64,000 nucleotides of DNA from Armatimonadota bacterium (lineage in GTDB: Bacteria > Armatimonadota > HRBIN16): assembly GCA_026003195.1 (NCBI GenBank), contig BPGU01000002.1:310001-374000 (forward strand), in the 5' to 3' direction. A model generated the notes under the pieces. It ran no database searches, was not told the DNA's origin, and worked only from the letters and a program-made list of their open reading frames with translations. Of the stretch, positions 1-64,000 are shown in pieces. The translations under genes and the position numbers were made by a program. How positions within the stretch are numbered: position 1 is the first letter of the stretch; each line of letters starts with the position of its first letter.

Positions 1-36
1 GATTATACTTGCTCTGGTATGGGCTGGGAGACAGGC

Positions 37-1197
37 ATGGAGCAAACGCGGGCAGAGGGTAGCAGGTCTCTCCTCTTCCTCATCAATAGCCTAGCCTTCG
101 GGGGAGCGGAAACGCAGCTGGTGCGTGTCGCCATGCAGCTGAAGCAGCGCAGCTGGGATGTGAGGATCGTTACTTTGATTCCCCCTCAAGCGTACGTGGA
201 AGAACTGGAAAGTGCTGGCATCCCCGTGACCACGCTGGGTATGCGACGAAAAATACCCGACCCTCGTGCCATCCTGCGCCTGGCTCGTTTGGTACGGTTG
301 TGGAAACCCGACATCGTGCACAGCCACATGGTACATGCGAATATTCTGGTGCGTGTCACACGCCCTCTGGCTCCGGTGCCAGTGCTCGTCTGCAGTGTAC
401 GCAGCATCTACGAAGGCAGTCGCCTGCGCGAGTTACTGTACCGCCTGACCGATCCTCTGTGCGATATGACCACACACGTCTGCCAGGCAGGTGCACAGCG
501 GTATGTACGGATAGGCGCAGTGCCAGAGCACAAAATGCGATATATCCCCAACGGCGTAGACACCGGCGCATTCTGCCCGAATGAAGAGGCTCGTGCGAGG
601 CTGCGCTCGGAACTGGGCGTGCAAGACGCTTTCGTATGGCTGGCGGTAGGGCGTTTCGAGACTCCCAAGGACTACCCAAACCTGCTGACAGCTTTTGCAC
701 AGGTTGTGCCACACTGCCCGAACAGCCTGCTGCTTCTCGCGGGCGACGGTCCGTTGCGCGGCGAGATGGAAAATCTGGTGTGCTCGCTGGGAATACAACC
801 TCATGTGAGGTTCCTGGGTATACGGCGGGATGTTCCTCAGTTAATGAACGCTGCCGACGCCTACGTAATGTCTTCCTCGCGCGAAGGTCTCCCCAACGTG
901 TTGCTGGAAGCGCACGCTACCGGTTTGCCTGTTGTTGCGACCGATGTGGGGGGCAACCGCGAGATAGTAGTAGATGGTGTGACTGGCTTCATCGTACCTC
1001 CGCGCAACCCGGGTGCCCTGGCTCAGGCAATGCAGAGGATGGTAAACATGGACGAAAGCGAGCGTTTGCAGATGGGAGCGGCGGGCAGACAGCATATTAT
1101 CGAAAACTACAGCATGGAGCGTGTGTTGCAACAATGGGAAGATCTGTACCGCGAGCTGCTGAGCAGGAGAGGCATTCAGATAGCCCCGAAGCGATGA
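37..1197 (+). CDS. GT4-family glycosyltransferase (exopolysaccharide cluster)
   Basis: This is a retaining glycosyltransferase of family GT4 (GT-B fold), expected to add a sugar to a lipid-linked oligosaccharide at the cytoplasmic face of the membrane. The N-terminal half opens with a strand and a glycine-rich loop (FLINSLAFGGAETQLVRVA), typical of the acceptor domain. The C-terminal donor domain has the EX7E motif (SREGLPNVLLEAHATGLP) followed by VVATDVGG. The length of 386 residues is normal for the family. I chose ATG 37 because GGGAG lies just upstream; ATG 19 is also open. A TATACT box at 4-9 could belong to a promoter whose -35 lies outside the window. The stop overlaps the next ATG (ATGA), so translation is probably coupled. 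The sugar specificity cannot be read from sequence. Confidence 0.9.
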   Translation: MEQTRAEGSRSLLFLINSLAFGGAETQLVRVAMQLKQRSWDVRIVTLIPPQAYVEELESAGIPVTTLGMRRKIPDPRAILRLARLVRLWKPDIVHSHMVHANILVRVTRPLAPVPVLVCSVRSIYEGSRLRELLYRLTDPLCDMTTHVCQAGAQRYVRIGAVPEHKMRYIPNGVDTGAFCPNEEARARLRSELGVQDAFVWLAVGRFETPKDYPNLLTAFAQVVPHCPNSLLLLAGDGPLRGEMENLVCSLGIQPHVRFLGIRRDVPQLMNAADAYVMSSSREGLPNVLLEAHATGLPVVATDVGGNREIVVDGVTGFIVPPRNPGALAQAMQRMVNMDESERLQMGAAGRQHIIENYSMERVLQQWEDLYRELLSRRGIQIAPKR

Positions 1198-2369
1198 TCC
1201 AACTGGTGCACATCACCACCTCGCCACTGTTCCTAAACTTCTTTCGGGGACAGGTGGCGTACATGAAGGAGAGGGGCTTGCATACCAGCATCATCACCTC
1301 ACCGGGTGAGTTGCTGGAGCAGTTCGCGCAAAAAGAAGAGGTGGAAGCATACCCTGTGCTCATGCATCGGCGCATCACTCCTCTGCATGACCTGCTTGCA
1401 CTGGCACGCATCTACCGGATACTGCGCCGTGTTCGTCCGCATATCGTCCATGCTCACACACCGAAAGGCGGTTTGCTGGGAACGATAGCAGCCTGGCTCT
1501 GCCGCGTGCCTGTGCGGATATACCACATTCGCGGACTTCCCTACCTTGCGGCATCAGGTATGAAACGCAGCCTCCTGCGCTGGAGCGAGAAGGTTGCCTG
1601 CACGCTGGCACATCAAGTGCTGTGCGTCAGCCACTCCATTCGGCAGATAGCCATCGAGGAAGGTCTGTGTCCGGCAGACAAGATAAAGGTACTGGCTTCA
1701 GGAAGCGGTCAGGGTGTGGATGCGGAACAGCGGTTCAATCCCAGTCGGTTTAGCGAGCGGGAGAAACGGGAACTGCGCTCTCGACTGGGCATTCCCGAAG
1801 AGGCTCTGGTGGTCGGCTTTGTGGGCAGGATAGTGCGCGACAAGGGAATAGTGGAGTTGGCAGAAGCGTGGCAGTGTTTACGCGAAGATTACCCTCAGGC
1901 GCACCTGCTGCTTGTGGGCGACTACGAAGAACAAGACCCCGTGCCGAACGACGTACGAAAAATGCTGGACAACGACCCGCGTGTGCATATTACCGGCTGG
2001 CTAACCGATACTGCCCCGTATTACGCCATCATGTATCTTCTGGTGCTGCCCTCCTATCGTGAAGGTTTTCCCAACACACCTCTGGAAGCGGCAGCGATGG
2101 AGCTGCCTGTCGTGGCTACCGACATTCCCGGCTGCCGAGATGCAGTGGAAGCAGGTCCAACCGCCTTGCTGGTTCCGCCGGGAGATGCTCGCGCCTTGGA
2201 GGATGCTATCCGTCGCTACCTGGATGACCCCCTTCTGCACCAGCAGCATGGCAAAGCCGGTCGTGAGCGTGTGCTTCGGCTCTTCCGGCAGGAAATACTC
2301 TGGCAGGCGTTGTATGAGGAATACGTGTTCTGGCTGAGAAGGAAGAACGTGCTGCCTGTGCTCGAATAA
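1194..2369 (+). CDS. GT4-family glycosyltransferase
   Basis: This is a second GT-B fold glycosyltransferase of 391 residues, similar in layout to its upstream neighbour but clearly diverged. The acceptor domain begins MIQLVHITTSPLFLNFFRGQ and contains VHAHTPKGGLLG. The donor domain carries VGFVGRIVRDKG and an EX7E motif (YREGFPNTPLEAAAMELP) followed by VVATDIPG. The family resembles CapM/WbpL-associated transferases that extend polyprenyl-linked glycans. The reading frame is open further upstream, but ATG 1194 overlaps the previous stop and gives the expected N-terminus. It ends five bases before the sugar transferase start, so the genes form one operon. The exact donor sugar is unknown. Confidence 0.9.
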   Translation: MIQLVHITTSPLFLNFFRGQVAYMKERGLHTSIITSPGELLEQFAQKEEVEAYPVLMHRRITPLHDLLALARIYRILRRVRPHIVHAHTPKGGLLGTIAAWLCRVPVRIYHIRGLPYLAASGMKRSLLRWSEKVACTLAHQVLCVSHSIRQIAIEEGLCPADKIKVLASGSGQGVDAEQRFNPSRFSEREKRELRSRLGIPEEALVVGFVGRIVRDKGIVELAEAWQCLREDYPQAHLLLVGDYEEQDPVPNDVRKMLDNDPRVHITGWLTDTAPYYAIMYLLVLPSYREGFPNTPLEAAAMELPVVATDIPGCRDAVEAGPTALLVPPGDARALEDAIRRYLDDPLLHQQHGKAGRERVLRLFRQEILWQALYEEYVFWLRRKNVLPVLE

Positions 2370-2374
2370 CCGCC

Positions 2375-3019
2375 ATGCGTTCACCGCTGTTGAAACGTCT
2401 GATAGATATCATCGGGGCAAGTGTGGGGGTTCTGCTTACTGCTCCGTTAATGCTTGTGCTGGCTCTACTGGTGCGCCTGACAATGGGAAAGCCGGTTCTG
2501 TTCCGCCAAACGCGCCCTGGGCTGCACGGCAAGCCCTTTGTCATGCTCAAATTCCGCACCATGACCGACCAGCGTGATGCCAGCGGTGAACTGTTGCCCG
2601 ATGAGCTGCGTCTGACCAGATTCGGCAGATGGCTGCGCAGTACCAGTCTGGATGAACTACCGGAACTGTTCAATGTGCTGAAAGGGGAGATGAGCCTGGT
2701 GGGACCGCGTCCTCTGTTGATGGAGTACCTGCCACGCTACACTCCTGAACAGGCACGTCGCCATGAGGTGAAGCCCGGCATCACCGGTTGGGCACAGGTA
2801 AACGGGCGCAATGCGCTGAGCTGGGAGGAGAAGTTCCAGCTGGACGTGTGGTATGTGGACCACTGGAACCTGTGGCTGGACATGAAGATTTTACTGCTGA
2901 CTATCTGGAAAGTGCTGAAGCGAGAGGGTATCAGTGCAGAGGGATCTGCAACCATGCCTGTTTTTACGGGGAATGCCAGTCAGGAGGGCTCACAGGCTTG
3001 CCAGGCAAAGAGACCATAG
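2375..3019 (+). CDS. Polyprenyl-phosphate sugar phosphotransferase (PglC/WcaJ C-terminal type)
   Basis: This 214-residue protein is a monotopic phosphoglycosyl transferase that moves a sugar-1-phosphate from a UDP-sugar to undecaprenyl phosphate, the first membrane step of repeat-unit assembly. It starts with one hydrophobic re-entrant helix (residues about 5-32), then KPVLFRQTRPG, LKFRTM, the catalytic pair in STSLDELPEL (Asp-Glu) and MSLVGPRPLL, and ends with the basic PGITGWAQVNGRN segment. It is the short PglC form and lacks the four-helix N-terminal domain of WcaJ/WbaP. A comparable membrane domain appears instead on the SDR protein at 4892. Its 3' end overlaps the acetyltransferase gene by about 20 bases. 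Confidence 0.92.
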   Translation: MRSPLLKRLIDIIGASVGVLLTAPLMLVLALLVRLTMGKPVLFRQTRPGLHGKPFVMLKFRTMTDQRDASGELLPDELRLTRFGRWLRSTSLDELPELFNVLKGEMSLVGPRPLLMEYLPRYTPEQARRHEVKPGITGWAQVNGRNALSWEEKFQLDVWYVDHWNLWLDMKILLLTIWKVLKREGISAEGSATMPVFTGNASQEGSQACQAKRP

Positions 3020-3633
3020 CTGTTATCGGAGCGGGAGGGCACGCCAGGGTAGTCATTGGCACTCTGCAGGCTGCGGGGTTGCCTGCAGGAGCGGTCTTTG
3101 ACGACAACCCCTCCACATGGGATACGGAGATACTGGGCGTGCCCGTTCTTGGTGCTGTGAGCCGCGTGACCGAAGAGGGCTACCGCCGGGCAGTGATTGC
3201 CATTGGAGATAACGCTACACGTCGAAGGCTGTCTGTACAATTACGGGGTGTTGAGTGGGTCACGGTCGTACATCCGCAGTCGTGGATACACCCGTCGGTG
3301 CAGATAGGAGAAGGAACGGTAGTTTTTGCTGGCGCGGTGATTCAGCCCGAAGCGCGCATTGGTAGCCATGTCATCATCAACACCGGTGCGACTGTCGATC
3401 ATGAGTGCGTCATCCACGATTACGCACATATCGCCCCGGGTGTCCATCTGGCTGGTCGGGTAGAGATAGGAGAAGGGGCATTCATTGGCATCGGAAGCAG
3501 CGTTATTCAATGCTGCAAAGTGGGAGACTGGTCGGTAATTGGCGCCGGCGCCGCGGTGATTCGAGACATTCCTGGCGGCGTGACAGCTGTGGGAGTGCCC
3601 GCAAGGGTTATCAAGTCTGGCTTCACACCATAG
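2998..3633 (+). CDS. Sugar O/N-acetyltransferase, NeuD/PglD family
   Basis: This 211-residue protein has an N-terminal nucleotide-binding-like domain (AVIGAGGHARVVIGTL) followed by a left-handed beta-helix built from hexapeptide repeats (from about residue 95: IHPSVQIGEGTVVFAGAVIQ and onward), and it ends with the loop GVPARVIKSG. This is the architecture of PglD, which N-acetylates UDP-4-amino-sugars, and of NeuD. The start is TTG 2998: the frame is open upstream, but the family N-terminus falls here, and GGAGG sits eight bases upstream. Its place between a PglC-like transferase and a DegT aminotransferase suggests a UDP-diacetamido-sugar pathway like that for bacillosamine. The acyl donor is presumably acetyl-CoA. 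Confidence 0.88.
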   Translation: MPGKETIAVIGAGGHARVVIGTLQAAGLPAGAVFDDNPSTWDTEILGVPVLGAVSRVTEEGYRRAVIAIGDNATRRRLSVQLRGVEWVTVVHPQSWIHPSVQIGEGTVVFAGAVIQPEARIGSHVIINTGATVDHECVIHDYAHIAPGVHLAGRVEIGEGAFIGIGSSVIQCCKVGDWSVIGAGAAVIRDIPGGVTAVGVPARVIKSGFTP

Positions 3634-3657
3634 AAGAGCTACGCAACGGGAGAGAGG

Positions 3658-4845
3658 ATGATGGGGCAAGTGATTCAGCGAACGTTTGCTCCCTGGCCGC
3701 ACTTTGAAGAGGATGAGATAGAAGCGGCGGTACGGGTGCTGCGTTCGGGGAAGGTGAACTACTGGACAGGTGAAGAGGGGCGTCTGTTCGAGAAAGAGTT
3801 CGCCGCCTTTGCTGGTTGCGAGTATGCGGTCGCGCTGGCAAATGGTAGTGTGGCGCTGGAGCTGGCTTTATATGCTCTGGGCATCGGCGAAGGTGATGAG
3901 GTGGTGGTCACCAGCCGAACCTTCGTCGCGTCGGCGAGCTCGGTGGTGTTGCGTGGAGCCAGGCCGGTCTTTGCCGATGTAGACCCCAACAGCCAGAACA
4001 TTACCGCCGAAACCGTCAGCGCGGTGCTCACGCCGCACACGAAGGCGATTATCGCGGTGCATCTGGCTGGATGGCCCTGTGAGATGGATGAAATCATGGC
4101 TCTGGCACAGGAGCACGGGTTGTGGGTCATCGAAGACTGCGCACAAGCACATGGTGCTACCTACAAAGGGCGCCCTGTCGGAGGTTTGGGGCACGTCGCC
4201 GCGTGGTCGTTCTGTCAGGACAAAATCATGACCACCGGTGGCGAAGGCGGAATGCTCACCACCAACGATCGCACCCTCTGGGAGAGAGCATGGTCGTACA
4301 AGGATCACGGCAAAAGCTACGAGGCGGTGTATCATCGCCAGCATCCGCCCGGGTTTCGCTGGCTGCATGAAACGTTCGGTACGAACTGGCGCATGACCGA
4401 AATGCAATCTGCCATCGGGCGGGTGGCTCTGCGCAAGGTACCCCGCTGGGTGGCGATTCGAAGACGTCATGCACAAATCCTCACAGAACGGTTCCTGCAA
4501 ACACCGGGGTTGCGTGTCACTATTCCTCCAGACCATATCGGACATGCTTATTACCGATACTATGTCTTCGTCCGCCCCGAAATGCTTCAGCCTGACTGGA
4601 ACCGCGACCGGATTATGGTGGAGCTGAATCAACAGGGCATCCCCTGCAATGTGGGCAGTTGCAGTGAGGTGTATCTGGAGAAATCCTTTGAGCATGCCGG
4701 GTTACAGCCATCTCAGCGGCTACCGGTGGCTCAGCAGCTGGGTGAAACCTCGCTGGCGTTTCTGGTTCATCCCACCCTGAGCGAAGAAGATATGCAGGAT
4801 ATTGCGAACGCGGTCTCGAAAGTGATGGAAAAAGCCTGCCGATAA
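3658..4845 (+). CDS. DegT/DnrJ/EryC1/StrS-family sugar aminotransferase (PglE-like)
   Basis: This PLP-dependent aminotransferase of 395 residues would convert a nucleotide-linked keto-sugar to an amino-sugar with glutamate as donor. Typical motifs include a conserved ANGSVALELALYALG near residue 60, EDCAQAHGATYKG near 155-170, and the PLP-binding Lys189 in SFCQDKIMTTGGEGG. The C-terminal half has RMTEMQSAIGRVALRK, normal for the family. ATG 3658 and ATG 3661 are both possible starts, preceded by a purine-rich GGGAGAGAGG. The gene lies directly after the PglD-like acetyltransferase, so the pair probably makes an N-acetylated amino sugar from a 4-keto intermediate. The matching 4,6-dehydratase may be outside the window. 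Confidence 0.92.
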   Translation: MMGQVIQRTFAPWPHFEEDEIEAAVRVLRSGKVNYWTGEEGRLFEKEFAAFAGCEYAVALANGSVALELALYALGIGEGDEVVVTSRTFVASASSVVLRGARPVFADVDPNSQNITAETVSAVLTPHTKAIIAVHLAGWPCEMDEIMALAQEHGLWVIEDCAQAHGATYKGRPVGGLGHVAAWSFCQDKIMTTGGEGGMLTTNDRTLWERAWSYKDHGKSYEAVYHRQHPPGFRWLHETFGTNWRMTEMQSAIGRVALRKVPRWVAIRRRHAQILTERFLQTPGLRVTIPPDHIGHAYYRYYVFVRPEMLQPDWNRDRIMVELNQQGIPCNVGSCSEVYLEKSFEHAGLQPSQRLPVAQQLGETSLAFLVHPTLSEEDMQDIANAVSKVMEKACR

Positions 4846-4891
4846 TTTTGCTGGGTTTCGTTGGGAGCATACCTGCCATGAGGTGGGAGTG

Positions 4892-6499
4892 ATGAACTTG
4901 CTTCGCGAGTATTTGCGGGAGGAGATAGGAAAAGTGAATTGGCGGCGGTGGATGAACAGCGACATCTTGCTGCGTATACTGGTGGATGCTTTGATGGTAA
5001 ACCTGTCGCTGTTGTTTGCGCTTTTGTTGCACTATCTGTGGGTAGTGGGCGTAACGGGCGTCGTAGCAAATGCCCCTGCCGCACTGCGTGAGCATCTGCA
5101 TATCTTTGCGCGGTGCAGCTGGATATTAACCCTCATTGCACTAACTGTCTTTTGCCTCAGCGGGTTCTACACACACAGCCGACTGTACCAGGGGCGCTAC
5201 AAAGCAATAGTTATCTTGCAAGCGGTCACAGTAGCCTACCTGCTGCTGGGTTTTCTGGCTTATCTGCTGCCGGGATATCTGCCTCTGCAGCGGGCAGTGC
5301 TTTTGCTATCCTGGGGTATGACACTGGCTGTGGTGATGACGACTCGGCTTGGGGCAAGGGTATGGAAGGTGCTGGCGTCCGCCGAGCGAAGGTATTTCAG
5401 CAAGCCCGCCCCCGATCGTCCCGTACGCAATGTGCTGGTCATCGGCGGGGCAGGTTACATCGGTTCCGCGCTTCTGCCCAAACTGCTGGAAAGAGGCTAT
5501 TTTGTGCGCTTGCTGGACCTGTTCCTCTACGGTACGGAGTCCATCGAGCCATATGCCGACCATCCACGCCTCGAGATTGTGAAGGCTGACTTCCGGCAGA
5601 TAGACAAAGTGGTAGAATGCATGAAAGGCATGGACGCGGTGGTGCATCTGGGTGCTATTGTGGGCGACCCTGCCTGTGCGCTGGATGAAGACCTGACCAT
5701 TGACGTAAACCTGATAGCCACGCGCACCATCGCCGAAATCGCTAAGGGCTCAGGAGCCAGCCGCTTCATCTTCGCCAGCACGTGCTCGGTGTACGGAGCA
5801 AGCGATGAGATACTGGATGAACGTTCCAGCCTGAATCCTGTTTCACTATATGCCAAGAGCAAAATCGCCTCTGAGCGTGTGCTTCACAGTCTTGCTTCGC
5901 CGGAGTTTGCCCCGATTATCCTGCGTTTCGGCACTATCTACGGCTTATCTGGTCGTATCCGCTTCGACCTGGTGGTGAATCTGCTGACCGCTAAAGCGGT
6001 GGTGGATGGGAAAATCACCATCTTCGGCAACGACCAGTGGCGGCCGTTTGTGCATGTAGACGATGCCGCTACCGCCATCGTCAAGGTGCTGGAGGCTCCT
6101 CTGGCTCTGGTGCGTAATCAGGTGTTCAACGTCGGCTCCGATGAGCAGAACTATACCCTGCAGCAGGTAGGCGAGTTGATCCACCGTCTTGTTCCCACTG
6201 CCGAGATCATCAGCATGGGCTCCGACGGCGACCGACGCAATTACAGGGTAAACTTCGGCAAGATTCGTCGGGTGCTTGGTTTCAAACCTCGCTGGACACT
6301 GGAACAAGGTGTTCAACAGGTTATAGAAGCCCTTCGGAGTGGCATGATCAAAGACTATCGGGATGCCCGCTACAGTAATGTCAAGTTCCTCAGCGAAGAA
6401 GGGGTTTCTCGCCTCTTCCGCTATCAGAACGGCTGGGCGCACGCGCTGATCAACGAAGCACCTCGCTCTCAGCAGCCCGTTGGTCATGATGTGGAGTGA
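4892..6499 (+). CDS. Membrane-anchored SDR NAD-dependent epimerase/dehydratase
   Basis: This 535-residue protein fuses an N-terminal membrane domain (about residues 25-165, with four likely transmembrane segments) to a complete extended short-chain dehydrogenase domain. The SDR part starts with the Rossmann motif [20 protein letters not shown], has a Ser in [11 protein letters not shown] and the catalytic YAKSK (Tyr-x3-Lys), and ends with family sequence around [14 protein letters not shown]. It probably epimerises or dehydrates a nucleotide sugar at the membrane. The TM-plus-SDR plan recalls CapD/WbpM/PglF, but the SDR part is of the WcaG/GalE kind and lacks their altered TDKAVNP motif. ATG 4892 follows AGGTGGGAG. 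The 3' end overlaps the oxidase gene. Confidence 0.85.
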
Positions 6500-7682
6500 T
6501 GTGCTTATCGTCGGAGGGGGCATCGTCGGGCTGGCGACTGCCTACCAGCTGACCCGCAACTATCCTCACCTGCGCGTGCGGGTGTTAGAAAAAGAACAGC
6601 GACTCGCGCAGCATCAGTCGGGCAGGAACTCCGGTGTGCTGCACTCCGGTATCTACTACAAGCCCGGCAGTCTGAAAGCCATTAACTGCCGCCAGGGCAG
6701 GTCGCTGATGCTGGCTTTCTGCGAACGCGAAGGGATACCCTTGGAAATCTGCGGCAAAGTCATCGTCGCCACTGAGGAGCGTGAGCTGCCTACTCTGCAG
6801 ATGCTGGTACAGCGTGGTCAGGCAAACGGTGTGCGCTGTGAAACCATCACTGGTGAGCGATTGCGTGAGCTGGAACCGCATGCAGCGGGACTGCAGGCGA
6901 TATATGTACCCGAAGCGGGTATCGTCGACTTCCGTCAGGTTTGCGAAAGGCTGGCAGAGAGAGTGCGCGAAGCGGGCGGCGAAGTGGTGACAGAAGCGAA
7001 GGTGCTGGCAGTGCGAGAAACCTCCGACTCTGTAGAGGTCTGCACGTCACAGGGCGACTTTACTGCCCGTTACTTCGTGAACTGTGCAGGTCTTTATTCC
7101 GACGAGATAGCGAAGGTTAGCGGCGTTCACCCTCCCGCGCGAATCGTGCCCTTTCGGGGTGAGTACTATCTGCTCTCCGAAGAGGCACGGGGGATTTGCC
7201 GGAACCTGATATATCCCGTACCAGACCCGCGATTCCCGTTCCTCGGCGTGCATTTCACCCGCACTATCTCTGGAGAAGTAGAGTGTGGACCGAACGCCGT
7301 ACTGGCTTTCGCCCGGGAGGGCTATCATAAAACCGACGTACGCTGGCGCGAGCTGTGGGCAACGCTCACATACCCGGGCTTCTGGCGTCTGGCGCGACGA
7401 TACTGGCGTACCGGATTGGGCGAGATGTGGCGGTCAGTCAGTAAGCGCGCGTTTGTCATGTCCCTGCAACGGCTCGTGCCCGAAGTCCGCGAGGAATATC
7501 TGCGCCCGGCGCAGGCGGGAGTGCGCGCTCAGGCGGTAGCGCCCGATGGCAGCATGCTGGACGACTTTGTGTGGGTGGATACTCCGCGTGCGGTACATGT
7601 GCTGAACGCTCCCTCCCCGGCAGCGACCGCCTCGCTGGCTATCGGAGAGACGATTGTGCAACGACTGTCAGAGAGGCTCTAG
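6486..7682 (+). CDS. lhgO: L-2-hydroxyglutarate oxidase / FAD-dependent oxidoreductase
   Basis: This is a DAO-superfamily flavoprotein of 398 residues. The FAD-binding GxGxxG motif lies at the N-terminus ([20 protein letters not shown]), followed by the family signature [20 protein letters not shown]. The C-terminal region [17 protein letters not shown] is also typical of LhgO. It oxidises L-2-hydroxyglutarate back to 2-oxoglutarate and passes electrons to the quinone pool. It overlaps the 3' end of the SDR gene by 14 bases, so it belongs to the polysaccharide operon. Some nucleotide-sugar dehydrogenases (the WbpB/WlbA type) reduce 2-oxoglutarate to 2-hydroxyglutarate, which would explain the linkage. 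Start could be ATG 6486 or 6489. Confidence 0.88.
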
Positions 7683-7684
7683 AA

Positions 7685-9043
7685 ATGCGTGTGCTCGTCG
7701 TCCTTGTTCTGGTAATGGTTATGCTGACAGCGTATCTCACAGCACACTCGGAAGATATTTCACCCCAGAACGCTCCCGAAAGCGACCTGGTAGCCCATCT
7801 GCTGGCGCACACGCAAAACATCTCTCTTCGGCTTGCTCCGTTCACCCAGCGTGTGTGGAGCGAAAGCGACCTGTTACGCCTTTGCGCTGAAACTGACACC
7901 CCGCGGTCGGAAGCCATCCGCAGGCTCTTGCAGGGCGACAGCGCACCACAAGCACGCGCCGCGGCTGGGCTCGCGTTGTGGACAGGTGAAAGAGAACCTC
8001 GTCTGGCATGGAGGGTATCAGGCATATACAGTGTGGCTCCACAGGCAGACATGGTGTTTTCAGTGGATACCACACGATCGCTCTACGAACAGCGTGCTAT
8101 CATGCCCTGGCTGTACACCGCCCAGTTGCGAGTGTATACTTCGCTGGGCGAATGGCGCATTGGTCAGGCTCCTCTACGCTGGGGAGGCGGATATTCGGGC
8201 GCGATGCTGCTCTCCGATACTGCACCACCTCTCTTCCACCTGGGTTACCGCAAGCAATGGCATTTGGGCAAACGGCTGGGCACATGGCAGTTCGAGCAGA
8301 TAGCCACCGTGTTTGAGGAGAATGGTTCGTCCCGCTATGTGATGGCAAGGCGCTTCTCCCGTGCGCTCTCTCCTCAGTGGGAAATCTCTCTGGCAGAGGC
8401 TTTCAAGGCAAACAAGCTGCCAGCAGGGCTCTCCGCAATGGTTTTGCCTTTCTACCTGTATCAGCACCTGCTTGCCTGGCGGGTTTATGACGGCAAAGAT
8501 GAATGGTTTAACTACATAGCGGATTTACAGGTGCAGTACCGCTTCGCACAGCAAAGGGTATATCTGGATCTGCTGCTGGACGACCTGCAGGCTCCACGCT
8601 GGCTTACCCGTTTCCGTTACACGACGCCGCGCAAGTCGGGGGTCTTAATAGGCTATCACACCCCACTGGCTAACGGCGGACAATTCATCGCAGAGATAGC
8701 GCATACCGACGGCAACCCCGGTGGAGGAACGTACTCTTACAAAATCCCCGAAAACCGCTGGCGATACCGGGATGCAGTGCTGGGACATCCTGCTGGAACC
8801 AATCGCGACATGCTGTGGCTTCGTGCCGACATCCCACTGGGAGAGAAAGCATATCTAGCAGTAGAATACGCCAATTCCCGTCTTGCCAACGCTACTCCTG
8901 AGGTTCCCGTCGGCACGGCGTGGACGGCTCACCTCTACTGGCTGCTGGGAGAGGAGTGTACGCTGGGCGTTTGCTGGCAGCGAAACACTGCTCGCGACGG
9001 ACAGGCAGACCGCTGGCTTCTGGGGATAGGAACGGTCTTCTGA
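7685..9043 (+). CDS. Wzi-like outer-membrane beta-barrel protein (capsule assembly)
   Basis: This 452-residue protein begins with a signal peptide (MRVLVVLVLVMVMLTAYLTA), so it is exported. The body is rich in alternating aromatic and polar strands and ends with a terminal phenylalanine (GIGTVF), as outer-membrane barrels do. The segment GEWRIGQAPLRWGGGYSGAMLLSD matches my recollection of the Wzi capsule-assembly family, in which a conserved W-G-G/P-G-Y motif is followed by SDxAPP. It starts three bases after lhgO and closes the polysaccharide operon. A role in anchoring or organising surface polysaccharide is likely. The family call rests on motif resemblance and barrel features, not on alignment. 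Confidence 0.7.
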   Translation: MRVLVVLVLVMVMLTAYLTAHSEDISPQNAPESDLVAHLLAHTQNISLRLAPFTQRVWSESDLLRLCAETDTPRSEAIRRLLQGDSAPQARAAAGLALWTGEREPRLAWRVSGIYSVAPQADMVFSVDTTRSLYEQRAIMPWLYTAQLRVYTSLGEWRIGQAPLRWGGGYSGAMLLSDTAPPLFHLGYRKQWHLGKRLGTWQFEQIATVFEENGSSRYVMARRFSRALSPQWEISLAEAFKANKLPAGLSAMVLPFYLYQHLLAWRVYDGKDEWFNYIADLQVQYRFAQQRVYLDLLLDDLQAPRWLTRFRYTTPRKSGVLIGYHTPLANGGQFIAEIAHTDGNPGGGTYSYKIPENRWRYRDAVLGHPAGTNRDMLWLRADIPLGEKAYLAVEYANSRLANATPEVPVGTAWTAHLYWLLGEECTLGVCWQRNTARDGQADRWLLGIGTVF

Positions 9044-9047
9044 GGCT

Positions 9048-9204
9048 TTACTGGTCTATCCACATATCCTCACCGTACCTTTACCTGAAGAGGGCTTTTA
9101 CCTGCTGAACACTGGCGTCACAGCCAGCCCCCCAGCCTGCCAGCTGGCTTGCCCTCGGCGTGGGCATCGCTGGGATAGTCGGTCTGCGCAGACGGCGAGT
9201 GTAG
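9048..9204 (+). pseudogene. Remnant of a PEP-CTERM protein gene (frameshifted tail)
   Basis: Bases from about 9140 to 9204 translate as PASWLALGVGIAGIVGLRRRRV followed by a stop, which is a near-perfect PEP-CTERM sorting tail: a Pro-rich start, a hydrophobic helix and an Arg cluster. In this frame an upstream stop (TGA at about 9106) blocks translation. Shifting by one base at the C6 run (9128-9133) joins the tail to an upstream open stretch ending GFYLLNTGVTASP. There is no start codon or ribosome-binding site of its own, and the upstream part overlaps the end of the Wzi-like gene. It is best read as a decayed or misassembled PEP-CTERM gene. Confidence 0.6.
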
Positions 9205-9238
9205 ACCGAAGCAATCTTTTCACCGCACATTGTATGTT

Positions 9239-9859
9239 CTACGTCCCGTATAGCCTGTCGCCGAAGTCGCCGATGCCGGGCAGGATGTATTTGGCGGGGT
9301 TCAGCTCCCTGTCCAGCGCGGCGGTGAAGATGGGCACGTCGGGATGGTGACGCTCGATGCGCTCCACGCCCTCCGGCGCAGCCACGATGCATACCAGGAT
9401 CATACTCCCCGCCCCGCGGCTGCGTATCGCCGCCAGAGCCTGGTCTACCGATCCTCCCGTCGCCAGCATGGGGTCAATCAACAACACCGTGCGCCCTTCC
9501 ACCGGCGGCAGCTTCAAGTAGTACGAGTTGGCAACGGCGGTAGCGTGGTCGCGCTCCATGCCGATATAGCCCACCGACACATCGGGAAAGAGGTCTACCA
9601 CTGCTTCCAGCATCCCCAGCCCCGCGCGCAGGATGGGCACAACCACCAGCCTTGCCGAAAGCACCGTGCCCTGCGTCTCCTCCAATGGCGTCTCCACCGT
9701 CACGCTTTCGGTGGGCAGGTCGCGGGTGGCTTCAATAACCAGGATGGTGGTCAGCTTGCGGGTCAGGGAGCGAAAGACTTCAGGCGGGGTATGCTTGTTG
9801 CGGAGCTGGGTCAGTAGATGGTGCGCTAAAGGGTGCTGTACCACGTGCAAATTACTCAC
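9239..9859 (-). CDS. upp: Uracil phosphoribosyltransferase
   Basis: This 206-residue enzyme salvages uracil to UMP using PRPP. The sequence begins VSNLHVVQHPLAHHLLTQLRNKHTPP, matching the usual Upp N-terminus. It contains VVPILRAGLGMLEAVVDLFPD, and the PRPP-binding loop is VLLIDPMLATGGSVDQAL. The C-terminal KYILPGIGDFGDRLYGT is the uracil-binding region. The frame is open further upstream, but GTG 9859 is preceded by AAGGAGG at the right distance and gives the standard family length. It overlaps the pseudouridine synthase stop by eight bases, so the two genes are co-transcribed. Confidence 0.96.
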   Translation of the reverse strand: MSNLHVVQHPLAHHLLTQLRNKHTPPEVFRSLTRKLTTILVIEATRDLPTESVTVETPLEETQGTVLSARLVVVPILRAGLGMLEAVVDLFPDVSVGYIGMERDHATAVANSYYLKLPPVEGRTVLLIDPMLATGGSVDQALAAIRSRGAGSMILVCIVAAPEGVERIERHHPDVPIFTAALDRELNPAKYILPGIGDFGDRLYGT

Positions 9860-10859
9860 GGGCTTCCTCCTTTTTGGCTCTGAGCCAGTCGATAATCGCC
9901 TGCATGTCTTCGGGTGGTTCACAGGTAAAGGTCATCTCCTGTCGGGTAACGGGATGGGTGAAGGTCAAACGGTAGGCGTGCAGTGCCTGACCGCCCATGC
10001 GCTCAACCAGTTCATCCAGCACACGCGCCTCCGCCCTTTTCCAGCCGTACTGCGTCGCCGAACGCCCCGCGCCGTATACAGGGTCGCCCACTACCGGATG
10101 CCCTGCGTACGCTGCGTGCACGCGCACCTGATGCGTTCTGCCCGTATGCAGCCGCGCTTCCAGCAGGGAACAGACACCCAGGTTCTCCCGCAGTTCGAAC
10201 TCGGTGACCGCCGGTCGAGCGCTGGTATCATGCACCGGCGACTTGACGCTCATGCGGGTACGGTCGCTCTCGCTGCGCCCGATGGGTGCGTCCACCAGTG
10301 CCCTCTGGAAACGCGGCACGCCCCACACCAGCGCAAGGTATCGCCTCTCCACCAGCCTTTGCTGAATCTGCTCCGAGAGGGCATGGTGCGCGAGGTCGGT
10401 GCGTGCGATGATGATGAGACCGGTGGTGTCTTTGTCCAGCCGATGCACGATGCCCGGTCGCTCCGGCGAGCCGACGGTGGACAGCCTGCCGAAACGCGCC
10501 AGTGCTGCATTCACCAGCGTGCCGCTCTCGGCACCGGGCGCGGGGTGCGTGACCATGCCACGCGGTTTGTTCACCACCGCCAGATGCTCGTCCTCGTACA
10601 GCACCTGCAGGGGGATGGGCTCAGGCAGAGGCTCGGCAGGGGGCGGTGCAGGCGGTTCCAGATAGACCTCATCGCCCGTCTTCAGGCGCACGTTGGGCTT
10701 CACCAACCTGCCGTTGAGCTCCACCACGCCCGCCTCAATCCATCGCTGAATCTGCGCGCGCGACACCTCAGGCAGGCGCTGTGCGAGAAACACATCCAGC
10801 CGAACACCCTCATCGGCAGGGGTGGCGTGATACCAGAGCGCATGGGTCGTCTCTTCCAT
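9852..10859 (-). CDS. rluD: RluA/RluD-family 23S rRNA pseudouridine synthase
   Basis: This 335-residue protein has an N-terminal S4 RNA-binding domain (about residues 15-75, RLDVFLAQRLPEVSRAQIQRWI) and a catalytic pseudouridine synthase domain with the hallmark HRLDKDTTGLIIIA, in which the Asp is the catalytic nucleophile. LHTGRTHQVRVHAAYAGHPVVGD is the second family motif. The closest typical member is RluD, which modifies helix 69 of 23S rRNA. A TATAAT box lies just upstream of the ATG on the minus strand (about 10872), but no convincing -35 was seen. It is followed by upp with a short overlap. Confidence 0.93.
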   Translation of the reverse strand: MEETTHALWYHATPADEGVRLDVFLAQRLPEVSRAQIQRWIEAGVVELNGRLVKPNVRLKTGDEVYLEPPAPPPAEPLPEPIPLQVLYEDEHLAVVNKPRGMVTHPAPGAESGTLVNAALARFGRLSTVGSPERPGIVHRLDKDTTGLIIIARTDLAHHALSEQIQQRLVERRYLALVWGVPRFQRALVDAPIGRSESDRTRMSVKSPVHDTSARPAVTEFELRENLGVCSLLEARLHTGRTHQVRVHAAYAGHPVVGDPVYGAGRSATQYGWKRAEARVLDELVERMGGQALHAYRLTFTHPVTRQEMTFTCEPPEDMQAIIDWLRAKKEEARE

Positions 10860-10994
10860 CTCATCTGCATTATATCACGCCTTGCCCCTGCCGAGAAGAA
10901 TCAGCGAGCGCTTGGGGAAGGGGAGCCATCCGGCTGGTTGTTGTGCTCCACACAGGGCAACTCCGCAACGTCCCAACTGCCTGTCCGCTGAGAG
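10860..10994. other. Intergenic stretch between rluD and the stalk-domain gene
   Basis: This 135-base gap separates the rluD start from the 3' end of the secreted stalk-domain gene, both on the minus strand. It contains a minus-strand TATAAT near 10872, likely the rluD -10. No convincing terminator hairpin with a T-run was seen. Confidence 0.4.
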
Positions 10995-12233
10995 TCACCT
11001 CCTGCCTAACCCAATAACTACCAGCCGCTTTGCACGTTCATAACGCACCTGCGCCCTCAACACCCGCTCCACAACGTCCAGCGGAACATACAAACGCCCG
11101 CCAACGACACATGCGGGCGCCGATGCCTGCAACACCTTGCCGTTCACCTGATACTCCCTGCTGCCCTTCTGCAGCACCGCCGTGCCACCTCTACCAGCAA
11201 GGAGCGCCTTCCCACTCTGCTCCCACCGTAAACTGCCACGCTTGCCCCTGTCCGCCAAGTAGCCTGCCCAAAGGTACGCCTGTCCCCCAATGTCTATCGC
11301 AGGACGGTTCAGATGGATCCTTTGACCGTCCCACTCCACCTGCAACGATCTGCCGGGCACCACTGCTTGCGCACGAACCGGGCGTGTTTTCCCAGAAGGA
11401 ACACCCATCAACATATCTGACCAGAGGAGCGCACCGGTGAAGCCATCCACCAAACATACATACCCAACTCGCCCACGCCCCTCCTCCCAGCTGTACACGG
11501 TCAACTCGTATGCCAGTGTCTCCCAACCGAAGGGGTCAGGGGGAGTGACTCGTATTCCATACAGTGAGCCTGCTTCGGGGCTGGACAGTTGCAACTGTTG
11601 GGCTGCTGCAGAAAAAGCCTGCTCGGCGTTCAGTGCGGGGTTGATGCCGACCATGACCGGATAGTGACGGCAATAAGCACCCGTAATGCGTCCGTAAACG
11701 ACGTCTACATTTACTCTGCAGAAGCTCGGTCCATACACGCCGTTAGGGAAGCGCTGCCAAAAACGCACGGTATACTCCGCGTGGGCACGCCCGATCTCAC
11801 CGAACTTGCGAACCTCTACGTGGTTGAGCAGTTCGGGGAAGGGATAGTGTGCCTGCATATACGAGCGGGCGATGGCTACCGCTTGCTCTTCCCCTATCGC
11901 CCGGCGCAGTAACATCTCCTCGCTCAAGGGCTCGTCATAGAACTCTTGGGAGGAATAGCTCCAGATCCATGACCAGTGGTTGATGTTGTAGGCGCAAATG
12001 CGGAATTGCCTCCGGTTGCATTCCAGCACGTGGTGGACATCTATTCCGGGTCGCGCAGAAGGGGGTGCGATGTATTTTACCTCTATAGGTGTATTGCTGC
12101 CTTCTCCGAGAATGTCGCGCACCTTTTGCACCGCCTGCTCCCGTGTGACGTACTGCCAGACGTACTGCGCAGAGGCAACCGTGCCCCAACAGCACAGCGC
12201 ACACAAGACGAGGATGCATGTGGTCTGTTTCAT
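10995..12233 (-). CDS. Secreted PepSY-like/stalk-domain protein (module A)
   Basis: This 412-residue protein has a signal peptide (MKQTTCILVLCALCCWGTVASA). The middle holds repeated PepSY/YpeB-like elements, for example GEEQAVAIARSYMQAHYP and LNAEQAFSAAAQQLQL, each a helix with a conserved alternation that in known families occurs in peptidase propeptides and inhibitors. The C-terminal 100 residues resemble a copper-amine-oxidase N-terminal (stalk) domain, ending VGGRLYVPLDVVERVLRAQVRYERAKRLVVI. ATG 12233 is chosen because GGAGGT lies upstream. It is the last gene of a four-gene minus-strand operon and is 24 bases after the B gene. The function is unknown; a role as partner or inhibitor of B is speculation. 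Confidence 0.8.
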   Translation of the reverse strand: MKQTTCILVLCALCCWGTVASAQYVWQYVTREQAVQKVRDILGEGSNTPIEVKYIAPPSARPGIDVHHVLECNRRQFRICAYNINHWSWIWSYSSQEFYDEPLSEEMLLRRAIGEEQAVAIARSYMQAHYPFPELLNHVEVRKFGEIGRAHAEYTVRFWQRFPNGVYGPSFCRVNVDVVYGRITGAYCRHYPVMVGINPALNAEQAFSAAAQQLQLSSPEAGSLYGIRVTPPDPFGWETLAYELTVYSWEEGRGRVGYVCLVDGFTGALLWSDMLMGVPSGKTRPVRAQAVVPGRSLQVEWDGQRIHLNRPAIDIGGQAYLWAGYLADRGKRGSLRWEQSGKALLAGRGGTAVLQKGSREYQVNGKVLQASAPACVVGGRLYVPLDVVERVLRAQVRYERAKRLVVIGLGRR

Positions 12234-12256
12234 GATGAGATACCTCCTTCGCATGG

Positions 12257-13495
12257 TTATGGTGTGATGCGCAGTGTTGCGTCGCCTTGGAACAGAGCAT
12301 TAAATTCTGCTGGGCTGAGTATTGCACCAGCGTAAGTATCGCTAATCCAATCCCGGGTGTTTTTCAACGCCTCCAGGCAAGCATCGCGCACCGTGTTGTT
12401 CTTCAGAAGCTGCATGAAGCCTGGTCGGGCGTCATTGCCGCCACCGTATCCATCGAGGAAGACGCATACTGCATTGGAGTACACTTCCCAGTAACCGATG
12501 GTTACCGTGGTCTTCGCCCCCTTATACAGAAACCAGTCGCTCAGACCGCCTGCTTGAAACCCCGCGTTCAGCCCGCAACCCGCCAGAACTACCAGTTCCA
12601 GATTCGTCAGAGTCTGTCCAGGTCCGCCGATGCTTTCCACGATCAGGCAGTCCTGCCGCCCACGTAGCCCGGGAATAGTGTTCCAGTCGGCATAGCTGGT
12701 GACAAGCCACTTCTGGCTACCCTGAGGAGCCGACTGCGGCATCTGGTTGTCACCTTTCATGAGCAGCAGTTTGCCCTCAAGGTCGGCGTGGCTGTGTCCA
12801 CTAAAAAGCACCATCTTCAGCGGCTTTCTGCCTATCGCCGGGTCGTAATATTCCAGAGCACCCCGCATCTGTCTTATCCAGGGATTGCTATACCACCAAT
12901 CGTAACCGGGTACTTTTTTGAAGCCTAAGGCTTTTCCTCCGTTCACAAAATAGAGAGCCTGAGAATTGAACTGTCCGTGTGTGAAGGCAATGAGAGCACT
13001 GTATATCTTCTGCTGGTTATGGGGAAGCGCTTCCCGCAAACGGTGTGCCTTGTCGAGGTCACGGTGGTTATCCTGTGCCCGCAACAGAAAGATGTATCTG
13101 CCTGCCTCGGTGGGCGATGGTATGGTAAACGTCACATCGTGACTGCCGTCAGTCAAATCGGGTGAACTAAGCGCACACGCGAAGTATACGTCCAGCGCAG
13201 GGTCAAAAACCTGTATCTGTCCTTGAGAGGCTGGGTAACCTTGCGCGGAGGACAGATGGTATTGTATGCAATATGTGGCTGTTTGTCCATCATCCACACA
13301 TTGGATGGAGCCTGCTGCAAGATGCATAAAATCCGACCGATTGCTGTCCCTGTCCGGTGGTGCACTGCCGGACACATACGCCGACAGGCGATACAGGTAT
13401 ATCCCTCGCGGGACGGCGCTGCCGTCTCCTAACTTCCCATCCCATGTCCACACGATGTACATCCGGACCAAAGCATAGGCGTTAGCGGGGCACAT
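12257..13495 (-). CDS. FlgD-Ig/caspase-like protein, 5'-truncated copy (module B)
   Basis: I do not recognise a named family for the whole protein. It starts with a FlgD-type Ig-like strand pair (TWDGKLGDGSAVPRGIYLYRL), then a beta-rich region. Its C-terminal half has a possible His-Cys pair: VLFSGHSHADLEG and, about 70 residues later, LELVVLAGCGLNAG, similar in layout to caspase/CHAT peptidases. The N-terminus is damaged. The homologue at 14856-16178 has a signal peptide and about 35 more residues before TWDGK, whereas here that part is deleted and the frame runs back into the end of the upstream gene. ATG 13495 is a guess; no ribosome-binding site is convincing. It may be non-exported or a pseudogene. 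Confidence 0.65.
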   Translation of the reverse strand: MCPANAYALVRMYIVWTWDGKLGDGSAVPRGIYLYRLSAYVSGSAPPDRDSNRSDFMHLAAGSIQCVDDGQTATYCIQYHLSSAQGYPASQGQIQVFDPALDVYFACALSSPDLTDGSHDVTFTIPSPTEAGRYIFLLRAQDNHRDLDKAHRLREALPHNQQKIYSALIAFTHGQFNSQALYFVNGGKALGFKKVPGYDWWYSNPWIRQMRGALEYYDPAIGRKPLKMVLFSGHSHADLEGKLLLMKGDNQMPQSAPQGSQKWLVTSYADWNTIPGLRGRQDCLIVESIGGPGQTLTNLELVVLAGCGLNAGFQAGGLSDWFLYKGAKTTVTIGYWEVYSNAVCVFLDGYGGGNDARPGFMQLLKNNTVRDACLEALKNTRDWISDTYAGAILSPAEFNALFQGDATLRITP

Positions 13496-14840
13496 TGGTT
13501 TTGGCTCTTTGAAGAACAATCCTATCTCCTGTGACCTCTACCCTCCAGCCGGTAATGCGCTCGACGGCGCTAACCGGCACGTACATGCGCGCACGGATGC
13601 GGCGAACGGGATACGGTAATGCAACCCTGCCTCTGTCAGAAAGTAACCACTTGCTGCCTTCTGTGAGCCGCCATTGATTCTTATTGAGGGTAACACGCAC
13701 TTCCCGGCGAGAGGTGTCATATTCTACGCGCGAGGCGGATTTCCCAAACAGAGGTGAACGCAGCCAGCCTACATGCAAATACACTACGCCGTCTATCTCC
13801 AGAGGGGGCAGCATGAACAGTTTGGAAGCATCGGTGTCGCCGAAGTATATCTTCATGATGCGCGCTTCTATTCTCTTCGAAGCGCTACGCTCCGAGTGTC
13901 CTCTCGCCTTGCGCTCCACTCTTGCGCCGATTATTTCATCATACACGAATACATCCCCCGTGTGCGCGTCCACGACAATGATGTAGCTCTGCGCTACAGT
14001 GGGAGGCGCGTCTGTATCCAACTCCGCCACTATTGGAAAGCTCCATACTAGTCGCGAGGTGCCCAGCTCATCGGAATAGATACCAAAACCGATACGATAT
14101 GTGCTCTCGTCCACCTCTGCGGAAAGCACGCCCGGCATTTGGGAGACAAACGCCAGAGCCAGCTGGCGCGCTTGCTGTTGCGACAAGGTCGGAATGGCAG
14201 AAAGCCCCGCCGGCTCTCCGGGGTCGAACCAGTAGCATTCTTTGACTACACCCAGCCGCTTATGAACCTTCACCCATGCCACCCGCATCTGGAGAACGCC
14301 CTGATAGAGCACGTGCACCCCTAGAAAACCGTATCTCTCGTCTATCTCGTTTGGCAGCGCGAGGAAGTTCGGCACGCGCTGCGCGAAAAACTGCTGTGCA
14401 ACCGCACGCAGCTGCTCACGAGGCAACCATTGGGAGGAATCCTCACCTTCATCCTCCCTTAAGGCGGAGGGGTCTCTATAAACCCACAGTTCAGTGGGCA
14501 CAATGGCAACAACATACTCCCTCCCATAGTTGTCCACGAACAGATATGACGGTTCGGTACCGGCATACCAGTATGGGTAGTAGGTATTGACCCCTGTGGA
14601 GAGGTTTTCCAGCTTGATTGGACTGCTTGCCGTGACGCCGATGAGACGGAGCTGAAGACCGGGAGTATTCATCCACCTCAAAAGACGTCGCTGCGCCTCT
14701 TCGGGCGTCAGCCCGAACTGCATTATCGCCGGGTCATATGGCACGTAATAGTGTGAGTTGAACATCCTCACCTTCAACTGCCCGCCTGCTGCCTGCACAG
14801 CAGTAAGAACCAGTAACGTCAGCCAGGTATACCGTTTCAT
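13482..14840 (-). CDS. Secreted PepSY-like/stalk-domain protein (module A')
   Basis: This 452-residue protein is the counterpart of the gene at 10995-12233. It has a signal peptide (MKRYTWLTLLVLTAVQAAGG), then two PepSY-like stretches (LPREQLRAVAQQFFAQRVPN and LSQQQARQLALAFVSQMPG), a strand-rich segment ending TGDVFVYDEIIGA, and a C-terminal stalk domain (ARMYVPVSAVERITGWRVEVTGDRIVL). ATG 14840 has an AGGAGG site upstream, and the gene begins 15 bases after the B' stop. Sequence identity to the other A copy is low, so the duplication is old or the pair diverged quickly. Its 3' end overlaps the truncated B gene. Function unknown. Confidence 0.8.
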   Translation of the reverse strand: MKRYTWLTLLVLTAVQAAGGQLKVRMFNSHYYVPYDPAIMQFGLTPEEAQRRLLRWMNTPGLQLRLIGVTASSPIKLENLSTGVNTYYPYWYAGTEPSYLFVDNYGREYVVAIVPTELWVYRDPSALREDEGEDSSQWLPREQLRAVAQQFFAQRVPNFLALPNEIDERYGFLGVHVLYQGVLQMRVAWVKVHKRLGVVKECYWFDPGEPAGLSAIPTLSQQQARQLALAFVSQMPGVLSAEVDESTYRIGFGIYSDELGTSRLVWSFPIVAELDTDAPPTVAQSYIIVVDAHTGDVFVYDEIIGARVERKARGHSERSASKRIEARIMKIYFGDTDASKLFMLPPLEIDGVVYLHVGWLRSPLFGKSASRVEYDTSRREVRVTLNKNQWRLTEGSKWLLSDRGRVALPYPVRRIRARMYVPVSAVERITGWRVEVTGDRIVLQRAKTNVPR

Positions 14841-14855
14841 GGCTTTTCCTCCTGT

Positions 14856-16178
14856 TCAGTGGGTGTTCACTTCCTGTTCATTGTGCATCACGGGAAGCTC
14901 CACTTCGAAACCAGAGTGTAGTGGCTTGCCTCTATAGATCAGATCCTTGACCTGCTCTGCTCCTGCTTTTATTGCCGCACCATAGTCCAGGTACCTTGTA
15001 TTCCTCATTTGGTCACGGAGCGATGTAGTGAACCCGTTGTAGAAAACGTTGCCCTCCGCCTGAGTTATAGCGCGTTTCCACGACACCCTGTTTGCAGTGC
15101 CCTTGCCCCGCAGCACTCCCATGAGAGACTTCGCATCTTCGTGGTTAGCCCCGCTCCAACACGCTGTCATCATCACGTGGGGGGAGACATTGGCAATATG
15201 CACCCTGTAAGCCAGAACCTTACCGCTCGGTTTCGGCGCTTGGTCGTGTGACCATAACCAAGAAGCGGCAAACTGCAGTCCGTAACCGTGAAAGGCTGCT
15301 TCTTGGGCACCGTGCGTGTATGCCATCCATAGCCTCGTGCCGGTAGCGGTCTCGTTCAAGTAATATAGTGCTTCCTGAGCGGCGACATTCAGGAACAGGG
15401 CGTCCTGCTCGCCACGAGGCGGAGTGAATCGGAAATACCAGCCATCACCAGGGCGACGAAACGGAGGGCATCGCTCCCATGCATTCCAAGTGGCTCTGAG
15501 GGAGGATGCCCCGATCGATGTGCCCACCAGTGCCACAGGGTAGTCCCTTACCTGCTGATTGCAAGGCAAAGCTTCCCTCCTTCTGTGCATTTTGTCCGTT
15601 CCATCAGTATCGCCTGTATCCCACGCGCGCATCAGAAATACATACGGACCTCCCTCGTTAGCCTCAAAATCTGCTACGCGAGCACGACAGCCTCCTTCTA
15701 TCGGTTGCCCATTTCCATCAGACACAACCCGCAGGCTGATGGTCGCAACAGCCTCAACCTTGCCTGATCTCATTGCCCCGTTCAGGTGGCAAGTAGCTAT
15801 CCATTTCATCTCATCGCCGTCATAGTCTATTTCTGTAGCTACGATAGCCAGGCTATCCGACCGATTGCTGTCCCTGTCCGGCGGGGCACTGCCAGGCACA
15901 TACGCCGACAGCCGATACAGGTATATCCCTCGCGGGGCAGTGCTGCCGTCTCCTAACTTCCCATCCCATGTCCATGACCATGTGCCCGGACGAGCCACGT
16001 TCGCAAACTCCTTCACCAGCACCGGGTTCTGGTTGTCGTCACTACTGCAGGCTGGATGGCGTATTCGTGGGGATACCATACGATGTACATCCTGACCGAA
16101 GCGTGTGCGTTCGCGAGGCACAGCAGGGCGAGGGCGGTCAGTACCCCCCCATGTGAGTAGCAAAAGCAAGTGTTTCAT
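14856..16178 (-). CDS. Secreted FlgD-Ig/caspase-like protein (module B')
   Basis: This gene of 440 codons is the fuller copy of module B. It contains the FlgD-type Ig motif WSWTWDGKLGDGS and APRGIYLYRL, a beta-rich middle, and a possible His-Cys pair at His289 (WMAYTHGAQEA) and Cys340 (VMMTACWSGA), the spacing and strand context seen in caspase/CHAT-like hydrolases. The first about 45 residues as written look out of frame. Removing one G from a G7 run (16144-16150, minus strand) restores a clean signal peptide ending ANAHA and the segment VRMYIVWYPHEYAIQP. A second, compensating shift returns to the annotated frame before DDNQNPVLVKEF. AAGGAG precedes ATG 16178. A strong promoter lies just upstream. 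Confidence 0.7.
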   Translation of the reverse strand: MKHLLLLLTWGGTDRPRPAVPRERTRFGQDVHRMVSPRIRHPACSSDDNQNPVLVKEFANVARPGTWSWTWDGKLGDGSTAPRGIYLYRLSAYVPGSAPPDRDSNRSDSLAIVATEIDYDGDEMKWIATCHLNGAMRSGKVEAVATISLRVVSDGNGQPIEGGCRARVADFEANEGGPYVFLMRAWDTGDTDGTDKMHRRREALPCNQQVRDYPVALVGTSIGASSLRATWNAWERCPPFRRPGDGWYFRFTPPRGEQDALFLNVAAQEALYYLNETATGTRLWMAYTHGAQEAAFHGYGLQFAASWLWSHDQAPKPSGKVLAYRVHIANVSPHVMMTACWSGANHEDAKSLMGVLRGKGTANRVSWKRAITQAEGNVFYNGFTTSLRDQMRNTRYLDYGAAIKAGAEQVKDLIYRGKPLHSGFEVELPVMHNEQEVNTH

Positions 16179-16221
16179 CTGGTTTGCTCCTTTCGCTCAC
16201 GAGGGGTGTATGGTTAGTTAT

Positions 16222-16257
16222 ATATTAGCACCCTTTGCGCAGAATGTCAAGACATTC
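16222..16257 (-). promoter_or_regulatory. Promoter with overlapping inverted repeat for the B'-A'-B-A operon
   Basis: On the minus strand TTGACA (16250-16245) is followed after exactly 17 bases by TAATAT (16227-16222), a good sigma-70-type promoter about 45 bases ahead of the B' start. A perfect inverted repeat, GAATGTC-AA-GACATTC (16242-16257), covers the -35 box, where a repressor or activator could bind. The element overlaps the last codons of lgt. Confidence 0.65.
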
Positions 16258-17023
16258 GCGAAACCTTTTCCGAAAATTTCGCCCTCACCCATCCCGTGCC
16301 GCCAAGCAGCACCATCAGGATGCTCACCCACTGCGCATCGGAAAGACCCAACGCCAGTACCGTAGAGGTTGCCCCCACGCGCCAAAACTCCACAATGAAG
16401 CGGTATACGCCGTACAGGGCGATATATGCCCAGAACACCTTACCCGCAGGATGAGGTGGCTTTTGCATCCGCGCCAGCAGGGCGAAGATGAGCAGATTGG
16501 AGAGCGAGGCGTAAATCTGCGTGGGATGGCTGGGTGGAGTGTGCACGTGCGAGCGGAACGGGTCTTGAAAGGAACACGCCCAGGGCAGGTCGGTGGGTAC
16601 GCCGTAACAGCAGCCCCCCAGAAAACAGCCGATACGCCCTATTGCATAGGCGAGCGCAACACCCGGAGCCAGCACGTCCGCCAGCTGCAGGAAGGGAATG
16701 CCCCTCCGCCGTGCCAGAAAGGCTACCGCCAGCCCCCCTCCGAGAAACGCGCCATGGAACGAGAGACCGCCCTCCCAGAAGGCAAGCACGCGCCAGGGCT
16801 CCTTCGCAAAGCTGCTCCAATCCAGCGCCACGTATGCAACTCTGGCTCCAATCACACCCGCCAGCGCGGTCCACAGCACGAAATCCAGAATCTGCTCGGC
16901 ATCTATCCGGTAACGCGGCGCCACGTGCATCGACCACCATACCGCCAGCGCGAAACCGAGCACAATCATCACGCCATAGGAACGCACCTCTAAGGGTCCG
17001 ATGTGAAAAAGGACAGGATGCAT
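16247..17023 (-). CDS. lgt: Phosphatidylglycerol-prolipoprotein diacylglyceryl transferase
   Basis: This 258-residue, seven-helix inner-membrane enzyme attaches diacylglycerol from phosphatidylglycerol to the lipobox cysteine of prolipoproteins. It begins MHPVLFHIGPLEVRSYGVMI, where the Tyr matches the essential N-terminal Tyr of E. coli Lgt. It has GGLSFHGAFLGG with the conserved His, and the signature loop GRIGCFLGGCCYGVP. The loop carries Cys in place of the Asn of the E. coli signature, a variant I associate with non-proteobacterial members. The C-terminal RFIVEFWRVG holds the conserved Arg and Glu. ATG 17023 follows GAGAAGG. A TATAAT box at 17068-17063 (minus) is the probable -10. Confidence 0.95.
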   Translation of the reverse strand: MHPVLFHIGPLEVRSYGVMIVLGFALAVWWSMHVAPRYRIDAEQILDFVLWTALAGVIGARVAYVALDWSSFAKEPWRVLAFWEGGLSFHGAFLGGGLAVAFLARRRGIPFLQLADVLAPGVALAYAIGRIGCFLGGCCYGVPTDLPWACSFQDPFRSHVHTPPSHPTQIYASLSNLLIFALLARMQKPPHPAGKVFWAYIALYGVYRFIVEFWRVGATSTVLALGLSDAQWVSILMVLLGGTGWVRAKFSEKVSRMS

Positions 17024-17326
17024 GTACCTTCTCCCTTCTCGCAGACACACCCGTTATCTACGATTATACCAGTATGTCTGTAACTCACGGAAACTTCCTC
17101 CCTATTATCCAAATATCAGGAGGAATATATCTCTATTTGTTGAAGAGTAAACAGGGAGTGATTCAGTCTGGCTCAGGCGATAAGTTGCTTCGCCAGTAGT
17201 CTGTCCATTGTCCGTCCGGTAAACGGGTGCGCTCTGACACGACCCGTTTGCGCTGTGGGCTGTTTCACTCTGAAAAAGGGCAAATTTCCTGCCATATCGA
17301 ATGCAGAATGGAGGAGGTGCATAGCC
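17024..17326. other. Divergent intergenic region lgt / octaheme reductase, with an inverted repeat
   Basis: About 300 bases lie between the divergent lgt and octaheme reductase genes. The left part carries the minus-strand -10 of lgt (17063-17068). At 17221-17249 there is a perfect 8-base inverted repeat, AAACGGGT and ACCCGTTT, with a 13-base spacer, placed about 80 bases before the reductase start; it could be a regulator site. GGAGG lies close before ATG 17327. No clear -35/-10 pair for the reductase was seen. Confidence 0.45.
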
Positions 17327-18829
17327 ATGGTTCACCGTAAGATGATGCTGCTCTCGTCGGCGATGCTGATGGCAATCGCCTGGGCGGTGACGGCAAATGT
17401 GCAACCGGAAACCACCCAGCCTGCTGCAGACAAGGCGCAGGAACAATGCGCCGACTGTCACGAGGAAGTGGTCAAAGTGCTTCAGCAACATGCGCACGCG
17501 GGCTTGAGCTGCTCGCAGTGCCACCCCAACGCGCTGGCTCACCAGAACGCAGACGACCCTTCTGAAGTGCTTCCGGTGGTGGATTTCCGTTCCGAAACCT
17601 GCGGCTCGTGCCACAAGTTCCAGTACGAGACTTACTTCACCAGTGAACCCGGCACCGCAGGCGAGTTCGGTGGCACACCTGCCGAGCCCAAAGAGCATCC
17701 GAAAACGAAGGACTTCCCTTTGTATAACAAGATCGTCGCAGGACACGGCTTCACCAAAGAGTACAACGAAGACCGGTCGCATCGCTACATCCTGCGTGAC
17801 CACATCGACATCCAGCGTGGTAAGAACCTTGCCTGCCTGAACTGCAAGTCCACGCAGGTCGCCTACTACTGGGGCAAGGAGTGGAAAGGGCTAGAGCTCA
17901 CCACAGACGGCGACGTGGTCGCCAAGTGGCAGGAAGCCATCCAGCGTATCCCCAAGGAGATGCAGGACTACGGCACCTCCTGCGCGCACTGCCATAATCC
18001 GCACACGGCACAGCTGCAAATCATCAATAAGGCTCTCCTCAACGCCATTGAACGACGCGGCGTGAACCCCTACTGGAAAGAGCGCAACGTCAATAGCTTC
18101 GCCAGGGCGGACAAGCAGCAAAAGGAGATCCTGGTGTGCGCCCAGTGTCACGTAGAGTACGTGTGCGGACCCGGCGCGGACAAGAAGGTACGCTTCGAGT
18201 TCAGCTGGCGCAAGGCGCGAGACCTGCACGACTACTACATGCAGCGCCACAAATACCAGCAGGACTGGGTGCACGAAATCATTGGGGAACCGCTCATCAA
18301 GAGCCAGCACCCCGAGACCGAAACTTTCTGGGAGAGCAAGTATGAGCGGGCAGGCGCATCGTGCGTCACCTGCCACATGCCGAAGGTGAACGTGAACGGA
18401 CGATGGCTCACCTCACACTGGCTGGTATCGCCTCTGCGTTACATCGATAAATACGTGAAGGGCGAAAAGCTGGGCGCTTATCCCTGTGGAGCCTGCCACA
18501 CTGTTTCTCCTCAAAACCTGCGGGAACAGGTGTTGCGCGTGCAGCGCCATGTGAACGAGGCGCAGAAGCGCGTGCAACAAGCACTGAGCGACAGCATCGA
18601 CGCCATCGCCGCCGCAAAACAGGCGAAAGCAGGCGGTAAAAGCGTGGACGAAGAAGTGCTCAAAAAGGCGGTGCTGCTACACCAGCAGGCGCATGTGCGC
18701 TGGGAGAATCTGGTGGTCTCCGAAAACAGCATGGGCTTCCACAATCCCGAAGAGGTGATGAAGGAGCTCAACGAGGCAGTAGACTACGCCCGCCAGGCAC
18801 AGATGCTGGCAACGCAGGCAGTGAAATAA
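17327..18829 (+). CDS. Octaheme cytochrome c nitrite reductase (ONR-like, NrfA-related)
   Basis: This exported 500-residue multiheme cytochrome should reduce nitrite to ammonium with six electrons. It has a signal peptide (about residues 1-23) and eight covalent heme motifs: CADCH (41-45), CSQCH (62-66), CGSCH (92-96), the catalytic CLNCK (170-174), CAHCH (219-223), CAQCH (271-275), CVTCH (346-350) and CGACH (387-391). Active-site residues known in NrfA/ONR can be matched: Arg near 150, Tyr278 in CHVEY, and His328 in QHPE. NrfA has five hemes with CxxCK first. Here three hemes precede it, as in octaheme nitrite reductases such as that of Thioalkalivibrio. No NrfH-type quinol oxidase gene is adjacent. 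ATG 17327 has GGAGG upstream. A C-terminal helical region follows heme 8. Confidence 0.9.
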   Translation: MVHRKMMLLSSAMLMAIAWAVTANVQPETTQPAADKAQEQCADCHEEVVKVLQQHAHAGLSCSQCHPNALAHQNADDPSEVLPVVDFRSETCGSCHKFQYETYFTSEPGTAGEFGGTPAEPKEHPKTKDFPLYNKIVAGHGFTKEYNEDRSHRYILRDHIDIQRGKNLACLNCKSTQVAYYWGKEWKGLELTTDGDVVAKWQEAIQRIPKEMQDYGTSCAHCHNPHTAQLQIINKALLNAIERRGVNPYWKERNVNSFARADKQQKEILVCAQCHVEYVCGPGADKKVRFEFSWRKARDLHDYYMQRHKYQQDWVHEIIGEPLIKSQHPETETFWESKYERAGASCVTCHMPKVNVNGRWLTSHWLVSPLRYIDKYVKGEKLGAYPCGACHTVSPQNLREQVLRVQRHVNEAQKRVQQALSDSIDAIAAAKQAKAGGKSVDEEVLKKAVLLHQQAHVRWENLVVSENSMGFHNPEEVMKELNEAVDYARQAQMLATQAVK

Positions 18830-18837
18830 ATCACCAG

Positions 18838-18864
18838 CGGGGGCAGACCTGTGGTCTGCCCCCG
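18838..18864. terminator. Strong hairpin between octaheme reductase and ilvD
   Basis: CGGGGGCAGACC and GGTCTGCCCCCG form a perfect 12-bp stem with a TGT loop, just after the reductase stop and before the 3' end of ilvD on the other strand. It can serve both convergent genes. There is no T-run, so it may be an RNA-stabilising hairpin rather than a classical terminator. Confidence 0.7.
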
Positions 18865-18886
18865 CCCTGCAATGACCTGCAACAGG

Positions 18887-20572
18887 TCAGGGCATCCTCA
18901 ACACCGCACCCGTGCTGGCACTGGTCGCCATCGCAGCGTAGCGACGCAGCCAGCCTTCGGGAATCTCGCGTTTCAATGGCTTCCATGCCTGTCGGCGACG
19001 GTTGAGCTCCTCCTCGCTCAGTTTCACCTCCAGACGCCCCTCGGGAATGTGGATGGAGATGATGTCACCCGGCTGCAGTAAGCCGATGGGACCGCCTTCC
19101 GCTGCCTCCGGCGAGACGTGCCCGATACATGCCCCCCGCGTGCCGCCGGAGAAACGCCCGTCGGTAATCAACGCCACCTTGTCGCCTAAGCCCTGCCCCA
19201 TGATGTAACTGGTGGGCGCAAGCATCTCCTGCATGCCGGGTCCGCCTTTGGGACCCTCGTAACGAATCACCACCACGTCGCCGGGCTTCACCTTGCCGTT
19301 CAGAATGCCCTCGCACGCCTCCTCCTGGCTTTCAAAGATGACGGCAGGTCCCTCGAACACCAGCATCTTCGGGTCTACACCGGCGGTCTTCACCACCGCT
19401 CCTTCGGGGGCGAGGTTGCCGAACAGTACCGTCAGCCCACCGCTCTGCGAATACGCCTTCTCAATGGGGCGGATGCACTCAGGGTCCAGAATACGCGCGT
19501 CGGCGATGTTCTCACCCAGCGTCTTACCCGTCACCGTCAGGCAATCCAGATGCAGTAGCCCTTCCACGCGCGTCAGCTCCTTCAGGATCGCGCTAATGCC
19601 CCCTGCCCTGTCCACGTCTTCGATGTGGTAGTGGCTGCTGGGCGCGACCTTGCAAATATTGGGCGTGCGTTTCGAAATCTCGTTGATGCGGTTCAGGTCG
19701 TAATCGACGCCAGCCTCGTGCGCGATAGCCAGCGTGTGCAGCAGCGTGTTGGTGGAACCACCCATCGCCATGTCCAGCACGAAGGCGTTGTCGATGCTCT
19801 CGCGCGTCACGATGTCGCGCGGTTTGATGTCGCGCCGGACCAGTTCCATCAGCGCGAACGCCGCCCGACGGAACAGTTCCACCCGCGCAGGGTTGAGGTT
19901 GTCCTTTGTGCCCGCCAGAATGGTTCCGTTGCCGGGCAACGCCATGCCCAGCGCCTCGCACAGGCAGTTCATCGAGTTGGCGGTGAACATGCCTGAGCAC
20001 GAACCGCAGGTCGGACACCCGAAATCCTCCAGCACCTTCAGCTGGCGGTCGTCGATCTTTCCCGCCTTATATGCCCCGACGCCCTCGAAAACGGAGATGA
20101 GGTCTACCACCCTGCCGTCAGGCGTCTTGCCCGCCGCCATCGGCCCGCCGGAGACGAATACGGTGGGGATATTCAGGCGCATCGCCGCCATCAACATGCC
20201 GGGCACAATCTTGTCGCAGTTGGGAATACAAATCATGCCGTCAAAGCAGTGTGCCCGTACCATCGTCTCCACCGAGTCGGCAATCAGCTCGCGGCTGGGC
20301 AGAGAGTACTTCATGCCCGTATGTCCCATCGCGATTCCGTCGTCCACACCGATGGTGTTGAACTCGAAGGGCACACCTCCTGCCTCGCGGACTGCCTGCT
20401 TGACGATTTCGCCTACCTTATTCAGGTGCACATGTCCGGGAACAATCTCCACGAAGGAGTTACATACGGCGATAAAGGGCTTGTCCATATCCTCGTCCCG
20501 CACGCCCGTCGCCTTCAACAATGAGCGATGAGGCGCACGCTCGAAGCCTTTTTTGATCATGTCACTGCGCAT
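18887..20572 (-). CDS. ilvD: Dihydroxy-acid dehydratase
   Basis: This 561-residue Fe-S enzyme dehydrates dihydroxy-isovalerate and dihydroxy-methylvalerate to the 2-keto acids in valine and isoleucine synthesis, and so also supplies the precursor for leucine and pantothenate. Cluster-ligand and active-site motifs are present: the Cys in [33 protein letters not shown], and near the C-terminus the family sequence [24 protein letters not shown] 20572 begins [23 protein letters not shown], the usual N-terminus, with AGAGGTGAAG upstream; longer open frame upstream is not family sequence. It is separate from the ilvBNC operon at 40023 and convergent with the octaheme reductase gene. Confidence 0.97.
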
Positions 20573-20665
20573 CGCTTCACCTCTCGGTTCTGGTAGTTGG
20601 TGTAGATAAGGATACCACATTTGTACGGGGTTGCGCGATAGAGGGTACACTTTATCACCTTCCAC

Positions 20666-20695
20666 TTGCATCTCGCCAACGCAATATGTCATAAT
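20666..20695 (+). promoter_or_regulatory. Putative promoter for the desaturase gene
   Basis: TTGCAT (20666-20671) is separated by 18 bases from CATAAT (20690-20695), with an AT-rich stretch after it and the desaturase ATG 38 bases downstream. The 160-base gap between ilvD and this gene is divergent, and no clear ilvD promoter was identified in it. Confidence 0.45.
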
Positions 20696-20733
20696 AAATA
20701 GCCTTCGGGCAGACAACCTATCAGGCGGAGAGT

Positions 20734-21795
20734 ATGCAAACGAGTCCGAACCACCTCAAGCAGCTGGGGATGCAGTTAAAACCCTATACCCGACCGATTG
20801 TGTGGCGCAGTATCCTGCAGGTATTCAACACCTTTTTCCCCTTCTTCTTACTGTTCTACCTTTCGTATCGCGTTGCAGAACACCACTGGGCGTGGAGCAT
20901 TCCACTCAACATTCTGGCGGGACTGTTTCTGGTGCGCATCTTCATCTTGCAGCATGACGCCGGACACGGCTCTTTCTTCCCCAAACGCGCCGCCAACACC
21001 GCCCTGGGCTTCGTCTGCAGTATCCTGACGATGGTGCCCTATGCCGCATGGCAATATACGCACGCCATTCACCACTCTACCAGCAGCAATTTAGATAAGC
21101 GCGGCGTGGGCGACGTCTATACCATGACCCTGCAAGAGTACCTGCAGGCAACCCGCTGGCAAAGGTTGCGCTACCGCATCTTCCGCAACCCGCTGGTGCT
21201 GTATCTGATAGGACCCTTCGTGGTGTTCATGCTGGGCTATCGGATACCGATGGGCATCTCTCGACGAAAGCCCGCGCTGTTCCGTAGCGTGATGTACACG
21301 AACCTGGGCATCGCGCTGTATCTCACCGCCATCGTCTGGCTGTTCGGATGGAAAGCCCTGTGGCAGGTATATCTGCCCATCCAGTATGTAGCAAGTGCAG
21401 TGGGGCTATTCCTCTTCTACGTGCAGCACCAGTTTGAGGATACCTACTGGGAGCGTGACCCGCGCTGGGAGTTCCTGCGGGCGGGGCTAGAGGGTGCCTC
21501 CTACCTGCGCCTTCCGCGCGTGCTACAGTGGCTGACGGGCAACATCGGTTTTCACCATATCCATCACCTTGCACCACGCATCCCGAACTACCTGCTGGAA
21601 AAGGCTTACCGCGAGATCCCTGCCCTGCAGATGGCGCCCACCCTCAGCCTGAAGGACGCCATTCTGATTGCCTTCGCTGACCTGCACCTTTACGACGAGG
21701 AGCGCAAGCATCTGGTGGGGTTCCGCGATGCGGCTCGCCTGTTGCGTCAGCGAAAAGCCGAATCCGCGCTGAAACCTCAGATGGACAGGTCGTAA
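20734..21795 (+). CDS. Membrane fatty-acid desaturase
   Basis: This 353-residue integral membrane di-iron enzyme belongs to the FA_desaturase family (omega-6/delta-12 type). It introduces a double bond into membrane acyl chains. The three histidine boxes are visible: HDAGHG (near residue 75), HAIHH (near 111) and HIHH (near 275), each next to hydrophobic segments. The box spacing resembles that of DesA-type acyl-lipid desaturases. GGCGGAGAG precedes ATG 20734. It stands alone between the divergent ilvD and the heparinase-like gene. It may adjust membrane fluidity; the regiospecificity and electron donor are unknown. Confidence 0.9.
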
Positions 21796-21867
21796 GACAG
21801 GAAACTTTCCGCTCACGACGAAGCCTTCTACCAGAGAAACCATACGACGGTATGGCAGGAGGCACAG

Positions 21868-23941
21868 ATGGGCAGGCAGTCGTTGCCGGAGCATCCTCGG
21901 CTGCTTTTCAATCGGCAGGGCATTGAGGCACTGAAAGCGAGGATAGAACGCTGTGAATGGGCGCAGAAGCGGTGGCGCGTTTTACTGCAAAACGGCGAGG
22001 GGTGGCTGAAAGAAACCACTACCTTGCCCCCGCGAGGCGGGAACTGGTACCACTATTACGCCTGTCCAGAGCACGGCGCGGCTCTGCGCACGGGTGAGCG
22101 CATCGGCGAATGGCAGTGGGAGCACATCTGCCCGATAGACAATGAGCGCTTCCGCAGCGACCCCAGCCGCCCAGAACAGGATTACGACGGCTGCGTCATC
22201 ATGAACGTGCATGGACAGCTGGCAAACCGCGTGCGCGACCTGGGCATCCTTTATCAGGTGACCGGCGATCGGCGATACGCCCGCAAGGCGGCGGAGATTG
22301 CCCTGCAGTATGCCGAGCGCTACGCCTCCTATCCCCTGCACACCATTCGCGGTGAGGCGCGCATCGGCGGCGGCAAAGTGGGTCCGCAAACGCTGGACGA
22401 GGCGGTGTGGCTGATCCCGATGGCGCAGGGAACAGACCTGATTTGGGACACCCTTTCCCCCACCGAGCAGGACCTGCTGGCACAAAAACTCTTTCTGCCC
22501 GCTGCCCGCGAGGTCATCCTGCCCCACCAGCTGGGCGTGCATAACATCCAGTGCTGGAAAAACAGCGCGGTGGGGTTGGCTGGGCTGTTGCTGGCAGAGG
22601 AAGAGCTGATCCAACAGGCTATCCACCACCCAGAGCGAGGTTACTGGACCCAGATGCGCAAAGGCGTCACCGCCGATGGCGTGTGGTGGGAAGGCGCGTG
22701 GGGTTACCACTTTTACACGCTCTCCTCCCTCTGGCATCTGACCGAAGCGGCGCGCCACTGCGGTATAGACCTCTACGGTGAGGAGCTGAGGCGCATGTAC
22801 GATGCTCCCTTCCGCTTCGCCACGCCTAGCCTGCTGCTGCCCGCCTTCAACGATAGCACGGAGGTGAACCTGCGCTCACAAGCTCCTGCTTACGAGCTCG
22901 CCTATGCCCGCTACAAGAACCCCCTCTATGTGCAGTTGCTTGCCGCCAGCAACCGTGAGAACGACTACGCACTCTGGTTCGGGGTGGAATCCCTCCCGAA
23001 ACCGGGCGCGATGCGCTGGAGCAGCGCAAACTACCCCACCTCCGGGTACGCGATTCTGGCAAGAGGGCGTGGGGAGAAGGCGACCTGGCTCTGCCTGAAG
23101 TACGGTCCGCACGGCGGCGGACATGGGCACCCCGATAAGCTGCATCTGGAAATACACGCCGGAGGCTCGCCCGTCGCCGCCGACCCGGGTATGGCACGCT
23201 ATGGGGTTCCCATCCATGCCAACTGGTACCCGCACCACACTCGCTCATAACACGCTGGTGGTGGACGAAAACGACCAGCAGCCCACCGAGGGCAAGTGCC
23301 TGCAGTTCGGCAGTGCGAAAGGCGCGGAGTTTGTGGTGGCGGATGCCGGAGCTATCTACCCCGGCGTGCGGTTCATCCGCGCGGTTGCCCTGCTGAGCGA
23401 GGAGGTAGTGGTTGTGCTGGATTCGGTGCAATGCGAAGGGGAGCGTCTCTTAGATATCGCTCTTCATCTGCAGGGTTCCTGGCAAGACCTGCCCGCCGGG
23501 GCAACATGGCAACCCCCTTCCACCCGCGGTTACAGCTACCTGAACGAGGCGACCATCCGCCCGGTTCGGGAGACCATCGCTTTGCAGGTTCGCCGGAGTC
23601 AGAACAATATACTCACCGCAACGTTAGCCGGCGACGCCCCCTTCGAACTGATTACCGCGCTGGGCGTGGGCAAGCACTCGGAAGACCGCGTGCCGATGAT
23701 TCTCTGGCGCAGAAGAAGTAACACCCTACGGGCGGTATGGGCACTGCACCTGAAGGGCAAACACATGCAGGCGCGAGTGTTTTCTCCCCCTTCAGGCGGC
23801 GATGGAGCCTTTGCGGTGCAGATGACCCTGCCGGATGGACGGAAACGCCTGCTCGCGCTGAATCCGCAGGGCAAGCCGATTTCTCTGCAAACGCCCGATG
23901 GATCGATGTGGCGTGTGGAGGGCTACTTCGGGGTGCTGTAA
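21868..23941 (+). pseudogene. Heparinase II/III-family polysaccharide lyase, split by a frameshift
   Basis: Two overlapping frames make one protein of about 690 residues. The first (21868-23250) has an alpha/alpha-toroid N-terminal domain (DPSRPEQDYDGCVIM, HQLGVHNIQCWKNSAVGLAG) and the family motif HGGGHGHPDKLHLEIHAGG. It ends prematurely just after ANWYPHHTRS. The second frame continues TLAHNTLVVDENDQQP, the expected next segment, and runs to 23941 through the beta-sandwich domain. Removing one base in the CACCAC repeat around 23232-23237 joins PH directly to TLAHN. Such enzymes cleave uronic-acid polysaccharides. There is no obvious export signal. GGAGG precedes ATG 21868. It is either a recent pseudogene or a sequence error. 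Confidence 0.85.
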
Positions 23942-23971
23942 CGATGCGCGTGGCTCGTCCTGACGAACCGT

Positions 23972-23992
23972 TCGGCAGGAGCCTCGCCCTCC
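23972..23992 (+). repeat. Dispersed repeat R1, copy 1
   Basis: TCGGCAGGAGCCTCGCCCTC lies in the 78-base gap between the convergent heparinase-like and phosphohexomutase genes. Near-identical copies occur at 25499-25523 (inverted) and 51846-51865. The core GGCAGGAGCCT can pair with itself. It is too short to be a mobile gene. Confidence 0.6.
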
Positions 23993-24019
23993 GAGTTGTA
24001 CCTGAAGACGCGAGGGAAA

Positions 24020-25435
24020 CTACCCCGCTCCCACCAGCTTCTGCATCGCCTCTTTCAGCCCCTCCAGCGTCTGCCCATCGTGCGCCTCGATGTAGCACCG
24101 TATCAACGGCTCTGTACCTGACGGACGTACCAGCACCCACGCCTCTTCCTCCAGCAGCAGTTTCACGCCGTCCATGGGGTTCGTGCCCACCACGCGCAGT
24201 CCGTTCAAGCTGGCAGGAGGCTGCTCACGGAAGCGGCGCATCAGTTCGCTTTTTACCGATTCGTCCACATGCAGGTCGATGCGTTGTGTGTGGTACTCTC
24301 CCGTCTGCTGCGCCACCTGTGCCAGCGCCTGCTTCAGGGTCAACCCCTCCCTTGCTACCATCTCCGCCATCAGCAGGTCGGCGAGGATGCCGTCCTTTTC
24401 AGGGATATGCCCGATGATGCTTAGTCCACCGCTCTCCTCACCGCCGACCAGCGCGCCTGTTCGCGCCATGGTACTGCCCACCCATTTGAAACCGACAGGT
24501 GTTTCGTGCACCGTGATGTTGCCGTAACTGCGAGCGAGGGCGTCTATCTGGTGAGTGGTCGCCACCGTGCGTACCGCGTGCCCGCGTTCAGGCTGCATCT
24601 TGCGCAACAAGTACCACAGCGTGAGCACAATCACCTGATTGGCGGTCATCATCTCGCCGTCCGAGTCCACCACGCCGAAGCGATCAGCGTCGCCATCGGT
24701 AGCCAGACCGAGGTGCGCCCCGGTCGCCCGTACCCGTTCACCAAGCAGCTGCAGGTTCTGCGGGTTCGGGTCGGGCAGCGAGCCACCGAAAGCAGGATTG
24801 CGCTCGCCTTTAATCGTTTCCACCTGCGCACCTATTTCGCGCAGGAAATCGTCCACATAGCCTCGCCCTGTCGCGTAGAGTGGGTCAAACACCACCTTCA
24901 ATCCCGCCAGCGCGCGGGTGTCCAGCAGTTGATGCAGATGGGCAAAGTAGTCGGGACGAGGGTCTATCTTCCCTTTCAAGGCGGGGTCCCCGTTGCGTTT
25001 CACCGACTCAGGATGCTGCAGGCAGTAGGCGATTTGCTCCTCGATGGCATCGGTTGTTTCCGGCAAGGCGGGATGGCAGGTTTCGGGGATGAACTTGATG
25101 CCGTTATACTGGGGTGGGTTGTGCGAGGCGGTCAGCATGACCGCACCGGCAAGCCCTCTTGCCCGGATGGTGTACACGGTGACGGGCGTGGGAGTATCGC
25201 GGTCGGTGACCAGCGCGGGGATGCCGTTGGCGGTCAGCACATCGGCAATCAGGTCGGCGAAGAGGTCAGAGAGCAGGCGCGCATCATAGCCGATAACCAC
25301 TCCACGCTCCCAACCGTTGCGCGCTTTCACGTAGTTGGCGATTGCTTGCGCCACGATAGCCACATTGTCAAAGGTGAACTCGCGCGCCATCACAGCGCGC
25401 CAGCCATCGGTGCCGAATTTGATAAGAACGCTCAC
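24020..25435 (-). CDS. Phosphoglucomutase/phosphomannomutase (alpha-D-phosphohexomutase)
   Basis: This 471-residue enzyme interconverts hexose-6-phosphate and hexose-1-phosphate and so feeds nucleotide-sugar synthesis. All four signature loops are visible: the phosphoserine loop VMLTASHNPPQYNGIKF, the metal-binding DGDADRFGVVD, the sugar-binding GGEESGGLSI, and the phosphate-binding RPSGTEPLIRCY. It begins FGTDGWRAVMAREFT, typical of the family. The start is GTG 25435 (SVLIKFGTDG) with GGAGG upstream. Its upstream region overlaps the extended 3' end of the DUF3368 toxin gene. Whether it prefers glucose, mannose or glucosamine phosphate is not readable here. Confidence 0.94.
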   Translation of the reverse strand: MSVLIKFGTDGWRAVMAREFTFDNVAIVAQAIANYVKARNGWERGVVIGYDARLLSDLFADLIADVLTANGIPALVTDRDTPTPVTVYTIRARGLAGAVMLTASHNPPQYNGIKFIPETCHPALPETTDAIEEQIAYCLQHPESVKRNGDPALKGKIDPRPDYFAHLHQLLDTRALAGLKVVFDPLYATGRGYVDDFLREIGAQVETIKGERNPAFGGSLPDPNPQNLQLLGERVRATGAHLGLATDGDADRFGVVDSDGEMMTANQVIVLTLWYLLRKMQPERGHAVRTVATTHQIDALARSYGNITVHETPVGFKWVGSTMARTGALVGGEESGGLSIIGHIPEKDGILADLLMAEMVAREGLTLKQALAQVAQQTGEYHTQRIDLHVDESVKSELMRRFREQPPASLNGLRVVGTNPMDGVKLLLEEEAWVLVRPSGTEPLIRCYIEAHDGQTLEGLKEAMQKLVGAG

Positions 25436-26015
25436 GGCTTACCTTACCTCCTGTGTCATGTTCCGAACAAAATAGTACTCTGTCAAGGCTCAGTTTTCTG
25501 GAGGGCAGGCTCCTGCCGAGCCGTTGTTGTTGGCATTCACGGCTAAATTTGAGAATACGCTCCCTGATTTTAGCGGAAACCCACATAACCGAATCGCCCA
25601 ATTTCGACACATGCAGCTCAACTTTCTCGATGACACCACGAGATTTTGCTTCCAGTAAGACCTTCAAAGTTCCCCAAACCTGCAGACCTGCCGCTTGTGC
25701 GGTCCGGCGGGCAAGCATGTCATCAAGTAAAACAACCTTGTCTGGATTTTCTAAAGCCAAAGCTATCGCTGCGATTTCGCCAGCACCCAAATCTAAAGCA
25801 AGCCATTCGGACGGAGCGGATTTTGGATTGACGACTTTCAGCCATGGGCAATCGTCGGGATTGGGGACATCGTAACCTTTACTTCTGCCTGTTTGCAATT
25901 CATTTTTGACGGCTTCTGGAATCCAAATCTCATCGAATAATTGCGTGAGCCACTCTATACCGCCGATACGGTAAAGATAAAGCAGTGGCGAGGTATTGCT
26001 GACAGCGTTAAGCAT
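25368..26015 (-). CDS. DUF3368/PIN-like toxin with an abnormal C-terminal extension
   Basis: The N-terminal about 165 residues match the DUF3368 PIN-like toxin family: AVSNTSPLLYLYRIGG with the first acidic-site region, IWIPEAVKNEL, LDLGAGEIAAIALALE, VVLLDDMLARRTA, and VWGTLKVLLEAKSRGVIEKV. These proteins are predicted RNases held by a UPF0175 antitoxin. The family normally ends near KIRERILKF. Here the frame continues for about 50 low-complexity residues through repeat R1 and into the start of the phosphohexomutase gene, overlapping it by 68 bases. The natural stop was probably lost when the repeat entered. ATG 26015 is chosen; an in-frame TTG 26036 overlapping the antitoxin stop is the alternative. 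Confidence 0.8.
   Translation of the reverse strand: MLNAVSNTSPLLYLYRIGGIEWLTQLFDEIWIPEAVKNELQTGRSKGYDVPNPDDCPWLKVVNPKSAPSEWLALDLGAGEIAAIALALENPDKVVLLDDMLARRTAQAAGLQVWGTLKVLLEAKSRGVIEKVELHVSKLGDSVMWVSAKIRERILKFSRECQQQRLGRSLPSRKLSLDRVLFCSEHDTGGKVSRERSYQIRHRWLARCDGARVHL
25499..25523 (-). repeat. Dispersed repeat R1, copy 2 (inside the toxin 3' extension)
   Basis: On the minus strand this reads GCTCGGCAGGAGCCTGCCCT, nearly the same as the copies at 23972 and 51846, and it includes the hairpin GGCAGG-AG-CCTGCC. It sits exactly where the DUF3368 toxin should end. Confidence 0.6.
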
Positions 26016-26025
26016 GGGCGTTTTC

Positions 26026-26259
26026 TCAATCGTCAAGTTCCGCCGGAAGGGGGAAAACCTTATAGCGATTCAAACTGAGTAAAAACTCAACTCTGGACAT
26101 TCCCGCAAGCTCAGCAGCCCTTCCAGAGGAAAGTCTGTCCATCTCGTACAGCTTGACAGCCGCTAAGATACGAATTTCGCGCCCGAAAGTCTCGGCGTCC
26201 GTCTTTTCTGCAAGAAGAACCTTGTCTGGTATCTCAATCGCAATTTGCCGAAGAGCCAT
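26026..26259 (-). CDS. UPF0175-family antitoxin
   Basis: This 77-residue protein is the antitoxin partner of the DUF3368 toxin directly downstream. It begins MALRQIAIEIPDKVLLAEK and carries a small helix-turn-helix-like core, REIRILAAVKLYEMDRLSSG followed by RAAELAGMSRVEFLLSLNRY, which is the UPF0175 signature. The C-terminal VFPLPAELDD is typical as well. Such proteins bind their own promoter and the toxin. ATG 26259 follows GGGAGGGATGGAG. The order antitoxin-then-toxin with near-zero spacing is normal for type II systems. A minus-strand TATAAT near 26410 could be its promoter. Confidence 0.85.
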   Translation of the reverse strand: MALRQIAIEIPDKVLLAEKTDAETFGREIRILAAVKLYEMDRLSSGRAAELAGMSRVEFLLSLNRYKVFPLPAELDD

Positions 26260-26467
26260 ATCTCCATCCCTCCCTTCAGCGACGGAGTCGCTGTCCGCTG
26301 CGCACGGTGTCAGACGCACCATCTCAACCCTGCACGTCTCGTCACCTTCGCACAACGATTCCCCCTGCAGGCGAGCCGCCTGACTATCGCCACACTCTTC
26401 GCTATTATAGCACAAAGGCAGGCAAGATGCGACCGCAACATCAGTTTCTGCAGCCTCTCGAGTTTGG

Positions 26468-27523
26468 TCACGACGGAGTGTACCCTTCCGATACCCCACG
26501 CCCGGAACGCGGTGGTTTCACCTGCAGCACCTCGTGCGCCGCTTGCAGCACATCCTCTTCTTTCACCGCATACAGGTGCTGGTGTATGAGTTCCTGCGTG
26601 GGGCGTACCCCCTCCGGCAACGGTACGGTCAGTGCGCGGTGGCAGCCGTGGTCGTGTGCCCAGCGCTGGAACTTGTGCGGGGCGAATATCGCCACCGTAG
26701 GCGTGCCGAAAGCCACCGCCGCGTGCATCATACCCGTGTCATTGCCGATAAGCAGGTCCACCTCCGCCAGCAATGCCAGCGCCTCGCGCAAGCTGGTACG
26801 CCCCACCATGTTCAGCGCGCCGTCTTTGAATGATGCCGCCACCTGTTCCGCCACATCCTGCTCGTTATTCGCCCCCAGCAGGATGACCTGAAAACCGCAC
26901 TCTTTCTGCAGCTGTTGTGCCACCCAGATAAACCCTTCCGTGCGCCAGCGTTTGACGTATGCATCGTTCGATCCGGGCTGTACTAACAGTATCGGCACGC
27001 CGAGGTCTATTCCTTCCTTCGTCAGGCGGTCGCGAATCGCCTCACGCTCCTCAGGGGTCACCCACAGTTCCATGTGCGTGCCCTGTGCCGGCGCGTCGCA
27101 TGCCTCCGCCACGTCCAGCAGGTGCAGAATCTCGTGCTTGGGTGGTTCGTACGGCACTCTCCTGGTGAGCAGAAAGCCTCTGCCTTCGGTGTCAAAGCCC
27201 ACGCGCTGCGGTATCCGTGCCATAAACGCCAGCACCGCGCTGCTGAGCGAACGGTTGAACAGCACCGCCAGGTCGTAATTCTTCCGACGCAGCACACGCC
27301 ACATCTCCAGGTCCACCCTGCGACGGGCTGCAACCGGGCGTGCCAGATATTCGTGCACATACGGACAACCGCGCAGCAGCTCTTCAGCCGCGGGGTTCGA
27401 GAGCAACGTCACGCGTGCTTGCGGATAGCGTGTCGCCAGCGCACGCATCGCAGGAACCGCCACAATGGTATCCCCCAGATAGCGGGACTTGGTGACTATC
27501 AAGATACGGTTGGGATCAGGCAT
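26468..27523 (-). CDS. Glycosyltransferase family 9 (heptosyltransferase-like)
   Basis: This 351-residue GT9 protein likely adds a heptose or related sugar to the LPS core. It begins RILIVTKSRYLGDTIVAVPA, in which the conserved Asp follows the glycine, and continues with ALATRYPQARVTLLSNP. The C-terminal donor domain includes LLVQPGSNDAYVKRW and the nucleotide-sugar motif LLIGNDTGMMHAAVAFGTP, as in WaaF/WaaC. Its start overlaps the upstream GT9 gene by eight bases, and the two follow an LpxL-like gene, so they form an LPS operon. The last about 20 residues (SGRGVSEGYTPS) are not conserved. Donor and acceptor cannot be told from sequence. Confidence 0.88.
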   Translation of the reverse strand: MPDPNRILIVTKSRYLGDTIVAVPAMRALATRYPQARVTLLSNPAAEELLRGCPYVHEYLARPVAARRRVDLEMWRVLRRKNYDLAVLFNRSLSSAVLAFMARIPQRVGFDTEGRGFLLTRRVPYEPPKHEILHLLDVAEACDAPAQGTHMELWVTPEEREAIRDRLTKEGIDLGVPILLVQPGSNDAYVKRWRTEGFIWVAQQLQKECGFQVILLGANNEQDVAEQVAASFKDGALNMVGRTSLREALALLAEVDLLIGNDTGMMHAAVAFGTPTVAIFAPHKFQRWAHDHGCHRALTVPLPEGVRPTQELIHQHLYAVKEEDVLQAAHEVLQVKPPRSGRGVSEGYTPS

Positions 27524-28595
27524 GGGTCGTTACCTCCAGCAGAGTGCGTTCCAGCATGTGCATCACTTCCGAAACGGTAATCCTGTCCATACAGTCAGAG
27601 TGCTTACGACGCGGGTGGCTCTGGCATATTGGACACTCGTGCTGATGCGTAATCAGTCGGTGCTCCTGCCCGTAGGGCGAGGTACGCAGATGGTTGGTGG
27701 GACCGTACAGTCCGATGACCGGTTTGCCCTGCGCGACAGAGATATGGGCGGAGCCGGTATCCCCGCAGAGGTGCACGAGGCTTCTGCGCAGGATGGCGGC
27801 GAGCTCCTTCAGATTGGTCCTGCCCACCATGTCCGCGAAGGGCACCGACGTTCGGGAGCGGATGTCGTCTGCCAGCGGGCGGTCCGCTGAACCCCCTACC
27901 AGCACCACCGGAATCTGATATTGGCGGTCAATTCGTGTGATGACTTCCGCCCACCGCTCGGTGCGCCAGCGTTTGAACGGCTGGCCAGCGGACGGGTTGA
28001 TGGAAACGAAGCCTTCTGGTGGGGAAATGCCTTCCTCTTCCAGCAGGTGACAAACCTTCTCGTCCGTCTCCGGTGGGATGAACAGCGGAAACTCCACCGG
28101 CTCCGTCTGCGCGCCTAAATAGCGTGCTACATCCAGATATTCCTGAACCACGTGTACGCTGGTCGGTTGCTTGGGCACCACCCGGTTGAACAGCCACGCC
28201 CCCTCGCGCTGCCAGTGGTAACCGATGCGGACAGGCGCACCGGTCAACCACGCGACCACCGCGCTTTTGAGCAACCCCTGCAGGTCTATTGTCAGCTGGA
28301 AGCGGCGAGAGCGCAGGGTACCGACTAAACGGCGCACTTCCTGCCACGTGCGCGGGTGCCAGGCGCCATGGCGCCACGCTTTGCCGGGTATGGTGATCAC
28401 CTCGTGCAGGTAGGGGTTGCCGGTGACCATCTCCGCACAACGCTCTTCGGTAATCCAGGTGATTTGCAGGTGGGGAAAACTGCGCTTGAGGGCAGCGGAG
28501 ACGGGCAAAGCGTGCACCACATCGCCGATGGAGCTGAGCTTCACAATAGCGACCCGCTGGATACGCTGCATATCAACGCGCGGCGCTTGTCGCAT
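27516..28595 (-). CDS. Glycosyltransferase family 9 (WaaC/WaaF-like heptosyltransferase)
   Basis: This second GT9 protein has 359 residues. Its N-terminal domain starts RVAIVKLSSIGDVVHALPV, the classic heptosyltransferase I motif, followed by LKRSFPHLQITWITEERCAE and LTIDLQGLLKSAVVAWL. The donor domain has INPSAGQPFKRW and LCGDTGSAHISVAQGKPVIG. A small Cys/His cluster (HECPICQSHPRRKHSDCM) near residue 330 is common in this family. ATG 28595 has GGAGGAGGT upstream and overlaps the acyltransferase stop by 23 bases. The paired transferases imply an LPS-type core and therefore an outer membrane. Confidence 0.9.
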   Translation of the reverse strand: MRQAPRVDMQRIQRVAIVKLSSIGDVVHALPVSAALKRSFPHLQITWITEERCAEMVTGNPYLHEVITIPGKAWRHGAWHPRTWQEVRRLVGTLRSRRFQLTIDLQGLLKSAVVAWLTGAPVRIGYHWQREGAWLFNRVVPKQPTSVHVVQEYLDVARYLGAQTEPVEFPLFIPPETDEKVCHLLEEEGISPPEGFVSINPSAGQPFKRWRTERWAEVITRIDRQYQIPVVLVGGSADRPLADDIRSRTSVPFADMVGRTNLKELAAILRRSLVHLCGDTGSAHISVAQGKPVIGLYGPTNHLRTSPYGQEHRLITHQHECPICQSHPRRKHSDCMDRITVSEVMHMLERTLLEVTTHA

Positions 28596-29559
28596 AGACC
28601 TCCTCCGGCGGGCGCGTTTTCCAGCGATTGTGCAACCACAGCCATTGCGAGGGGTGTTTGCGCACCTGTTGCTCGATGAGTGCGGTAATACGCGCCATCG
28701 TCTCGGTCACGTCGCGCTCCTTGTCCTCCGAGGGCTGCACCACGAGCGGGGGCAACATCTCGAACAGATAGGTATTATCCGGCTGGCGCGTACAGAACAC
28801 CGGCAACAGAGGAGCACCGCTGCGCAAAGCGAGCAGAGCAGGACCCGCTACTGTTCCCGCTAATCTGCCGAAAAAGTGCACGAACACATCGCCGGCGTTT
28901 TGGTCAGGAAGCAACGCCACCAGCTCGTTGCGCTTCAATGCCTGCAGTACCGGGCGAGCCGCCTGCCCTCTCGGTATGACCCGATAGCCCCCGCGCTCGC
29001 GAAGCTGGTTGACCAGCACTGTAGTCACCGAATCGTCGGCGTCGCGTGCTACCACGTTCAAGATATATCCCTTGCATTGTGCGAGGTATCGCGCGGCGAT
29101 TTCCCAGTTGCCGTAATGCGCAGTGATGATGAGCGTACCTTTGCCCTGCTGAACGCACCAGTGCAGGTGTTCCTCGCCTACCAGGGTCACCATCCGACGC
29201 AGATCGTCCGGTGACAAACCATCCCCCACCAGAAACTCCATCAAGGATTTGGCAAAATGGATAAATACCTGTTCGGCTAACCGACGGCATTCCTCTTCAG
29301 ACAAGGACTCTCCGTATGCCATCTGCAGGTTCCGCTCGGCGACAGTGCGGTACCGGCGCGACAGCCGATAAGCCAGCCGCCCTAATCGCTCACCTATCCT
29401 GTACAGCACAGGTAGCGGCGTGCGCTTTGCCAGAGAGTGTAGTGCCAGCAGCGCGATGCGTCCGGCAAAGCCACTGACGCGCTTGAGCACACCTATTCGC
29501 TTCTGAGGCGGTGGCACACTCTTTTCAGATTTTGCGTGTCGTCCGTTTCCTCCGTTCAT
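28573..29559 (-). CDS. Lipid A biosynthesis (lauroyl) acyltransferase, LpxL/HtrB family
   Basis: This 328-residue protein transfers a secondary acyl chain to lipid A precursors at the inner membrane. It shows the catalytic HX4E motif in LIITAHYGNWEIAARYL, the NLQMAYGESLSEEE segment, ALLPDQNAGDVFVHFFGR with GTVAGPALLALRSGAPLLPV, and a C-terminal HPSQWLWLHNRWKTRP. All are diagnostic for the LPLAT/LpxL family. ATG 29559 lacks a ribosome-binding site but sits about seven bases after a TATAAT, which suggests a leaderless transcript. It heads an operon with two GT9 genes. Which acyl chain and precursor are used is unknown. Confidence 0.92.
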   Translation of the reverse strand: MNGGNGRHAKSEKSVPPPQKRIGVLKRVSGFAGRIALLALHSLAKRTPLPVLYRIGERLGRLAYRLSRRYRTVAERNLQMAYGESLSEEECRRLAEQVFIHFAKSLMEFLVGDGLSPDDLRRMVTLVGEEHLHWCVQQGKGTLIITAHYGNWEIAARYLAQCKGYILNVVARDADDSVTTVLVNQLRERGGYRVIPRGQAARPVLQALKRNELVALLPDQNAGDVFVHFFGRLAGTVAGPALLALRSGAPLLPVFCTRQPDNTYLFEMLPPLVVQPSEDKERDVTETMARITALIEQQVRKHPSQWLWLHNRWKTRPPEEVYATSAAR

Positions 29560-29562
29560 TCT

Positions 29563-29598
29563 GGGTATTATAATACCCCCGCCGAGGCGAAACGGCAA
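29563..29598 (-). promoter_or_regulatory. Palindromic promoter of the LPS operon (possibly leaderless)
   Basis: GGGTATTATAATACCC (29563-29578) is a perfect 16-base palindrome containing TATTAT/TATAAT in both directions. On the minus strand TTGCCG (29598-29593) is 17 bases from TATTAT, and the predicted transcription start falls at or within three bases of the acyltransferase ATG. The plus-strand copy could serve the divergent YjbH-like gene at 29673. Confidence 0.6.
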
Positions 29599-29672
29599 GG
29601 GCAGAGGAGTTGAAAGTACCTGCGACGAAGATAGTAGAACCTTAATCCTGGTGCGAAGGAGGAGTACACAAA

Positions 29673-30320
29673 ATGAAAAAGCTGTTTGCCATCGCCATTG
29701 GCGCTGCGTGCGCTTTACCCGTTCTGGCGCAAAGCACCATCTTGCCCTCACGCAGCGGCACCATTTTTGGTCCGACCGGCTTGTTCAGCGTGCCCACCGC
29801 CGACGTGCTGACCGCACGAAAGTTTCAAATAGGTACACACTTCGGGCGCGATCTGAGCACCGTAGCGGTCAACATGGGCATTGCGAACTTCGTCGAGGTG
29901 GGCGTCGCCTACCTGGACCGTGACGACGCCGACAACCGTACCATTGCCAGCGGCAAGGTGCAGTTCATCCCCACCGGCTTTGAGAATCTGAAAATCGGCG
30001 TCGGGGTGATCGATATCGCGAAGGCAGTGGAGCGAACCGGCTATATCATGGTCACCACCCGCGCGAAGGTTCCGGTGGAGGTGGAAGACACCGTATCACA
30101 GATTATCCTGCACGCAGGCTACGGCACGGGGTTGTTCCGCGAAAAGATTATCGGTGGTGCAGAGGGTGTGATCGACGGAAAGTGGCGAGTGATTCTGGAG
30201 TACGACGGAGATAACGTCAACGGCGGCTTGCGCTACAGCCATGATGAGTATCTGCGCTTGCAAGCAGGCATCCTGCGCAATCAGCTGTTCTTTAGTGCGG
30301 GGTATACGCTGGAGTTCTAG
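29673..30320 (+). CDS. YjbH-domain outer-membrane protein (short form)
   Basis: This 215-residue exported protein has a signal peptide (MKKLFAIAIGAACALPVLAQ). The body begins FGPTGLFSVPTADVLTARKFQIGTHF, which resembles the start of YjbH-type exopolysaccharide lipoproteins and barrels (PTG-hydrophobic-PTA). Alternating strands such as IANFVEVGVAYLDRD, LKIGVGVIDIA and WRVILEYDGDNVNGGLRYSH continue to a terminal aromatic residue (SAGYTLEF), as in outer-membrane barrels. AAGGAGGAG precedes the ATG. Full YjbH proteins are much longer, so this is a small barrel of perhaps eight to ten strands. The function is not established; export or surface polysaccharide is one possibility. Confidence 0.65.
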   Translation: MKKLFAIAIGAACALPVLAQSTILPSRSGTIFGPTGLFSVPTADVLTARKFQIGTHFGRDLSTVAVNMGIANFVEVGVAYLDRDDADNRTIASGKVQFIPTGFENLKIGVGVIDIAKAVERTGYIMVTTRAKVPVEVEDTVSQIILHAGYGTGLFREKIIGGAEGVIDGKWRVILEYDGDNVNGGLRYSHDEYLRLQAGILRNQLFFSAGYTLEF

Positions 30321-30373
30321 CAGTTGGTCAGCACCGACCATTGCGACGTTGACGTTCCGATTGGTCCTTGTGC

Positions 30374-30490
30374 CATTCTGAACGAGGCGAAGAATCTCGC
30401 CGTCGCGATGGGCTGGGGTGCTTCGCTGGCGCTCAGCATGACAGGAAAACATACCAACCGTGTCAATCTGAGCGCAGCGAAGAGTCTCAG
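30374..30490 (+). repeat. Dispersed repeat R2 (paired GCGAAGAATC/GCTTCGC unit)
   Basis: ATTCTGAACGAGGCGAAGAA (from about 30375) and GCTTCGCTGGCGCTCAGCAT (to about 30439) form inverted ends of one unit. A second partial unit, AATCTGAGCGCAGCGAAGAG, follows at 30465. Similar motifs occur at 46962-46992 and 49983-50009. This kind of short palindromic repeat is widespread in environmental bacterial genomes. The 230-base gap between the YjbH-like and DUF6807 genes holds little else. Confidence 0.65.
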
Positions 30491-30552
30491 CTCGCGCTAC
30501 CAGGGGATGTTTCGCTAACGTTCCATATGGCAAAGGAAAAGGAGGTGACATC

Positions 30553-31740
30553 ATGAAGTTCTTTGCGCTCGCTGGCTGCCTGGTGCTGTGCATCGCCTGT
30601 GTCGCTGCTCTGGGGGCGGGATCCGAAATTCGGCTGAACGTGCGTACCCAGGGAGATGCCCCCACTCTTGTCATTGCGAACCTGCCGCCCGCAGTGAAAA
30701 CGAACGAGGTGCGTTTGCTCCTGCTGCCCCGGCGCGTGGAGGTGCCCTGTGATGTTCGGTTAGCAGATAAAGGCGTCCGTCAGCTGGTGTGGATACATCC
30801 GGGAGGTAAACGGGAGTACGTGGTAGAGACAAAAGCTCCTTCCTGTCCCCTGCTCTGGGAAACGCGGCTGAAGGAGAACGCTCTCGAAATCACTCGCAGT
30901 GGGAAACTGGTAGCCGGCTACGTCTTCTCCGGTGCTACTAAACCCTACCTTTACCCCATTCACGCCCAAACCGGAGTGCCCATGACTCGCGCCTACCCGA
31001 TGGAGCAGCGCGAAGGCGAGTCCACCGACCACCCTCATCAACGTTCTTTCTGGTTCACACACGGTGATGTGAACGGCGTTGATTTCTGGGGTGAAATCGG
31101 AGCAAAGGGACGTATCGTACACCGTGAGTTTTCGGACATCTCTGGCGGGCGTGTGGGCACGTTCATTATCACACGCAACGAGTGGCGCACCCCGCAGGGG
31201 CAGGCACTGTGCACCGACACTCGCGAAGTATGTGTGTATGACATGGACGACCTGCGCATTATCGACTTCACCGTGACCATCCGCGCCGGCGACCAGCCGT
31301 TACGCTTTGGCGATACGAAAGAGGGCACCTTCGGCATCCGTATCCCCACCAGCATGGAGCAGCGTCACGGGAAAGGCGCCATACTGACCGCGGAGGGCAA
31401 GCGAGACAGGGAAGCATGGGGCACACGCGCCGTCTGGTGCACCTACAGCGGGGATATAGGGGGCGAGGTCTACAGTATCTCCGTGTTCGACCATCCCCAC
31501 AATCCGCACCACCCCACCTACTGGCACGTGCGCGACTATGGGCTGTTTGCCGCCAACCCGTTCGGCTGGCACGACTTCCAGAACAACCCGAACGTGGACG
31601 GCAGCATCACCGTTCCCGCCGGTGGTCAGATAACGTTCCGCTACCGCACCATCTTTGCGAAGGGGGCGATACCTGCGGAGAGGCTGAATGCACTGTACGA
31701 GGCGTTCGCTACGCCTGCGAAAGTAGAAATTGCTCTTTAG
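30553..31740 (+). CDS. DUF6807 (PmoA-like) secreted protein
   Basis: This 395-residue protein starts with a signal peptide (MKFFALAGCLVLCIACVAALGAG). The body matches the DUF6807 family, annotated in some databases as PmoA-like because of distant similarity: SGATKPYLYPIHAQTG, DHPHQRSFWFTHGDVNGVDFW, FGIRIPTSM, VWCTYSGDIGGEVYSISVFD, HPHNPHHPTYWHVRDYGLFAANPFG. The conserved His and Asp residues in DHPHQ and HPHNPHHPTYW suggest a sugar- or metal-binding site. These proteins are common in Planctomycetota and Armatimonadota sugar-utilisation loci, but no biochemical role is settled. AAGGAGGTGACATC precedes the ATG. The neighbours downstream are the cytochrome c maturation genes, from which it is separated by its own promoter. 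Confidence 0.85.
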   Translation: MKFFALAGCLVLCIACVAALGAGSEIRLNVRTQGDAPTLVIANLPPAVKTNEVRLLLLPRRVEVPCDVRLADKGVRQLVWIHPGGKREYVVETKAPSCPLLWETRLKENALEITRSGKLVAGYVFSGATKPYLYPIHAQTGVPMTRAYPMEQREGESTDHPHQRSFWFTHGDVNGVDFWGEIGAKGRIVHREFSDISGGRVGTFIITRNEWRTPQGQALCTDTREVCVYDMDDLRIIDFTVTIRAGDQPLRFGDTKEGTFGIRIPTSMEQRHGKGAILTAEGKRDREAWGTRAVWCTYSGDIGGEVYSISVFDHPHNPHHPTYWHVRDYGLFAANPFGWHDFQNNPNVDGSITVPAGGQITFRYRTIFAKGAIPAERLNALYEAFATPAKVEIAL

Positions 31741-31750
31741 GGCATCTACT

Positions 31751-31779
31751 TTGTTTCTCTCACCGCAATCGGGTATACT
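31751..31779 (+). promoter_or_regulatory. Promoter of the ccm operon
   Basis: TTGTTT (31751-31756) and TATACT (31774-31779) are separated by exactly 17 bases, 16 bases before the ccmA ATG. This is a good sigma-70-type promoter for the ccmABCDEF-panD operon. Confidence 0.7.
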
Positions 31780-31794
31780 TTGCTTGGAGAAGCG

Positions 31795-32415
31795 ATGGGA
31801 TGGCAAATCGAGCTCCGGCGGGTGAGCAAAGTTTTTGATGAGCGTAGCGTGCTACGCAATATATCGGCGACGGTGACCGCCCCCGGGGCGTGGACGATAC
31901 TGGGACCCAACGGCAGTGGCAAAAGCACCCTGCTGCGTATCATCGCAGGGTTACTGACGCCCACAGAGGGCGAGGTGTTGTACCTTTACAATGGAGAACG
32001 CTTAAGCGCACACCAGCGAAGGCAGGCGGTGGGTATGGTCGCACCCGACATCGCCCTGTATCGCCCGTTGACCGCAATGGAGAACCTGCGGTTCTATGCG
32101 AGGGCGCGCGGGCTGAGCGTACGGGATAGCGACCTGCTGGAGTGGCTGGAGCGGGTGCGCCTCCGCCAGCGTGCGCACGACCCGATAGCCACCTTCTCCA
32201 CCGGCATGACACAAAGGCTGAAGGTACTGACTGCGCTGGTGCATCGCCCGCCTGTGTTGTTGCTAGATGAGCCGGGCAGTAACCTGGACCAGGCGGGGAT
32301 GGAGTTCATTCGCGAGACGGTACAGGAACAGGCAAAACATGGCATCGTTCTCATCGCCACCAACGACAGTCGAGAGCTGGGCTACGGAGAACCGCTCCTC
32401 CAGCTGGGCGCGTGA
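31795..32415 (+). CDS. ccmA: Heme exporter ATP-binding protein CcmA
   Basis: This 206-residue ABC ATPase powers release of holo-CcmE in cytochrome c maturation system I. The Walker A motif is LGPNGSGKSTLLRI, the Q-loop region is AVGMVAPDIALY, the signature is FSTGMTQRLKVLTAL, and Walker B is PPVLLLDEPGSNLD. The signature is slightly altered from LSGGQ, as is common in CcmA. ATG 31795 has TTGGAGAAG upstream; an in-frame TTG at 31780 is less likely. It is the first gene of ccmABCDEF and overlaps ccmB. The operon supplies the apparatus for the octaheme reductase encoded at 17327. Confidence 0.9.
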   Translation: MGWQIELRRVSKVFDERSVLRNISATVTAPGAWTILGPNGSGKSTLLRIIAGLLTPTEGEVLYLYNGERLSAHQRRQAVGMVAPDIALYRPLTAMENLRFYARARGLSVRDSDLLEWLERVRLRQRAHDPIATFSTGMTQRLKVLTALVHRPPVLLLDEPGSNLDQAGMEFIRETVQEQAKHGIVLIATNDSRELGYGEPLLQLGA

Positions 32416-33073
32416 GGCAGTCGCCGTCTTCGCGAAGGACTGGTTGCTGGAGCTGCGCACGCGGGTAGCACTGGGGGCAGTGGTGCTCTTTGCGGTGACA
32501 TCGGTGGTCGCTTCCGGTTTTGCGCTCGCGCCGCCGTCGGGTGTGTCCGCTGAGGTGAAGGCAGCACTGCTGTGGGTGGTTGTCTTCTTCGCGGCGGTGG
32601 CGGGTCTGTCGCGTGCGTTTGTGGTGGAAGAGGAAACGCGCACGGCGGACGCTCTCCGACTGGCGGTATCGCCTGCGGGGGTGTTCATGGGCAAACTGGC
32701 GTTTAATGTGGTGCTAATGTGGGCGCTGTGTCTGATTACGGTGCCGCTCTATCTGGTGCTGCTGGAAGCACCGCTGGGCAACGCCAGCCTGCTCCTCACG
32801 ATAGTGATGCTGGGCAGTAGCGCGCTGGCGTGCGCGACCACAGCGGTTGGTGCGATTGTGGCGAAAGCCACAATGCGCGGAGCGCTGTTTGGGGTGCTGT
32901 CGTTTCCGGTGGCTCTGCCACCCTTGCTGGTAGCCATTCACGCTACTAAGGCGGCATGGTTGAGCGAGAACGCCTGGCGCGTGGCGATGGGCGACCTGCA
33001 GGTGCTGATGGGGTTTATACTGGTGATTGTGCCAGCGTCTTTGCTGGTGTTTGAACATATCTGGAGCGAGTGA
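32339..33073 (+). CDS. ccmB: Heme exporter membrane protein CcmB
   Basis: This 244-residue integral membrane protein is the permease partner of CcmA. The N-terminal about 30 residues overlap ccmA in another frame, and conserved sequence starts at WAREAVAVFAKDWLLELRTRV, the usual CcmB entry (a charged helix before TM1). Six hydrophobic segments follow, including LGAVVLFAVTSVVASGFAL, ALLWVVVFFAAVAGLSRAF and GALFGVLSFPVALPPLLVA. The EEETRTADALRLAV loop is typical of CcmB. ATG 32339 is the first convenient start; the true start could lie later, since the family is usually near 220 residues. Confidence 0.88.
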   Translation: MASFSSPPTTVESWATENRSSSWAREAVAVFAKDWLLELRTRVALGAVVLFAVTSVVASGFALAPPSGVSAEVKAALLWVVVFFAAVAGLSRAFVVEEETRTADALRLAVSPAGVFMGKLAFNVVLMWALCLITVPLYLVLLEAPLGNASLLLTIVMLGSSALACATTAVGAIVAKATMRGALFGVLSFPVALPPLLVAIHATKAAWLSENAWRVAMGDLQVLMGFILVIVPASLLVFEHIWSE

Positions 33074-33075
33074 TC

Positions 33076-33777
33076 ATGCACACAACAGGCAAGATACTCA
33101 CGGGTATCTGGATTGCCGCAGTGACGGTAGCCGCCTTCCTCTGGCTTCCGCCCGCTCAGGGTTTCCGCAGCCCGGAAGCTGCACGCATCGTGGTGTTCCA
33201 TGTTCCCTGCGCCATTCTGACCTTCGTGGCATTTCTGCTCAACGCCGTGTATTCCTGGAGCTACCTGCGAACGAGGCATCCGCTAACCGATGCCAAGGCG
33301 AACGCGGCAGCAGAGCTGGGAATGCTATTCGCGGTGCTGGCAACGGTCACTGGCTCGCTGTTCGCGATGGAGCAGTGGGGCAGCGCGTGGAACTGGGACC
33401 CCCGCGAGACCTCTATCGTGATGCTCATGCTGGTATACGCGGCATACTTCGTCCTGCGCGGTGCAGTGGAGGAAAAGAGCAAACGCGCGCGCCTGTCGGC
33501 GGCATACGCCTTGCTTGCTTTTCCCGCGATGGTCTTCCTGATCTGGATACTACCTCGCATCGTGGAGTCGCTGCACCCGACGAACACGTTGTTCACCCGT
33601 TCGGGGCTGGACCCACGCTATCGGATAACGCTGTGGAGTTTCTTCGCAGGGCTGCTGGCGGTATTCGTGTGGATGTTCCGCCTGAGGCTCAGGGTGGAAC
33701 TGGCGGAGGCTCGCTTGCGTCAGCGATACCGCCACGACACAGCACCTGAAGCGATGCTGGCAGGAGAAGGACGATGA
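33076..33777 (+). CDS. ccmC: Heme handling protein CcmC
   Basis: This 233-residue six-helix membrane protein loads heme onto CcmE. The tryptophan-rich heme-binding signature lies in EQWGSAWNWDPRETSIVML, flanked by the conserved His in RIVVFHVPCAI and the later His in VESLHPTNTLF. These are the two external axial heme ligands of the family. GGAGCGAG precedes ATG 33076. The gene overlaps ccmD by four bases (ATGA), so translation is coupled. Confidence 0.92.
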   Translation: MHTTGKILTGIWIAAVTVAAFLWLPPAQGFRSPEAARIVVFHVPCAILTFVAFLLNAVYSWSYLRTRHPLTDAKANAAAELGMLFAVLATVTGSLFAMEQWGSAWNWDPRETSIVMLMLVYAAYFVLRGAVEEKSKRARLSAAYALLAFPAMVFLIWILPRIVESLHPTNTLFTRSGLDPRYRITLWSFFAGLLAVFVWMFRLRLRVELAEARLRQRYRHDTAPEAMLAGEGR

Positions 33778-33902
33778 ACCCATTGCTCACCTATATGATG
33801 ATCCCCCTGCTGATATGGGCAGGGATTTTCGGATACCTGTTCTGGCTGGACATGCGCTTGCGAGTGCTGGAAAAACATCTGGAAGAGGAGGCACGCGAGT
33901 GA
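33774..33902 (+). CDS. ccmD: Small membrane protein CcmD
   Basis: This tiny 42-residue protein has one hydrophobic helix (LLTYMMIPLLIWAGIFGYLFW) followed by a charged tail (DMRLRVLEKHLEEEARE). The size, the single N-out helix and the position between ccmC and ccmE identify it as CcmD, which helps release holo-CcmE from the CcmABC complex. The ATG overlaps the ccmC stop (ATGA) and its stop overlaps the ccmE GTG, so all three are coupled. Confidence 0.85.
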   Translation: MNPLLTYMMIPLLIWAGIFGYLFWLDMRLRVLEKHLEEEARE

Positions 33903-34291
33903 ACAAGGCTTATCTCGTGGCTATCGGTTTCATAGTGCTCGGGCTACTGATGGCGGGACGCGCGATGATTCAAACCATCGTGCCCTACGTTTCGGTAGCC
34001 GAAGCACGAGAGAGCACCCGCAAGGTGCAGGTGAAAGGCAAGCTGGTGCAGGGCTCCCTGCAAATGGATCCTGTCCAGAGGGAGACCCGTTTTATCATAG
34101 AGGATGCCCAAGGCGACCGGTTACCTGTTGTGCACCCCAAGCTGGCACAGGGTAACGTCGAGCAAGCCACCGAGATTGTGGCTATTGGGCAGATGCGAGG
34201 CAATGTCTTCGTGGCGGAAAAAATCCTGTACAAGTGCCCCTCCAAATATCAGGGCAAGCAGATGCAGGAGTATCAGGAGAGTTCACAATGA
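33899..34291 (+). CDS. ccmE: Cytochrome c-type heme chaperone CcmE, CxxxY type
   Basis: This 130-residue membrane-anchored protein carries heme to the apocytochrome. It has one N-terminal helix (YLVAIGFIVLGLLMAGRA) and an OB-fold periplasmic domain (VQVKGKLVQGSLQMDP, RFIIEDAQGDRLPVVHP, IVAIGQMRGNVFVAEKILYKC). The covalent heme site, HxxxY in E. coli, is here Cys113-P-S-K-Tyr117. The CxxxY form is known from archaea and some sulfate reducers, where the pathway (system I*) lacks CcmH and CcmI. The start is GTG 33899, overlapping ccmD. Residues after Tyr117 are a short hydrophilic tail. Confidence 0.92.
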   Translation: MNKAYLVAIGFIVLGLLMAGRAMIQTIVPYVSVAEARESTRKVQVKGKLVQGSLQMDPVQRETRFIIEDAQGDRLPVVHPKLAQGNVEQATEIVAIGQMRGNVFVAEKILYKCPSKYQGKQMQEYQESSQ

Positions 34292-36630
34292 ACGCAGCAG
34301 AATGGGGGCGTCTCATTATCTATCTGGGCGCAGCAGGTGCGATCGCGGCAACGGTGCTGTTCGCTCTCGCCGCCAAACAGGAACGCTGGTTACTGTGGGC
34401 AAGACGGGCTTACGCGCTGGCAGTCTTTAGCGCAGTAGCGGCGTTTGGTATCCTTATCTCGCTGTGCATGCGCAGCGACTTTCGCGTGGTGTACGTCGCC
34501 AACTTTAGCTCCAGCGACCTGCCGTGGTACTATAAACTCTCATCCGCTTGGGCAGGGCAGGAAGGCAGTTTCCTGTTGTGGGCGTTCTGGACGGCGTTGC
34601 TGGGCTTGTTGCTCATCCGCCGCCTGAGACGATACGAGCCGCTGACGATGGCGGTGTACAGCAGCATCCTCGCTTTCCTGATGGCGATACTCACCAAGCA
34701 GTCGCCGTTCCTGCTGTATCCTCCCAGCGAAGTACCCCCTGAAGGCATGGGGCTGAATCCGCTCTTGCAGAACTACTGGATGGCGATACACCCACCCGCC
34801 ATCTTCATCGGCTTCGCTTCGCTGGCAATCCCCTTCTCCATCGCCGTCGCTGCGTTGTTGCGCAAGGACTGGGATGGCTGGGCGCAAATTGCCATGCCCT
34901 TTGTCCTCCTGTGCTGGGTGACGCTGGGCGCAGGGCTGATACTGGGCGGCTACTGGGCTTACGTGACGCTCGGTTGGGGGGGCTTCTGGGGCTGGGACCC
35001 GGTAGAAAACTCCTCGCTGGTGCCCTGGCTGGTCATCACGGGGCTGATGCACGGGCTGGTCGTCCAGCGCCATCGTGGCGGGCTGCATCGCTCCAACCTG
35101 CTTCTGGCGCTGCTGGGGGCGCCTCTGTTCTTCTACGGAACCTACATGACGCGCAGCGGCGCGCTCGCCGAGTCCTCGGTACATGCCTTCGACGCGCTGG
35201 CGAAGGGCGCATTAGGGCTGGTTGTGGCCATGTTACTGACCTACACTGTCGGCGGATTGGGGCTATGGCTGTTCCGCCTGCGCAGTATCCCGGCAAAGCA
35301 GACCGCCGAAGGTGTGCTATCGCGCGACCTGGCGTTCTCGCTGGGCATCATCGCGCTGGTGGTGATCGCCGGGTTGACGCTCATCGGAGCCTCCATGCCC
35401 ATCATCTCCTACCTGATAGCCAGGCAGAGCAGCGCAGTGGACATCAGCTACTACCACATCGCCAACGCTCCCTTCGCCTACGTGATGTTGCTGTTGCTGG
35501 GGCTGGTTCCTTTCCTCAGCTGGCGTAAGGTGGACAACGCCGATGTGTTTATCCAGCGCATTTCCGCACCCTGGTATGCCACCCTGTTTATCGGGCTGGT
35601 GGTCGCTTTCGCCTCGTATTTCCTGCGACTGCCTGTTGCCGTGGGGGTGTTCTTCCTGATGCTCCTGGCGACGTTCACCATCTTGTCCAACGCCATCCTG
35701 GTATGGCGGCTGGCGAAACGCAACCCGATGAGCATGGGCGGTTACCTCACGCATGTGGGCGTCGGTCTGGTGTTGCTGGGTGCGGCTGCCAGCGCGTTTT
35801 ACGAGCAGAAGGCGGAAGCGGTGTTGACCAACGGCATGACCGCGCAGATGTTCGGCTTCAAGGTCAGCTACGCGGGCATGACGCACCCCGATGAGGAGAT
35901 GGGCAAGGATAACGCCGTGCGCTTGAGGTTCGAAAGCCTGAAGGGCGACAAGAGCTTCGAGGCGCGCCCCGTTTACTATTTCGACACACACAATCCCATG
36001 CAGCCACGTCGTGTCGCCGAACCCCATATCTACAAACATGCGCTGTACGACATGTACATCGCCATCGGCAGCGACGGCGGAGGCGTTATCGAACGACTGC
36101 AGGACCCGGGCAAGACGCTGCCCATCCGCCGCGGCGAAACCAAGAAAATGGGCGAATACACCATCCACTTTAAAAACTTCCAGATACAGGGTGCGATGGG
36201 CAGTGACGATATGAGCATCGGCGCGGTGCTTGATGTAGAATATAAGGGAAAGAAGACAGAGCTGGTACCGGTGGCGGTGTTCGGTCGGGGCGGGAAGCCT
36301 GCCAAGCTACCTGGCGGCGGTGAGGTAGCTATCTTCGCCGATGAAATCAACGCGAACGAACGGCAGGTGATTCTCCACTTCTTCGGAATGCCCGGACAGA
36401 CCACCATGCCCGACCATGTCATCGTGCCAGTGGAGGTCAAGCTGAAGCCGCTGATCAACCTCGTCTGGCTGGGCACGATACTGATGATGCTGGGCGGCGG
36501 GATAGCCATGCGCCGACGGTTTGCGGAGATACTCCAGGAGCAGCAGGAGCCTGTCGCAGAGCCGGTAGCCACAGGCAGAAAGCCGAAAGCCCGTACGAAA
36601 CCAGCTCCAGGAGTGACTGGAGGGCATTAG
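34288..36630 (+). CDS. ccmF: Cytochrome c heme lyase CcmF
   Basis: This 780-residue polytopic protein attaches heme to CxxCH motifs. It begins MNAAEWGRLIIYLGAAGAIAA and has about 12-14 membrane segments. The WWD domain is WGGFWGWDPVENSSLVPWLV near residue 230, preceded by MAIHPPAIFIGFASLAIPF. The C-terminal about 250 residues form a periplasmic domain (FGFKVSYAGMTHPDEE and onward) and the protein ends with a last helix and a charged tail. It overlaps the ccmE stop by four bases, and only three bases separate it from panD. No ccmH or ccmI follows. One CcmF would have to handle both CxxCH and CxxCK hemes unless another copy exists elsewhere. Confidence 0.93.
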   Translation: MNAAEWGRLIIYLGAAGAIAATVLFALAAKQERWLLWARRAYALAVFSAVAAFGILISLCMRSDFRVVYVANFSSSDLPWYYKLSSAWAGQEGSFLLWAFWTALLGLLLIRRLRRYEPLTMAVYSSILAFLMAILTKQSPFLLYPPSEVPPEGMGLNPLLQNYWMAIHPPAIFIGFASLAIPFSIAVAALLRKDWDGWAQIAMPFVLLCWVTLGAGLILGGYWAYVTLGWGGFWGWDPVENSSLVPWLVITGLMHGLVVQRHRGGLHRSNLLLALLGAPLFFYGTYMTRSGALAESSVHAFDALAKGALGLVVAMLLTYTVGGLGLWLFRLRSIPAKQTAEGVLSRDLAFSLGIIALVVIAGLTLIGASMPIISYLIARQSSAVDISYYHIANAPFAYVMLLLLGLVPFLSWRKVDNADVFIQRISAPWYATLFIGLVVAFASYFLRLPVAVGVFFLMLLATFTILSNAILVWRLAKRNPMSMGGYLTHVGVGLVLLGAAASAFYEQKAEAVLTNGMTAQMFGFKVSYAGMTHPDEEMGKDNAVRLRFESLKGDKSFEARPVYYFDTHNPMQPRRVAEPHIYKHALYDMYIAIGSDGGGVIERLQDPGKTLPIRRGETKKMGEYTIHFKNFQIQGAMGSDDMSIGAVLDVEYKGKKTELVPVAVFGRGGKPAKLPGGGEVAIFADEINANERQVILHFFGMPGQTTMPDHVIVPVEVKLKPLINLVWLGTILMMLGGGIAMRRRFAEILQEQQEPVAEPVATGRKPKARTKPAPGVTGGH

Positions 36631-36633
36631 CGG

Positions 36634-36981
36634 ATGGTACTTCGGCAGGTGCTGAAAAGCAAGATCCATCGAGCGACCATTACCGAGGCGAACGTGGACT
36701 ACATCGGCAGTATCACTATCGATGCCGACCTGATGGAACGAGTAGACCTGCTGCCCGGCGAGCTTGTGCATGTGTGGAACCTGACCAACGGCGAGCGGTT
36801 CGAAACCTACGCCATCGCAGGGGAGCCGGGCAGCGGGGTTATCTGTATCAACGGCGCGGCGGCGTTGAAGGTATCGGTGGGACAGAAGGTGATTATCGCC
36901 GCCTTTGCGCTGACGGATGAGCCGATAACACCGCGAATTATCCTGGTGGACGAGAACAACCGCTTTGTGAAATACCTGTAA
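36634..36981 (+). CDS. panD: Aspartate 1-decarboxylase
   Basis: This 115-residue enzyme makes beta-alanine from aspartate for pantothenate. The proenzyme cleaves itself at Gly25-Ser26 in VDYIGSITIDADLM to form the pyruvoyl group. HVWNLTNGERFETYAI and ICINGAAALKVSVGQKVII are family core motifs. It starts three bases after ccmF and thus rides at the end of the ccm operon, while its partner genes panB and panC lie at 58084. The start codon is GTG or ATG near 36634 (MVLRQVLKSKIHRATIT). Confidence 0.95.
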   Translation: MVLRQVLKSKIHRATITEANVDYIGSITIDADLMERVDLLPGELVHVWNLTNGERFETYAIAGEPGSGVICINGAAALKVSVGQKVIIAAFALTDEPITPRIILVDENNRFVKYL

Positions 36982-37019
36982 CAGGAAGGAGATTCTACTG
37001 GCGCGTTTACTCAGATGGA

Positions 37020-37048
37020 TTGACAGAGTTCCTGCTGTCTGGTAGACT
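37020..37048 (+). promoter_or_regulatory. Promoter for cstA
   Basis: TTGACA (37020-37025), a 17-base spacer and TAGACT (37043-37048) form a consensus-like sigma-70 promoter, 33 bases before the cstA start. Confidence 0.72.
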
Positions 37049-37081
37049 CTTTTCCACAGCACTACATGGAGAGGAGGGGAC

Positions 37082-38812
37082 TTGTTGGCTTCTGTCTGGA
37101 TTGTCTTATCCGTTACGCTTATCCTGTGGATTGCCTATCGTTGGTACGGCACGTTTCTGGTCAAAAAAGTGTTTCGGGTAGATGACAACCGTGTCACGCC
37201 TGCCCACACCCAGCGCGACGACGTGGATTATATCCCTACGTCTGCGCCGGTGCTGTTTGGGCACCACTTCGCTTCCATAGCTGGCCTAGGTCCCCTACTG
37301 GGACCGGCTATCGCTGTGGTGTGGGGATGGCTTCCTGCGCTTATCTGGATTGTGGTGGGAAGCATCTTCATCGGCGCAGTGCATGATACAGGTTGCCTGG
37401 TCGCTTCGGTGCGCAACCGTGCGCGCTCTATCGCCGATGTCACTGCCGATGTGATGGGGCATCGCGCCCGCACGCTGTTCTTACTGTTCGCCATCTTCGC
37501 GCTTTCGCTGGCGATGGGGGTGTTTGTGGTCAACATCTCTGTGCTGTTCGCCCCCGGTGCAGGAGCCACAGAGGGTGGACATGTTCCGCAAGCGGTGCTG
37601 CCGAGCGTAATGCTCATCGTGATTGCTTTGGCAGTCGGTGTATTACACTACCGTCTGCGTCTGCCATTGACTTCACTCACAGCTGCTGCGGTCGCAACCA
37701 GTCTGCTCTTCGTCTGGCTGGGGGTAAAGATGCCGTTAACCGCTATAGGAGGCGTTAGCCTGACCCCCGAGCGATGGACGTATGCCCTCATGGTTTATGC
37801 GTTCGTGGCTTCTATACTGCCTGTGTGGCTCCTGTTACAACCGCGCGACTATGTGAACTCGTTCCAGCTCTATTTGGGAATAGTACTGCTTTTCATCGGG
37901 ACGCTCATGGGCAATCCGCGCATCGTTGCACCTGCGGTAAACACTTCAGCCAGCGGATTGCCACCGCTGTTCCCGATGCTGTTTATCACGGTAGCGTGTG
38001 GAGCGGTCTCCGGCTTCCACTCACTGGTTGCATCGGGCACTACCTCGAAACAGATTGCTCGGGAGAGCCATGTTCAGCCAGTAGCATACGGTGGAATGCT
38101 GACCGAGGGCTTGCTGGCAACACTCGCGCTGGTGGGCGTCGCAGCAGGGATGGGTAGCGCCAGCGAGTGGGCAAACCGATACGCCGACTGGAAATCCGCT
38201 GGCACTCATGCGCTGGCAAACTTCGTGCACGGCACAGGCAGCATCGTTGCTTTCAGCGGAATACCAGTGGAACTGGCAAAGGTGTTTGTCGCCACCGTGG
38301 CGATAGGTTTTGCGCTCACCACTCTGGATAGCGGCACGCGCCTGATTCGCTATAATGTGCAGGAGCTGGGCAGCGCATGGCGGTTGCCCCTGCTGCAGCG
38401 TCCCCTGGTAGCCACCGCCATGGCGGTGGGCTTCATCGGCGGGTTTGCGCTCATGCGCTCTCCGGACCCGGTGACCGGTCAACTCAAGCCGTTAGGCTCC
38501 ATCCTGTGGCAACTGTTTGGCACCTCCAATCAGCTGCTGGCAGGGCTATCGTTGCTGGTCGTGTCACTGTATCTGCGTGCGCAGGGGCGAGCCACACTGT
38601 ATACCGCCGTGCCGATGGTGTTTATGCTGATAGTGACGATCAGTGCGCTGGCTTGGAGCATGTGGAGCTTCTGGAATCAGGGCAACTGGCTGCTTCTGGG
38701 AATCGCTGGGGGGATTCTGCTGCTGGCGCTGTGGCTGGTCAAAGAAGCGCTCTCCGTGCAGCGAGGCTACCAGCCCATGCATGAAGTTTTGCAACCAGCA
38801 GGCGGGGATTGA
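37082..38812 (+). CDS. cstA: Carbon starvation protein CstA (peptide/pyruvate transporter family)
   Basis: This 576-residue integral membrane protein has about 15-16 hydrophobic segments. Family motifs are present: DDVDYIPTSAPVLFGHHFAS, AGLGPLLGPAIAVVWGWLPA, SIFIGAVHDTGCLVASVRNR, VASGTTSKQIARE and TLDSGTRLIRYNVQEL, and LWQLFGTSNQLLAGLSLL near the C-terminus. CstA-family proteins take up peptides, and some members take up pyruvate. The start is TTG 37082 with GGAGGGG upstream. It has its own promoter and appears to be a single-gene unit between panD and the PEP-CTERM gene. Confidence 0.93.
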   Translation: MLASVWIVLSVTLILWIAYRWYGTFLVKKVFRVDDNRVTPAHTQRDDVDYIPTSAPVLFGHHFASIAGLGPLLGPAIAVVWGWLPALIWIVVGSIFIGAVHDTGCLVASVRNRARSIADVTADVMGHRARTLFLLFAIFALSLAMGVFVVNISVLFAPGAGATEGGHVPQAVLPSVMLIVIALAVGVLHYRLRLPLTSLTAAAVATSLLFVWLGVKMPLTAIGGVSLTPERWTYALMVYAFVASILPVWLLLQPRDYVNSFQLYLGIVLLFIGTLMGNPRIVAPAVNTSASGLPPLFPMLFITVACGAVSGFHSLVASGTTSKQIARESHVQPVAYGGMLTEGLLATLALVGVAAGMGSASEWANRYADWKSAGTHALANFVHGTGSIVAFSGIPVELAKVFVATVAIGFALTTLDSGTRLIRYNVQELGSAWRLPLLQRPLVATAMAVGFIGGFALMRSPDPVTGQLKPLGSILWQLFGTSNQLLAGLSLLVVSLYLRAQGRATLYTAVPMVFMLIVTISALAWSMWSFWNQGNWLLLGIAGGILLLALWLVKEALSVQRGYQPMHEVLQPAGGD

Positions 38813-38837
38813 TTCTTGCTTACAAATCTGGTATTAT
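38809..38837 (+). promoter_or_regulatory. Putative sigma-70 promoter upstream of the PEP-CTERM gene
   Basis: TTGATT (38809-38814) and TATTAT (38832-38837) are spaced by 17 bases. The -35 overlaps the cstA stop. It would produce a leader of about 95 bases and transcribe across the sigma-54 promoter. Confidence 0.5.
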
Positions 38838-38877
38838 GCATGGCTTTTTCGAAAAAAAAGCGGGCTTACCCCTTGTT

Positions 38878-38894
38878 TTGGCACGAATCTTGCA
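38878..38894 (+). promoter_or_regulatory. Sigma-54 (RpoN) promoter of the PEP-CTERM gene
   Basis: TTGGCACG-AATC-TTGCA matches the RpoN -24/-12 consensus completely, with GG (38880-38881) and GC (38892-38893) ten bases apart. The predicted start is near 38905, about 30 bases before the ATG. PEP-CTERM genes in other bacteria are known to be tied to RpoN control by PrsK/PrsR-type systems. Confidence 0.8.
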
Positions 38895-38935
38895 TTATAG
38901 TAAGAGTGGGGTATGATAAGAAAGGAGGATGGAAT

Positions 38936-39508
38936 ATGCGTCAGATCAAAGCGGTTCTGGTTGCGGTAGGTGTGGTACTGGCACTACCTGTACTCGCAGG
39001 CACTCCGATTCCTGAGATCGAGCCCAACAACACTTTTGCAAGCGCCCAGCTAATCGCCCGCGGGCTATTTACCCCCACTGGCTCCGTGAGTATTCTGGGT
39101 ACGATTACGCCGGGCGATGTGGACTACTTCCAGTTTCCCCTGCTGGCGGGGGATTTTGTTGCTGTGAACCTGGTGACATTACCCGGCTCGCCAAGCAACG
39201 CTGGTGCACTGGGTGTTTTCGATCCTGCAGGTAACCTGTCGACGTACGACCTGTACGTCCCCAGCGTGCTTACGGGTGTAGTGAACAGCAATGGCAACTG
39301 GCGAGTGGCGGTTAGTGGGTATCCCGATGTCGGTTCCACGTTTATCGGCGACGACGGCATTCCGTTCAACGGCACACATTCGCAGACCATCAACTACCTG
39401 CTCACGGTCAGCCTGGTGCCCGTACCCGAGCCGGGCGGACTGCTGGCTCTCGGTACAGGTGTTGCCGGGCTTCTGGGTTACTCGGTGCGGCGGCGTCGCA
39501 CCGGCTAG
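38936..39508 (+). CDS. PEP-CTERM-anchored exported protein with pre-peptidase-like domain
   Basis: This 190-residue secreted protein has a signal peptide (MRQIKAVLVAVGVVLALPVLA) and a C-terminal sorting tail, VPVPEPGGLLALGTGVAGLL followed by RRRR, the target of exosortase/archaeosortase-like enzymes. The mature part (EIEPNNTFASAQLIARG, LGTITPGDVDYFQFPLLAGD, WRVAVSGYPD) looks like a bacterial pre-peptidase C-terminal (PPC/DVUA0089) domain, a beta-sandwich found on extracellular proteins. It probably sits in the extracellular matrix. GAAAGGAGG precedes the ATG. No exosortase gene is in the window. A strong terminator follows. Confidence 0.88.
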   Translation: MRQIKAVLVAVGVVLALPVLAGTPIPEIEPNNTFASAQLIARGLFTPTGSVSILGTITPGDVDYFQFPLLAGDFVAVNLVTLPGSPSNAGALGVFDPAGNLSTYDLYVPSVLTGVVNSNGNWRVAVSGYPDVGSTFIGDDGIPFNGTHSQTINYLLTVSLVPVPEPGGLLALGTGVAGLLGYSVRRRRTG

Positions 39509-39537
39509 TCCCGCCAGCGCAAAGCCTCCATTTACGC

Positions 39538-39565
39538 CACCAGCCCGTCGTCTGACGGGCTGGTG
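39538..39565 (+). terminator. Terminator after the PEP-CTERM gene
   Basis: CACCAGCCCGTC and GACGGGCTGGTG form a 12-bp stem with a GTCT loop, followed by a T/G-rich stretch (TGTGATTTGG). It lies 30 bases past the stop and before the ilvB promoter. Confidence 0.75.
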
Positions 39566-39629
39566 TGTGATTTGGATGTGGTTCCAGAAGATTCTTCACA
39601 TTTTCTTCATCTTACAGCCTCCGAAAGCC

Positions 39630-39659
39630 TTGACAAACCCACAGGAGATATGGTATAAA
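39630..39659 (+). promoter_or_regulatory. Promoter of the T-box/ilvB operon
   Basis: TTGACA (39630-39635) and TATAAA (39654-39659) are 18 bases apart, about 50 bases before the conserved start of the T-box stem I. Between the terminator and this promoter the sequence holds no gene. Confidence 0.7.
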
Positions 39660-39707
39660 CTACGCACCAATAGGAGCAATCCTACCCAAAAGTTCATACG
39701 GGGAACG

Positions 39708-39988
39708 CGATGAAGAGGAGTAGTAGGCAGACGGCGGACTGACAGAGAGCTGCCGGCTGGTGCGAGGCAGTAGACGCCCCTGCCGAAACTCGCCTCGGAG
39801 CAGAGGGGCTGAAAGAGGCGAACGCCTGCGAGTAGGTCTCTCCGGGTGCGCCCGATATCGCGCACAGAGTGGCTCGCGCAGCCGATAAACGGTTTACTGC
39901 GTCTGCCTGACGGCGCGAGCAACAAGGGTGGTACCGCGTGAGGCCACAAGCCGCCTCTCGTCCCTTGACGGGGATGAGAGGCGTTTTT
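39708..39988 (+). promoter_or_regulatory. T-box leader, leucine specifier, upstream of ilvB
   Basis: The leader has the T-box itself, AACAAGGGTGGTACCGCG (39921-39938), which pairs with uncharged tRNA acceptor ends. Upstream is a large stem I beginning GATGAAGAGGAGTAG (about 39710) with the usual GGAGC after the specifier loop. In the loop CGAAACTCGCCTCGGAGC, the triplet in specifier position is CTC (39789-39791), followed by a purine as required, so the sensed tRNA is tRNA-Leu(GAG). The terminator, CGCCTCTCGTCCC and GGGATGAGAGGCG (39952-39983) with TTTTT, can be replaced by an antiterminator containing the T-box. Leucine starvation should thus switch on ilvBN...ilvC-leuA. The specifier call assumes the standard layout. 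Confidence 0.9.
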
Positions 39989-40022
39989 GATATTCAGGCT
40001 ACACAGAGGGAGGTCAAACCAA

Positions 40023-41813
40023 ATGGCAAAATGGTCTGGAGCACAAATCCTGCTGGAATGTCTGAGGCAGGAAGGCGTGGAGTTCATCTTCGGGTATCCG
40101 GGAGGCGCCGTCTTGCCTATCTATGACGCGCTGTACGACTATCGCGACATCAAGCACATCCTGGTGCGTCATGAACAGGGAGCCGCACATATGGCGGACG
40201 GTTACGCCCGTGCCACCGGGAAAGTAGGCGTGTGCCTGGTCACCAGCGGTCCGGGCGCGACTAACCTGATTACCGGCATTGCTACCGCGCAGATGGACTC
40301 CATCCCGATAGTCACGTTAACCGGACAAGTGCGCACCACGAACATCGGCAAGGACGCCTTCCAGGAGACCGACGCTATCGGCATCTCCATGCCTATCACC
40401 AAACACAACTACCTGCTCAAGCGCACGGAGGACATTCCGCGCGTCATTGCCGAAGCCTTTTATATCGCACGAACGGGGCGCCCCGGTCCCGTGCTGGTAG
40501 ACATCCCTCTGGACGTCAGCCTTGGCAAGATAGAGTGGGACCCTTCCCAGTATCCCAAAGACCCGGATATCCCCTCCTATCGCCCGACATACAAAGGGCA
40601 CGAGATGCAGATTCGCAAAGCCGCCCAGGCGATTAAAGAGGCAAAACGTCCCGTGCTGTATGTGGGCGGTGGCGCGGTGCAGTCGGGAGCGCAAGCGGAG
40701 GTGACCGAGCTCTCTGAGCGTACCAACATTCTGGTCACCACAACCCTGATGGGCAAAGGCGCCATCGATGAAAACCACCCCAACAGCCTGGGGATGCTGG
40801 GGATGCACGGAACCGCCTACGCGAACCACGCGGTGCACAACTGCGACCTGCTGATTGCGGTGGGCGCACGATTCGACGACCGTGTGACCGGCAAACTGGA
40901 CCAGTTTGCCAAATACGCCAAAGTGATTCACATCGACATCGACCCGGCGGAAATCGGCAAGGTGGTGCACTGCGACATTCCTATCGTTGGGGATGTGAAG
41001 ACGGTTCTGCAGGAGCTGCTCAAATACGTGGAGCCACGCCCTGCTACCGAGTGGAACCGCCAGATTATGGAGTGGAAGCGCCTGTTCCCGCTGGTCTACC
41101 CCAAGGATGGCCAGATGCATGCGGAGTACGTTATCGACGAAATCTGGCGGGTGACCGAGGGCAATGCCATCGTGACCACCGGCGTGGGGCAGCACCAGAT
41201 GTGGGCGGCGCAGTATTACAAAGTCAAACGTCCGCGCCAGTTCATTACCTCAGGCGGACTGGGCACGATGGGCTTCGGAATGCCAGCGGCTATCGGAGTG
41301 CAGCTCGCTTTCCCCAACGAGACGGTCGTTTGCATCGACGGAGACGGCTCCTTCCAGATGACCGTGCAGGAGCTGATGACCGCTGTGGTATACGAACTGC
41401 CCATCATCGTGGCGATTATCAACAATCGCTCGCTGGGCATGGTGCGCCAGTGGCAGGAGCTGTTCTGGAGTGAGCGGTACAGCGAGGTAGACCTGCAAGC
41501 CTCGCCGGACTTCGTGAAGCTGGCAGAGTCATACGGCGCTATCGGCATGCGCGTAACCAGAGCGGAAGACGTGGAACCCGCTCTGCGTGAGGCGATGAGC
41601 CAGCGCAAGAAGCCTGTGATTATTGACTTCGTGGTGCCCACCGAAGAAAACGTGTACCCAATGATCCCATCCGGGCAGAGCATCGAGCAGATGATGCTGC
41701 GCAAAGACCTCGAACAGCTGCGCGCTTCGGTGGACACCGACGGCGAACAGTGGTCGTTCGCTGAACAGGAAGAGATTCTGAAACAGTTCGTGGAACAGCC
41801 TGCAAGACAATGA
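40023..41813 (+). CDS. ilvB: Acetolactate synthase, large subunit
   Basis: This 596-residue TPP enzyme condenses two pyruvates, or pyruvate and 2-ketobutyrate, in the first common step of branched-chain amino-acid synthesis. The catalytic Glu51 lies in LVRHEQGAAHMADGYAR. GVCLVTSGPGATNLITGIA, GARFDDRVTGKL (FAD site region) and the TPP/Mg site GDGSFQMTVQELMTAVVYEL ... NNRSLGMVRQWQ are all present. GGGAGGTC precedes ATG 40023; upstream frame is the T-box. It forms a complex with the ilvN product directly downstream. Confidence 0.97.
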   Translation: MAKWSGAQILLECLRQEGVEFIFGYPGGAVLPIYDALYDYRDIKHILVRHEQGAAHMADGYARATGKVGVCLVTSGPGATNLITGIATAQMDSIPIVTLTGQVRTTNIGKDAFQETDAIGISMPITKHNYLLKRTEDIPRVIAEAFYIARTGRPGPVLVDIPLDVSLGKIEWDPSQYPKDPDIPSYRPTYKGHEMQIRKAAQAIKEAKRPVLYVGGGAVQSGAQAEVTELSERTNILVTTTLMGKGAIDENHPNSLGMLGMHGTAYANHAVHNCDLLIAVGARFDDRVTGKLDQFAKYAKVIHIDIDPAEIGKVVHCDIPIVGDVKTVLQELLKYVEPRPATEWNRQIMEWKRLFPLVYPKDGQMHAEYVIDEIWRVTEGNAIVTTGVGQHQMWAAQYYKVKRPRQFITSGGLGTMGFGMPAAIGVQLAFPNETVVCIDGDGSFQMTVQELMTAVVYELPIIVAIINNRSLGMVRQWQELFWSERYSEVDLQASPDFVKLAESYGAIGMRVTRAEDVEPALREAMSQRKKPVIIDFVVPTEENVYPMIPSGQSIEQMMLRKDLEQLRASVDTDGEQWSFAEQEEILKQFVEQPARQ

Positions 41814-41826
41814 GGGGTGCAACAGC

Positions 41827-42342
41827 ATGGCAGGGATAACGGAAAACGGTAGAGAACACCAGCATACGATCACCGCGCTGGTGCAGAACCACCCGGGTGT
41901 GCTGGCAAGGGTGGCAGGGCTGTTTGCGAGACGCGGGTTCAATATCGAGTCGTTAGCAGTATCGGTCACCGAGAACCCGGAGATCTCACGGATGACCATC
42001 GTGGCGCGAGGCGATGACCGCGTGCTCGAACAGATTACCAAGCAGCTCAACAAGCTGATAGAGGTGATCCGTGTGGTAGACTACGTAGAGCACACGGCGG
42101 TGGAACGCGAGCTCGCGCTCATCAAGGTCAACGCCGAACCTAAAGACCGCTCGGAGATACTGCAGCTGGCGGAGGTATTCCGGGGGCGCGTCATCGACGT
42201 CGGCGAGAAGACGTTTCTCATCGAACTGACAGGCGGACCGGACAAAATCGATGCCTTCGCGCGGCTGATGGCGCCCTATGGTATCCGGGAGATGGCTCGC
42301 ACCGGCGTGATTGCGATGGCGCGAGGCACCAAGACAGCGTGA
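41827..42342 (+). CDS. ilvN: Acetolactate synthase, small regulatory subunit
   Basis: This 171-residue subunit activates the IlvB catalytic subunit and gives it valine feedback control. The N-terminal ACT domain reads HTITALVQNHPGVLARVAGL followed by FARRGFNIESLAVSVTE. The C-terminal half, ELALIKVNAEPKDRSEILQL and FLIELTGGPDKIDAFARLM, is the second ALS_ss_C domain. It begins 13 bases after the ilvB stop with GAGGGGTG upstream. Length and order are those expected of IlvN/IlvH. Confidence 0.96.
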   Translation: MAGITENGREHQHTITALVQNHPGVLARVAGLFARRGFNIESLAVSVTENPEISRMTIVARGDDRVLEQITKQLNKLIEVIRVVDYVEHTAVERELALIKVNAEPKDRSEILQLAEVFRGRVIDVGEKTFLIELTGGPDKIDAFARLMAPYGIREMARTGVIAMARGTKTA

Positions 42343-42355
42343 GAGGGTCAGGGCG

Positions 42356-42694
42356 GTGCAGGAGATACTCACAGCGAAGCAAGTGGACACGCTGTTTCTT
42401 GCGCTGGCGATAGCTGGTCCTCTGATGGGGGCAGGCATCGGATGGGCAAAGAGCCGGCGTGCGCTCGCTGGCATGCTGTGGGGACTGCTCCTCACCGCCA
42501 ACTGGATACTCTGGCGCATCTACAACGCCATTACCGACCGGCTGGGGCTGGATACGGTACGCAACTTGCTGGTCAACCTGGCGCTGTTTGTGGTGCTGGG
42601 CGCGGTCGCAGGTTACCTGAGTGCACTTCGCATGAAACGGAGGAGCGCATCGCATGGAGCTGGTGCGGGTGGTGGTCCAACGCCGCAACGTTAA
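42356..42694 (+). CDS. Small membrane protein of unknown function (between ilvN and ilvC)
   Basis: I do not recognise this 112-residue protein. It begins VQEILTAKQVDTLFLALAIAG from GTG 42356, 13 bases after ilvN, and has three hydrophobic segments, roughly residues 12-30, 38-54 and 72-90 (ALAIAGPLMGAGIGWA, GMLWGLLLTANWILW, LLVNLALFVVLGAVAGYL), with a basic, Gly-rich tail. The 3' end overlaps the next small gene by 41 bases in a different frame. Position inside the leucine-controlled operon suggests co-regulation, but no transport or enzyme motif is visible. Confidence 0.65.
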   Translation: MQEILTAKQVDTLFLALAIAGPLMGAGIGWAKSRRALAGMLWGLLLTANWILWRIYNAITDRLGLDTVRNLLVNLALFVVLGAVAGYLSALRMKRRSASHGAGAGGGPTPQR

Positions 42695-42911
42695 CGGCGG
42701 CTCGGAACTGAACATCAACGTACAGACAACGCCCGTCGGTAGCCTGCTGGCAGGAGCGGCGGTGATATGGATAGGAACAAAGCTGTTCCGTCTGTTCAGA
42801 CGCCGATGGTGGCTACCAGCAGGTGCAGGAGTGGCGTTGCTGGCTCTGCACCAGATGACTTCTGCACGTCAGGCTGAAAAGAGTCCCGAAGAGACCTGTG
42901 AGGAGGAGTAA
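42654..42911 (+). CDS. Small basic membrane protein of unknown function (before ilvC)
   Basis: This 85-residue reading frame starts at ATG 42654 with GGAGGAG about ten bases upstream, inside the 3' end of the previous gene. It has one or two hydrophobic stretches ([18 protein letters not shown] and [14 protein letters not shown]) separated by FRLFRRRR-type basic residues and ends in an acidic tail ([11 protein letters not shown]). It resembles no family I know. It ends one base before the ilvC start codon. Coding is supported by its ribosome-binding site, spacing and amino-acid composition only. Confidence 0.55.
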
Positions 42912-42912
42912 G

Positions 42913-43932
42913 ATGGCAAGGGTGTATTACGATGCAGATGCGGACTTGAGCGTGCTGCAGAACAAAACGATCGCTGTGGTGGGTTACGGAAGTCAGGGAC
43001 ATGCGCACGCACAAAATCTGCGCGATAGTGGCGTGAAGGTGATTGTGGGGCTGCGCCCGGGGAAGTCCTGGAACCGTGCGACAGAGGATGGCTTTGAGGT
43101 GTATGAAGTAGACGAAGCGACCCGCCGCGCGGACATCATCATGATCCTGGTCAACGATGAGTTCCAGTCCGCGCTGTACGAGAGCAAAATCGCTCCGCAC
43201 CTGAAAGAGGGAAGCGCGCTGGCTTTCGCACACGGCTTCAACATCCATTTCCATCAGATTATCCCGCCGAAGACGGTGGACGTGTTTATGGTCGCCCCAA
43301 AGGGACCGGGACACCTGGTGCGCAGAATGTACACCGAAGGCGTCGGAACGCCCTGCCTGATTGCGGTGCATCAGGATGCCACCGGCAAAGCACGCGACCT
43401 CGCTCTGGCTTATGCCAAAGCACTGGGCGGCACCCGCGCTGGCGTCATTGAAACCACCTTCAAGGAAGAAACCGAGACTGACCTGTTCGGCGAGCAGGTG
43501 GTGTTGTGCGGCGGCACCACGGCGCTGGTCAAAGCGGCTTTCGAAACCCTCGTGGCAGCGGGCTACCAGCCGGAAGTGGCATACTTCGAATGCCTGCATG
43601 AGCTGAAGCTCATCGTCGACCTGATGTACGAATCCGGCATCACGGGAATGCGCTACTCCATCTCCGACACCGCGCAGTACGGCGATATGACACGCGGTCC
43701 GCGCATCATGAACGAACAGGTGCGAGCAGAGATGCAGCGTATCCTGAAAGAGATTCAGACCGGCCAATTCGCGAAGGAGTGGATCTTGGAAAACCGTGCG
43801 AACCGCCCGGTGTTTCGCGCACTTGCTGCCGCTGACGAGAACCATCCCATCGAACAGGTGGGACGCCAGCTGCGTGCGATGATGCCCTGGCTCAAGAAAC
43901 CGGCGGTGAAGCCAGAGGATTTGCAGAAGTAA
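42913..43932 (+). CDS. ilvC: Ketol-acid reductoisomerase (class I, NADP-dependent type)
   Basis: This 339-residue enzyme isomerises and reduces acetolactate to dihydroxy-isovalerate. The Rossmann motif is [21 protein letters not shown], and the loop [10 protein letters not shown] suggests NADPH preference (a Ser in place of an acidic residue). The knotted C-terminal domain has the metal ligands in [16 protein letters not shown] and the conserved [26 protein letters not shown]. It starts two bases after the small membrane protein, with GAGGAGGAG upstream. With IlvBN it provides the first two steps, and IlvD at 18887 the third. IlvC can also reduce ketopantoate in some bacteria. Confidence 0.97.
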
Positions 43933-43970
43933 ACACGTCTGTAACGACGGTGAAGGACAGGTGATGGACT

Positions 43971-45542
43971 ATGAGTAGCGACGGGGTACGCATCTACGTC
44001 TTTGACACGACCCTGCGCGATGGAGAGCAATCTCCGGGCGCCTCCCTGAACGTGGAGGAAAAAATCGAAATCGCCCGACAACTGGAACGGCTTGGCGTGG
44101 ATGTGATCGAAGCCGGGTTCCCCATCTCCTCGCCGGGCGACTTTCGCGCGGTGAACGAGGTGAGTAAAATCGTGCAGAACGCGGCGGTATGTGGTCTCAC
44201 CCGCGCGGTGCATAAAGACATTGAGGTGGCGGCGGAAGCGCTCAAGCCCGCCAAGCGCCCGCGCATTCACACCGGTCTGGGGGTCTCAGACATCCACCTG
44301 AAGTACAAACTACGCATGTCACGCGAAGAGGCTCTGGAGCGTGGTGTGGACGCCGTCAAGTTCGCACGCCGCTTCGTGGACGAGGTGGAGTACTTCCTGG
44401 AGGACGCCGGACGCGCTGACCCCGAGTACATCTACCGCGTGATTGAAGCCGTTATCGACGCGGGAGCGACCGTCATCAACGTGCCCGATACCACCGGCTA
44501 TACCGTGCCCGAAGAGTTCGGTGCGCTCATTCAGGGCATCATGAACAACGTACCCAACATCGACAAAGCTATCGTGTCGGTGCACTGCCATGACGACCTG
44601 GGCATGGCGACCGCGAACACACTGGCGGGCGTGCTCCACGGCGCCAGGCAAGTGGAGGTCACCATCAACGGCATCGGCGAACGTGCAGGCAACACCTCGC
44701 TGGAAGAGGTGGTGATGGCGATACACACCCGTCAGGACGTGTTCCAGAACATGTACACAGGCATCAACACCACCGAAATCTACAAGACCAGCCGTCTGGT
44801 GAGCACGCTCACGGGGATCCTGGTGCCCCCCAACAAAGCCATCGTGGGCGCGAACGCCTTCGCGCACTCTTCAGGCATCCATCAGGATGGGGTGTTGAAG
44901 GAGCGCACCACCTACGAGATTATCGACCCGCGCTCCGTGGGCATCACCGAGAGCAAGATTATCCTCACCGCCAGAAGTGGACGACATGGCGTGCGTCACC
45001 GACTGGAGGAACTGGGCTACCACCTCGACGGCGAACAGTTCGAGCGCATCTACGAGAAGTTCCTCGAGCTGGCGGACAAGAAAAAGCAGGTTTACGACGA
45101 GGACCTGGAGCTGCTTGTGGCTGATGCTGCCTCGACAGTGGTGCAAACCTACGAGCTGGTGCACGTGCAGGCATTAGCGGGTGACAAAGTCGTGCCCACC
45201 GCTACGGTCAAGCTGCGCCACATCAACGGCGAAGAGCGCACTGCCACCGCCACCGGCACAGGACCTGTAGATGCTGCTTACAGCGCGATTAACAAAATCG
45301 TACAGGCACCGAACGAGTTGCTGGAGTTTACCATGCAGGCGGTCACGGAGGGCATCGACGCGATGGCGGAGGTGACCGTGCGCGTGCGAGGACAGGAAGG
45401 CGACGTATTTACCGGCAGAGGCTCCGCCACCGATATCGTGGTCGCCAGCGCAAAAGCATACGTGCAGGCGCTGAACAAGCTGCTGGATAAACGGTCGGGC
45501 GTGCGACGTACGGCTATCGCTGAAGAGCTGGAGCGGGTGTAG
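43971..45542 (+). CDS. leuA: 2-isopropylmalate synthase
   Basis: This 523-residue enzyme condenses 2-ketoisovalerate with acetyl-CoA, the first committed step to leucine. The N-terminal TIM barrel opens VFDTTLRDGEQSPGASLNVEEK, has the metal-binding HCHDDLGMATAN and the NGIGERAGNTSLEEVVMAIH motif, and AFAHSSGIHQDGVLK in the linker. The C-terminal LeuA dimer domain (from about residue 385) provides leucine feedback inhibition. It follows ilvC by 38 bases in the same operon. The DGEQSPG pattern separates it from the related CimA at 50077 (DGSQGEG). Confidence 0.95.
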   Translation: MSSDGVRIYVFDTTLRDGEQSPGASLNVEEKIEIARQLERLGVDVIEAGFPISSPGDFRAVNEVSKIVQNAAVCGLTRAVHKDIEVAAEALKPAKRPRIHTGLGVSDIHLKYKLRMSREEALERGVDAVKFARRFVDEVEYFLEDAGRADPEYIYRVIEAVIDAGATVINVPDTTGYTVPEEFGALIQGIMNNVPNIDKAIVSVHCHDDLGMATANTLAGVLHGARQVEVTINGIGERAGNTSLEEVVMAIHTRQDVFQNMYTGINTTEIYKTSRLVSTLTGILVPPNKAIVGANAFAHSSGIHQDGVLKERTTYEIIDPRSVGITESKIILTARSGRHGVRHRLEELGYHLDGEQFERIYEKFLELADKKKQVYDEDLELLVADAASTVVQTYELVHVQALAGDKVVPTATVKLRHINGEERTATATGTGPVDAAYSAINKIVQAPNELLEFTMQAVTEGIDAMAEVTVRVRGQEGDVFTGRGSATDIVVASAKAYVQALNKLLDKRSGVRRTAIAEELERV

Positions 45543-45547
45543 AACAG

Positions 45548-45976
45548 ATGAACTACTGGCAGATGGCGCTGGGGATGATGCAGGTGTACGTGCCGTCGAT
45601 AGGGTTGTTCTTCATCGGCGGCGTTTTGGGGCATGGCATCGCTAACAGCGTGGGCTTTTCTCTGCGTGCGGAGTGGACCCGCTGGATGACCACGCTGTAT
45701 CTCTTCAGCCTGCTCATCCCCCTGCCCCTGTGGGTAGAGGGTTCCCTGTTCTACAGACATCTCTGGCTCGTTTACGCGCTGCTGTCCTTGATGCTCGGAA
45801 TAGCCAGAGGGCTGGCTTTTCCCGAGCGCGAGGAACAACGCAGGCGCACTCAGGAGCGCCTTCAACGCGCACGGGGGTCTATTCAGCAAAGCATGGAGCA
45901 GCAGCAACCGCCCCAAAAGAACTTCCTGCCCCACCGTTCGCCCTTTCGTGCAGGAACACAGGGAGGCGATGTATAA
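45548..45976 (+). CDS. Hypothetical membrane protein downstream of leuA
   Basis: This 142-residue protein is not recognised. It has three hydrophobic segments (MQVYVPSIGLFFIGGVLGHG, WMTTLYLFSLLIPLPLWV, LWLVYALLSLMLGIARGL) followed by a charged, Gln-rich coiled-coil-like tail (REEQRRRTQERLQRARGSIQ). It starts five bases after leuA, with no clear ribosome-binding site, so it is probably translationally coupled. Location suggests the end of the ilv-leuA operon. Confidence 0.65.
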   Translation: MNYWQMALGMMQVYVPSIGLFFIGGVLGHGIANSVGFSLRAEWTRWMTTLYLFSLLIPLPLWVEGSLFYRHLWLVYALLSLMLGIARGLAFPEREEQRRRTQERLQRARGSIQQSMEQQQPPQKNFLPHRSPFRAGTQGGDV

Positions 45977-46015
45977 AGGAAAAGCAATACAAGACGCACC
46001 TGGAAAGGAGGAGCT

Positions 46016-46642
46016 ATGTACTCACGCGATACGTGGAGGTACGAAAGGGGTATTCTGGTACGTCAGCCGCCCCTTCGCGTGAGCATCTTTGTGGATGGGG
46101 CGAATATGTATTACGCCCAGAAGCGATTGGGTTGGTTTATCGATTTTCGGAAAGTGCTTCACTTTTTCGGACCGGCGCAGAACAATGTGATCAGCGAGGC
46201 GTACTATTATACCGGCGCGGATAGTGCGACCCTGGCACGAGACATCCGGTTTCACGAGTATTTGATGTATTCCGGTTATATCGTGCGCACTAAAAACATT
46301 AAACAGGTGATCGATGACGCTACCGGGGAGATTGTCGAGAAGGCTAATCTGGATGTCGAACTGGTCATCGACATGTTCAACACCGTCAACCTGTTTGACA
46401 TGTGCGTGCTCATGAGCGGAGATGGCGATTTCGAGCGTGCGCTGGAGCTGCTGCGTTGCAAAGGCAAGCGTGTGGCGGTGGTTGCCCATCCCGACATGAC
46501 CGCGCGCGAACTACGCAACGTGGTGGGGCGCAACTATTTTGACCTGCGTGAGATGGCTCCGCACATCGCACGCACAGACAGGATGCCGGAATACGAAGAG
46601 GTCGCGGTCACGCGCGAATACGTGCCGGAGGAAGCTCCGTAA
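46016..46642 (+). CDS. NYN-domain (PIN-like) ribonuclease-family protein
   Basis: This 208-residue protein belongs to the NYN/LabA (DUF88) family, whose fold is that of PIN nucleases and which is predicted or shown to cut RNA. Acidic metal-site residues appear in VSIFVDGANMYYAQK, NLDVELVIDMFN and VLMSGDGDFERALELLR. The C-terminal region VAVVAHPDMTARELRNVVGRNY completes the fold. AAAGGAGGAG precedes ATG 46016. It lies just after the leuA operon, before a 400-base gap. Its substrates are unknown. Confidence 0.88.
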   Translation: MYSRDTWRYERGILVRQPPLRVSIFVDGANMYYAQKRLGWFIDFRKVLHFFGPAQNNVISEAYYYTGADSATLARDIRFHEYLMYSGYIVRTKNIKQVIDDATGEIVEKANLDVELVIDMFNTVNLFDMCVLMSGDGDFERALELLRCKGKRVAVVAHPDMTARELRNVVGRNYFDLREMAPHIARTDRMPEYEEVAVTREYVPEEAP

Positions 46643-47046
46643 CCATGGTGTTTTCTCGTACAGGAGATACACTTCGCAAAAGTACCCGCAGTCTCTTGAG
46701 ACGCGGTTTCGTGCCGTTCACCACAGCGCGCACGCGACCGCGTCTCCTTCTACCCTGCAACTGGCTCTCCGCCGAGGAAGCCGATACGGAGGTGGATATT
46801 TGACGCCTCGCGGTGTCGGCGCGAATGGCTCTACACTTTCTGGCGCCAGCTGAAGTCTGTAGCAAGAGGCTTCGTTCCTACCGTGCTCAAGCCGGCGAGT
46901 ACCGATTCCGCCTCTGTTATACGGAGCGACAGCGACGTACCTCTTTCCTTCGCCAAAACAAGATTCTTCGCTTCGCTCAGAATGACAACAGCACACACTC
47001 TCCATCCCAAAACATCCCGAGGCAATGATATCAGGAGGTTCCCGAA
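46643..47046 (+). other. 404-base intergenic region before leuB with an R2 repeat
   Basis: I see no gene here. At 46962-46992 lies a copy of repeat R2 (AAGATTCTTCGCTTCGCTCA, then GAATGAC). Upstream, segments with the look of relic repeat DNA (AGGCTTCGTTCCTACCGTGC near 46867) give several short false frames. The end carries AGGAGG, the ribosome-binding site of leuB. No convincing promoter or riboswitch was found. Confidence 0.5.
46962..46992 (-). repeat. Dispersed repeat R2, copy 2
   Basis: Reads CATTCTGAGCGAAGCGAAGA on the minus strand, matching the units at 30374 and 49983. It has no coding role. Confidence 0.6.
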
Positions 47047-48467
<1,421 letters not shown>

Positions 48468-48471
48468 GCCG

Positions 48472-49374
48472 TTAGCGTAAAACAGCCAGCCAGACGGATT
48501 GGCTGACCGCGCTCAGCAAGGTGGAGACAGTAACGATTTGCGAGGCAAACACCTCCTGAGCGCGGTAGTGCGCACAGAGGATAAAGACGTTGACCGCAAT
48601 AGGCAGTCCGGCAGAGGCTACCAGCACCGTACCGATGTCTTTGGGAAAAGCGAAGAGAGGTAACATCGCCAGTGCGAGCAGTGGTGCAAACACCAGACGC
48701 AGTGCAACAGGCAACGCAACGAGCACGACGGACGGACGCCCAACGCCTCTGCCCAGCTGAGTGCCCAGTGTCAGCAGGGCAACAGGAACCAGAGCGTTCG
48801 CCATATAGTCCAACGGTATCGCCAGAGGCTGCGGTAGCCGAATGGAAAAAGCGTTCAGCAGGAGCGCCCCAGCCAGTGCATAGATAACGGGCAAACGGGC
48901 AATGGCGCGGAGGATATACACCCTGTATGGCTGACCGCTTTCCATCAGCAGCACGCCGAAGGTGAACGTCATGAGGTTCTGCACAAGCACCATCACGGCG
49001 GCAACGCTCATGTAGCGGTCGCCGAAGGCAAGCAATACAAAAGGAATACCGTAGTTGCCCGCGTTGGTGAGCATAGAGGCGAGCAACAGCACCTTGCGAT
49101 AAGGCTGAAACACGCTGTGCCGATAAAGCAGCAGAGCAACCAGGAACATCATTGCGCTGTGTACCAGAACAAACAGAGCGATGCTGCCCATCGTCAACAG
49201 GCTGAGGTCTGCCTGTAGCATTTTGACAAAGACGAGTGCGGGCACAAAGGCATAGAAGTTGATGCGCGTCAGCGTCGGAATATCCAGCGTGAGGGCGCGT
49301 TCCAGCAGCGCGCCCACCAGGATGATGAAAAAGATGGGGAAGATAACTTGCCAGAAAATACCGAAGGCGTTCAC
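48472..49374 (-). CDS. AEC-family transporter
   Basis: This 300-residue permease of the auxin efflux carrier (AEC) family has ten hydrophobic segments in two inverted halves of five. Landmarks are FFIILVGALLERALTLDIPTL and VFVKMLQADLS near the N-terminus, SMLTNAGNYGIPFVLLAFG, and ALVPVALLTLGTQLGRG in the second half. Family members export or import carboxylates such as malate. The start is GTG 49374, overlapping the upstream gene stop (GTGA). It converges with glnB with only four bases between the stops. Substrate unknown. Confidence 0.88.
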   Translation of the reverse strand: MNAFGIFWQVIFPIFFIILVGALLERALTLDIPTLTRINFYAFVPALVFVKMLQADLSLLTMGSIALFVLVHSAMMFLVALLLYRHSVFQPYRKVLLLASMLTNAGNYGIPFVLLAFGDRYMSVAAVMVLVQNLMTFTFGVLLMESGQPYRVYILRAIARLPVIYALAGALLLNAFSIRLPQPLAIPLDYMANALVPVALLTLGTQLGRGVGRPSVVLVALPVALRLVFAPLLALAMLPLFAFPKDIGTVLVASAGLPIAVNVFILCAHYRAQEVFASQIVTVSTLLSAVSQSVWLAVLR

Positions 49375-49937
49375 GAACTGCCTCCGGTGATCTCTTTGAT
49401 CTTCTGAAAGAAGGCTCGCTTATGTTCGTCGTTGATAGACCAGTTCACGGGAACAGTCTGGAAACCGCTCAGATGGGCGAAGTCCCGTTCGCGTGGTTTC
49501 ACCGTCCAGTCCGTGCGGCGGTCTTTGTACATACTGCCGTAGCCCTGGTGGTAGAAGCCCCACGAGGCGTATTCGCTCAAAGCGGCTTCGAGGTTATCCA
49601 GATGAATGCTGTCGTTGATGTAGCGGTCGTACACTTCCGGCGTGTACACCGACCCTCCTCCCTGCAGCCCAACGGTCACCGCCAGCAGTCCATACGAACG
49701 GTATACGGGCAGCATCTTGCAAAACTCGTCGGTATTGCGGTCGGGGTCGCATACGCCGGTATCAGGATACGCCCACAGCTTGCAGGTCTGTTCGCACTCG
49801 TCGCCGAAAATCGCCTGCACCATGCGCGAGCTAAACAGCAAGCCCTCCACAGGCATCCCTTTGTAGGTGACACCTGCATAGGTAGGGCGTCCGTTGATCA
49901 GAAAGCGGTTACCGTCGATGCTGATTTCGGTTTTCAT
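49371..49937 (-). CDS. Internally deleted glycoside-hydrolase-like protein
   Basis: This 188-residue frame begins [20 protein letters not shown] and includes [39 protein letters not shown] and [20 protein letters not shown], which match the N-terminal barrel strands of a TIM-barrel family I know from related bacteria at about 330-350 residues. After DRYIND it jumps to [17 protein letters not shown] and ends [20 protein letters not shown], the family C-terminus. About 150 residues, including the region where the catalytic acids normally lie, are missing in frame. It is therefore probably inactive. ATG 49937 is chosen; upstream frame is unrelated sequence. It is co-transcribed with the AEC transporter. 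The family identification is from memory. Confidence 0.6.
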
Positions 49938-49982
49938 GCTGTGCCTCCGCGTCGTTTCGCTCCTGTCGTGGGGGCACCCTGC

Positions 49983-50009
49983 CGTTCTGAGCGAGCGAAG
50001 AATCCCTTT
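49983..50009 (+). repeat. Dispersed repeat R2, copy 3 (partial)
   Basis: CGTTCTGAGCGAGCGAAGAA lies in the divergent 139-base gap between the glycosidase-like fragment and cimA. The rest of the gap has the cimA ribosome-binding site CAGGAGGTG. Confidence 0.5.
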
Positions 50010-50076
50010 GCTACCTCTTTCGTCACCGGTCATTCCATTGCCTGCAATCTACATATCTCACCAGGAGGTGTCATAC

Positions 50077-51654
50077 ATGGAGAAACAACGCATTGAAATC
50101 TACGACACAACCCTGCGCGATGGCTCGCAGGGCGAAGGGGTCAACTTTACTGTAGAGGACAAGCTGAAAATCGCGCAACGGCTGGATGAGTTCGGCATGG
50201 ACTACATCGAGGGCGGTTGGCCTGCCTCCAACCCGAAAGACAGCGAGTTCTTCCTGCGGGCGCGGAATCTGAGACTCTCGCATGCGAAGCTGGCAGCGTT
50301 CGGCAGCACACGCCGCGCCAAACTGAAAGCGGAAGAGGACGAGAACCTGCAAGCACTGGTGGCGTGCGAAACGCCAGTCGTGACCATCTTCGGCAAGAGC
50401 TGGGATATGCACGTGACGCATGCGCTGAAGGTGTCGCTGCAGGCGAATCTGGAGATGATTTACGACTCGGTGCACTTCCTCAAAGAGCGCGTGCCGCAGG
50501 TCATCTACGACGCCGAACACTTTTTCGATGGCTACAAGCACAACCCTGAGTACGCCATCAAAACGCTAAAGGCAGCGGAAGAGGCGGGCGCGGACCTGCT
50601 GGTGCTATGCGACACCAACGGTGGAACTCTGCCGCACGAAATCGCGCAAATTATGGAAGCGGTCAAACTGCGTGTGCGCACGCCGCTGGGCATCCATACA
50701 CACAACGACAGCGAGTGCGGCGTCGCCAACAGCCTGATGGCAGTGCTGCACGGTGCAGTGCATGTGCAGGGTACCATCAACGGCTACGGCGAGCGCACCG
50801 GCAACGCCAACCTTTGTTCTATTATCCCTGCTCTGGTATTGAAAATGGGCTATGACTGCCTGAAGCCCGATTCGCTGAGGCACCTCACCGCATTGTCGGG
50901 ATACATCGACGAGGTAGCGAACATGCCGCACAACCACCGGATGCCCTATGTGGGGCGCAGTGCCTTCGCGCACAAGGGAGGCGTACACGTGGATGCGGTG
51001 CTGAAATACGAACGCACCTACGAGCATATCCCGCCTGCCGCGGTGGGTAACGAACGGCGTATCCTCGTCTCGGAGCTGGCAGGGGGCGCTACGGTCGCTC
51101 ACCATGCGCAACGGCTGGGGTTACAGCTGGATAAGAGCACGCCTGAGGTGCGCAAAGTGCTGCAGAAGGTAGCGCATCTGGAAAACGAGGGATATTCCTT
51201 CGAGGCTGCAGAAGCCTCCTTTGAATTGCTACTGATGCAACAGACAGGACACTACCGCAAACTGTTCGAGCTGAAGGGCTTCCGGGTCATTGTGGAGAAG
51301 CGAGGCGAGAAGGGCGAGGTGATCACTGAAGCAACCGTCAAAGTGGCTGTAGACGGGCGTGAGATGCTCACCGTCGCCGAGGGCAACGGTCCCGTGCACG
51401 CACTGGACAGTGCGCTGCGCAAGGCGCTGCAGGAGTTCTATCCCGAGCTGGCGCAGATTCGCCTCACCGACTACAAGGTGCGCGTGGTAAACGTGCGCGA
51501 GGGCACTGCTGCCAAAGTGCGCGTCATCGTAGAGTCGGAAGACGGAGGTCAGACGTGGAGCACCACCGGCGTCTCTACCAATATTATCGAAGCCTCGTGG
51601 CACGCACTGGTGGACAGCATCGAATACGGGTTGCTGACGATTCGTCGGGAGTAG
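50077..51654 (+). CDS. cimA: Citramalate synthase
   Basis: This 525-residue enzyme condenses pyruvate and acetyl-CoA to citramalate, the threonine-independent route to 2-ketobutyrate and isoleucine. The barrel begins [20 protein letters not shown] and has [57 protein letters not shown], and [13 protein letters not shown]. The DGSQGEG, GGWP and long C-terminal LeuA dimer domain are the hallmarks of CimA rather than LeuA. GGAGGTG precedes ATG 50077. The leuA paralogue is at 43971. The leuC/leuD isomerase and LeuB-type dehydrogenase usually complete the pathway. Confidence 0.94.
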
Positions 51655-51734
51655 GCTGGGGGGGACACTCTCTCTCGTTCCCGTACCGTGTTATTGCGTG
51701 CCGCACAGAGGCGAATCCATCTCCGGCGCCAACC

Positions 51735-51820
51735 AACCTCACCCCCGTCCCCTCTCCTAAGAGGAGAGGGGCAATCGTGGTTCCCCCCTCTCGTGCAGAG
51801 AAGGGGGCAGGGGGTTAGGT
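51735..51820. repeat. MITE-like palindromic repeat R3
   Basis: The unit starts ACCTCACCCCCGTCCCCTCT and ends GGGGGTTAGGT, giving imperfect terminal inverted repeats (ACCTCACCCCC / ACCTAACCCCC). Inside are two hairpins: CCCCTCTCC paired with GGAGAGGGG, and CCCCCTCTC paired with GAGAAGGGGG. It has no coding capacity. Elements of this form are scattered through many environmental genomes. It occupies the 286-base gap after cimA together with repeat R1. Confidence 0.65.
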
Positions 51821-51845
51821 GGAGGACGAGGGCACACCCACAGCT

Positions 51846-51865
51846 CGGCAGGAGCCTCGCCCTCC
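51846..51865 (+). repeat. Dispersed repeat R1, copy 3
   Basis: CGGCAGGAGCCTCGCCCTCC, identical over this core to copy 1 (23972-23992). It lies between the R3 element and the convergent SPFH gene. No other function is visible. Confidence 0.6.
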
Positions 51866-51940
51866 CGAGGGTACAAGCCCCTTAGTGGAAATCGTGGGCT
51901 ATGATGAGGAAAATCCCTCTGTGTGGATTTTCACCACCTG

Positions 51941-52981
51941 CTACTCCCGGCTTTCCCTCCTCTGTGGGACGCGCTCGCGTTCCGGCTGTTGTGGGACCTC
52001 CATCGCGCCGGTGCTGGAAGGCAGTGCCCCCGCAGGCGTGGGCATCATCATTACCGTGCCGCCGGGCAGGATGCGCACCTCGACATCCTGCGGCAGCTTC
52101 TGCACGAACTCCAGCCCCACCACCGCACTGTTCTGGCGCAACGCCTGTCCTCGCAGGCGGATGGCTTCCGCCATGCCTTTCGCCCGCTCCACCTGTGCCT
52201 GCGCCTGGATCTCCGCGATGCGCAGCTTATACTGCTGGGTGATGACCGCCTGCTGAGCCACCTGTTTGGCGACAATCGCTTGCTCGAAATCGGCGGACTC
52301 GTACGCCACATTGCGCAACAGCACGCGCTCTAACGTGATGCCCTTCTCTTCCAGCTTGGGCTTGAGCTCCGCGTAGATTTCGTTCTCCACCTGCTGACGC
52401 TTGCCCACGTAGGGCACAATGCCCTGCTGGCTGGCGGCGGTAAGTGTCTCCGGTGCGTTACTGTAAACCTCCATAATGCCGTATCGCGCCACCACCAGCC
52501 GCACCACGTTGCGCGTTGCGGGACGTACAATGGTGTTGACATAGTTCGGTCCCACGCTACGCCACAGGCGGTCCGCCCCTTCCCCACTGATACGGAACAG
52601 CACAGTCACATCTACCTTAACCTTCAGCCCTTCTTTCGTCTGGCAGGTCATGGCGTCATCGGTTCCCGACAGCTCGTCGCGCGCACTGCTCATGGTATAC
52701 TGCTGGGTGCGCACGTTGAACAGCTGCACTGTCTGCCAGGGTAGCACGAGGCTCCAGCCTTCACCCAGCTCGCGCTCCTGAATACCGCCCGCGAAGGGGT
52801 CGAACTTCACGCCGACGTGCCCGGGCGGCACCTCCACCCACATTTTGCTGAGCAGCAACACCACCAGCAATCCGGCGAGGATACCTGTCCACAACCGTGC
52901 CGGACGATACCTCTCCGGGCGGAACCCCACCACTAGCGCAGCAATCGTGCAGAGCATAAGGAACAGAATGACTTCTCTCAT
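51941..52981 (-). CDS. SPFH/prohibitin-family membrane protein (second of a pair)
   Basis: This 346-residue protein has two N-terminal hydrophobic segments (about 3-20 and 30-48) and a large SPFH (band 7) domain: VEVPPGHVGVKFDPFAGGIQ, GWSLVLPWQTVQLFNVRTQQ, VKVDVTVLFRISGEG, and VRLVVARYGIMEVYSN, then a coiled-coil segment (QQAVITQQYKLRIAEIQAQAQVERAKGMAEA) typical of prohibitins, and a Pro-rich tail. Proteins of this kind form membrane microdomains or regulate FtsH-type proteolysis. It starts two bases after its paralogue at 52984. HflK/HflC pairs have a similar arrangement, but hflX and ftsH neighbours are missing. Confidence 0.85.
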   Translation of the reverse strand: MREVILFLMLCTIAALVVGFRPERYRPARLWTGILAGLLVVLLLSKMWVEVPPGHVGVKFDPFAGGIQERELGEGWSLVLPWQTVQLFNVRTQQYTMSSARDELSGTDDAMTCQTKEGLKVKVDVTVLFRISGEGADRLWRSVGPNYVNTIVRPATRNVVRLVVARYGIMEVYSNAPETLTAASQQGIVPYVGKRQQVENEIYAELKPKLEEKGITLERVLLRNVAYESADFEQAIVAKQVAQQAVITQQYKLRIAEIQAQAQVERAKGMAEAIRLRGQALRQNSAVVGLEFVQKLPQDVEVRILPGGTVMMMPTPAGALPSSTGAMEVPQQPERERVPQRRESRE

Positions 52982-52983
52982 GG

Positions 52984-53916
52984 CTAGCGTCCTCCTGGTC
53001 GCGGCGACACGGGCAGGTAGTTCGGTGGCAGGTACAGCGCGCGCACGTTGGGGGCTATCTTCTGCACCAGTTCATACTGCACCACCTCGGGGTTCTGTCG
53101 AAGCGTCTCTCCCCGCCGCTGAATGGCTTCCGCTTCGCCCTTCGCCTGCGCGATCGTTGTTTGCTTTTCAATCTGTGCCTTGCGCAGGTTCTGCTCCTCG
53201 GTGCGAATCTGCTGTTCCGCCACCTGCTTCTCGGTGATGGCTCTGGCAAATTCGGGGTTGGCGAACTCCACATTGCGTAGCAATACGCTTTCCAGTGCAA
53301 TGCCTTTCTCGGCGAACGCCTGGCGCATGGCTTCGGTAATCTCTTGCTCTATCTGCTGGCGCTTCGCCCCGTACACATCCACCACCGAGTACTTCGCCAC
53401 CACCATGCGAATCACGTTGCGCGCATACGGGCGCACCAGCACTCGCTGATAGTCCTCTCCCACCTTTTGCCACAACGCATGGGCGTCTTTGGGGTCGATG
53501 TGGAACAGCACCGTCACGTCCAGATTCAGCCCTAATCCCTCGTTCGTCTGGCAGTGGATGGAGTCATCGCCGATGACTGCCCCCTCCGAACGAATGGCGC
53601 TCATGGTATACTCCTGTGTCTGCACACGCCACAGCTCCGTTCTCCACCACGGCAGGACGAAGTGAAAGCCTTCAGGTAGCTCCACCGGTTGCACCCCGCC
53701 GCGCAGAGGGTCATACACTGTCGCCACGTACGCTGCAGGCACGGTCACGAAACAGCGATTGGCAAACGCAGCGGAGAAGACGGTCAACCCGATGCCCAGT
53801 ATCAGCAATCCGGGGTTACGCAACGTGGTGCGCGGTCGTTCACCACTGGTATCGATGCGCAAACTGAGCAGCAGGAACAGCACCGCCACCAGAACTCCGA
53901 CGATAACGCCTAACAT
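52984..53916 (-). CDS. SPFH/prohibitin-family membrane protein (first of a pair)
   Basis: This 310-residue protein is the partner of the gene at 51941. It has an N-terminal hydrophobic stretch (VIVGVLVAVLFLLLSL) and a second (LLILGIGLTVFSAAFANRCF), then the SPFH domain FVTVPAAYVATVYDPLRGGV, LNLDVTVLFHIDPKDAHALW, and NVIRMVVAKYSVVDVYGAKR, a helical ITEKQVAEQQIRTEEQNLRK region, and a C-terminus with APNVRALYLPPNYLP. ATG 53916 follows GGAGGTG. Identity to its neighbour is moderate, as in HflK/HflC pairs that form mixed rings. The two genes are tightly coupled and follow the CPBP protease gene. Confidence 0.85.
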   Translation of the reverse strand: MLGVIVGVLVAVLFLLLSLRIDTSGERPRTTLRNPGLLILGIGLTVFSAAFANRCFVTVPAAYVATVYDPLRGGVQPVELPEGFHFVLPWWRTELWRVQTQEYTMSAIRSEGAVIGDDSIHCQTNEGLGLNLDVTVLFHIDPKDAHALWQKVGEDYQRVLVRPYARNVIRMVVAKYSVVDVYGAKRQQIEQEITEAMRQAFAEKGIALESVLLRNVEFANPEFARAITEKQVAEQQIRTEEQNLRKAQIEKQTTIAQAKGEAEAIQRRGETLRQNPEVVQYELVQKIAPNVRALYLPPNYLPVSPRPGGR

Positions 53917-53944
53917 AGAGGCACCTCCGTGAGTTGAGAGAATG

Positions 53945-54649
53945 CTACATCCGAACCAGCACAAGCACGTCCATCGTTGCCGACACCAGCGCGTGACAGG
54001 CAAAGCCCGGCACGAAGGAGCGGGCGCGGACGGCAATACCGCCCAGCACCATACCCGCCACGAACGACCCCAACACCTCCGGCAAAGGTTTGCCAATGTG
54101 CAACAGTGCGAAAGCCAGTGACTGCAGAGCAATCCCCCACCATCCCAGCCACCGCCAGCAGATGCTGGTCAGCACCCCGCGAAAGAACATCTCCCAGCAC
54201 CACAGGTAGAAGGTGTAGGTCAGCTCGTGGTACAGCACAGCGGACAGGGCGACACGCGCCGGACGATACAGCGGGTAGGTCTGCTGAAAATCGGGACGCG
54301 CCGACGCCCACCATAGCAGGGGTAGCATGAACAGATAGCAACACCCAGCCACCACCCACCCCCACCGGTTGCCATCGCCCATGTGGTACAGGCGCAGATT
54401 CCCGCCCGCTGACAGCAGCCCCACCAGCGGTAACAGCAGAGCCAGACAGTTGACCAGCAGATACTCCTCGTGGGAGCGATAGACGCGCTGCATGGAGGGG
54501 TCTATCCAGCTCGCAAAGGAGTAGGGCTGATGGTTGTACACGTACAGCGTCCCGATGACGCCCAAACATAAGGTGAGCAGTCCGACATCCCATCGTTTTT
54601 CAGACACTCCGATGGATTCGGACACCTCTGCTCGCCAGAAGTTGCGCAT
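53945..54649 (-). CDS. CPBP/CAAX-family intramembrane metalloprotease
   Basis: This 234-residue membrane protein has about six to seven hydrophobic segments. Motif 1 is WEMFFRGVLTS, a variant of EExxxR with a single Glu plus Arg, and motif 2 is FALLHIGKPLPE with the conserved His. A third conserved region, PGFACHALVSATMD, provides another His. The CPBP (ABI) family includes Rce1-type proteases and bacterial immunity or maturation proteins. It lies between the histidine kinase and the SPFH pair in one operon, with eight bases to the kinase gene. The reduced motif 1 leaves activity open. Confidence 0.8.
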   Translation of the reverse strand: MRNFWRAEVSESIGVSEKRWDVGLLTLCLGVIGTLYVYNHQPYSFASWIDPSMQRVYRSHEEYLLVNCLALLLPLVGLLSAGGNLRLYHMGDGNRWGWVVAGCCYLFMLPLLWWASARPDFQQTYPLYRPARVALSAVLYHELTYTFYLWCWEMFFRGVLTSICWRWLGWWGIALQSLAFALLHIGKPLPEVLGSFVAGMVLGGIAVRARSFVPGFACHALVSATMDVLVLVRM

Positions 54650-54657
54650 TGTCTCCT

Positions 54658-57054
54658 CTATCGCCGTACGAGCTTCAACAACGCAGCCCTCAACGTTGCC
54701 CGGCGCACTGGTTTTGCCAGTACCAGGTCCACCTCAGGCGGCTTGTCCTCACGCAGCTGGTCTCCCCAACCGGTGAGCAGGATGATCGGTATGGAAGGAG
54801 ATATCTCTTTCAAAAGGCGCGCCAGGCTTAAACCATCCAGGTGGGGCATTCCCAAGTCTAAAATCACCAGGTCATAGCGGCCCGGCTGGAAGTGAGCCAG
54901 CGCACTTTCGGCATCCAACACGGCGGTGACCCGGTGTCCATCTGCCTCCAGCAAGTGCTTGATCGCCGTGCTGACCGCTTCATCATCGTCCACAGTGAGG
55001 ATACGCAGATGCGGTGAAGACACTGGTTGTGGAGGGTCTCCGGTCACTCTCTCGCTTTCTGTAGCTATCGGCAGATATACGCTGAATACTGTTCCCTTGC
55101 CCACCTCACTCCACACCGTAATCTGCCCGGAGTGCCGGGCGATAATTTGATACGAGACGCTCAGCCCCAGCCCACTTCCGTATTCGCCTTTCGTGGTGAA
55201 GAACGCATCAAAGCAGCGTTCCCTCACTTCAGGCGACATGCCGACACCCGTATCAGCCACTTCCACGACCGCTCTTCCATCCTGTTGTCCCACTCGCAGT
55301 GTGATGGTGCCTCCGGCAGGCATGGCGTCGCAGGCATTGATAATCAGGTTCGTAAACACCTCGTGTAGCTCGCTTCGATTGGCTTTGACCACTGGGTCGC
55401 CTTCTGCAACAAGGTATACCTGAATCTTCGCACCGCGCCGTCCCGCCAGGTCGTGCCATACCGGTCGCGTTGATTCGATCACATCCTCCAGCAGGGCGCG
55501 AAGTCTGACCCGTTCTCGGTGCGTTGGCGGTTGGAGCTTATAAAATCCCTGCATGCGCTTCACAATCGCCGAAGCATCGTGCGCCAGCTGCGCAATCATT
55601 TCCGCTCGTCGCTGCAGCTCCGGGTCATGCTGGAGTGCGGTCTGTAACAGTTCCGCATTGCCCAAAATGCCCATCAGCAGGTTATTGAAGTTGTGCGCCA
55701 CACCGCTAGCAATCTCGCCCAGCGAACGCAAGCGCATCAGATGCAGTTGCTGCAGTTCCGCCTGTTTCTGTTCTGTGATGTCTGTGGAGACGCCGCGCAC
55801 CAAAGGATCACGCCCATCTTCCTGTTCTAACGACCACAGAATGCGGCACCAGTGCCATCTGCCCTGCTTGGCACGCAGGCGTACCTCCACCGGCTGAGGA
55901 GGGCTGGAAACATCCGGGCGTATGACCCGTTCGAAAGTCTCCATATCTTCGGGATGCACAACTGACCGGTACATACCCGGGTTCGCCTGCCACTCTTCAG
56001 GAGTATATCCCAGCCACTGCTCCACATATTCGCTGACAAACTCCAGCCGCCGCGTTGCCAGGTTCAGCTCCCACACTGTCACCGGCAGATTCTGTACCAG
56101 GTGGCGTAATCTTTCTTCCGCGACCTGTCGCTGATGCATCAGGCGCACATTGTCCAGCGCCAGCCCGGCATATCGCCCGATGGTCAGCAACATCGAGAGC
56201 TCGCTCTCCGTAATCGGTTCGCTGGTATCCCTGCGGTCGACCGCTAGTGCACCCAGCACCTGTGTACGCCCCCGAATGGGCACTACTGCATTGCTGAAAA
56301 CCCTGCTGTCATCATCCAGAATCTGCTTCCACGCCTGGAGCTCGCGCTGACTCACCTCCCGGAGAGCATCTTGGGACAGGAAATGGGGTATCTTGCCGGA
56401 TAAAACGTGGCTCAACCGAGAATCATCCTCTTCCAGACTGATCTCCACCTCTTCCCATCCGACCTGGCCGTGCTGGACAATCGCCTTTTCTATCCTCCCA
56501 TTGTGCCTGCGCAGGTAGACGGAGAGGTATTTGAAATCCAGAGTGCAGTTCAGCAGGTCGCACAGTGTCACAATCACCTCTTCTTCCGTTTGCACCTCCA
56601 CAAAGCGACTGCTGAACTGAATGAGCGCTTCGAGCTGCTGCGTGCGCTGTTCGAGCAGGTGCAGGGCACATGTGAGCCGGGTCTGGTCGTACAGAAGCAG
56701 TACGGTATGACAACGTTCGCCCAGACGCAATCGGGCAACATGTGCATCGAGGAATCTCCGCCGCTTCTCCTCGGTGCACACAAGTCCTGTCAGGTGAATG
56801 GCAGGCAGATTCTGGGAGCACAACCTCTCACAGGCTTCATAGATCAGGGTATAGCACTCGGGAGGCAGAAGGGAAGACAACGGCAGTCCCCTCAGTTCCT
56901 CGCCCGCCCCCCGCCCCGTCCAGCGAGCCGCTGCCGGGTTGGCATAAACCACCACGCCATTATCCAAAACCAGTAACGCCGTTGTCAGATTATCGAGCAG
57001 GTCACTATACTGCTCCCAGGGTGCCACATCTCGAGAAAACATATCCATCCCCAT
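54658..57054 (-). CDS. Hybrid PAS-GAF-PAS histidine kinase with receiver domain
   Basis: This 798-residue soluble sensor kinase has a PAS domain (about 15-130, LVLDNGVVVYANPAAARWTG), a GAF domain (about 145-310), a second PAS with PAC (320-430), a HisKA dimerisation domain with phospho-acceptor His454 (GEIASGVAHNFNNLLMGILG), an ATP-binding domain with N-box NLIINACDAMPAGG, G1 DTGVGM and G2 GSGLGLS, and a C-terminal receiver (685-798) with Asp733 in VILDLGMPHLDG and Lys in LAKPVRR. No transmembrane helix is seen. ATG 57054 overlaps the upstream stop (TGATG), so it is coupled. The ligand is unknown; the neighbours suggest a membrane-related signal. No DNA-binding output domain is present. Confidence 0.9.
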   Translation of the reverse strand: MGMDMFSRDVAPWEQYSDLLDNLTTALLVLDNGVVVYANPAAARWTGRGAGEELRGLPLSSLLPPECYTLIYEACERLCSQNLPAIHLTGLVCTEEKRRRFLDAHVARLRLGERCHTVLLLYDQTRLTCALHLLEQRTQQLEALIQFSSRFVEVQTEEEVIVTLCDLLNCTLDFKYLSVYLRRHNGRIEKAIVQHGQVGWEEVEISLEEDDSRLSHVLSGKIPHFLSQDALREVSQRELQAWKQILDDDSRVFSNAVVPIRGRTQVLGALAVDRRDTSEPITESELSMLLTIGRYAGLALDNVRLMHQRQVAEERLRHLVQNLPVTVWELNLATRRLEFVSEYVEQWLGYTPEEWQANPGMYRSVVHPEDMETFERVIRPDVSSPPQPVEVRLRAKQGRWHWCRILWSLEQEDGRDPLVRGVSTDITEQKQAELQQLHLMRLRSLGEIASGVAHNFNNLLMGILGNAELLQTALQHDPELQRRAEMIAQLAHDASAIVKRMQGFYKLQPPTHRERVRLRALLEDVIESTRPVWHDLAGRRGAKIQVYLVAEGDPVVKANRSELHEVFTNLIINACDAMPAGGTITLRVGQQDGRAVVEVADTGVGMSPEVRERCFDAFFTTKGEYGSGLGLSVSYQIIARHSGQITVWSEVGKGTVFSVYLPIATESERVTGDPPQPVSSPHLRILTVDDDEAVSTAIKHLLEADGHRVTAVLDAESALAHFQPGRYDLVILDLGMPHLDGLSLARLLKEISPSIPIILLTGWGDQLREDKPPEVDLVLAKPVRRATLRAALLKLVRR

Positions 57055-57902
57055 CACGTGCTTCTGTTCTCGTTTTCGCCCGTGAAACTCGAACGGTGCA
57101 GGCACATCAGGAACTCCTCCACGTCGAACACAAAACCAAACGCCAGCGCCACACGCCACAGTGCTATCTGCTTACACAGCTCCTGTCGGGCGGTTTCCTT
57201 GTTCTCCACCGCCGTCACCGCCTGCCGGAAAGCGGAGCACATCACACCCCGCTGCGACATATCTGCCATCCCACCGGGCGAAAGGAGCAGACACCAGTTA
57301 ATCGCAAAGCCTGCATAAATCAGATGGTTGATTCCATAGTGCTTGCACAGGGCAAACAGCTGGTGTCCGTTCTCTGCGATTTCCTCACCCTGCCAAGGCT
57401 CTGCCTCCGGTGCAAAATCCAGTTGCTGAAAAGCGCGTTGTATGTCCGCCTGGTTGTGTCTGCCTACAAATACATTCTCAGCACGAAACTGCTGCAGCTT
57501 CGCCAGGGAGGGGTCTGGCTCGATACACTCCAGAGGTGGGGGTGGTTCTCCAGCCAGCTCGCGCGTGCGCTGGTAGCCGGGCAGGTGCTGGTAGTAGTTG
57601 CCGCCCCCTACCACATGAAACACCTTGACACCCGCCTCGCGCGCGCCACCCAGCAGATTGGGGAACACCTCCCGGCATATCTGTGCTGAGCGAGGCAAAT
57701 ACTCTACCGCCCGATACCAGCCCGGAAACTGCTCTCGTGTGCGTGGATGCCAGGCATGCATCACCACGACGGCGATGCGATCGAGGTCTATCTCTATCTC
57801 CGCCGTTTTCCAGCCTCCGTATCCCTCTGCGGGCACGTCCAGCGTGTAGTCAGCGTCAAATTGTTGATAATATTGAGCAGGTACACGAACAGCACGAGGC
57901 AT
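57054..57902 (-). CDS. Isochorismatase-like protein with altered catalytic residues
   Basis: This 282-residue protein has the fold pattern of the isochorismatase-like cysteine hydrolases: a first strand IAVVVMHAWHP, helix and strand REAGVKVFHVVGGG, a segment ENVFVGRHNQADIQRAF, and INHLIYAGFAINWCLLLSPG with the nucleophile-position Cys204. The usual Asp of the first strand is replaced by His49, and the usual Lys in the VIxKxxxSAF segment is replaced by Gly/Arg. It may therefore be a non-catalytic sensor or use another mechanism. The start MPRAVRVPAQYYQQFD (ATG 57902) follows GGGGTGGAAAG. It heads the operon with the hybrid kinase, with which it shares a TGATG junction. Confidence 0.7.
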   Translation of the reverse strand: MPRAVRVPAQYYQQFDADYTLDVPAEGYGGWKTAEIEIDLDRIAVVVMHAWHPRTREQFPGWYRAVEYLPRSAQICREVFPNLLGGAREAGVKVFHVVGGGNYYQHLPGYQRTRELAGEPPPPLECIEPDPSLAKLQQFRAENVFVGRHNQADIQRAFQQLDFAPEAEPWQGEEIAENGHQLFALCKHYGINHLIYAGFAINWCLLLSPGGMADMSQRGVMCSAFRQAVTAVENKETARQELCKQIALWRVALAFGFVFDVEEFLMCLHRSSFTGENENRST

Positions 57903-58028
57903 TCTCTTTCCACCCCCGATGATTTCGCTTGCGAAACCTGCGCTCTCTGCGGTAAAACACCTTGCTAGATTGGATGTATGGAATATTTCGCCGAGTCTCG
58001 CCAGATAACCTTTTGGTTCTTTCCCCAT

Positions 58029-58057
58029 TTGCGCTGTACTCGTTTCGAGTGTACAAT
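58029..58057 (+). promoter_or_regulatory. Promoter for panB with a small inverted repeat
   Basis: TTGCGC (58029-58034) and TACAAT (58052-58057) are 17 bases apart, 26 bases before the panB ATG. The spacer contains ACTCG-TTT-CGAGT (58038-58050), a perfect 5-bp inverted repeat that may be an operator. The divergent isochorismatase gene begins at 57902. Confidence 0.6.
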
Positions 58058-58083
58058 CTCAATGAGGAAAGGGAGTGATGACA

Positions 58084-58890
58084 ATGCCGGCTAAGGAGAA
58101 GAAGACCACCGTGCCCGCGATTCGGCAGAGAAAGGGTGGCGAGAAGATCGTGGCGGTGACCGCTTACGATTACCCCACCACCCTTTTCGCTGACGCGGCG
58201 GGTGTGGACCTGATTCTGGTGGGCGACTCGTTGGGGATGGTGCTGCTGGGTTATCCTACCACGCTACCGGTCACGATGGAGGACATGCTGCACCACACGA
58301 AGGCATGCGCCCGTGCGAGGCCGCATGCGCTGCTGGTAGCGGACATGCCCTACCTCAGCTACCAGATTACAGTAGAGGATGCGGTGCGCAATGCGGGGCG
58401 ATTCATTCAGGAAGGCGGTGCAGAGGCGGTCAAACTGGAGGGCGGCGAGCCGGTCGCGGAAACCATTCACCGGCTGGTGAGCATCGGCATACCGGTGCTG
58501 GCACATCTCGGCATGACGCCCCAATCGGTACACTCCTTCGGGGGTCATCGGGTGCAGGGGCGAACCGATGAAGCTGCCAAACAGTTGATAGAAGATGCAC
58601 ACATCGTGGAACAGGCGGGAGCATTCGCCGTCGTTCTGGAACTGATTCCGGCGGCTCTGGCGAAGGAGATTACACAGCAAATTACCATACCGACCATCGG
58701 CATCGGAGCCGGACCGCATTGCGACGGGCAGATTCAGGTGCTGCACGACCTGATCGGTCTGGTTCCGGGCGAGCCGTTCAGGCATACCAGGCGTTACGCC
58801 CACATTGGCGAGACCATCACCAAAGCGCTCCAGCAATACGCGCAGGAAGTACGAAGCGGACAATTCCCAACGGAGGAGCATGCGTTCTGA
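58084..58890 (+). CDS. panB: 3-methyl-2-oxobutanoate hydroxymethyltransferase
   Basis: This 268-residue enzyme adds a hydroxymethyl group from methylene-THF to 2-ketoisovalerate to form ketopantoate. It shows the family core: KIVAVTAYDYPTTLFADAAG, VDLILVGDSLGMVLLGYPTT, VKLEGGEPVAETIHRLVSIG, HLGMTPQSVHSFGGHRVQG, and QITIPTIGIGAGPHCDGQIQ with the metal and catalytic residues. ATG 58084 is preferred, with GGAAAGGGAG upstream; ATG 58078 is the alternative. It overlaps the panC start (TGATG). Its substrate comes from the IlvD reaction encoded at 18887. Confidence 0.96.
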   Translation: MPAKEKKTTVPAIRQRKGGEKIVAVTAYDYPTTLFADAAGVDLILVGDSLGMVLLGYPTTLPVTMEDMLHHTKACARARPHALLVADMPYLSYQITVEDAVRNAGRFIQEGGAEAVKLEGGEPVAETIHRLVSIGIPVLAHLGMTPQSVHSFGGHRVQGRTDEAAKQLIEDAHIVEQAGAFAVVLELIPAALAKEITQQITIPTIGIGAGPHCDGQIQVLHDLIGLVPGEPFRHTRRYAHIGETITKALQQYAQEVRSGQFPTEEHAF

Positions 58891-59741
58891 TGCAGGTAGC
58901 GAGGACCGTTCGTGAAGTGCGCGCGTGGACAAAACTCGCCCGCGCGGATGGAAAGACTATCGGTTTCGTGCCCACCATGGGCTACTTCCACGAGGGTCAC
59001 CTGAGCCTGATGCGTCGCGCCAAGACGGAATGCGACCTGTGCGTGGTCAGTCTGTTCGTGAACCCCACACAGTTCGGTCCCTCAGAGGACTTCCAGCGAT
59101 ATCCACGCGATTTCGCCCGTGACGCCGCGATGGCGGAAAGCGTGGGGGTAGACCTCCTCTTCGCCCCCGAAGTGGAGGAGATGTATCCCGAAGGCTACCA
59201 GACCTACGTGGAGGTCACGGAGGTGACCCGCCGACTGGAAGGCGCAGCACGCCCCGGACATTTCCGAGGGGTGGCTACGGTATGCACCAAGCTGTTCAAC
59301 ATCGTGCAGGCGGACCGCGCCTACTTCGGTAAGAAGGACTACCAGCAGATGAAGGTCATCCAGCGTATGGTGCGCGACCTGAACATCCCCACAGAGGTGG
59401 TACCTTGTGAGACCGTGCGCGAGCCGGACGGTTTGGCGATGTCCTCACGCAACGTCTACCTGAATGCTGACGAACGCCGGGCGGCAACGGTGCTGTATCG
59501 TGCCCTGCGCGCAGGACGGGATGCTGTTCTCGCCGGCGAGCGCGACGGAAAGAAAGTACAAACGCTGGTGGAGCAGGTGATCGCTACCGAACCGCTGGTG
59601 CACACCGAGTATGTAGATGTCGCGGATGCAGAAACGCTGGAACCTCTCACCGAACTGCGCGGCGAGGTGCTCATCTCCCTGGCGGCGCGTGTGGGGGTAG
59701 CGCGATTGATAGACAATATCACCGTGACCGTTCCCGACTAA
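58890..59741 (+). CDS. panC: Pantothenate synthetase
   Basis: This 283-residue ligase joins pantoate and beta-alanine with ATP. It has IGFVPTMGYFHEGHLSLMRRA (HIGH-like motif HEGH), SLFVNPTQFGPSEDFQRYPRD, the ARPGHFRGVATVCTKLFN region, AYFGKKDYQQMKVIQRMV, and EPDGLAMSSRNVYLN (KMSKS-like loop). It is shorter upstream than the open frame allows; ATG 58890 overlaps panB. The PanD product at 36634 supplies beta-alanine. Length matches bacterial PanC. Confidence 0.97.
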   Translation: MQVARTVREVRAWTKLARADGKTIGFVPTMGYFHEGHLSLMRRAKTECDLCVVSLFVNPTQFGPSEDFQRYPRDFARDAAMAESVGVDLLFAPEVEEMYPEGYQTYVEVTEVTRRLEGAARPGHFRGVATVCTKLFNIVQADRAYFGKKDYQQMKVIQRMVRDLNIPTEVVPCETVREPDGLAMSSRNVYLNADERRAATVLYRALRAGRDAVLAGERDGKKVQTLVEQVIATEPLVHTEYVDVADAETLEPLTELRGEVLISLAARVGVARLIDNITVTVPD

Positions 59742-59768
59742 CTGTGCTGTCGGCAGGATAACCCCAAA

Positions 59769-60320
59769 ATGCTGACGACACTTTTGATTGCGGTGGGGCT
59801 GGCGATGGATGCGGTTGCCGTTTCTATCTCCAGCGGGTTCAACCTCAAAGGATGGAGAATAGCTTACGCCTTGCGCATCGCCGCAGCTTTTGGACTGGCG
59901 CAGGCGGTCATGCCCATTATCGGCTGGGCTGCAGGGTACGGCGTCGGAGATATTATCGCGGGATGGGACCACTGGGTGGCATTCGGCTTATTGACGATGG
60001 TGGGCGGACGCATGTTGTGGGAAGCCCGCAACCGGGACAAAGTGCAAAACCGCCTGGACCCGCTACATCCTCCCTGCCTGCTGCTTCTTGCCATAGCCAC
60101 TAGCCTGGACGCCCTGGCAGTGGGACTGGGGCTATCGTTCCTGCGAGTGCCCATTCTCCATGCGGGGTTGCTCATCGGCGTCATCACCTTTGCCCTCTCC
60201 TTTCTCGGCGTGCTCGCAGGCGACCGCGCTGGCCGTCACCTCGAAAACAGGGCAGAGATGCTGGGGGGGCTTGTGCTTATCGCCATTGGGGTCAAAATCT
60301 TAGTGGAGCACTTGCTGTAG
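59769..60320 (+). CDS. mntP: Putative manganese efflux pump MntP
   Basis: This 183-residue, six-helix membrane protein belongs to the DUF204/MntP family, which exports Mn2+. Two symmetric halves carry the acidic motifs: VGLAMDAVAVSISSGF in the first and ATSLDALAVGLGLSF in the second. HPPCLLLLAIATSLD and AGDRAGRHLENRAEMLGG complete the pattern. It is 27 bases after panC. A yybP-ykoY Mn riboswitch, which often precedes mntP, is not seen here. The start lacks a good ribosome-binding site. Confidence 0.9.
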   Translation: MLTTLLIAVGLAMDAVAVSISSGFNLKGWRIAYALRIAAAFGLAQAVMPIIGWAAGYGVGDIIAGWDHWVAFGLLTMVGGRMLWEARNRDKVQNRLDPLHPPCLLLLAIATSLDALAVGLGLSFLRVPILHAGLLIGVITFALSFLGVLAGDRAGRHLENRAEMLGGLVLIAIGVKILVEHLL

Positions 60321-60387
60321 CTTTCCCATGCAACCGAGACGTTGCCAGTGCGTCTTTCATTATGGGAAAAACTGAGGGAGAACACCG

Positions 60388-61095
60388 GTGGGAAATCTCT
60401 CCGAGCGAGATGTGGAAGATGGTCTCTGGTTGCAGGGCTGCGCCAGGGGCGAGCCGGACTTTCTGCGGTTGCTCATGGAGAGGCACGGCGGAGGCGTCTT
60501 ACGCTTCCTCGAGCGGATCGTGGGCAACCGCAGCGAGGCGGAAGATCTGCTGCCGGAAGTGTTCCTGAAGGTGTGGCAACACGCCGCACATTTTGGACAC
60601 AGAGGTCTGGTGCGTAACTGGATCTATACTATCGCAGCGAATCTGGCACGCGATGCCCTGCGTCGCCGGAAGGTGCGCGAGCCTATCGCCGCCGAGTCGC
60701 TGGATGCGCTGGGGCAAGAAGCCGACCCCGCCGGTGTAGACCCGTTGCGCGAAACGCTGGGGCGCGAGCGACGAGAGATGTTACAGAAAGGCATTGCGCA
60801 GCTCCACCCCACCGACAGAATGCTGGTGGAACTGTATCACTTTCAGGAATACTCGCTGGAAGAGATTGAGCACATCACCGGTATCCCACGCAACGTGGCA
60901 AAGTCCAGGCTCTTCCGCGCCAGACGGAAGTTACGAGATATTCTCATTTCAGAAGGTTTTGAGGCACCCTACCATGAGATGTCACAAGGTTCAGGTCAAT
61001 CTAACGGAGTATCTCCGGGGCAACTGTGCACCTCGTCTGAGGAAAACAATAGAGCAACACCTCAGCCGATGCGCGGAATGCCGGAACATGCTTGA
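60388..61095 (+). CDS. ECF RNA polymerase sigma factor
   Basis: This is an ECF-type (sigma-70 group 4) sigma factor. Region 2 includes FLRLLMERHGGGVLRFLERI, EAEDLLPEVFLKVWQHA (helix with the -10 contact) and VRNWIYTIAANLARDALRRR. Region 4 reads LHPTDRMLVELYHFQEYSLE followed by EIEHITGIPRNVAKSRLFRA, a helix-turn-helix for the -35. The final about 40 residues (after EGFEAPYHE) are low-complexity and overlap the anti-sigma gene; the natural end is probably near 60990. The start is GTG 60388, with GGGAG upstream. It is followed by a zinc-finger anti-sigma factor and a Spy-like protein, which points to envelope-stress signalling. Confidence 0.88.
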   Translation: MGNLSERDVEDGLWLQGCARGEPDFLRLLMERHGGGVLRFLERIVGNRSEAEDLLPEVFLKVWQHAAHFGHRGLVRNWIYTIAANLARDALRRRKVREPIAAESLDALGQEADPAGVDPLRETLGRERREMLQKGIAQLHPTDRMLVELYHFQEYSLEEIEHITGIPRNVAKSRLFRARRKLRDILISEGFEAPYHEMSQGSGQSNGVSPGQLCTSSEENNRATPQPMRGMPEHA

Positions 61096-61444
61096 AGAGG
61101 AGCGTGCTTTGCTGCAGCTACTCCGCGAGGAGCCCACAACGCTGCCCGCATGGGCTTGGGAAAGGGTGCAGGCACGATTACATGAGCCTGCGCACGCCCG
61201 CGAGCGTATCCGCTTGTGGGTGTGGTGGAACCGACGGCGCATCGCTCAAACTCGCTGGGCAGCTGCCGCCGTAGCGGTGATTCTGGCGATGTGGACGTGG
61301 ATGCCGACTGCCCTGCAATGGCCTCAGCGGCAGAGAGAGACCCTTTCGGGTTACGCACAGGTTGTGTCGTACGCGCAATCGGCAATAGTAGACGATCCAC
61401 TGAATGAAAATACACAGATTATCCTCAGCGGCTGGAGAGAATAG
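60974..61444 (+). CDS. Zinc-finger (ZAS-type) anti-sigma factor, membrane protein
   Basis: This 156-residue protein starts MRCHKVQVNLTEYLRGNCAP and has the ZAS motif HxxxCxxC in IEQHLSRCAECRNMLEEERA, the fold that grips ECF sigma factors. One hydrophobic segment (WAAAAVAVILAMWTWMP, about residues 95-112) should anchor it in the membrane, with a short periplasmic tail. It begins 122 bases inside the sigma-factor frame, with GAGG nine bases upstream. This is an unusually long overlap for such a pair. It is followed by the Spy-like gene. Confidence 0.85.
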   Translation: MRCHKVQVNLTEYLRGNCAPRLRKTIEQHLSRCAECRNMLEEERALLQLLREEPTTLPAWAWERVQARLHEPAHARERIRLWVWWNRRRIAQTRWAAAAVAVILAMWTWMPTALQWPQRQRETLSGYAQVVSYAQSAIVDDPLNENTQIILSGWRE

Positions 61445-61466
61445 AAATCGCGGAGGAAATGGAAAA

Positions 61467-61979
61467 ATGGCTTTCTGGCGATTATGGTGCATGGTGGTGC
61501 TGACGGTGCTCATCGTCTCGGCGGTGACAGGTACGCTGGCGCAGGGTCAACCCTACCCGCCCACCCCTCCCCGAAGCATGGGAGGGCAACCGCCACCGCC
61601 TCCACCCTTTGATCGCGAGGCGCTGTTCGCCAGACTGAATCTGACCGCGCAACAGCGTACGCAGCTCATCAACCTGATGAACGAAACCGAAGAGAAGATG
61701 CGCCGACTGCTCACAAAACTTCACGAGCAGCGGAGGCAGTTGATTCAGCTATACCAGCAGTATCAGTTTGACGAAAAGACAGCGCAACGCATCATCCAGA
61801 GTATCAACCAGACCCAGGCAGACCTGCTGAAAGTGCATCACGAGCATCAGAAACAGCTGCGCCGTATCCTGGATAAAGAGCAGTTCGACCGCTGGAACCA
61901 GTGGTGGAAAGAGCGCATGTTCTTTCCTCCTTCCAAAGGCGATTGGGGGCGGCGAGGGCGCGACGGCAAGCCGGGGTAG
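61467..61979 (+). CDS. Spy/CpxP-like periplasmic protein (LTxxQ family)
   Basis: This 170-residue exported protein has a signal peptide (MAFWRLWCMVVLTVLIVSAV, cleavage after LAQG), a Pro-rich linker (PPPPPPF), and two LTxxQ-type helical segments: LNLTAQQRTQLINLMNETEE and a similar one near IQSINQTQADLLKVHHEHQK. Long amphipathic helices rich in Arg, Gln and His follow. Proteins like Spy, CpxP and CnrX/ZraP act as periplasmic chaperones or metal sensors and often lie beside sigma/anti-sigma genes. GCGGAGGAAAT precedes ATG 61467. It probably supplies the periplasmic sensor of this stress module. Confidence 0.8.
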   Translation: MAFWRLWCMVVLTVLIVSAVTGTLAQGQPYPPTPPRSMGGQPPPPPPFDREALFARLNLTAQQRTQLINLMNETEEKMRRLLTKLHEQRRQLIQLYQQYQFDEKTAQRIIQSINQTQADLLKVHHEHQKQLRRILDKEQFDRWNQWWKERMFFPPSKGDWGRRGRDGKPG

Positions 61980-61982
61980 AAG

Positions 61983-62888
61983 ATGCTCTGGGTAGCGGTC
62001 ACGGCAGTTGCGCTGCTCCTTTTCTGGTGGGTACTGCTTGCCGTCGCGGCAACGCACCCACCGCGTGCACCTCTGTTCCTGACCCCTTTTGATGTGCAGG
62101 TTCCTTTTGACCCTGTGCTTTTTCCCTCGCGTGACGGCACACCCCTGTCGGGGTGGTGGATACCCCACCCACGCCCTCGTGGGGTGGCGGTGCTCTGTCA
62201 CGGTTACGTGGCGAACCGCTGCGAGGTGCTGGGGGTGGCGATAGAGCTCCATCGCATGGGTTTCAGCTGCTTGCTCTTTGATTTCCGGGCGCATGGTGAA
62301 AGCGGAGGACGCTCCACCACCATCGGAATCCGGGAAGTGCAGGATGCTCTGGGTGCGGTGGATTTCGCGGTGCGGTTCGGTTTCCCCGTGCTGCTGTTCG
62401 GCTCCTCGATGGGAGGCGCAGTGGCTATTATGGCAGCCGCTCGCGACGCACGAGTGGGCGCGGTCATCGCCGATAGCGCGTATGCCAACCTGTCCGACGC
62501 CGCCAACAAGTGGTGGGAAGCGGGGTTCGGCAGGGTGCTGGGCACGCTGTGTCGCCCGGTGAAGTACCTGGCGATGTTGTTTACCCGAACCCGCCTCTCG
62601 CAGGCGGAACCGGTGCGCGAAATCGGCAACATCGCGCCGCGCCCCGTGCTGCTGATTCACGGCGACCGCGACCATCTGGTTCCCATCGAGCACGCCTACG
62701 CCCTGTATCAGGCGGCAGGTGAACCGCGTACACTGTGGATCGCCAGCGGCAGTGGGCACGTGCAGGCGCGGGTGGACCAGCCGGAGAACTACTATGGACA
62801 GATAGCCGCCTTTATCGAGAAATGGCTGGAGGCATCACCCGCCCATGAAACAAACCATATCCGACCTGGCGAGATCACGCCATCATGA
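61983..62888 (+). CDS. Alpha/beta-hydrolase, membrane-anchored serine hydrolase
   Basis: This 301-residue protein begins with one transmembrane helix (LWVAVTAVALLLFWWVLLAV) followed by a cytoplasmic or periplasmic alpha/beta hydrolase domain. The oxyanion region is AVLCHGYVANRCEVLG, the nucleophile elbow is LLFGSSMGGAVAIMAAA with Ser as nucleophile, the acid is in LLIHGDRDHLVPIEHAYAL, and the His is in IASGSGHVQARV. It resembles the BAAT/acyl-CoA thioester and YqkD-like hydrolases. It lies three bases after the Spy-like gene and overlaps the next gene start. The substrate is unknown. Confidence 0.85.
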   Translation: MLWVAVTAVALLLFWWVLLAVAATHPPRAPLFLTPFDVQVPFDPVLFPSRDGTPLSGWWIPHPRPRGVAVLCHGYVANRCEVLGVAIELHRMGFSCLLFDFRAHGESGGRSTTIGIREVQDALGAVDFAVRFGFPVLLFGSSMGGAVAIMAAARDARVGAVIADSAYANLSDAANKWWEAGFGRVLGTLCRPVKYLAMLFTRTRLSQAEPVREIGNIAPRPVLLIHGDRDHLVPIEHAYALYQAAGEPRTLWIASGSGHVQARVDQPENYYGQIAAFIEKWLEASPAHETNHIRPGEITPS

Positions 62889-64000
62889 CCAGTGGCTACA
62901 TCATCCCATCGTGGGAGACCCTTCCTGGGACAGCTTCCAGCGCGAACCGGGCAACCCCGTGTACGTCGGCAAACCGCCGTATCTCTGGCCCGTAAACGGT
63001 TTTCTGTTTCGTGACCCGCCCTCAGGCAGATGGTACGCTTATATCAGCCTGTACCCGCGAGGTTACTGGCCACCCGGCGGAACCCTCTGCCTGCGCGAAC
63101 GTGCCGATGGAGGCTGGGAAGAGGTGGGTATTGTTTTGCAAGGCGACGCCCAGAGCTTTGACGGGGATGGCAAACGTCCGGGCGGGACGGTAGATGTCTC
63201 CATCGTCTACGAAGCAGGCAGGTATCACATGGTCTACGGCTGGGCGGACCCCACCAACGAACGGGGAGGCATCGCCTACGCCTGGGCAGAACGCCCCGAG
63301 GGACCGTTTCACCGTGCCCCCACCCCCATTCATGAGGATACCCACCAGAAGCCGCTGCTGGGGCGTTACGTGCGCGTCTATGCTTCGACGCTTCTCCGAA
63401 GACGCAACGACTGGCTGATCCTTCACATGATGAGCACACCCCACAACGCGGGTGGAACGTGGGCGCTGGCATGTATGACCTCCAGACATCCCGACAGGGG
63501 CTATACACCACCCCAGCTTTTGCTCTACCCGCAGAGCGATGTCTTCCACCCACCGCTGGCGGAGTTCTTTCCGGCGTTCGCGCACAGGGGCACCGTGTAC
63601 GCACCGGCAACCTCGGTGGCTCTCAACAGAACGTTCCAGGTACTGTTTCGCGCACCCGTTGAGAAAGCGCACCTGCCGGAGGCATGGCAAATCGTGCAGT
63701 ACGGTTCACTCTGGCATGCCGAAGCGCACCCGTGGGAAGCTCAGGGAATATGGGGACAGACCTTCGCTGGACAGGTTGCCCTCGATGGCACACTGCGTGT
63801 ACTGTTTCCCAGCAAGACAGCCCACGATATCGGCACCATCAGCCTCGCCCGTCGCCGATGGAACCAGCCCTTCCGGGATGGTTTCGTGCTGTCCGCACCG
63901 CGCGGCGCCGCACTGGTGGTACTTCGCAGGCAGTATCACGCCTTTCACCTGTCTGCCTCGGCACGCAGTCGCGGCGCATGGGCGATCTGCTGGCAGTGCA
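62845..64000 (+). CDS. Five-bladed beta-propeller glycosidase-like protein (partial, runs off the window)
   Basis: This frame starts at ATG 62845, inside the end of the hydrolase gene, and stays open to the last base, giving at least 385 residues. Repeated segments such as PYLWPVNGFLFRDPPSGRWY, TVDVSIVYEAGRYHMVYGWA and RVYASTLLRRRNDWLILHMM, with Asp and Glu at strand ends, recall the GH43/GH117-type propeller fold. No signal peptide is seen. It may degrade a polysaccharide together with the heparinase-like protein. The call rests on general pattern, and the C-terminus is missing. Confidence 0.55.
   Translation, partial: MKQTISDLARSRHHDQWLHHPIVGDPSWDSFQREPGNPVYVGKPPYLWPVNGFLFRDPPSGRWYAYISLYPRGYWPPGGTLCLRERADGGWEEVGIVLQGDAQSFDGDGKRPGGTVDVSIVYEAGRYHMVYGWADPTNERGGIAYAWAERPEGPFHRAPTPIHEDTHQKPLLGRYVRVYASTLLRRRNDWLILHMMSTPHNAGGTWALACMTSRHPDRGYTPPQLLLYPQSDVFHPPLAEFFPAFAHRGTVYAPATSVALNRTFQVLFRAPVEKAHLPEAWQIVQYGSLWHAEAHPWEAQGIWGQTFAGQVALDGTLRVLFPSKTAHDIGTISLARRRWNQPFRDGFVLSAPRGAALVVLRRQYHAFHLSASARSRGAWAICWQC

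What the first reader, a model, noticed from the sequence alone, without database searches (positions are those of the whole stretch)
10995..16178. Duplicated secreted module of caspase/CHAT-like and PepSY-like/stalk-domain proteins
Two pairs of genes (B'-A' and B-A) lie in tandem on the minus strand under one promoter. B proteins combine a FlgD-type Ig strand pair with a possible His-Cys dyad (His289/Cys340 in B', His242/Cys315 when B is counted from 13519). A proteins have PepSY-like elements, which in known families act as peptidase propeptides or inhibitors, plus a stalk domain. Seen: tandem arrangement, motifs, signal peptides. Inferred: a secreted peptidase with its inhibitor or chaperone. 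I know of no described system with this layout.
Basis: partly seen in the sequence, partly recalled or inferred. Interest (0 to 1): 0.75.

Follow-up and report, generated by a model that had tools for sequence, protein, structure and literature searches.

The report
Swappable secreted proteases with dedicated partners
Two neighbouring gene pairs each encode a caspase-like (CHAT-type) protease plus a secreted PepSY partner, probably its inhibitor; they belong to a widespread, modular, easily swapped and often broken gene family that looks like a bacterial toxin-and-immunity system, though no activity has been tested.

Summary
Across 25 related C-terminal domains in one phylum, that His and Cys are the only invariant columns, and the profile's best PDB match is a CHAT-domain protein. 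The pairing is also real: 36 of 43 distinct CHAT genes are followed by a PepSY/stalk gene, against 1 of 19 genes with the same FlgD-type stalk but another C-terminus.

The stalk carries interchangeable C-termini (CHAT, amidase, NlpC/P60-like, M23-like, HExxH, C39), and the partner type changes with the enzyme. One B-A module is 98-99.7% identical between two species whose flanks are mostly 73-92% identical. The lgt-rluD site is empty in some species and filled differently in others. Effectors are often broken while partners stay intact. A poly-G tract of varying length lies in the signal-peptide codons.

One correction: A and A' have signal peptides, but B and B' do not in frame. Both have lost their N-terminal display domains.

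Best reading: a polymorphic-toxin-like array of secreted proteases with PepSY inhibitor/immunity partners. Pairing and fold family are well supported; inhibition, immunity and phase variation are inferred.

The parts
14856..16178 (-). B': CHAT-type effector gene, N-terminus scrambled (signal-peptide frame not continuous with the protease)
16144..16150 (-). poly-G tract (G7) in the signal-peptide codons of B', out of phase
16041..16048 (-). junction of a deletion that removed both Ig domains of B' (GCAGT microhomology)
   Evidence: compared with G000:C4 full-length copy
15903..15995 (-). FlgD_ig strands of B'
14859..15563 (-). CHAT-type domain of B' (His codon 15312-15314, Cys codon 15159-15161)
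13482..14840 (-). A': secreted PepSY-like + Cu_amine_oxidN1 partner
13524..13811 (-). Cu_amine_oxidN1 (stalk) domain of A'
12257..13519 (-). B: CHAT-type effector gene lacking start region, signal peptide and Ig domains
12260..13024 (-). CHAT-type domain of B (His codon 12794-12796, Cys codon 12575-12577)
10995..12254 (-). A: secreted PepSY-like + Cu_amine_oxidN1 partner of B
11013..11327 (-). Cu_amine_oxidN1 (stalk) domain of A
   Evidence: E=1e-11
10823..10990 (-). remnant of the pre-catalytic Ig segment of another cassette (NlpC/M23 type)
16222..16250 (-). sigma-70-like promoter upstream of B'
   Evidence: consensus match only
16247..17050 (-). lgt, upstream border of the insertion site
9852..10859 (-). 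rluD-type pseudouridine synthase, downstream border of the insertion site

Best explanation
B'-A' and B-A are two cassettes of a polymorphic, toxin-like family of secreted hydrolases. A complete member has a Sec signal peptide, two Ig-like domains, a FlgD-type Ig domain and a further Ig segment ending near a 'D..DKAHRRKPAL' boundary, then an exchangeable C-terminal enzyme. Here the enzyme is a CHAT/gingipain-like (clan CD) Cys protease. The next gene encodes a secreted partner matched to the enzyme type: PepSY repeats plus a Cu_amine_oxidN1 stalk for CHAT proteases. The partner most likely binds the protease as a propeptide-like inhibitor, protecting the producer and its kin when the stalked protease is displayed or released against neighbouring cells. 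Cassettes are gained, lost and exchanged as modules. Effectors are silenced by deletions and by length changes in a poly-G tract, while partners are kept. SHOWN: pairing and its dependence on C-terminal type, the dyad, modularity, module exchange, the filled/empty site, broken effectors beside intact partners. INFERRED: proteolysis, inhibition, immunity, target, phase switching.
For: CHAT fold family: His and Cys are the only invariant columns in 25 diverse domains. Profile versus PDB: 8tl0 'CHAT domain-containing protein' E=0.0012 with His and Cys aligned. Pfam CHAT in 7/25, Peptidase_C25 in 2/25 (one above cutoff). Leave-out HMMs find B (3.3e-4) and B' (0.0027) ahead of 5000 shuffles (best 0.05). 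Pairing: CHAT followed by PepSY-type gene 36/43 distinct versus 1/19 for other C-termini, Fisher p=4.2e-9; 12 of 14 held-out loci. Amidase C-termini go with PD40 propellers 6/6; CHAT partners 0/20. PepSY partner: PepSY 12/20, Cu_amine_oxidN1 9/20, DUF4901 8/20; PDB matches are a PepSY/M4 propeptide and the Mcp02 metalloprotease. Modularity: same N-terminus with Amidase_3, weak NlpC/P60, weak M23, HExxH, C39. Exchange: module 98-99.7% identical, flanks mostly 73-92%. Site: empty in G001, G002, G004, G006; filled differently in G000, G005, G009. Effectors broken, partners intact: 0/6 versus 6/7, p=0.005. Selection: dN/dS 0.25-0.30 window versus C4. Orphan partners.
Against: No activity, toxicity or binding is shown. 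Window B and B' match no NCBIfam or PADLOC model and only weak Pfam scores. No confident structure was obtained. No CHAT effector in the window's own genome is intact from end to end, so the copies could be decaying. Delivery into or onto another cell is unexplained: complete copies show only a Sec signal, and dedicated export machinery was not searched for. Several seemingly broken genes lie at contig ends of draft genomes.
Confidence: 0.5

Rival explanations
1. Secreted scavenging or surface-remodelling protease with a separate propeptide: A is a trans-acting foldase/propeptide that helps B fold and keeps it inactive until export, with no antagonistic role; the other stalked hydrolases are ordinary exoenzymes.
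For: The partner profile matches propeptides of M4 metalloproteases in the PDB; the pairing is one-to-one and operon-like; both A proteins have signal peptides.
Against: Partners persist intact beside broken effectors and as orphans, which a dedicated foldase would not. Rapid module exchange, enzyme swapping on one stalk and a site filled differently per species fit conflict systems better than housekeeping exoenzymes. No fused effector-partner ORF was found.
Confidence: 0.27
2. Decaying multigene family: the window copies are pseudogene remnants of a once-secreted protease family, and the poly-G differences are ordinary frameshifts.
For: B and B' both lack an in-frame signal peptide; the C4 copy has a 25-bp deletion and the G005 copy a 1-bp loss plus G7.
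Against: dN/dS is 0.25-0.30 for B and A between window and C4 and 0.14-0.20 to G002; catalytic residues are intact in B and B'; all four A copies are open; complete pairs exist in other families of the phylum. Decay of window B/B' and function of the family can both be true.
Confidence: 0.18
3. A is the substrate or sensor of B: B cleaves A to signal or to release the stalk domain, as CHAT proteases do with dedicated substrates in other systems.
For: Strict adjacency; A has a separate stalk domain that could be released.
Against: PepSY is known as a peptidase propeptide/inhibitor fold (PMC6393860 citing Yeats 2004); non-CHAT enzymes on the same stalk have unrelated propeller partners, which a shared signalling scheme would not predict; no match to PADLOC defence models.
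Confidence: 0.05

Closest known systems
Polymorphic toxin systems (Zhang et al. 2012, PMC3482391)
   Same: Secretion signal, conserved presentation region, a boundary motif, variable C-terminal enzyme, specific downstream partner, orphan cassettes; caspase-like and NlpC/P60 C-terminal toxins are listed there
   Different: Different N-terminal architecture (Ig, Ig, FlgD_ig); no mention of CHAT or PepSY in the held text of that paper; partner is secreted PepSY/stalk or PD40 propeller, not a known Imm family; toxicity and immunity untested
CHAT / gingipain (C25) clan-CD peptidases, e.g. PDB 8tl0, PF12770, PF01364
   Same: GHG...GC dyad and following GA..VGF and FW segments, profile match with aligned His and Cys
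   Different: C-terminal on an Ig/FlgD_ig stalk; adjacent PepSY partner; weak Pfam scores in the window copies
PepSY / YpeB / M4-peptidase propeptides (PF03413)
   Same: PepSY-type VDAxTG signature; PDB matches to M4 propeptides
   Different: Encoded as a separate secreted protein next to a Cys protease, with a Cu_amine_oxidN1 domain
Poly-G contingency (phase-variable) genes, as in Campylobacter
   Same: G tract early in the ORF of a surface/secreted protein, lengths 6-9, some in and some out of frame
   Different: Tracts are short; switching within a population not shown

Membership tests
CHAT / clan CD peptidase | Conserved His (GHG) and Cys dyad | tested here: met
   Only two invariant columns in 25 sequences; positions in B and B' verified
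CHAT / clan CD peptidase | Profile match above curated Pfam cutoff | tested here: inconclusive
   B' CHAT E=0.046, B none; family 7/25 CHAT at E<=1, one member above the C25 cutoff; PDB CHAT chain E=0.0012
CHAT / clan CD peptidase | Caspase-like alpha/beta fold | tested here: inconclusive
   AlphaFold model from two window sequences, pLDDT 33
CHAT / clan CD peptidase | Peptidase activity | not testable with these tools
   needs protein
PepSY (PF03413) | PepSY profile match | tested here: met
   12/20 partners at E<=1, best 5.7e-8; window A and A' alone are below cutoff
PepSY (PF03413) | Inhibits or chaperones a peptidase | not testable with these tools
   inferred from named families
Cu_amine_oxidN1 (PF07833) | Score above cutoff | tested here: met
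   A 45.2 and A' 26.4 bits against 24.2
Polymorphic toxin system | Conserved N-terminal secretion/presentation region with exchangeable C-terminal enzyme | tested here: met
   but not on B and B' of the window, which are headless
Polymorphic toxin system | Cognate partner gene immediately downstream, specific to the C-terminal type | tested here: met
   36/43 versus 1/19; 12/14 held-out; amidase to PD40 propeller 6/6
Polymorphic toxin system | Orphan cassettes or orphan immunity genes and module exchange | tested here: met
Polymorphic toxin system | C-terminal domain is toxic and partner neutralises it | not testable with these tools
   needs experiment
Polymorphic toxin system | Known delivery route | tested here: inconclusive
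   Only a Sec signal peptide seen in complete copies; no dedicated export machinery was searched for genome-wide
Phase-variable contingency gene | Simple tract whose length sets the reading frame, varying between copies | tested here: met
   12 copies, lengths 6-9, about half in frame; the only G/C runs of 8 or more in 183 kb of genus loci are these tracts
Phase-variable contingency gene | Variation within one population | not testable with these tools
   no reads held

The most novel reading that the evidence does not exclude
A phylum-wide class of phase-variable, Sec-exported polymorphic effectors that display interchangeable hydrolases on an Ig/FlgD stalk, in which CHAT proteases are used as antagonistic toxins and secreted PepSY proteins serve as their immunity proteins: a CHAT-PepSY toxin-immunity pair not previously described.
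Probability: 0.35. Interest if true: 0.82.

Novelty: new variant of a known kind. Interest (0 to 1): 0.62.

Why it matters
It ties a peptidase-propeptide fold (PepSY) and a caspase-like protease (CHAT) into a recurring two-gene unit in a little-studied phylum (CHAT profile hits in 26 of 156 genera searched), and shows that the same display stalk carries several wall- or protein-cutting enzymes, with partner types that differ by enzyme. If the partners are immunity proteins, this would be a new route to bacterial antagonism that may need only the Sec pathway, and a new role for PepSY. The complete pairs outside the window's genus make direct bench tests simple.

Tried and rejected
Structure prediction of B with only the two window sequences as alignment gave pLDDT 33 and was discarded; no fold search was run on it. 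Relatives were sought in genome contigs, viral contigs and plasmids without hits, so the taxon could not be named. A defence-system reading was tested with PADLOC: no match. Programmed -1 frameshifting at the G tract was considered and rejected for the G7 copies, where a +1 shift would be needed. Assembly error as the cause of the G-tract differences was considered: it cannot be excluded for single copies, but housekeeping genes beside the locus are intact. Papers: no paper in the library holds both 'CHAT domain' and 'PepSY', nor Armatimonadota/Armatimonadetes with CHAT domain or polymorphic toxin; that phylum name was only a guess of mine, and the phylum of the window is not established here.
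Full report
OBSERVATION. Four ORFs lie as stated: B' 14856-16178, A' 13482-14840, B 12257-13519, A 10995-12254, all on the minus strand and nearly touching. Both A proteins carry a Cu_amine_oxidN1 domain above Pfam's cutoff; PepSY is weak in each alone. A and A' have clear hydrophobic signal peptides; B and B' do not. In B' the codons for a good signal peptide (MKHLLLLLTW-GVLTALALLCLANAHAS) are out of phase with the start because of a G7 run, and that frame then stops shortly after a deletion junction; the protease is in the other frame. B begins inside the end of A', with only the last residues of a former signal peptide, fused by another deletion to the FlgD-type domain.

WHAT A COMPLETE MEMBER LOOKS LIKE. 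The window's own genome has a second copy on contig 4 (L037:4376-6133) with signal peptide, two Ig-like domains, FlgD_ig, a further Ig segment and the CHAT domain, followed by an A gene whose protein is 94.5% identical to window A. It is in frame at its G6 tract, but a 25-bp deletion removes the last part of the CHAT domain.

FOLD FAMILY OF B. I aligned 25 C-terminal domains from the phylum; His (in GHG/GHS) and Cys (in GC or AC) are the only invariant columns, followed by GA..VGF and FW segments. The profile's best PDB match is 8tl0, a CHAT-domain protein, E=0.0012, with both catalytic residues aligned. Seven members match Pfam CHAT and two Peptidase_C25, one above its cutoff. Leave-out profiles still find window B (E=3.3e-4) and B' (E=0.0027), against a best of 0.05 among 5000 shuffles. 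G100:C209 (another family) has a relative of B followed by a relative of A. A structure model from the two window sequences alone was useless, so the fold itself rests on sequence profiles.

PARTNER. Twenty partners of CHAT proteins: 12 match PepSY, 9 Cu_amine_oxidN1, 8 DUF4901; the profile finds a PepSY/M4 propeptide and the Mcp02 metalloprotease in the PDB. In 14 CHAT loci not used to build the profiles, 12 are followed by a PepSY-type gene. Over all distinct loci, 36 of 43 CHAT genes have one next door, against 1 of 19 genes with the same FlgD_ig stalk but another C-terminus, p=4.2e-9. Some of the 43 were used in building the partner profile, so the held-out figure is the cleaner one. Six Amidase_3 versions are all followed by a PD40 beta-propeller. 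No ORF fuses effector and partner.

MODULARITY AND EXCHANGE. On the same stalk I find CHAT, Amidase_3, a weak NlpC/P60 match, a weak M23 match, HExxH and C39 domains. G002 contig 50 holds a row of such cassettes with partners, plus orphan partners and an internally deleted B'. The B-A module of contig 4 is 98-99.7% identical to that of another species (G005), while the flanks are mostly 73-92% identical with sharp borders; this indicates recent exchange of the module. The window's site between lgt and rluD has the two genes side by side in G001, G002, G004 and G006. In G005 it holds B'-A' only. In G009 it holds a different stalk fragment after lgt and, before rluD, a relative of the partner found beside the NlpC-type effector. 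In the window it holds B'-A'-B-A and a remnant of yet another cassette.

BROKEN EFFECTORS, INTACT PARTNERS. For the B and B' types in this genus, none of six assessable effectors is whole, but six of seven partners are (p=0.005; small numbers, draft genomes). A and B still show dN/dS of 0.25-0.30 between window and contig 4, so both were under constraint until recently.

POLY-G TRACT. Twelve copies in the genus carry a G tract in the signal-peptide codons, 6 to 9 long (two interrupted), about half in frame. The only G/C runs of 8 or more in 183 kb of these loci are these tracts. This fits a phase-variable switch but is not proof; tracts are short and no reads are held.

MECHANISM. Polymorphic toxin systems are known to carry caspase-like and NlpC/P60 C-terminal toxins (PMC3482391), and PepSY is described as a protease inhibitor (PMC6393860). 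The features above fit a secreted, stalk-displayed protease with a PepSY inhibitor acting as immunity protein. Shown: pairing, specificity by enzyme type, dyad, modularity, exchange, broken effectors. Inferred: protease activity, inhibition, antagonism, delivery, phase switching. The main rival is a trans-acting propeptide or foldase without antagonism; orphan and retained partners speak against it.

LIMITS. Many are draft assemblies; some apparent breaks may be assembly ends. Partners were taken as the largest ORF downstream; CHAT loci with too little downstream sequence were set aside.

Noticed in passing
L133:868-2739 with 157-840, and L158:2934-3824 with 3840-4502: A further C-terminal domain of unknown kind on the same stalk, paired in two families of the phylum with a 221-228 aa partner.
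   Followed up: no
L148:2267-4762: Stalk protein with a C39-like peptidase and a weak match to the middle domain of protein-arginine deiminase.
   Followed up: no
L090:9950-19975 (G002 contig 50): Row of hydrolase/partner cassettes: M23-like, propeller, M23-like, propellers, truncated B', A', A'-like.
   Followed up: partly
L080 and L043 (ends of G005 contigs 2 and 5): Two differing versions of the A'-rluD junction at contig ends, possibly strain variants or an assembly effect.
   Followed up: no
window 17255-18829 (+): Cytochrome c552 (NrfA-type) gene with extra multihaem motifs directly beside the locus.
   Followed up: no
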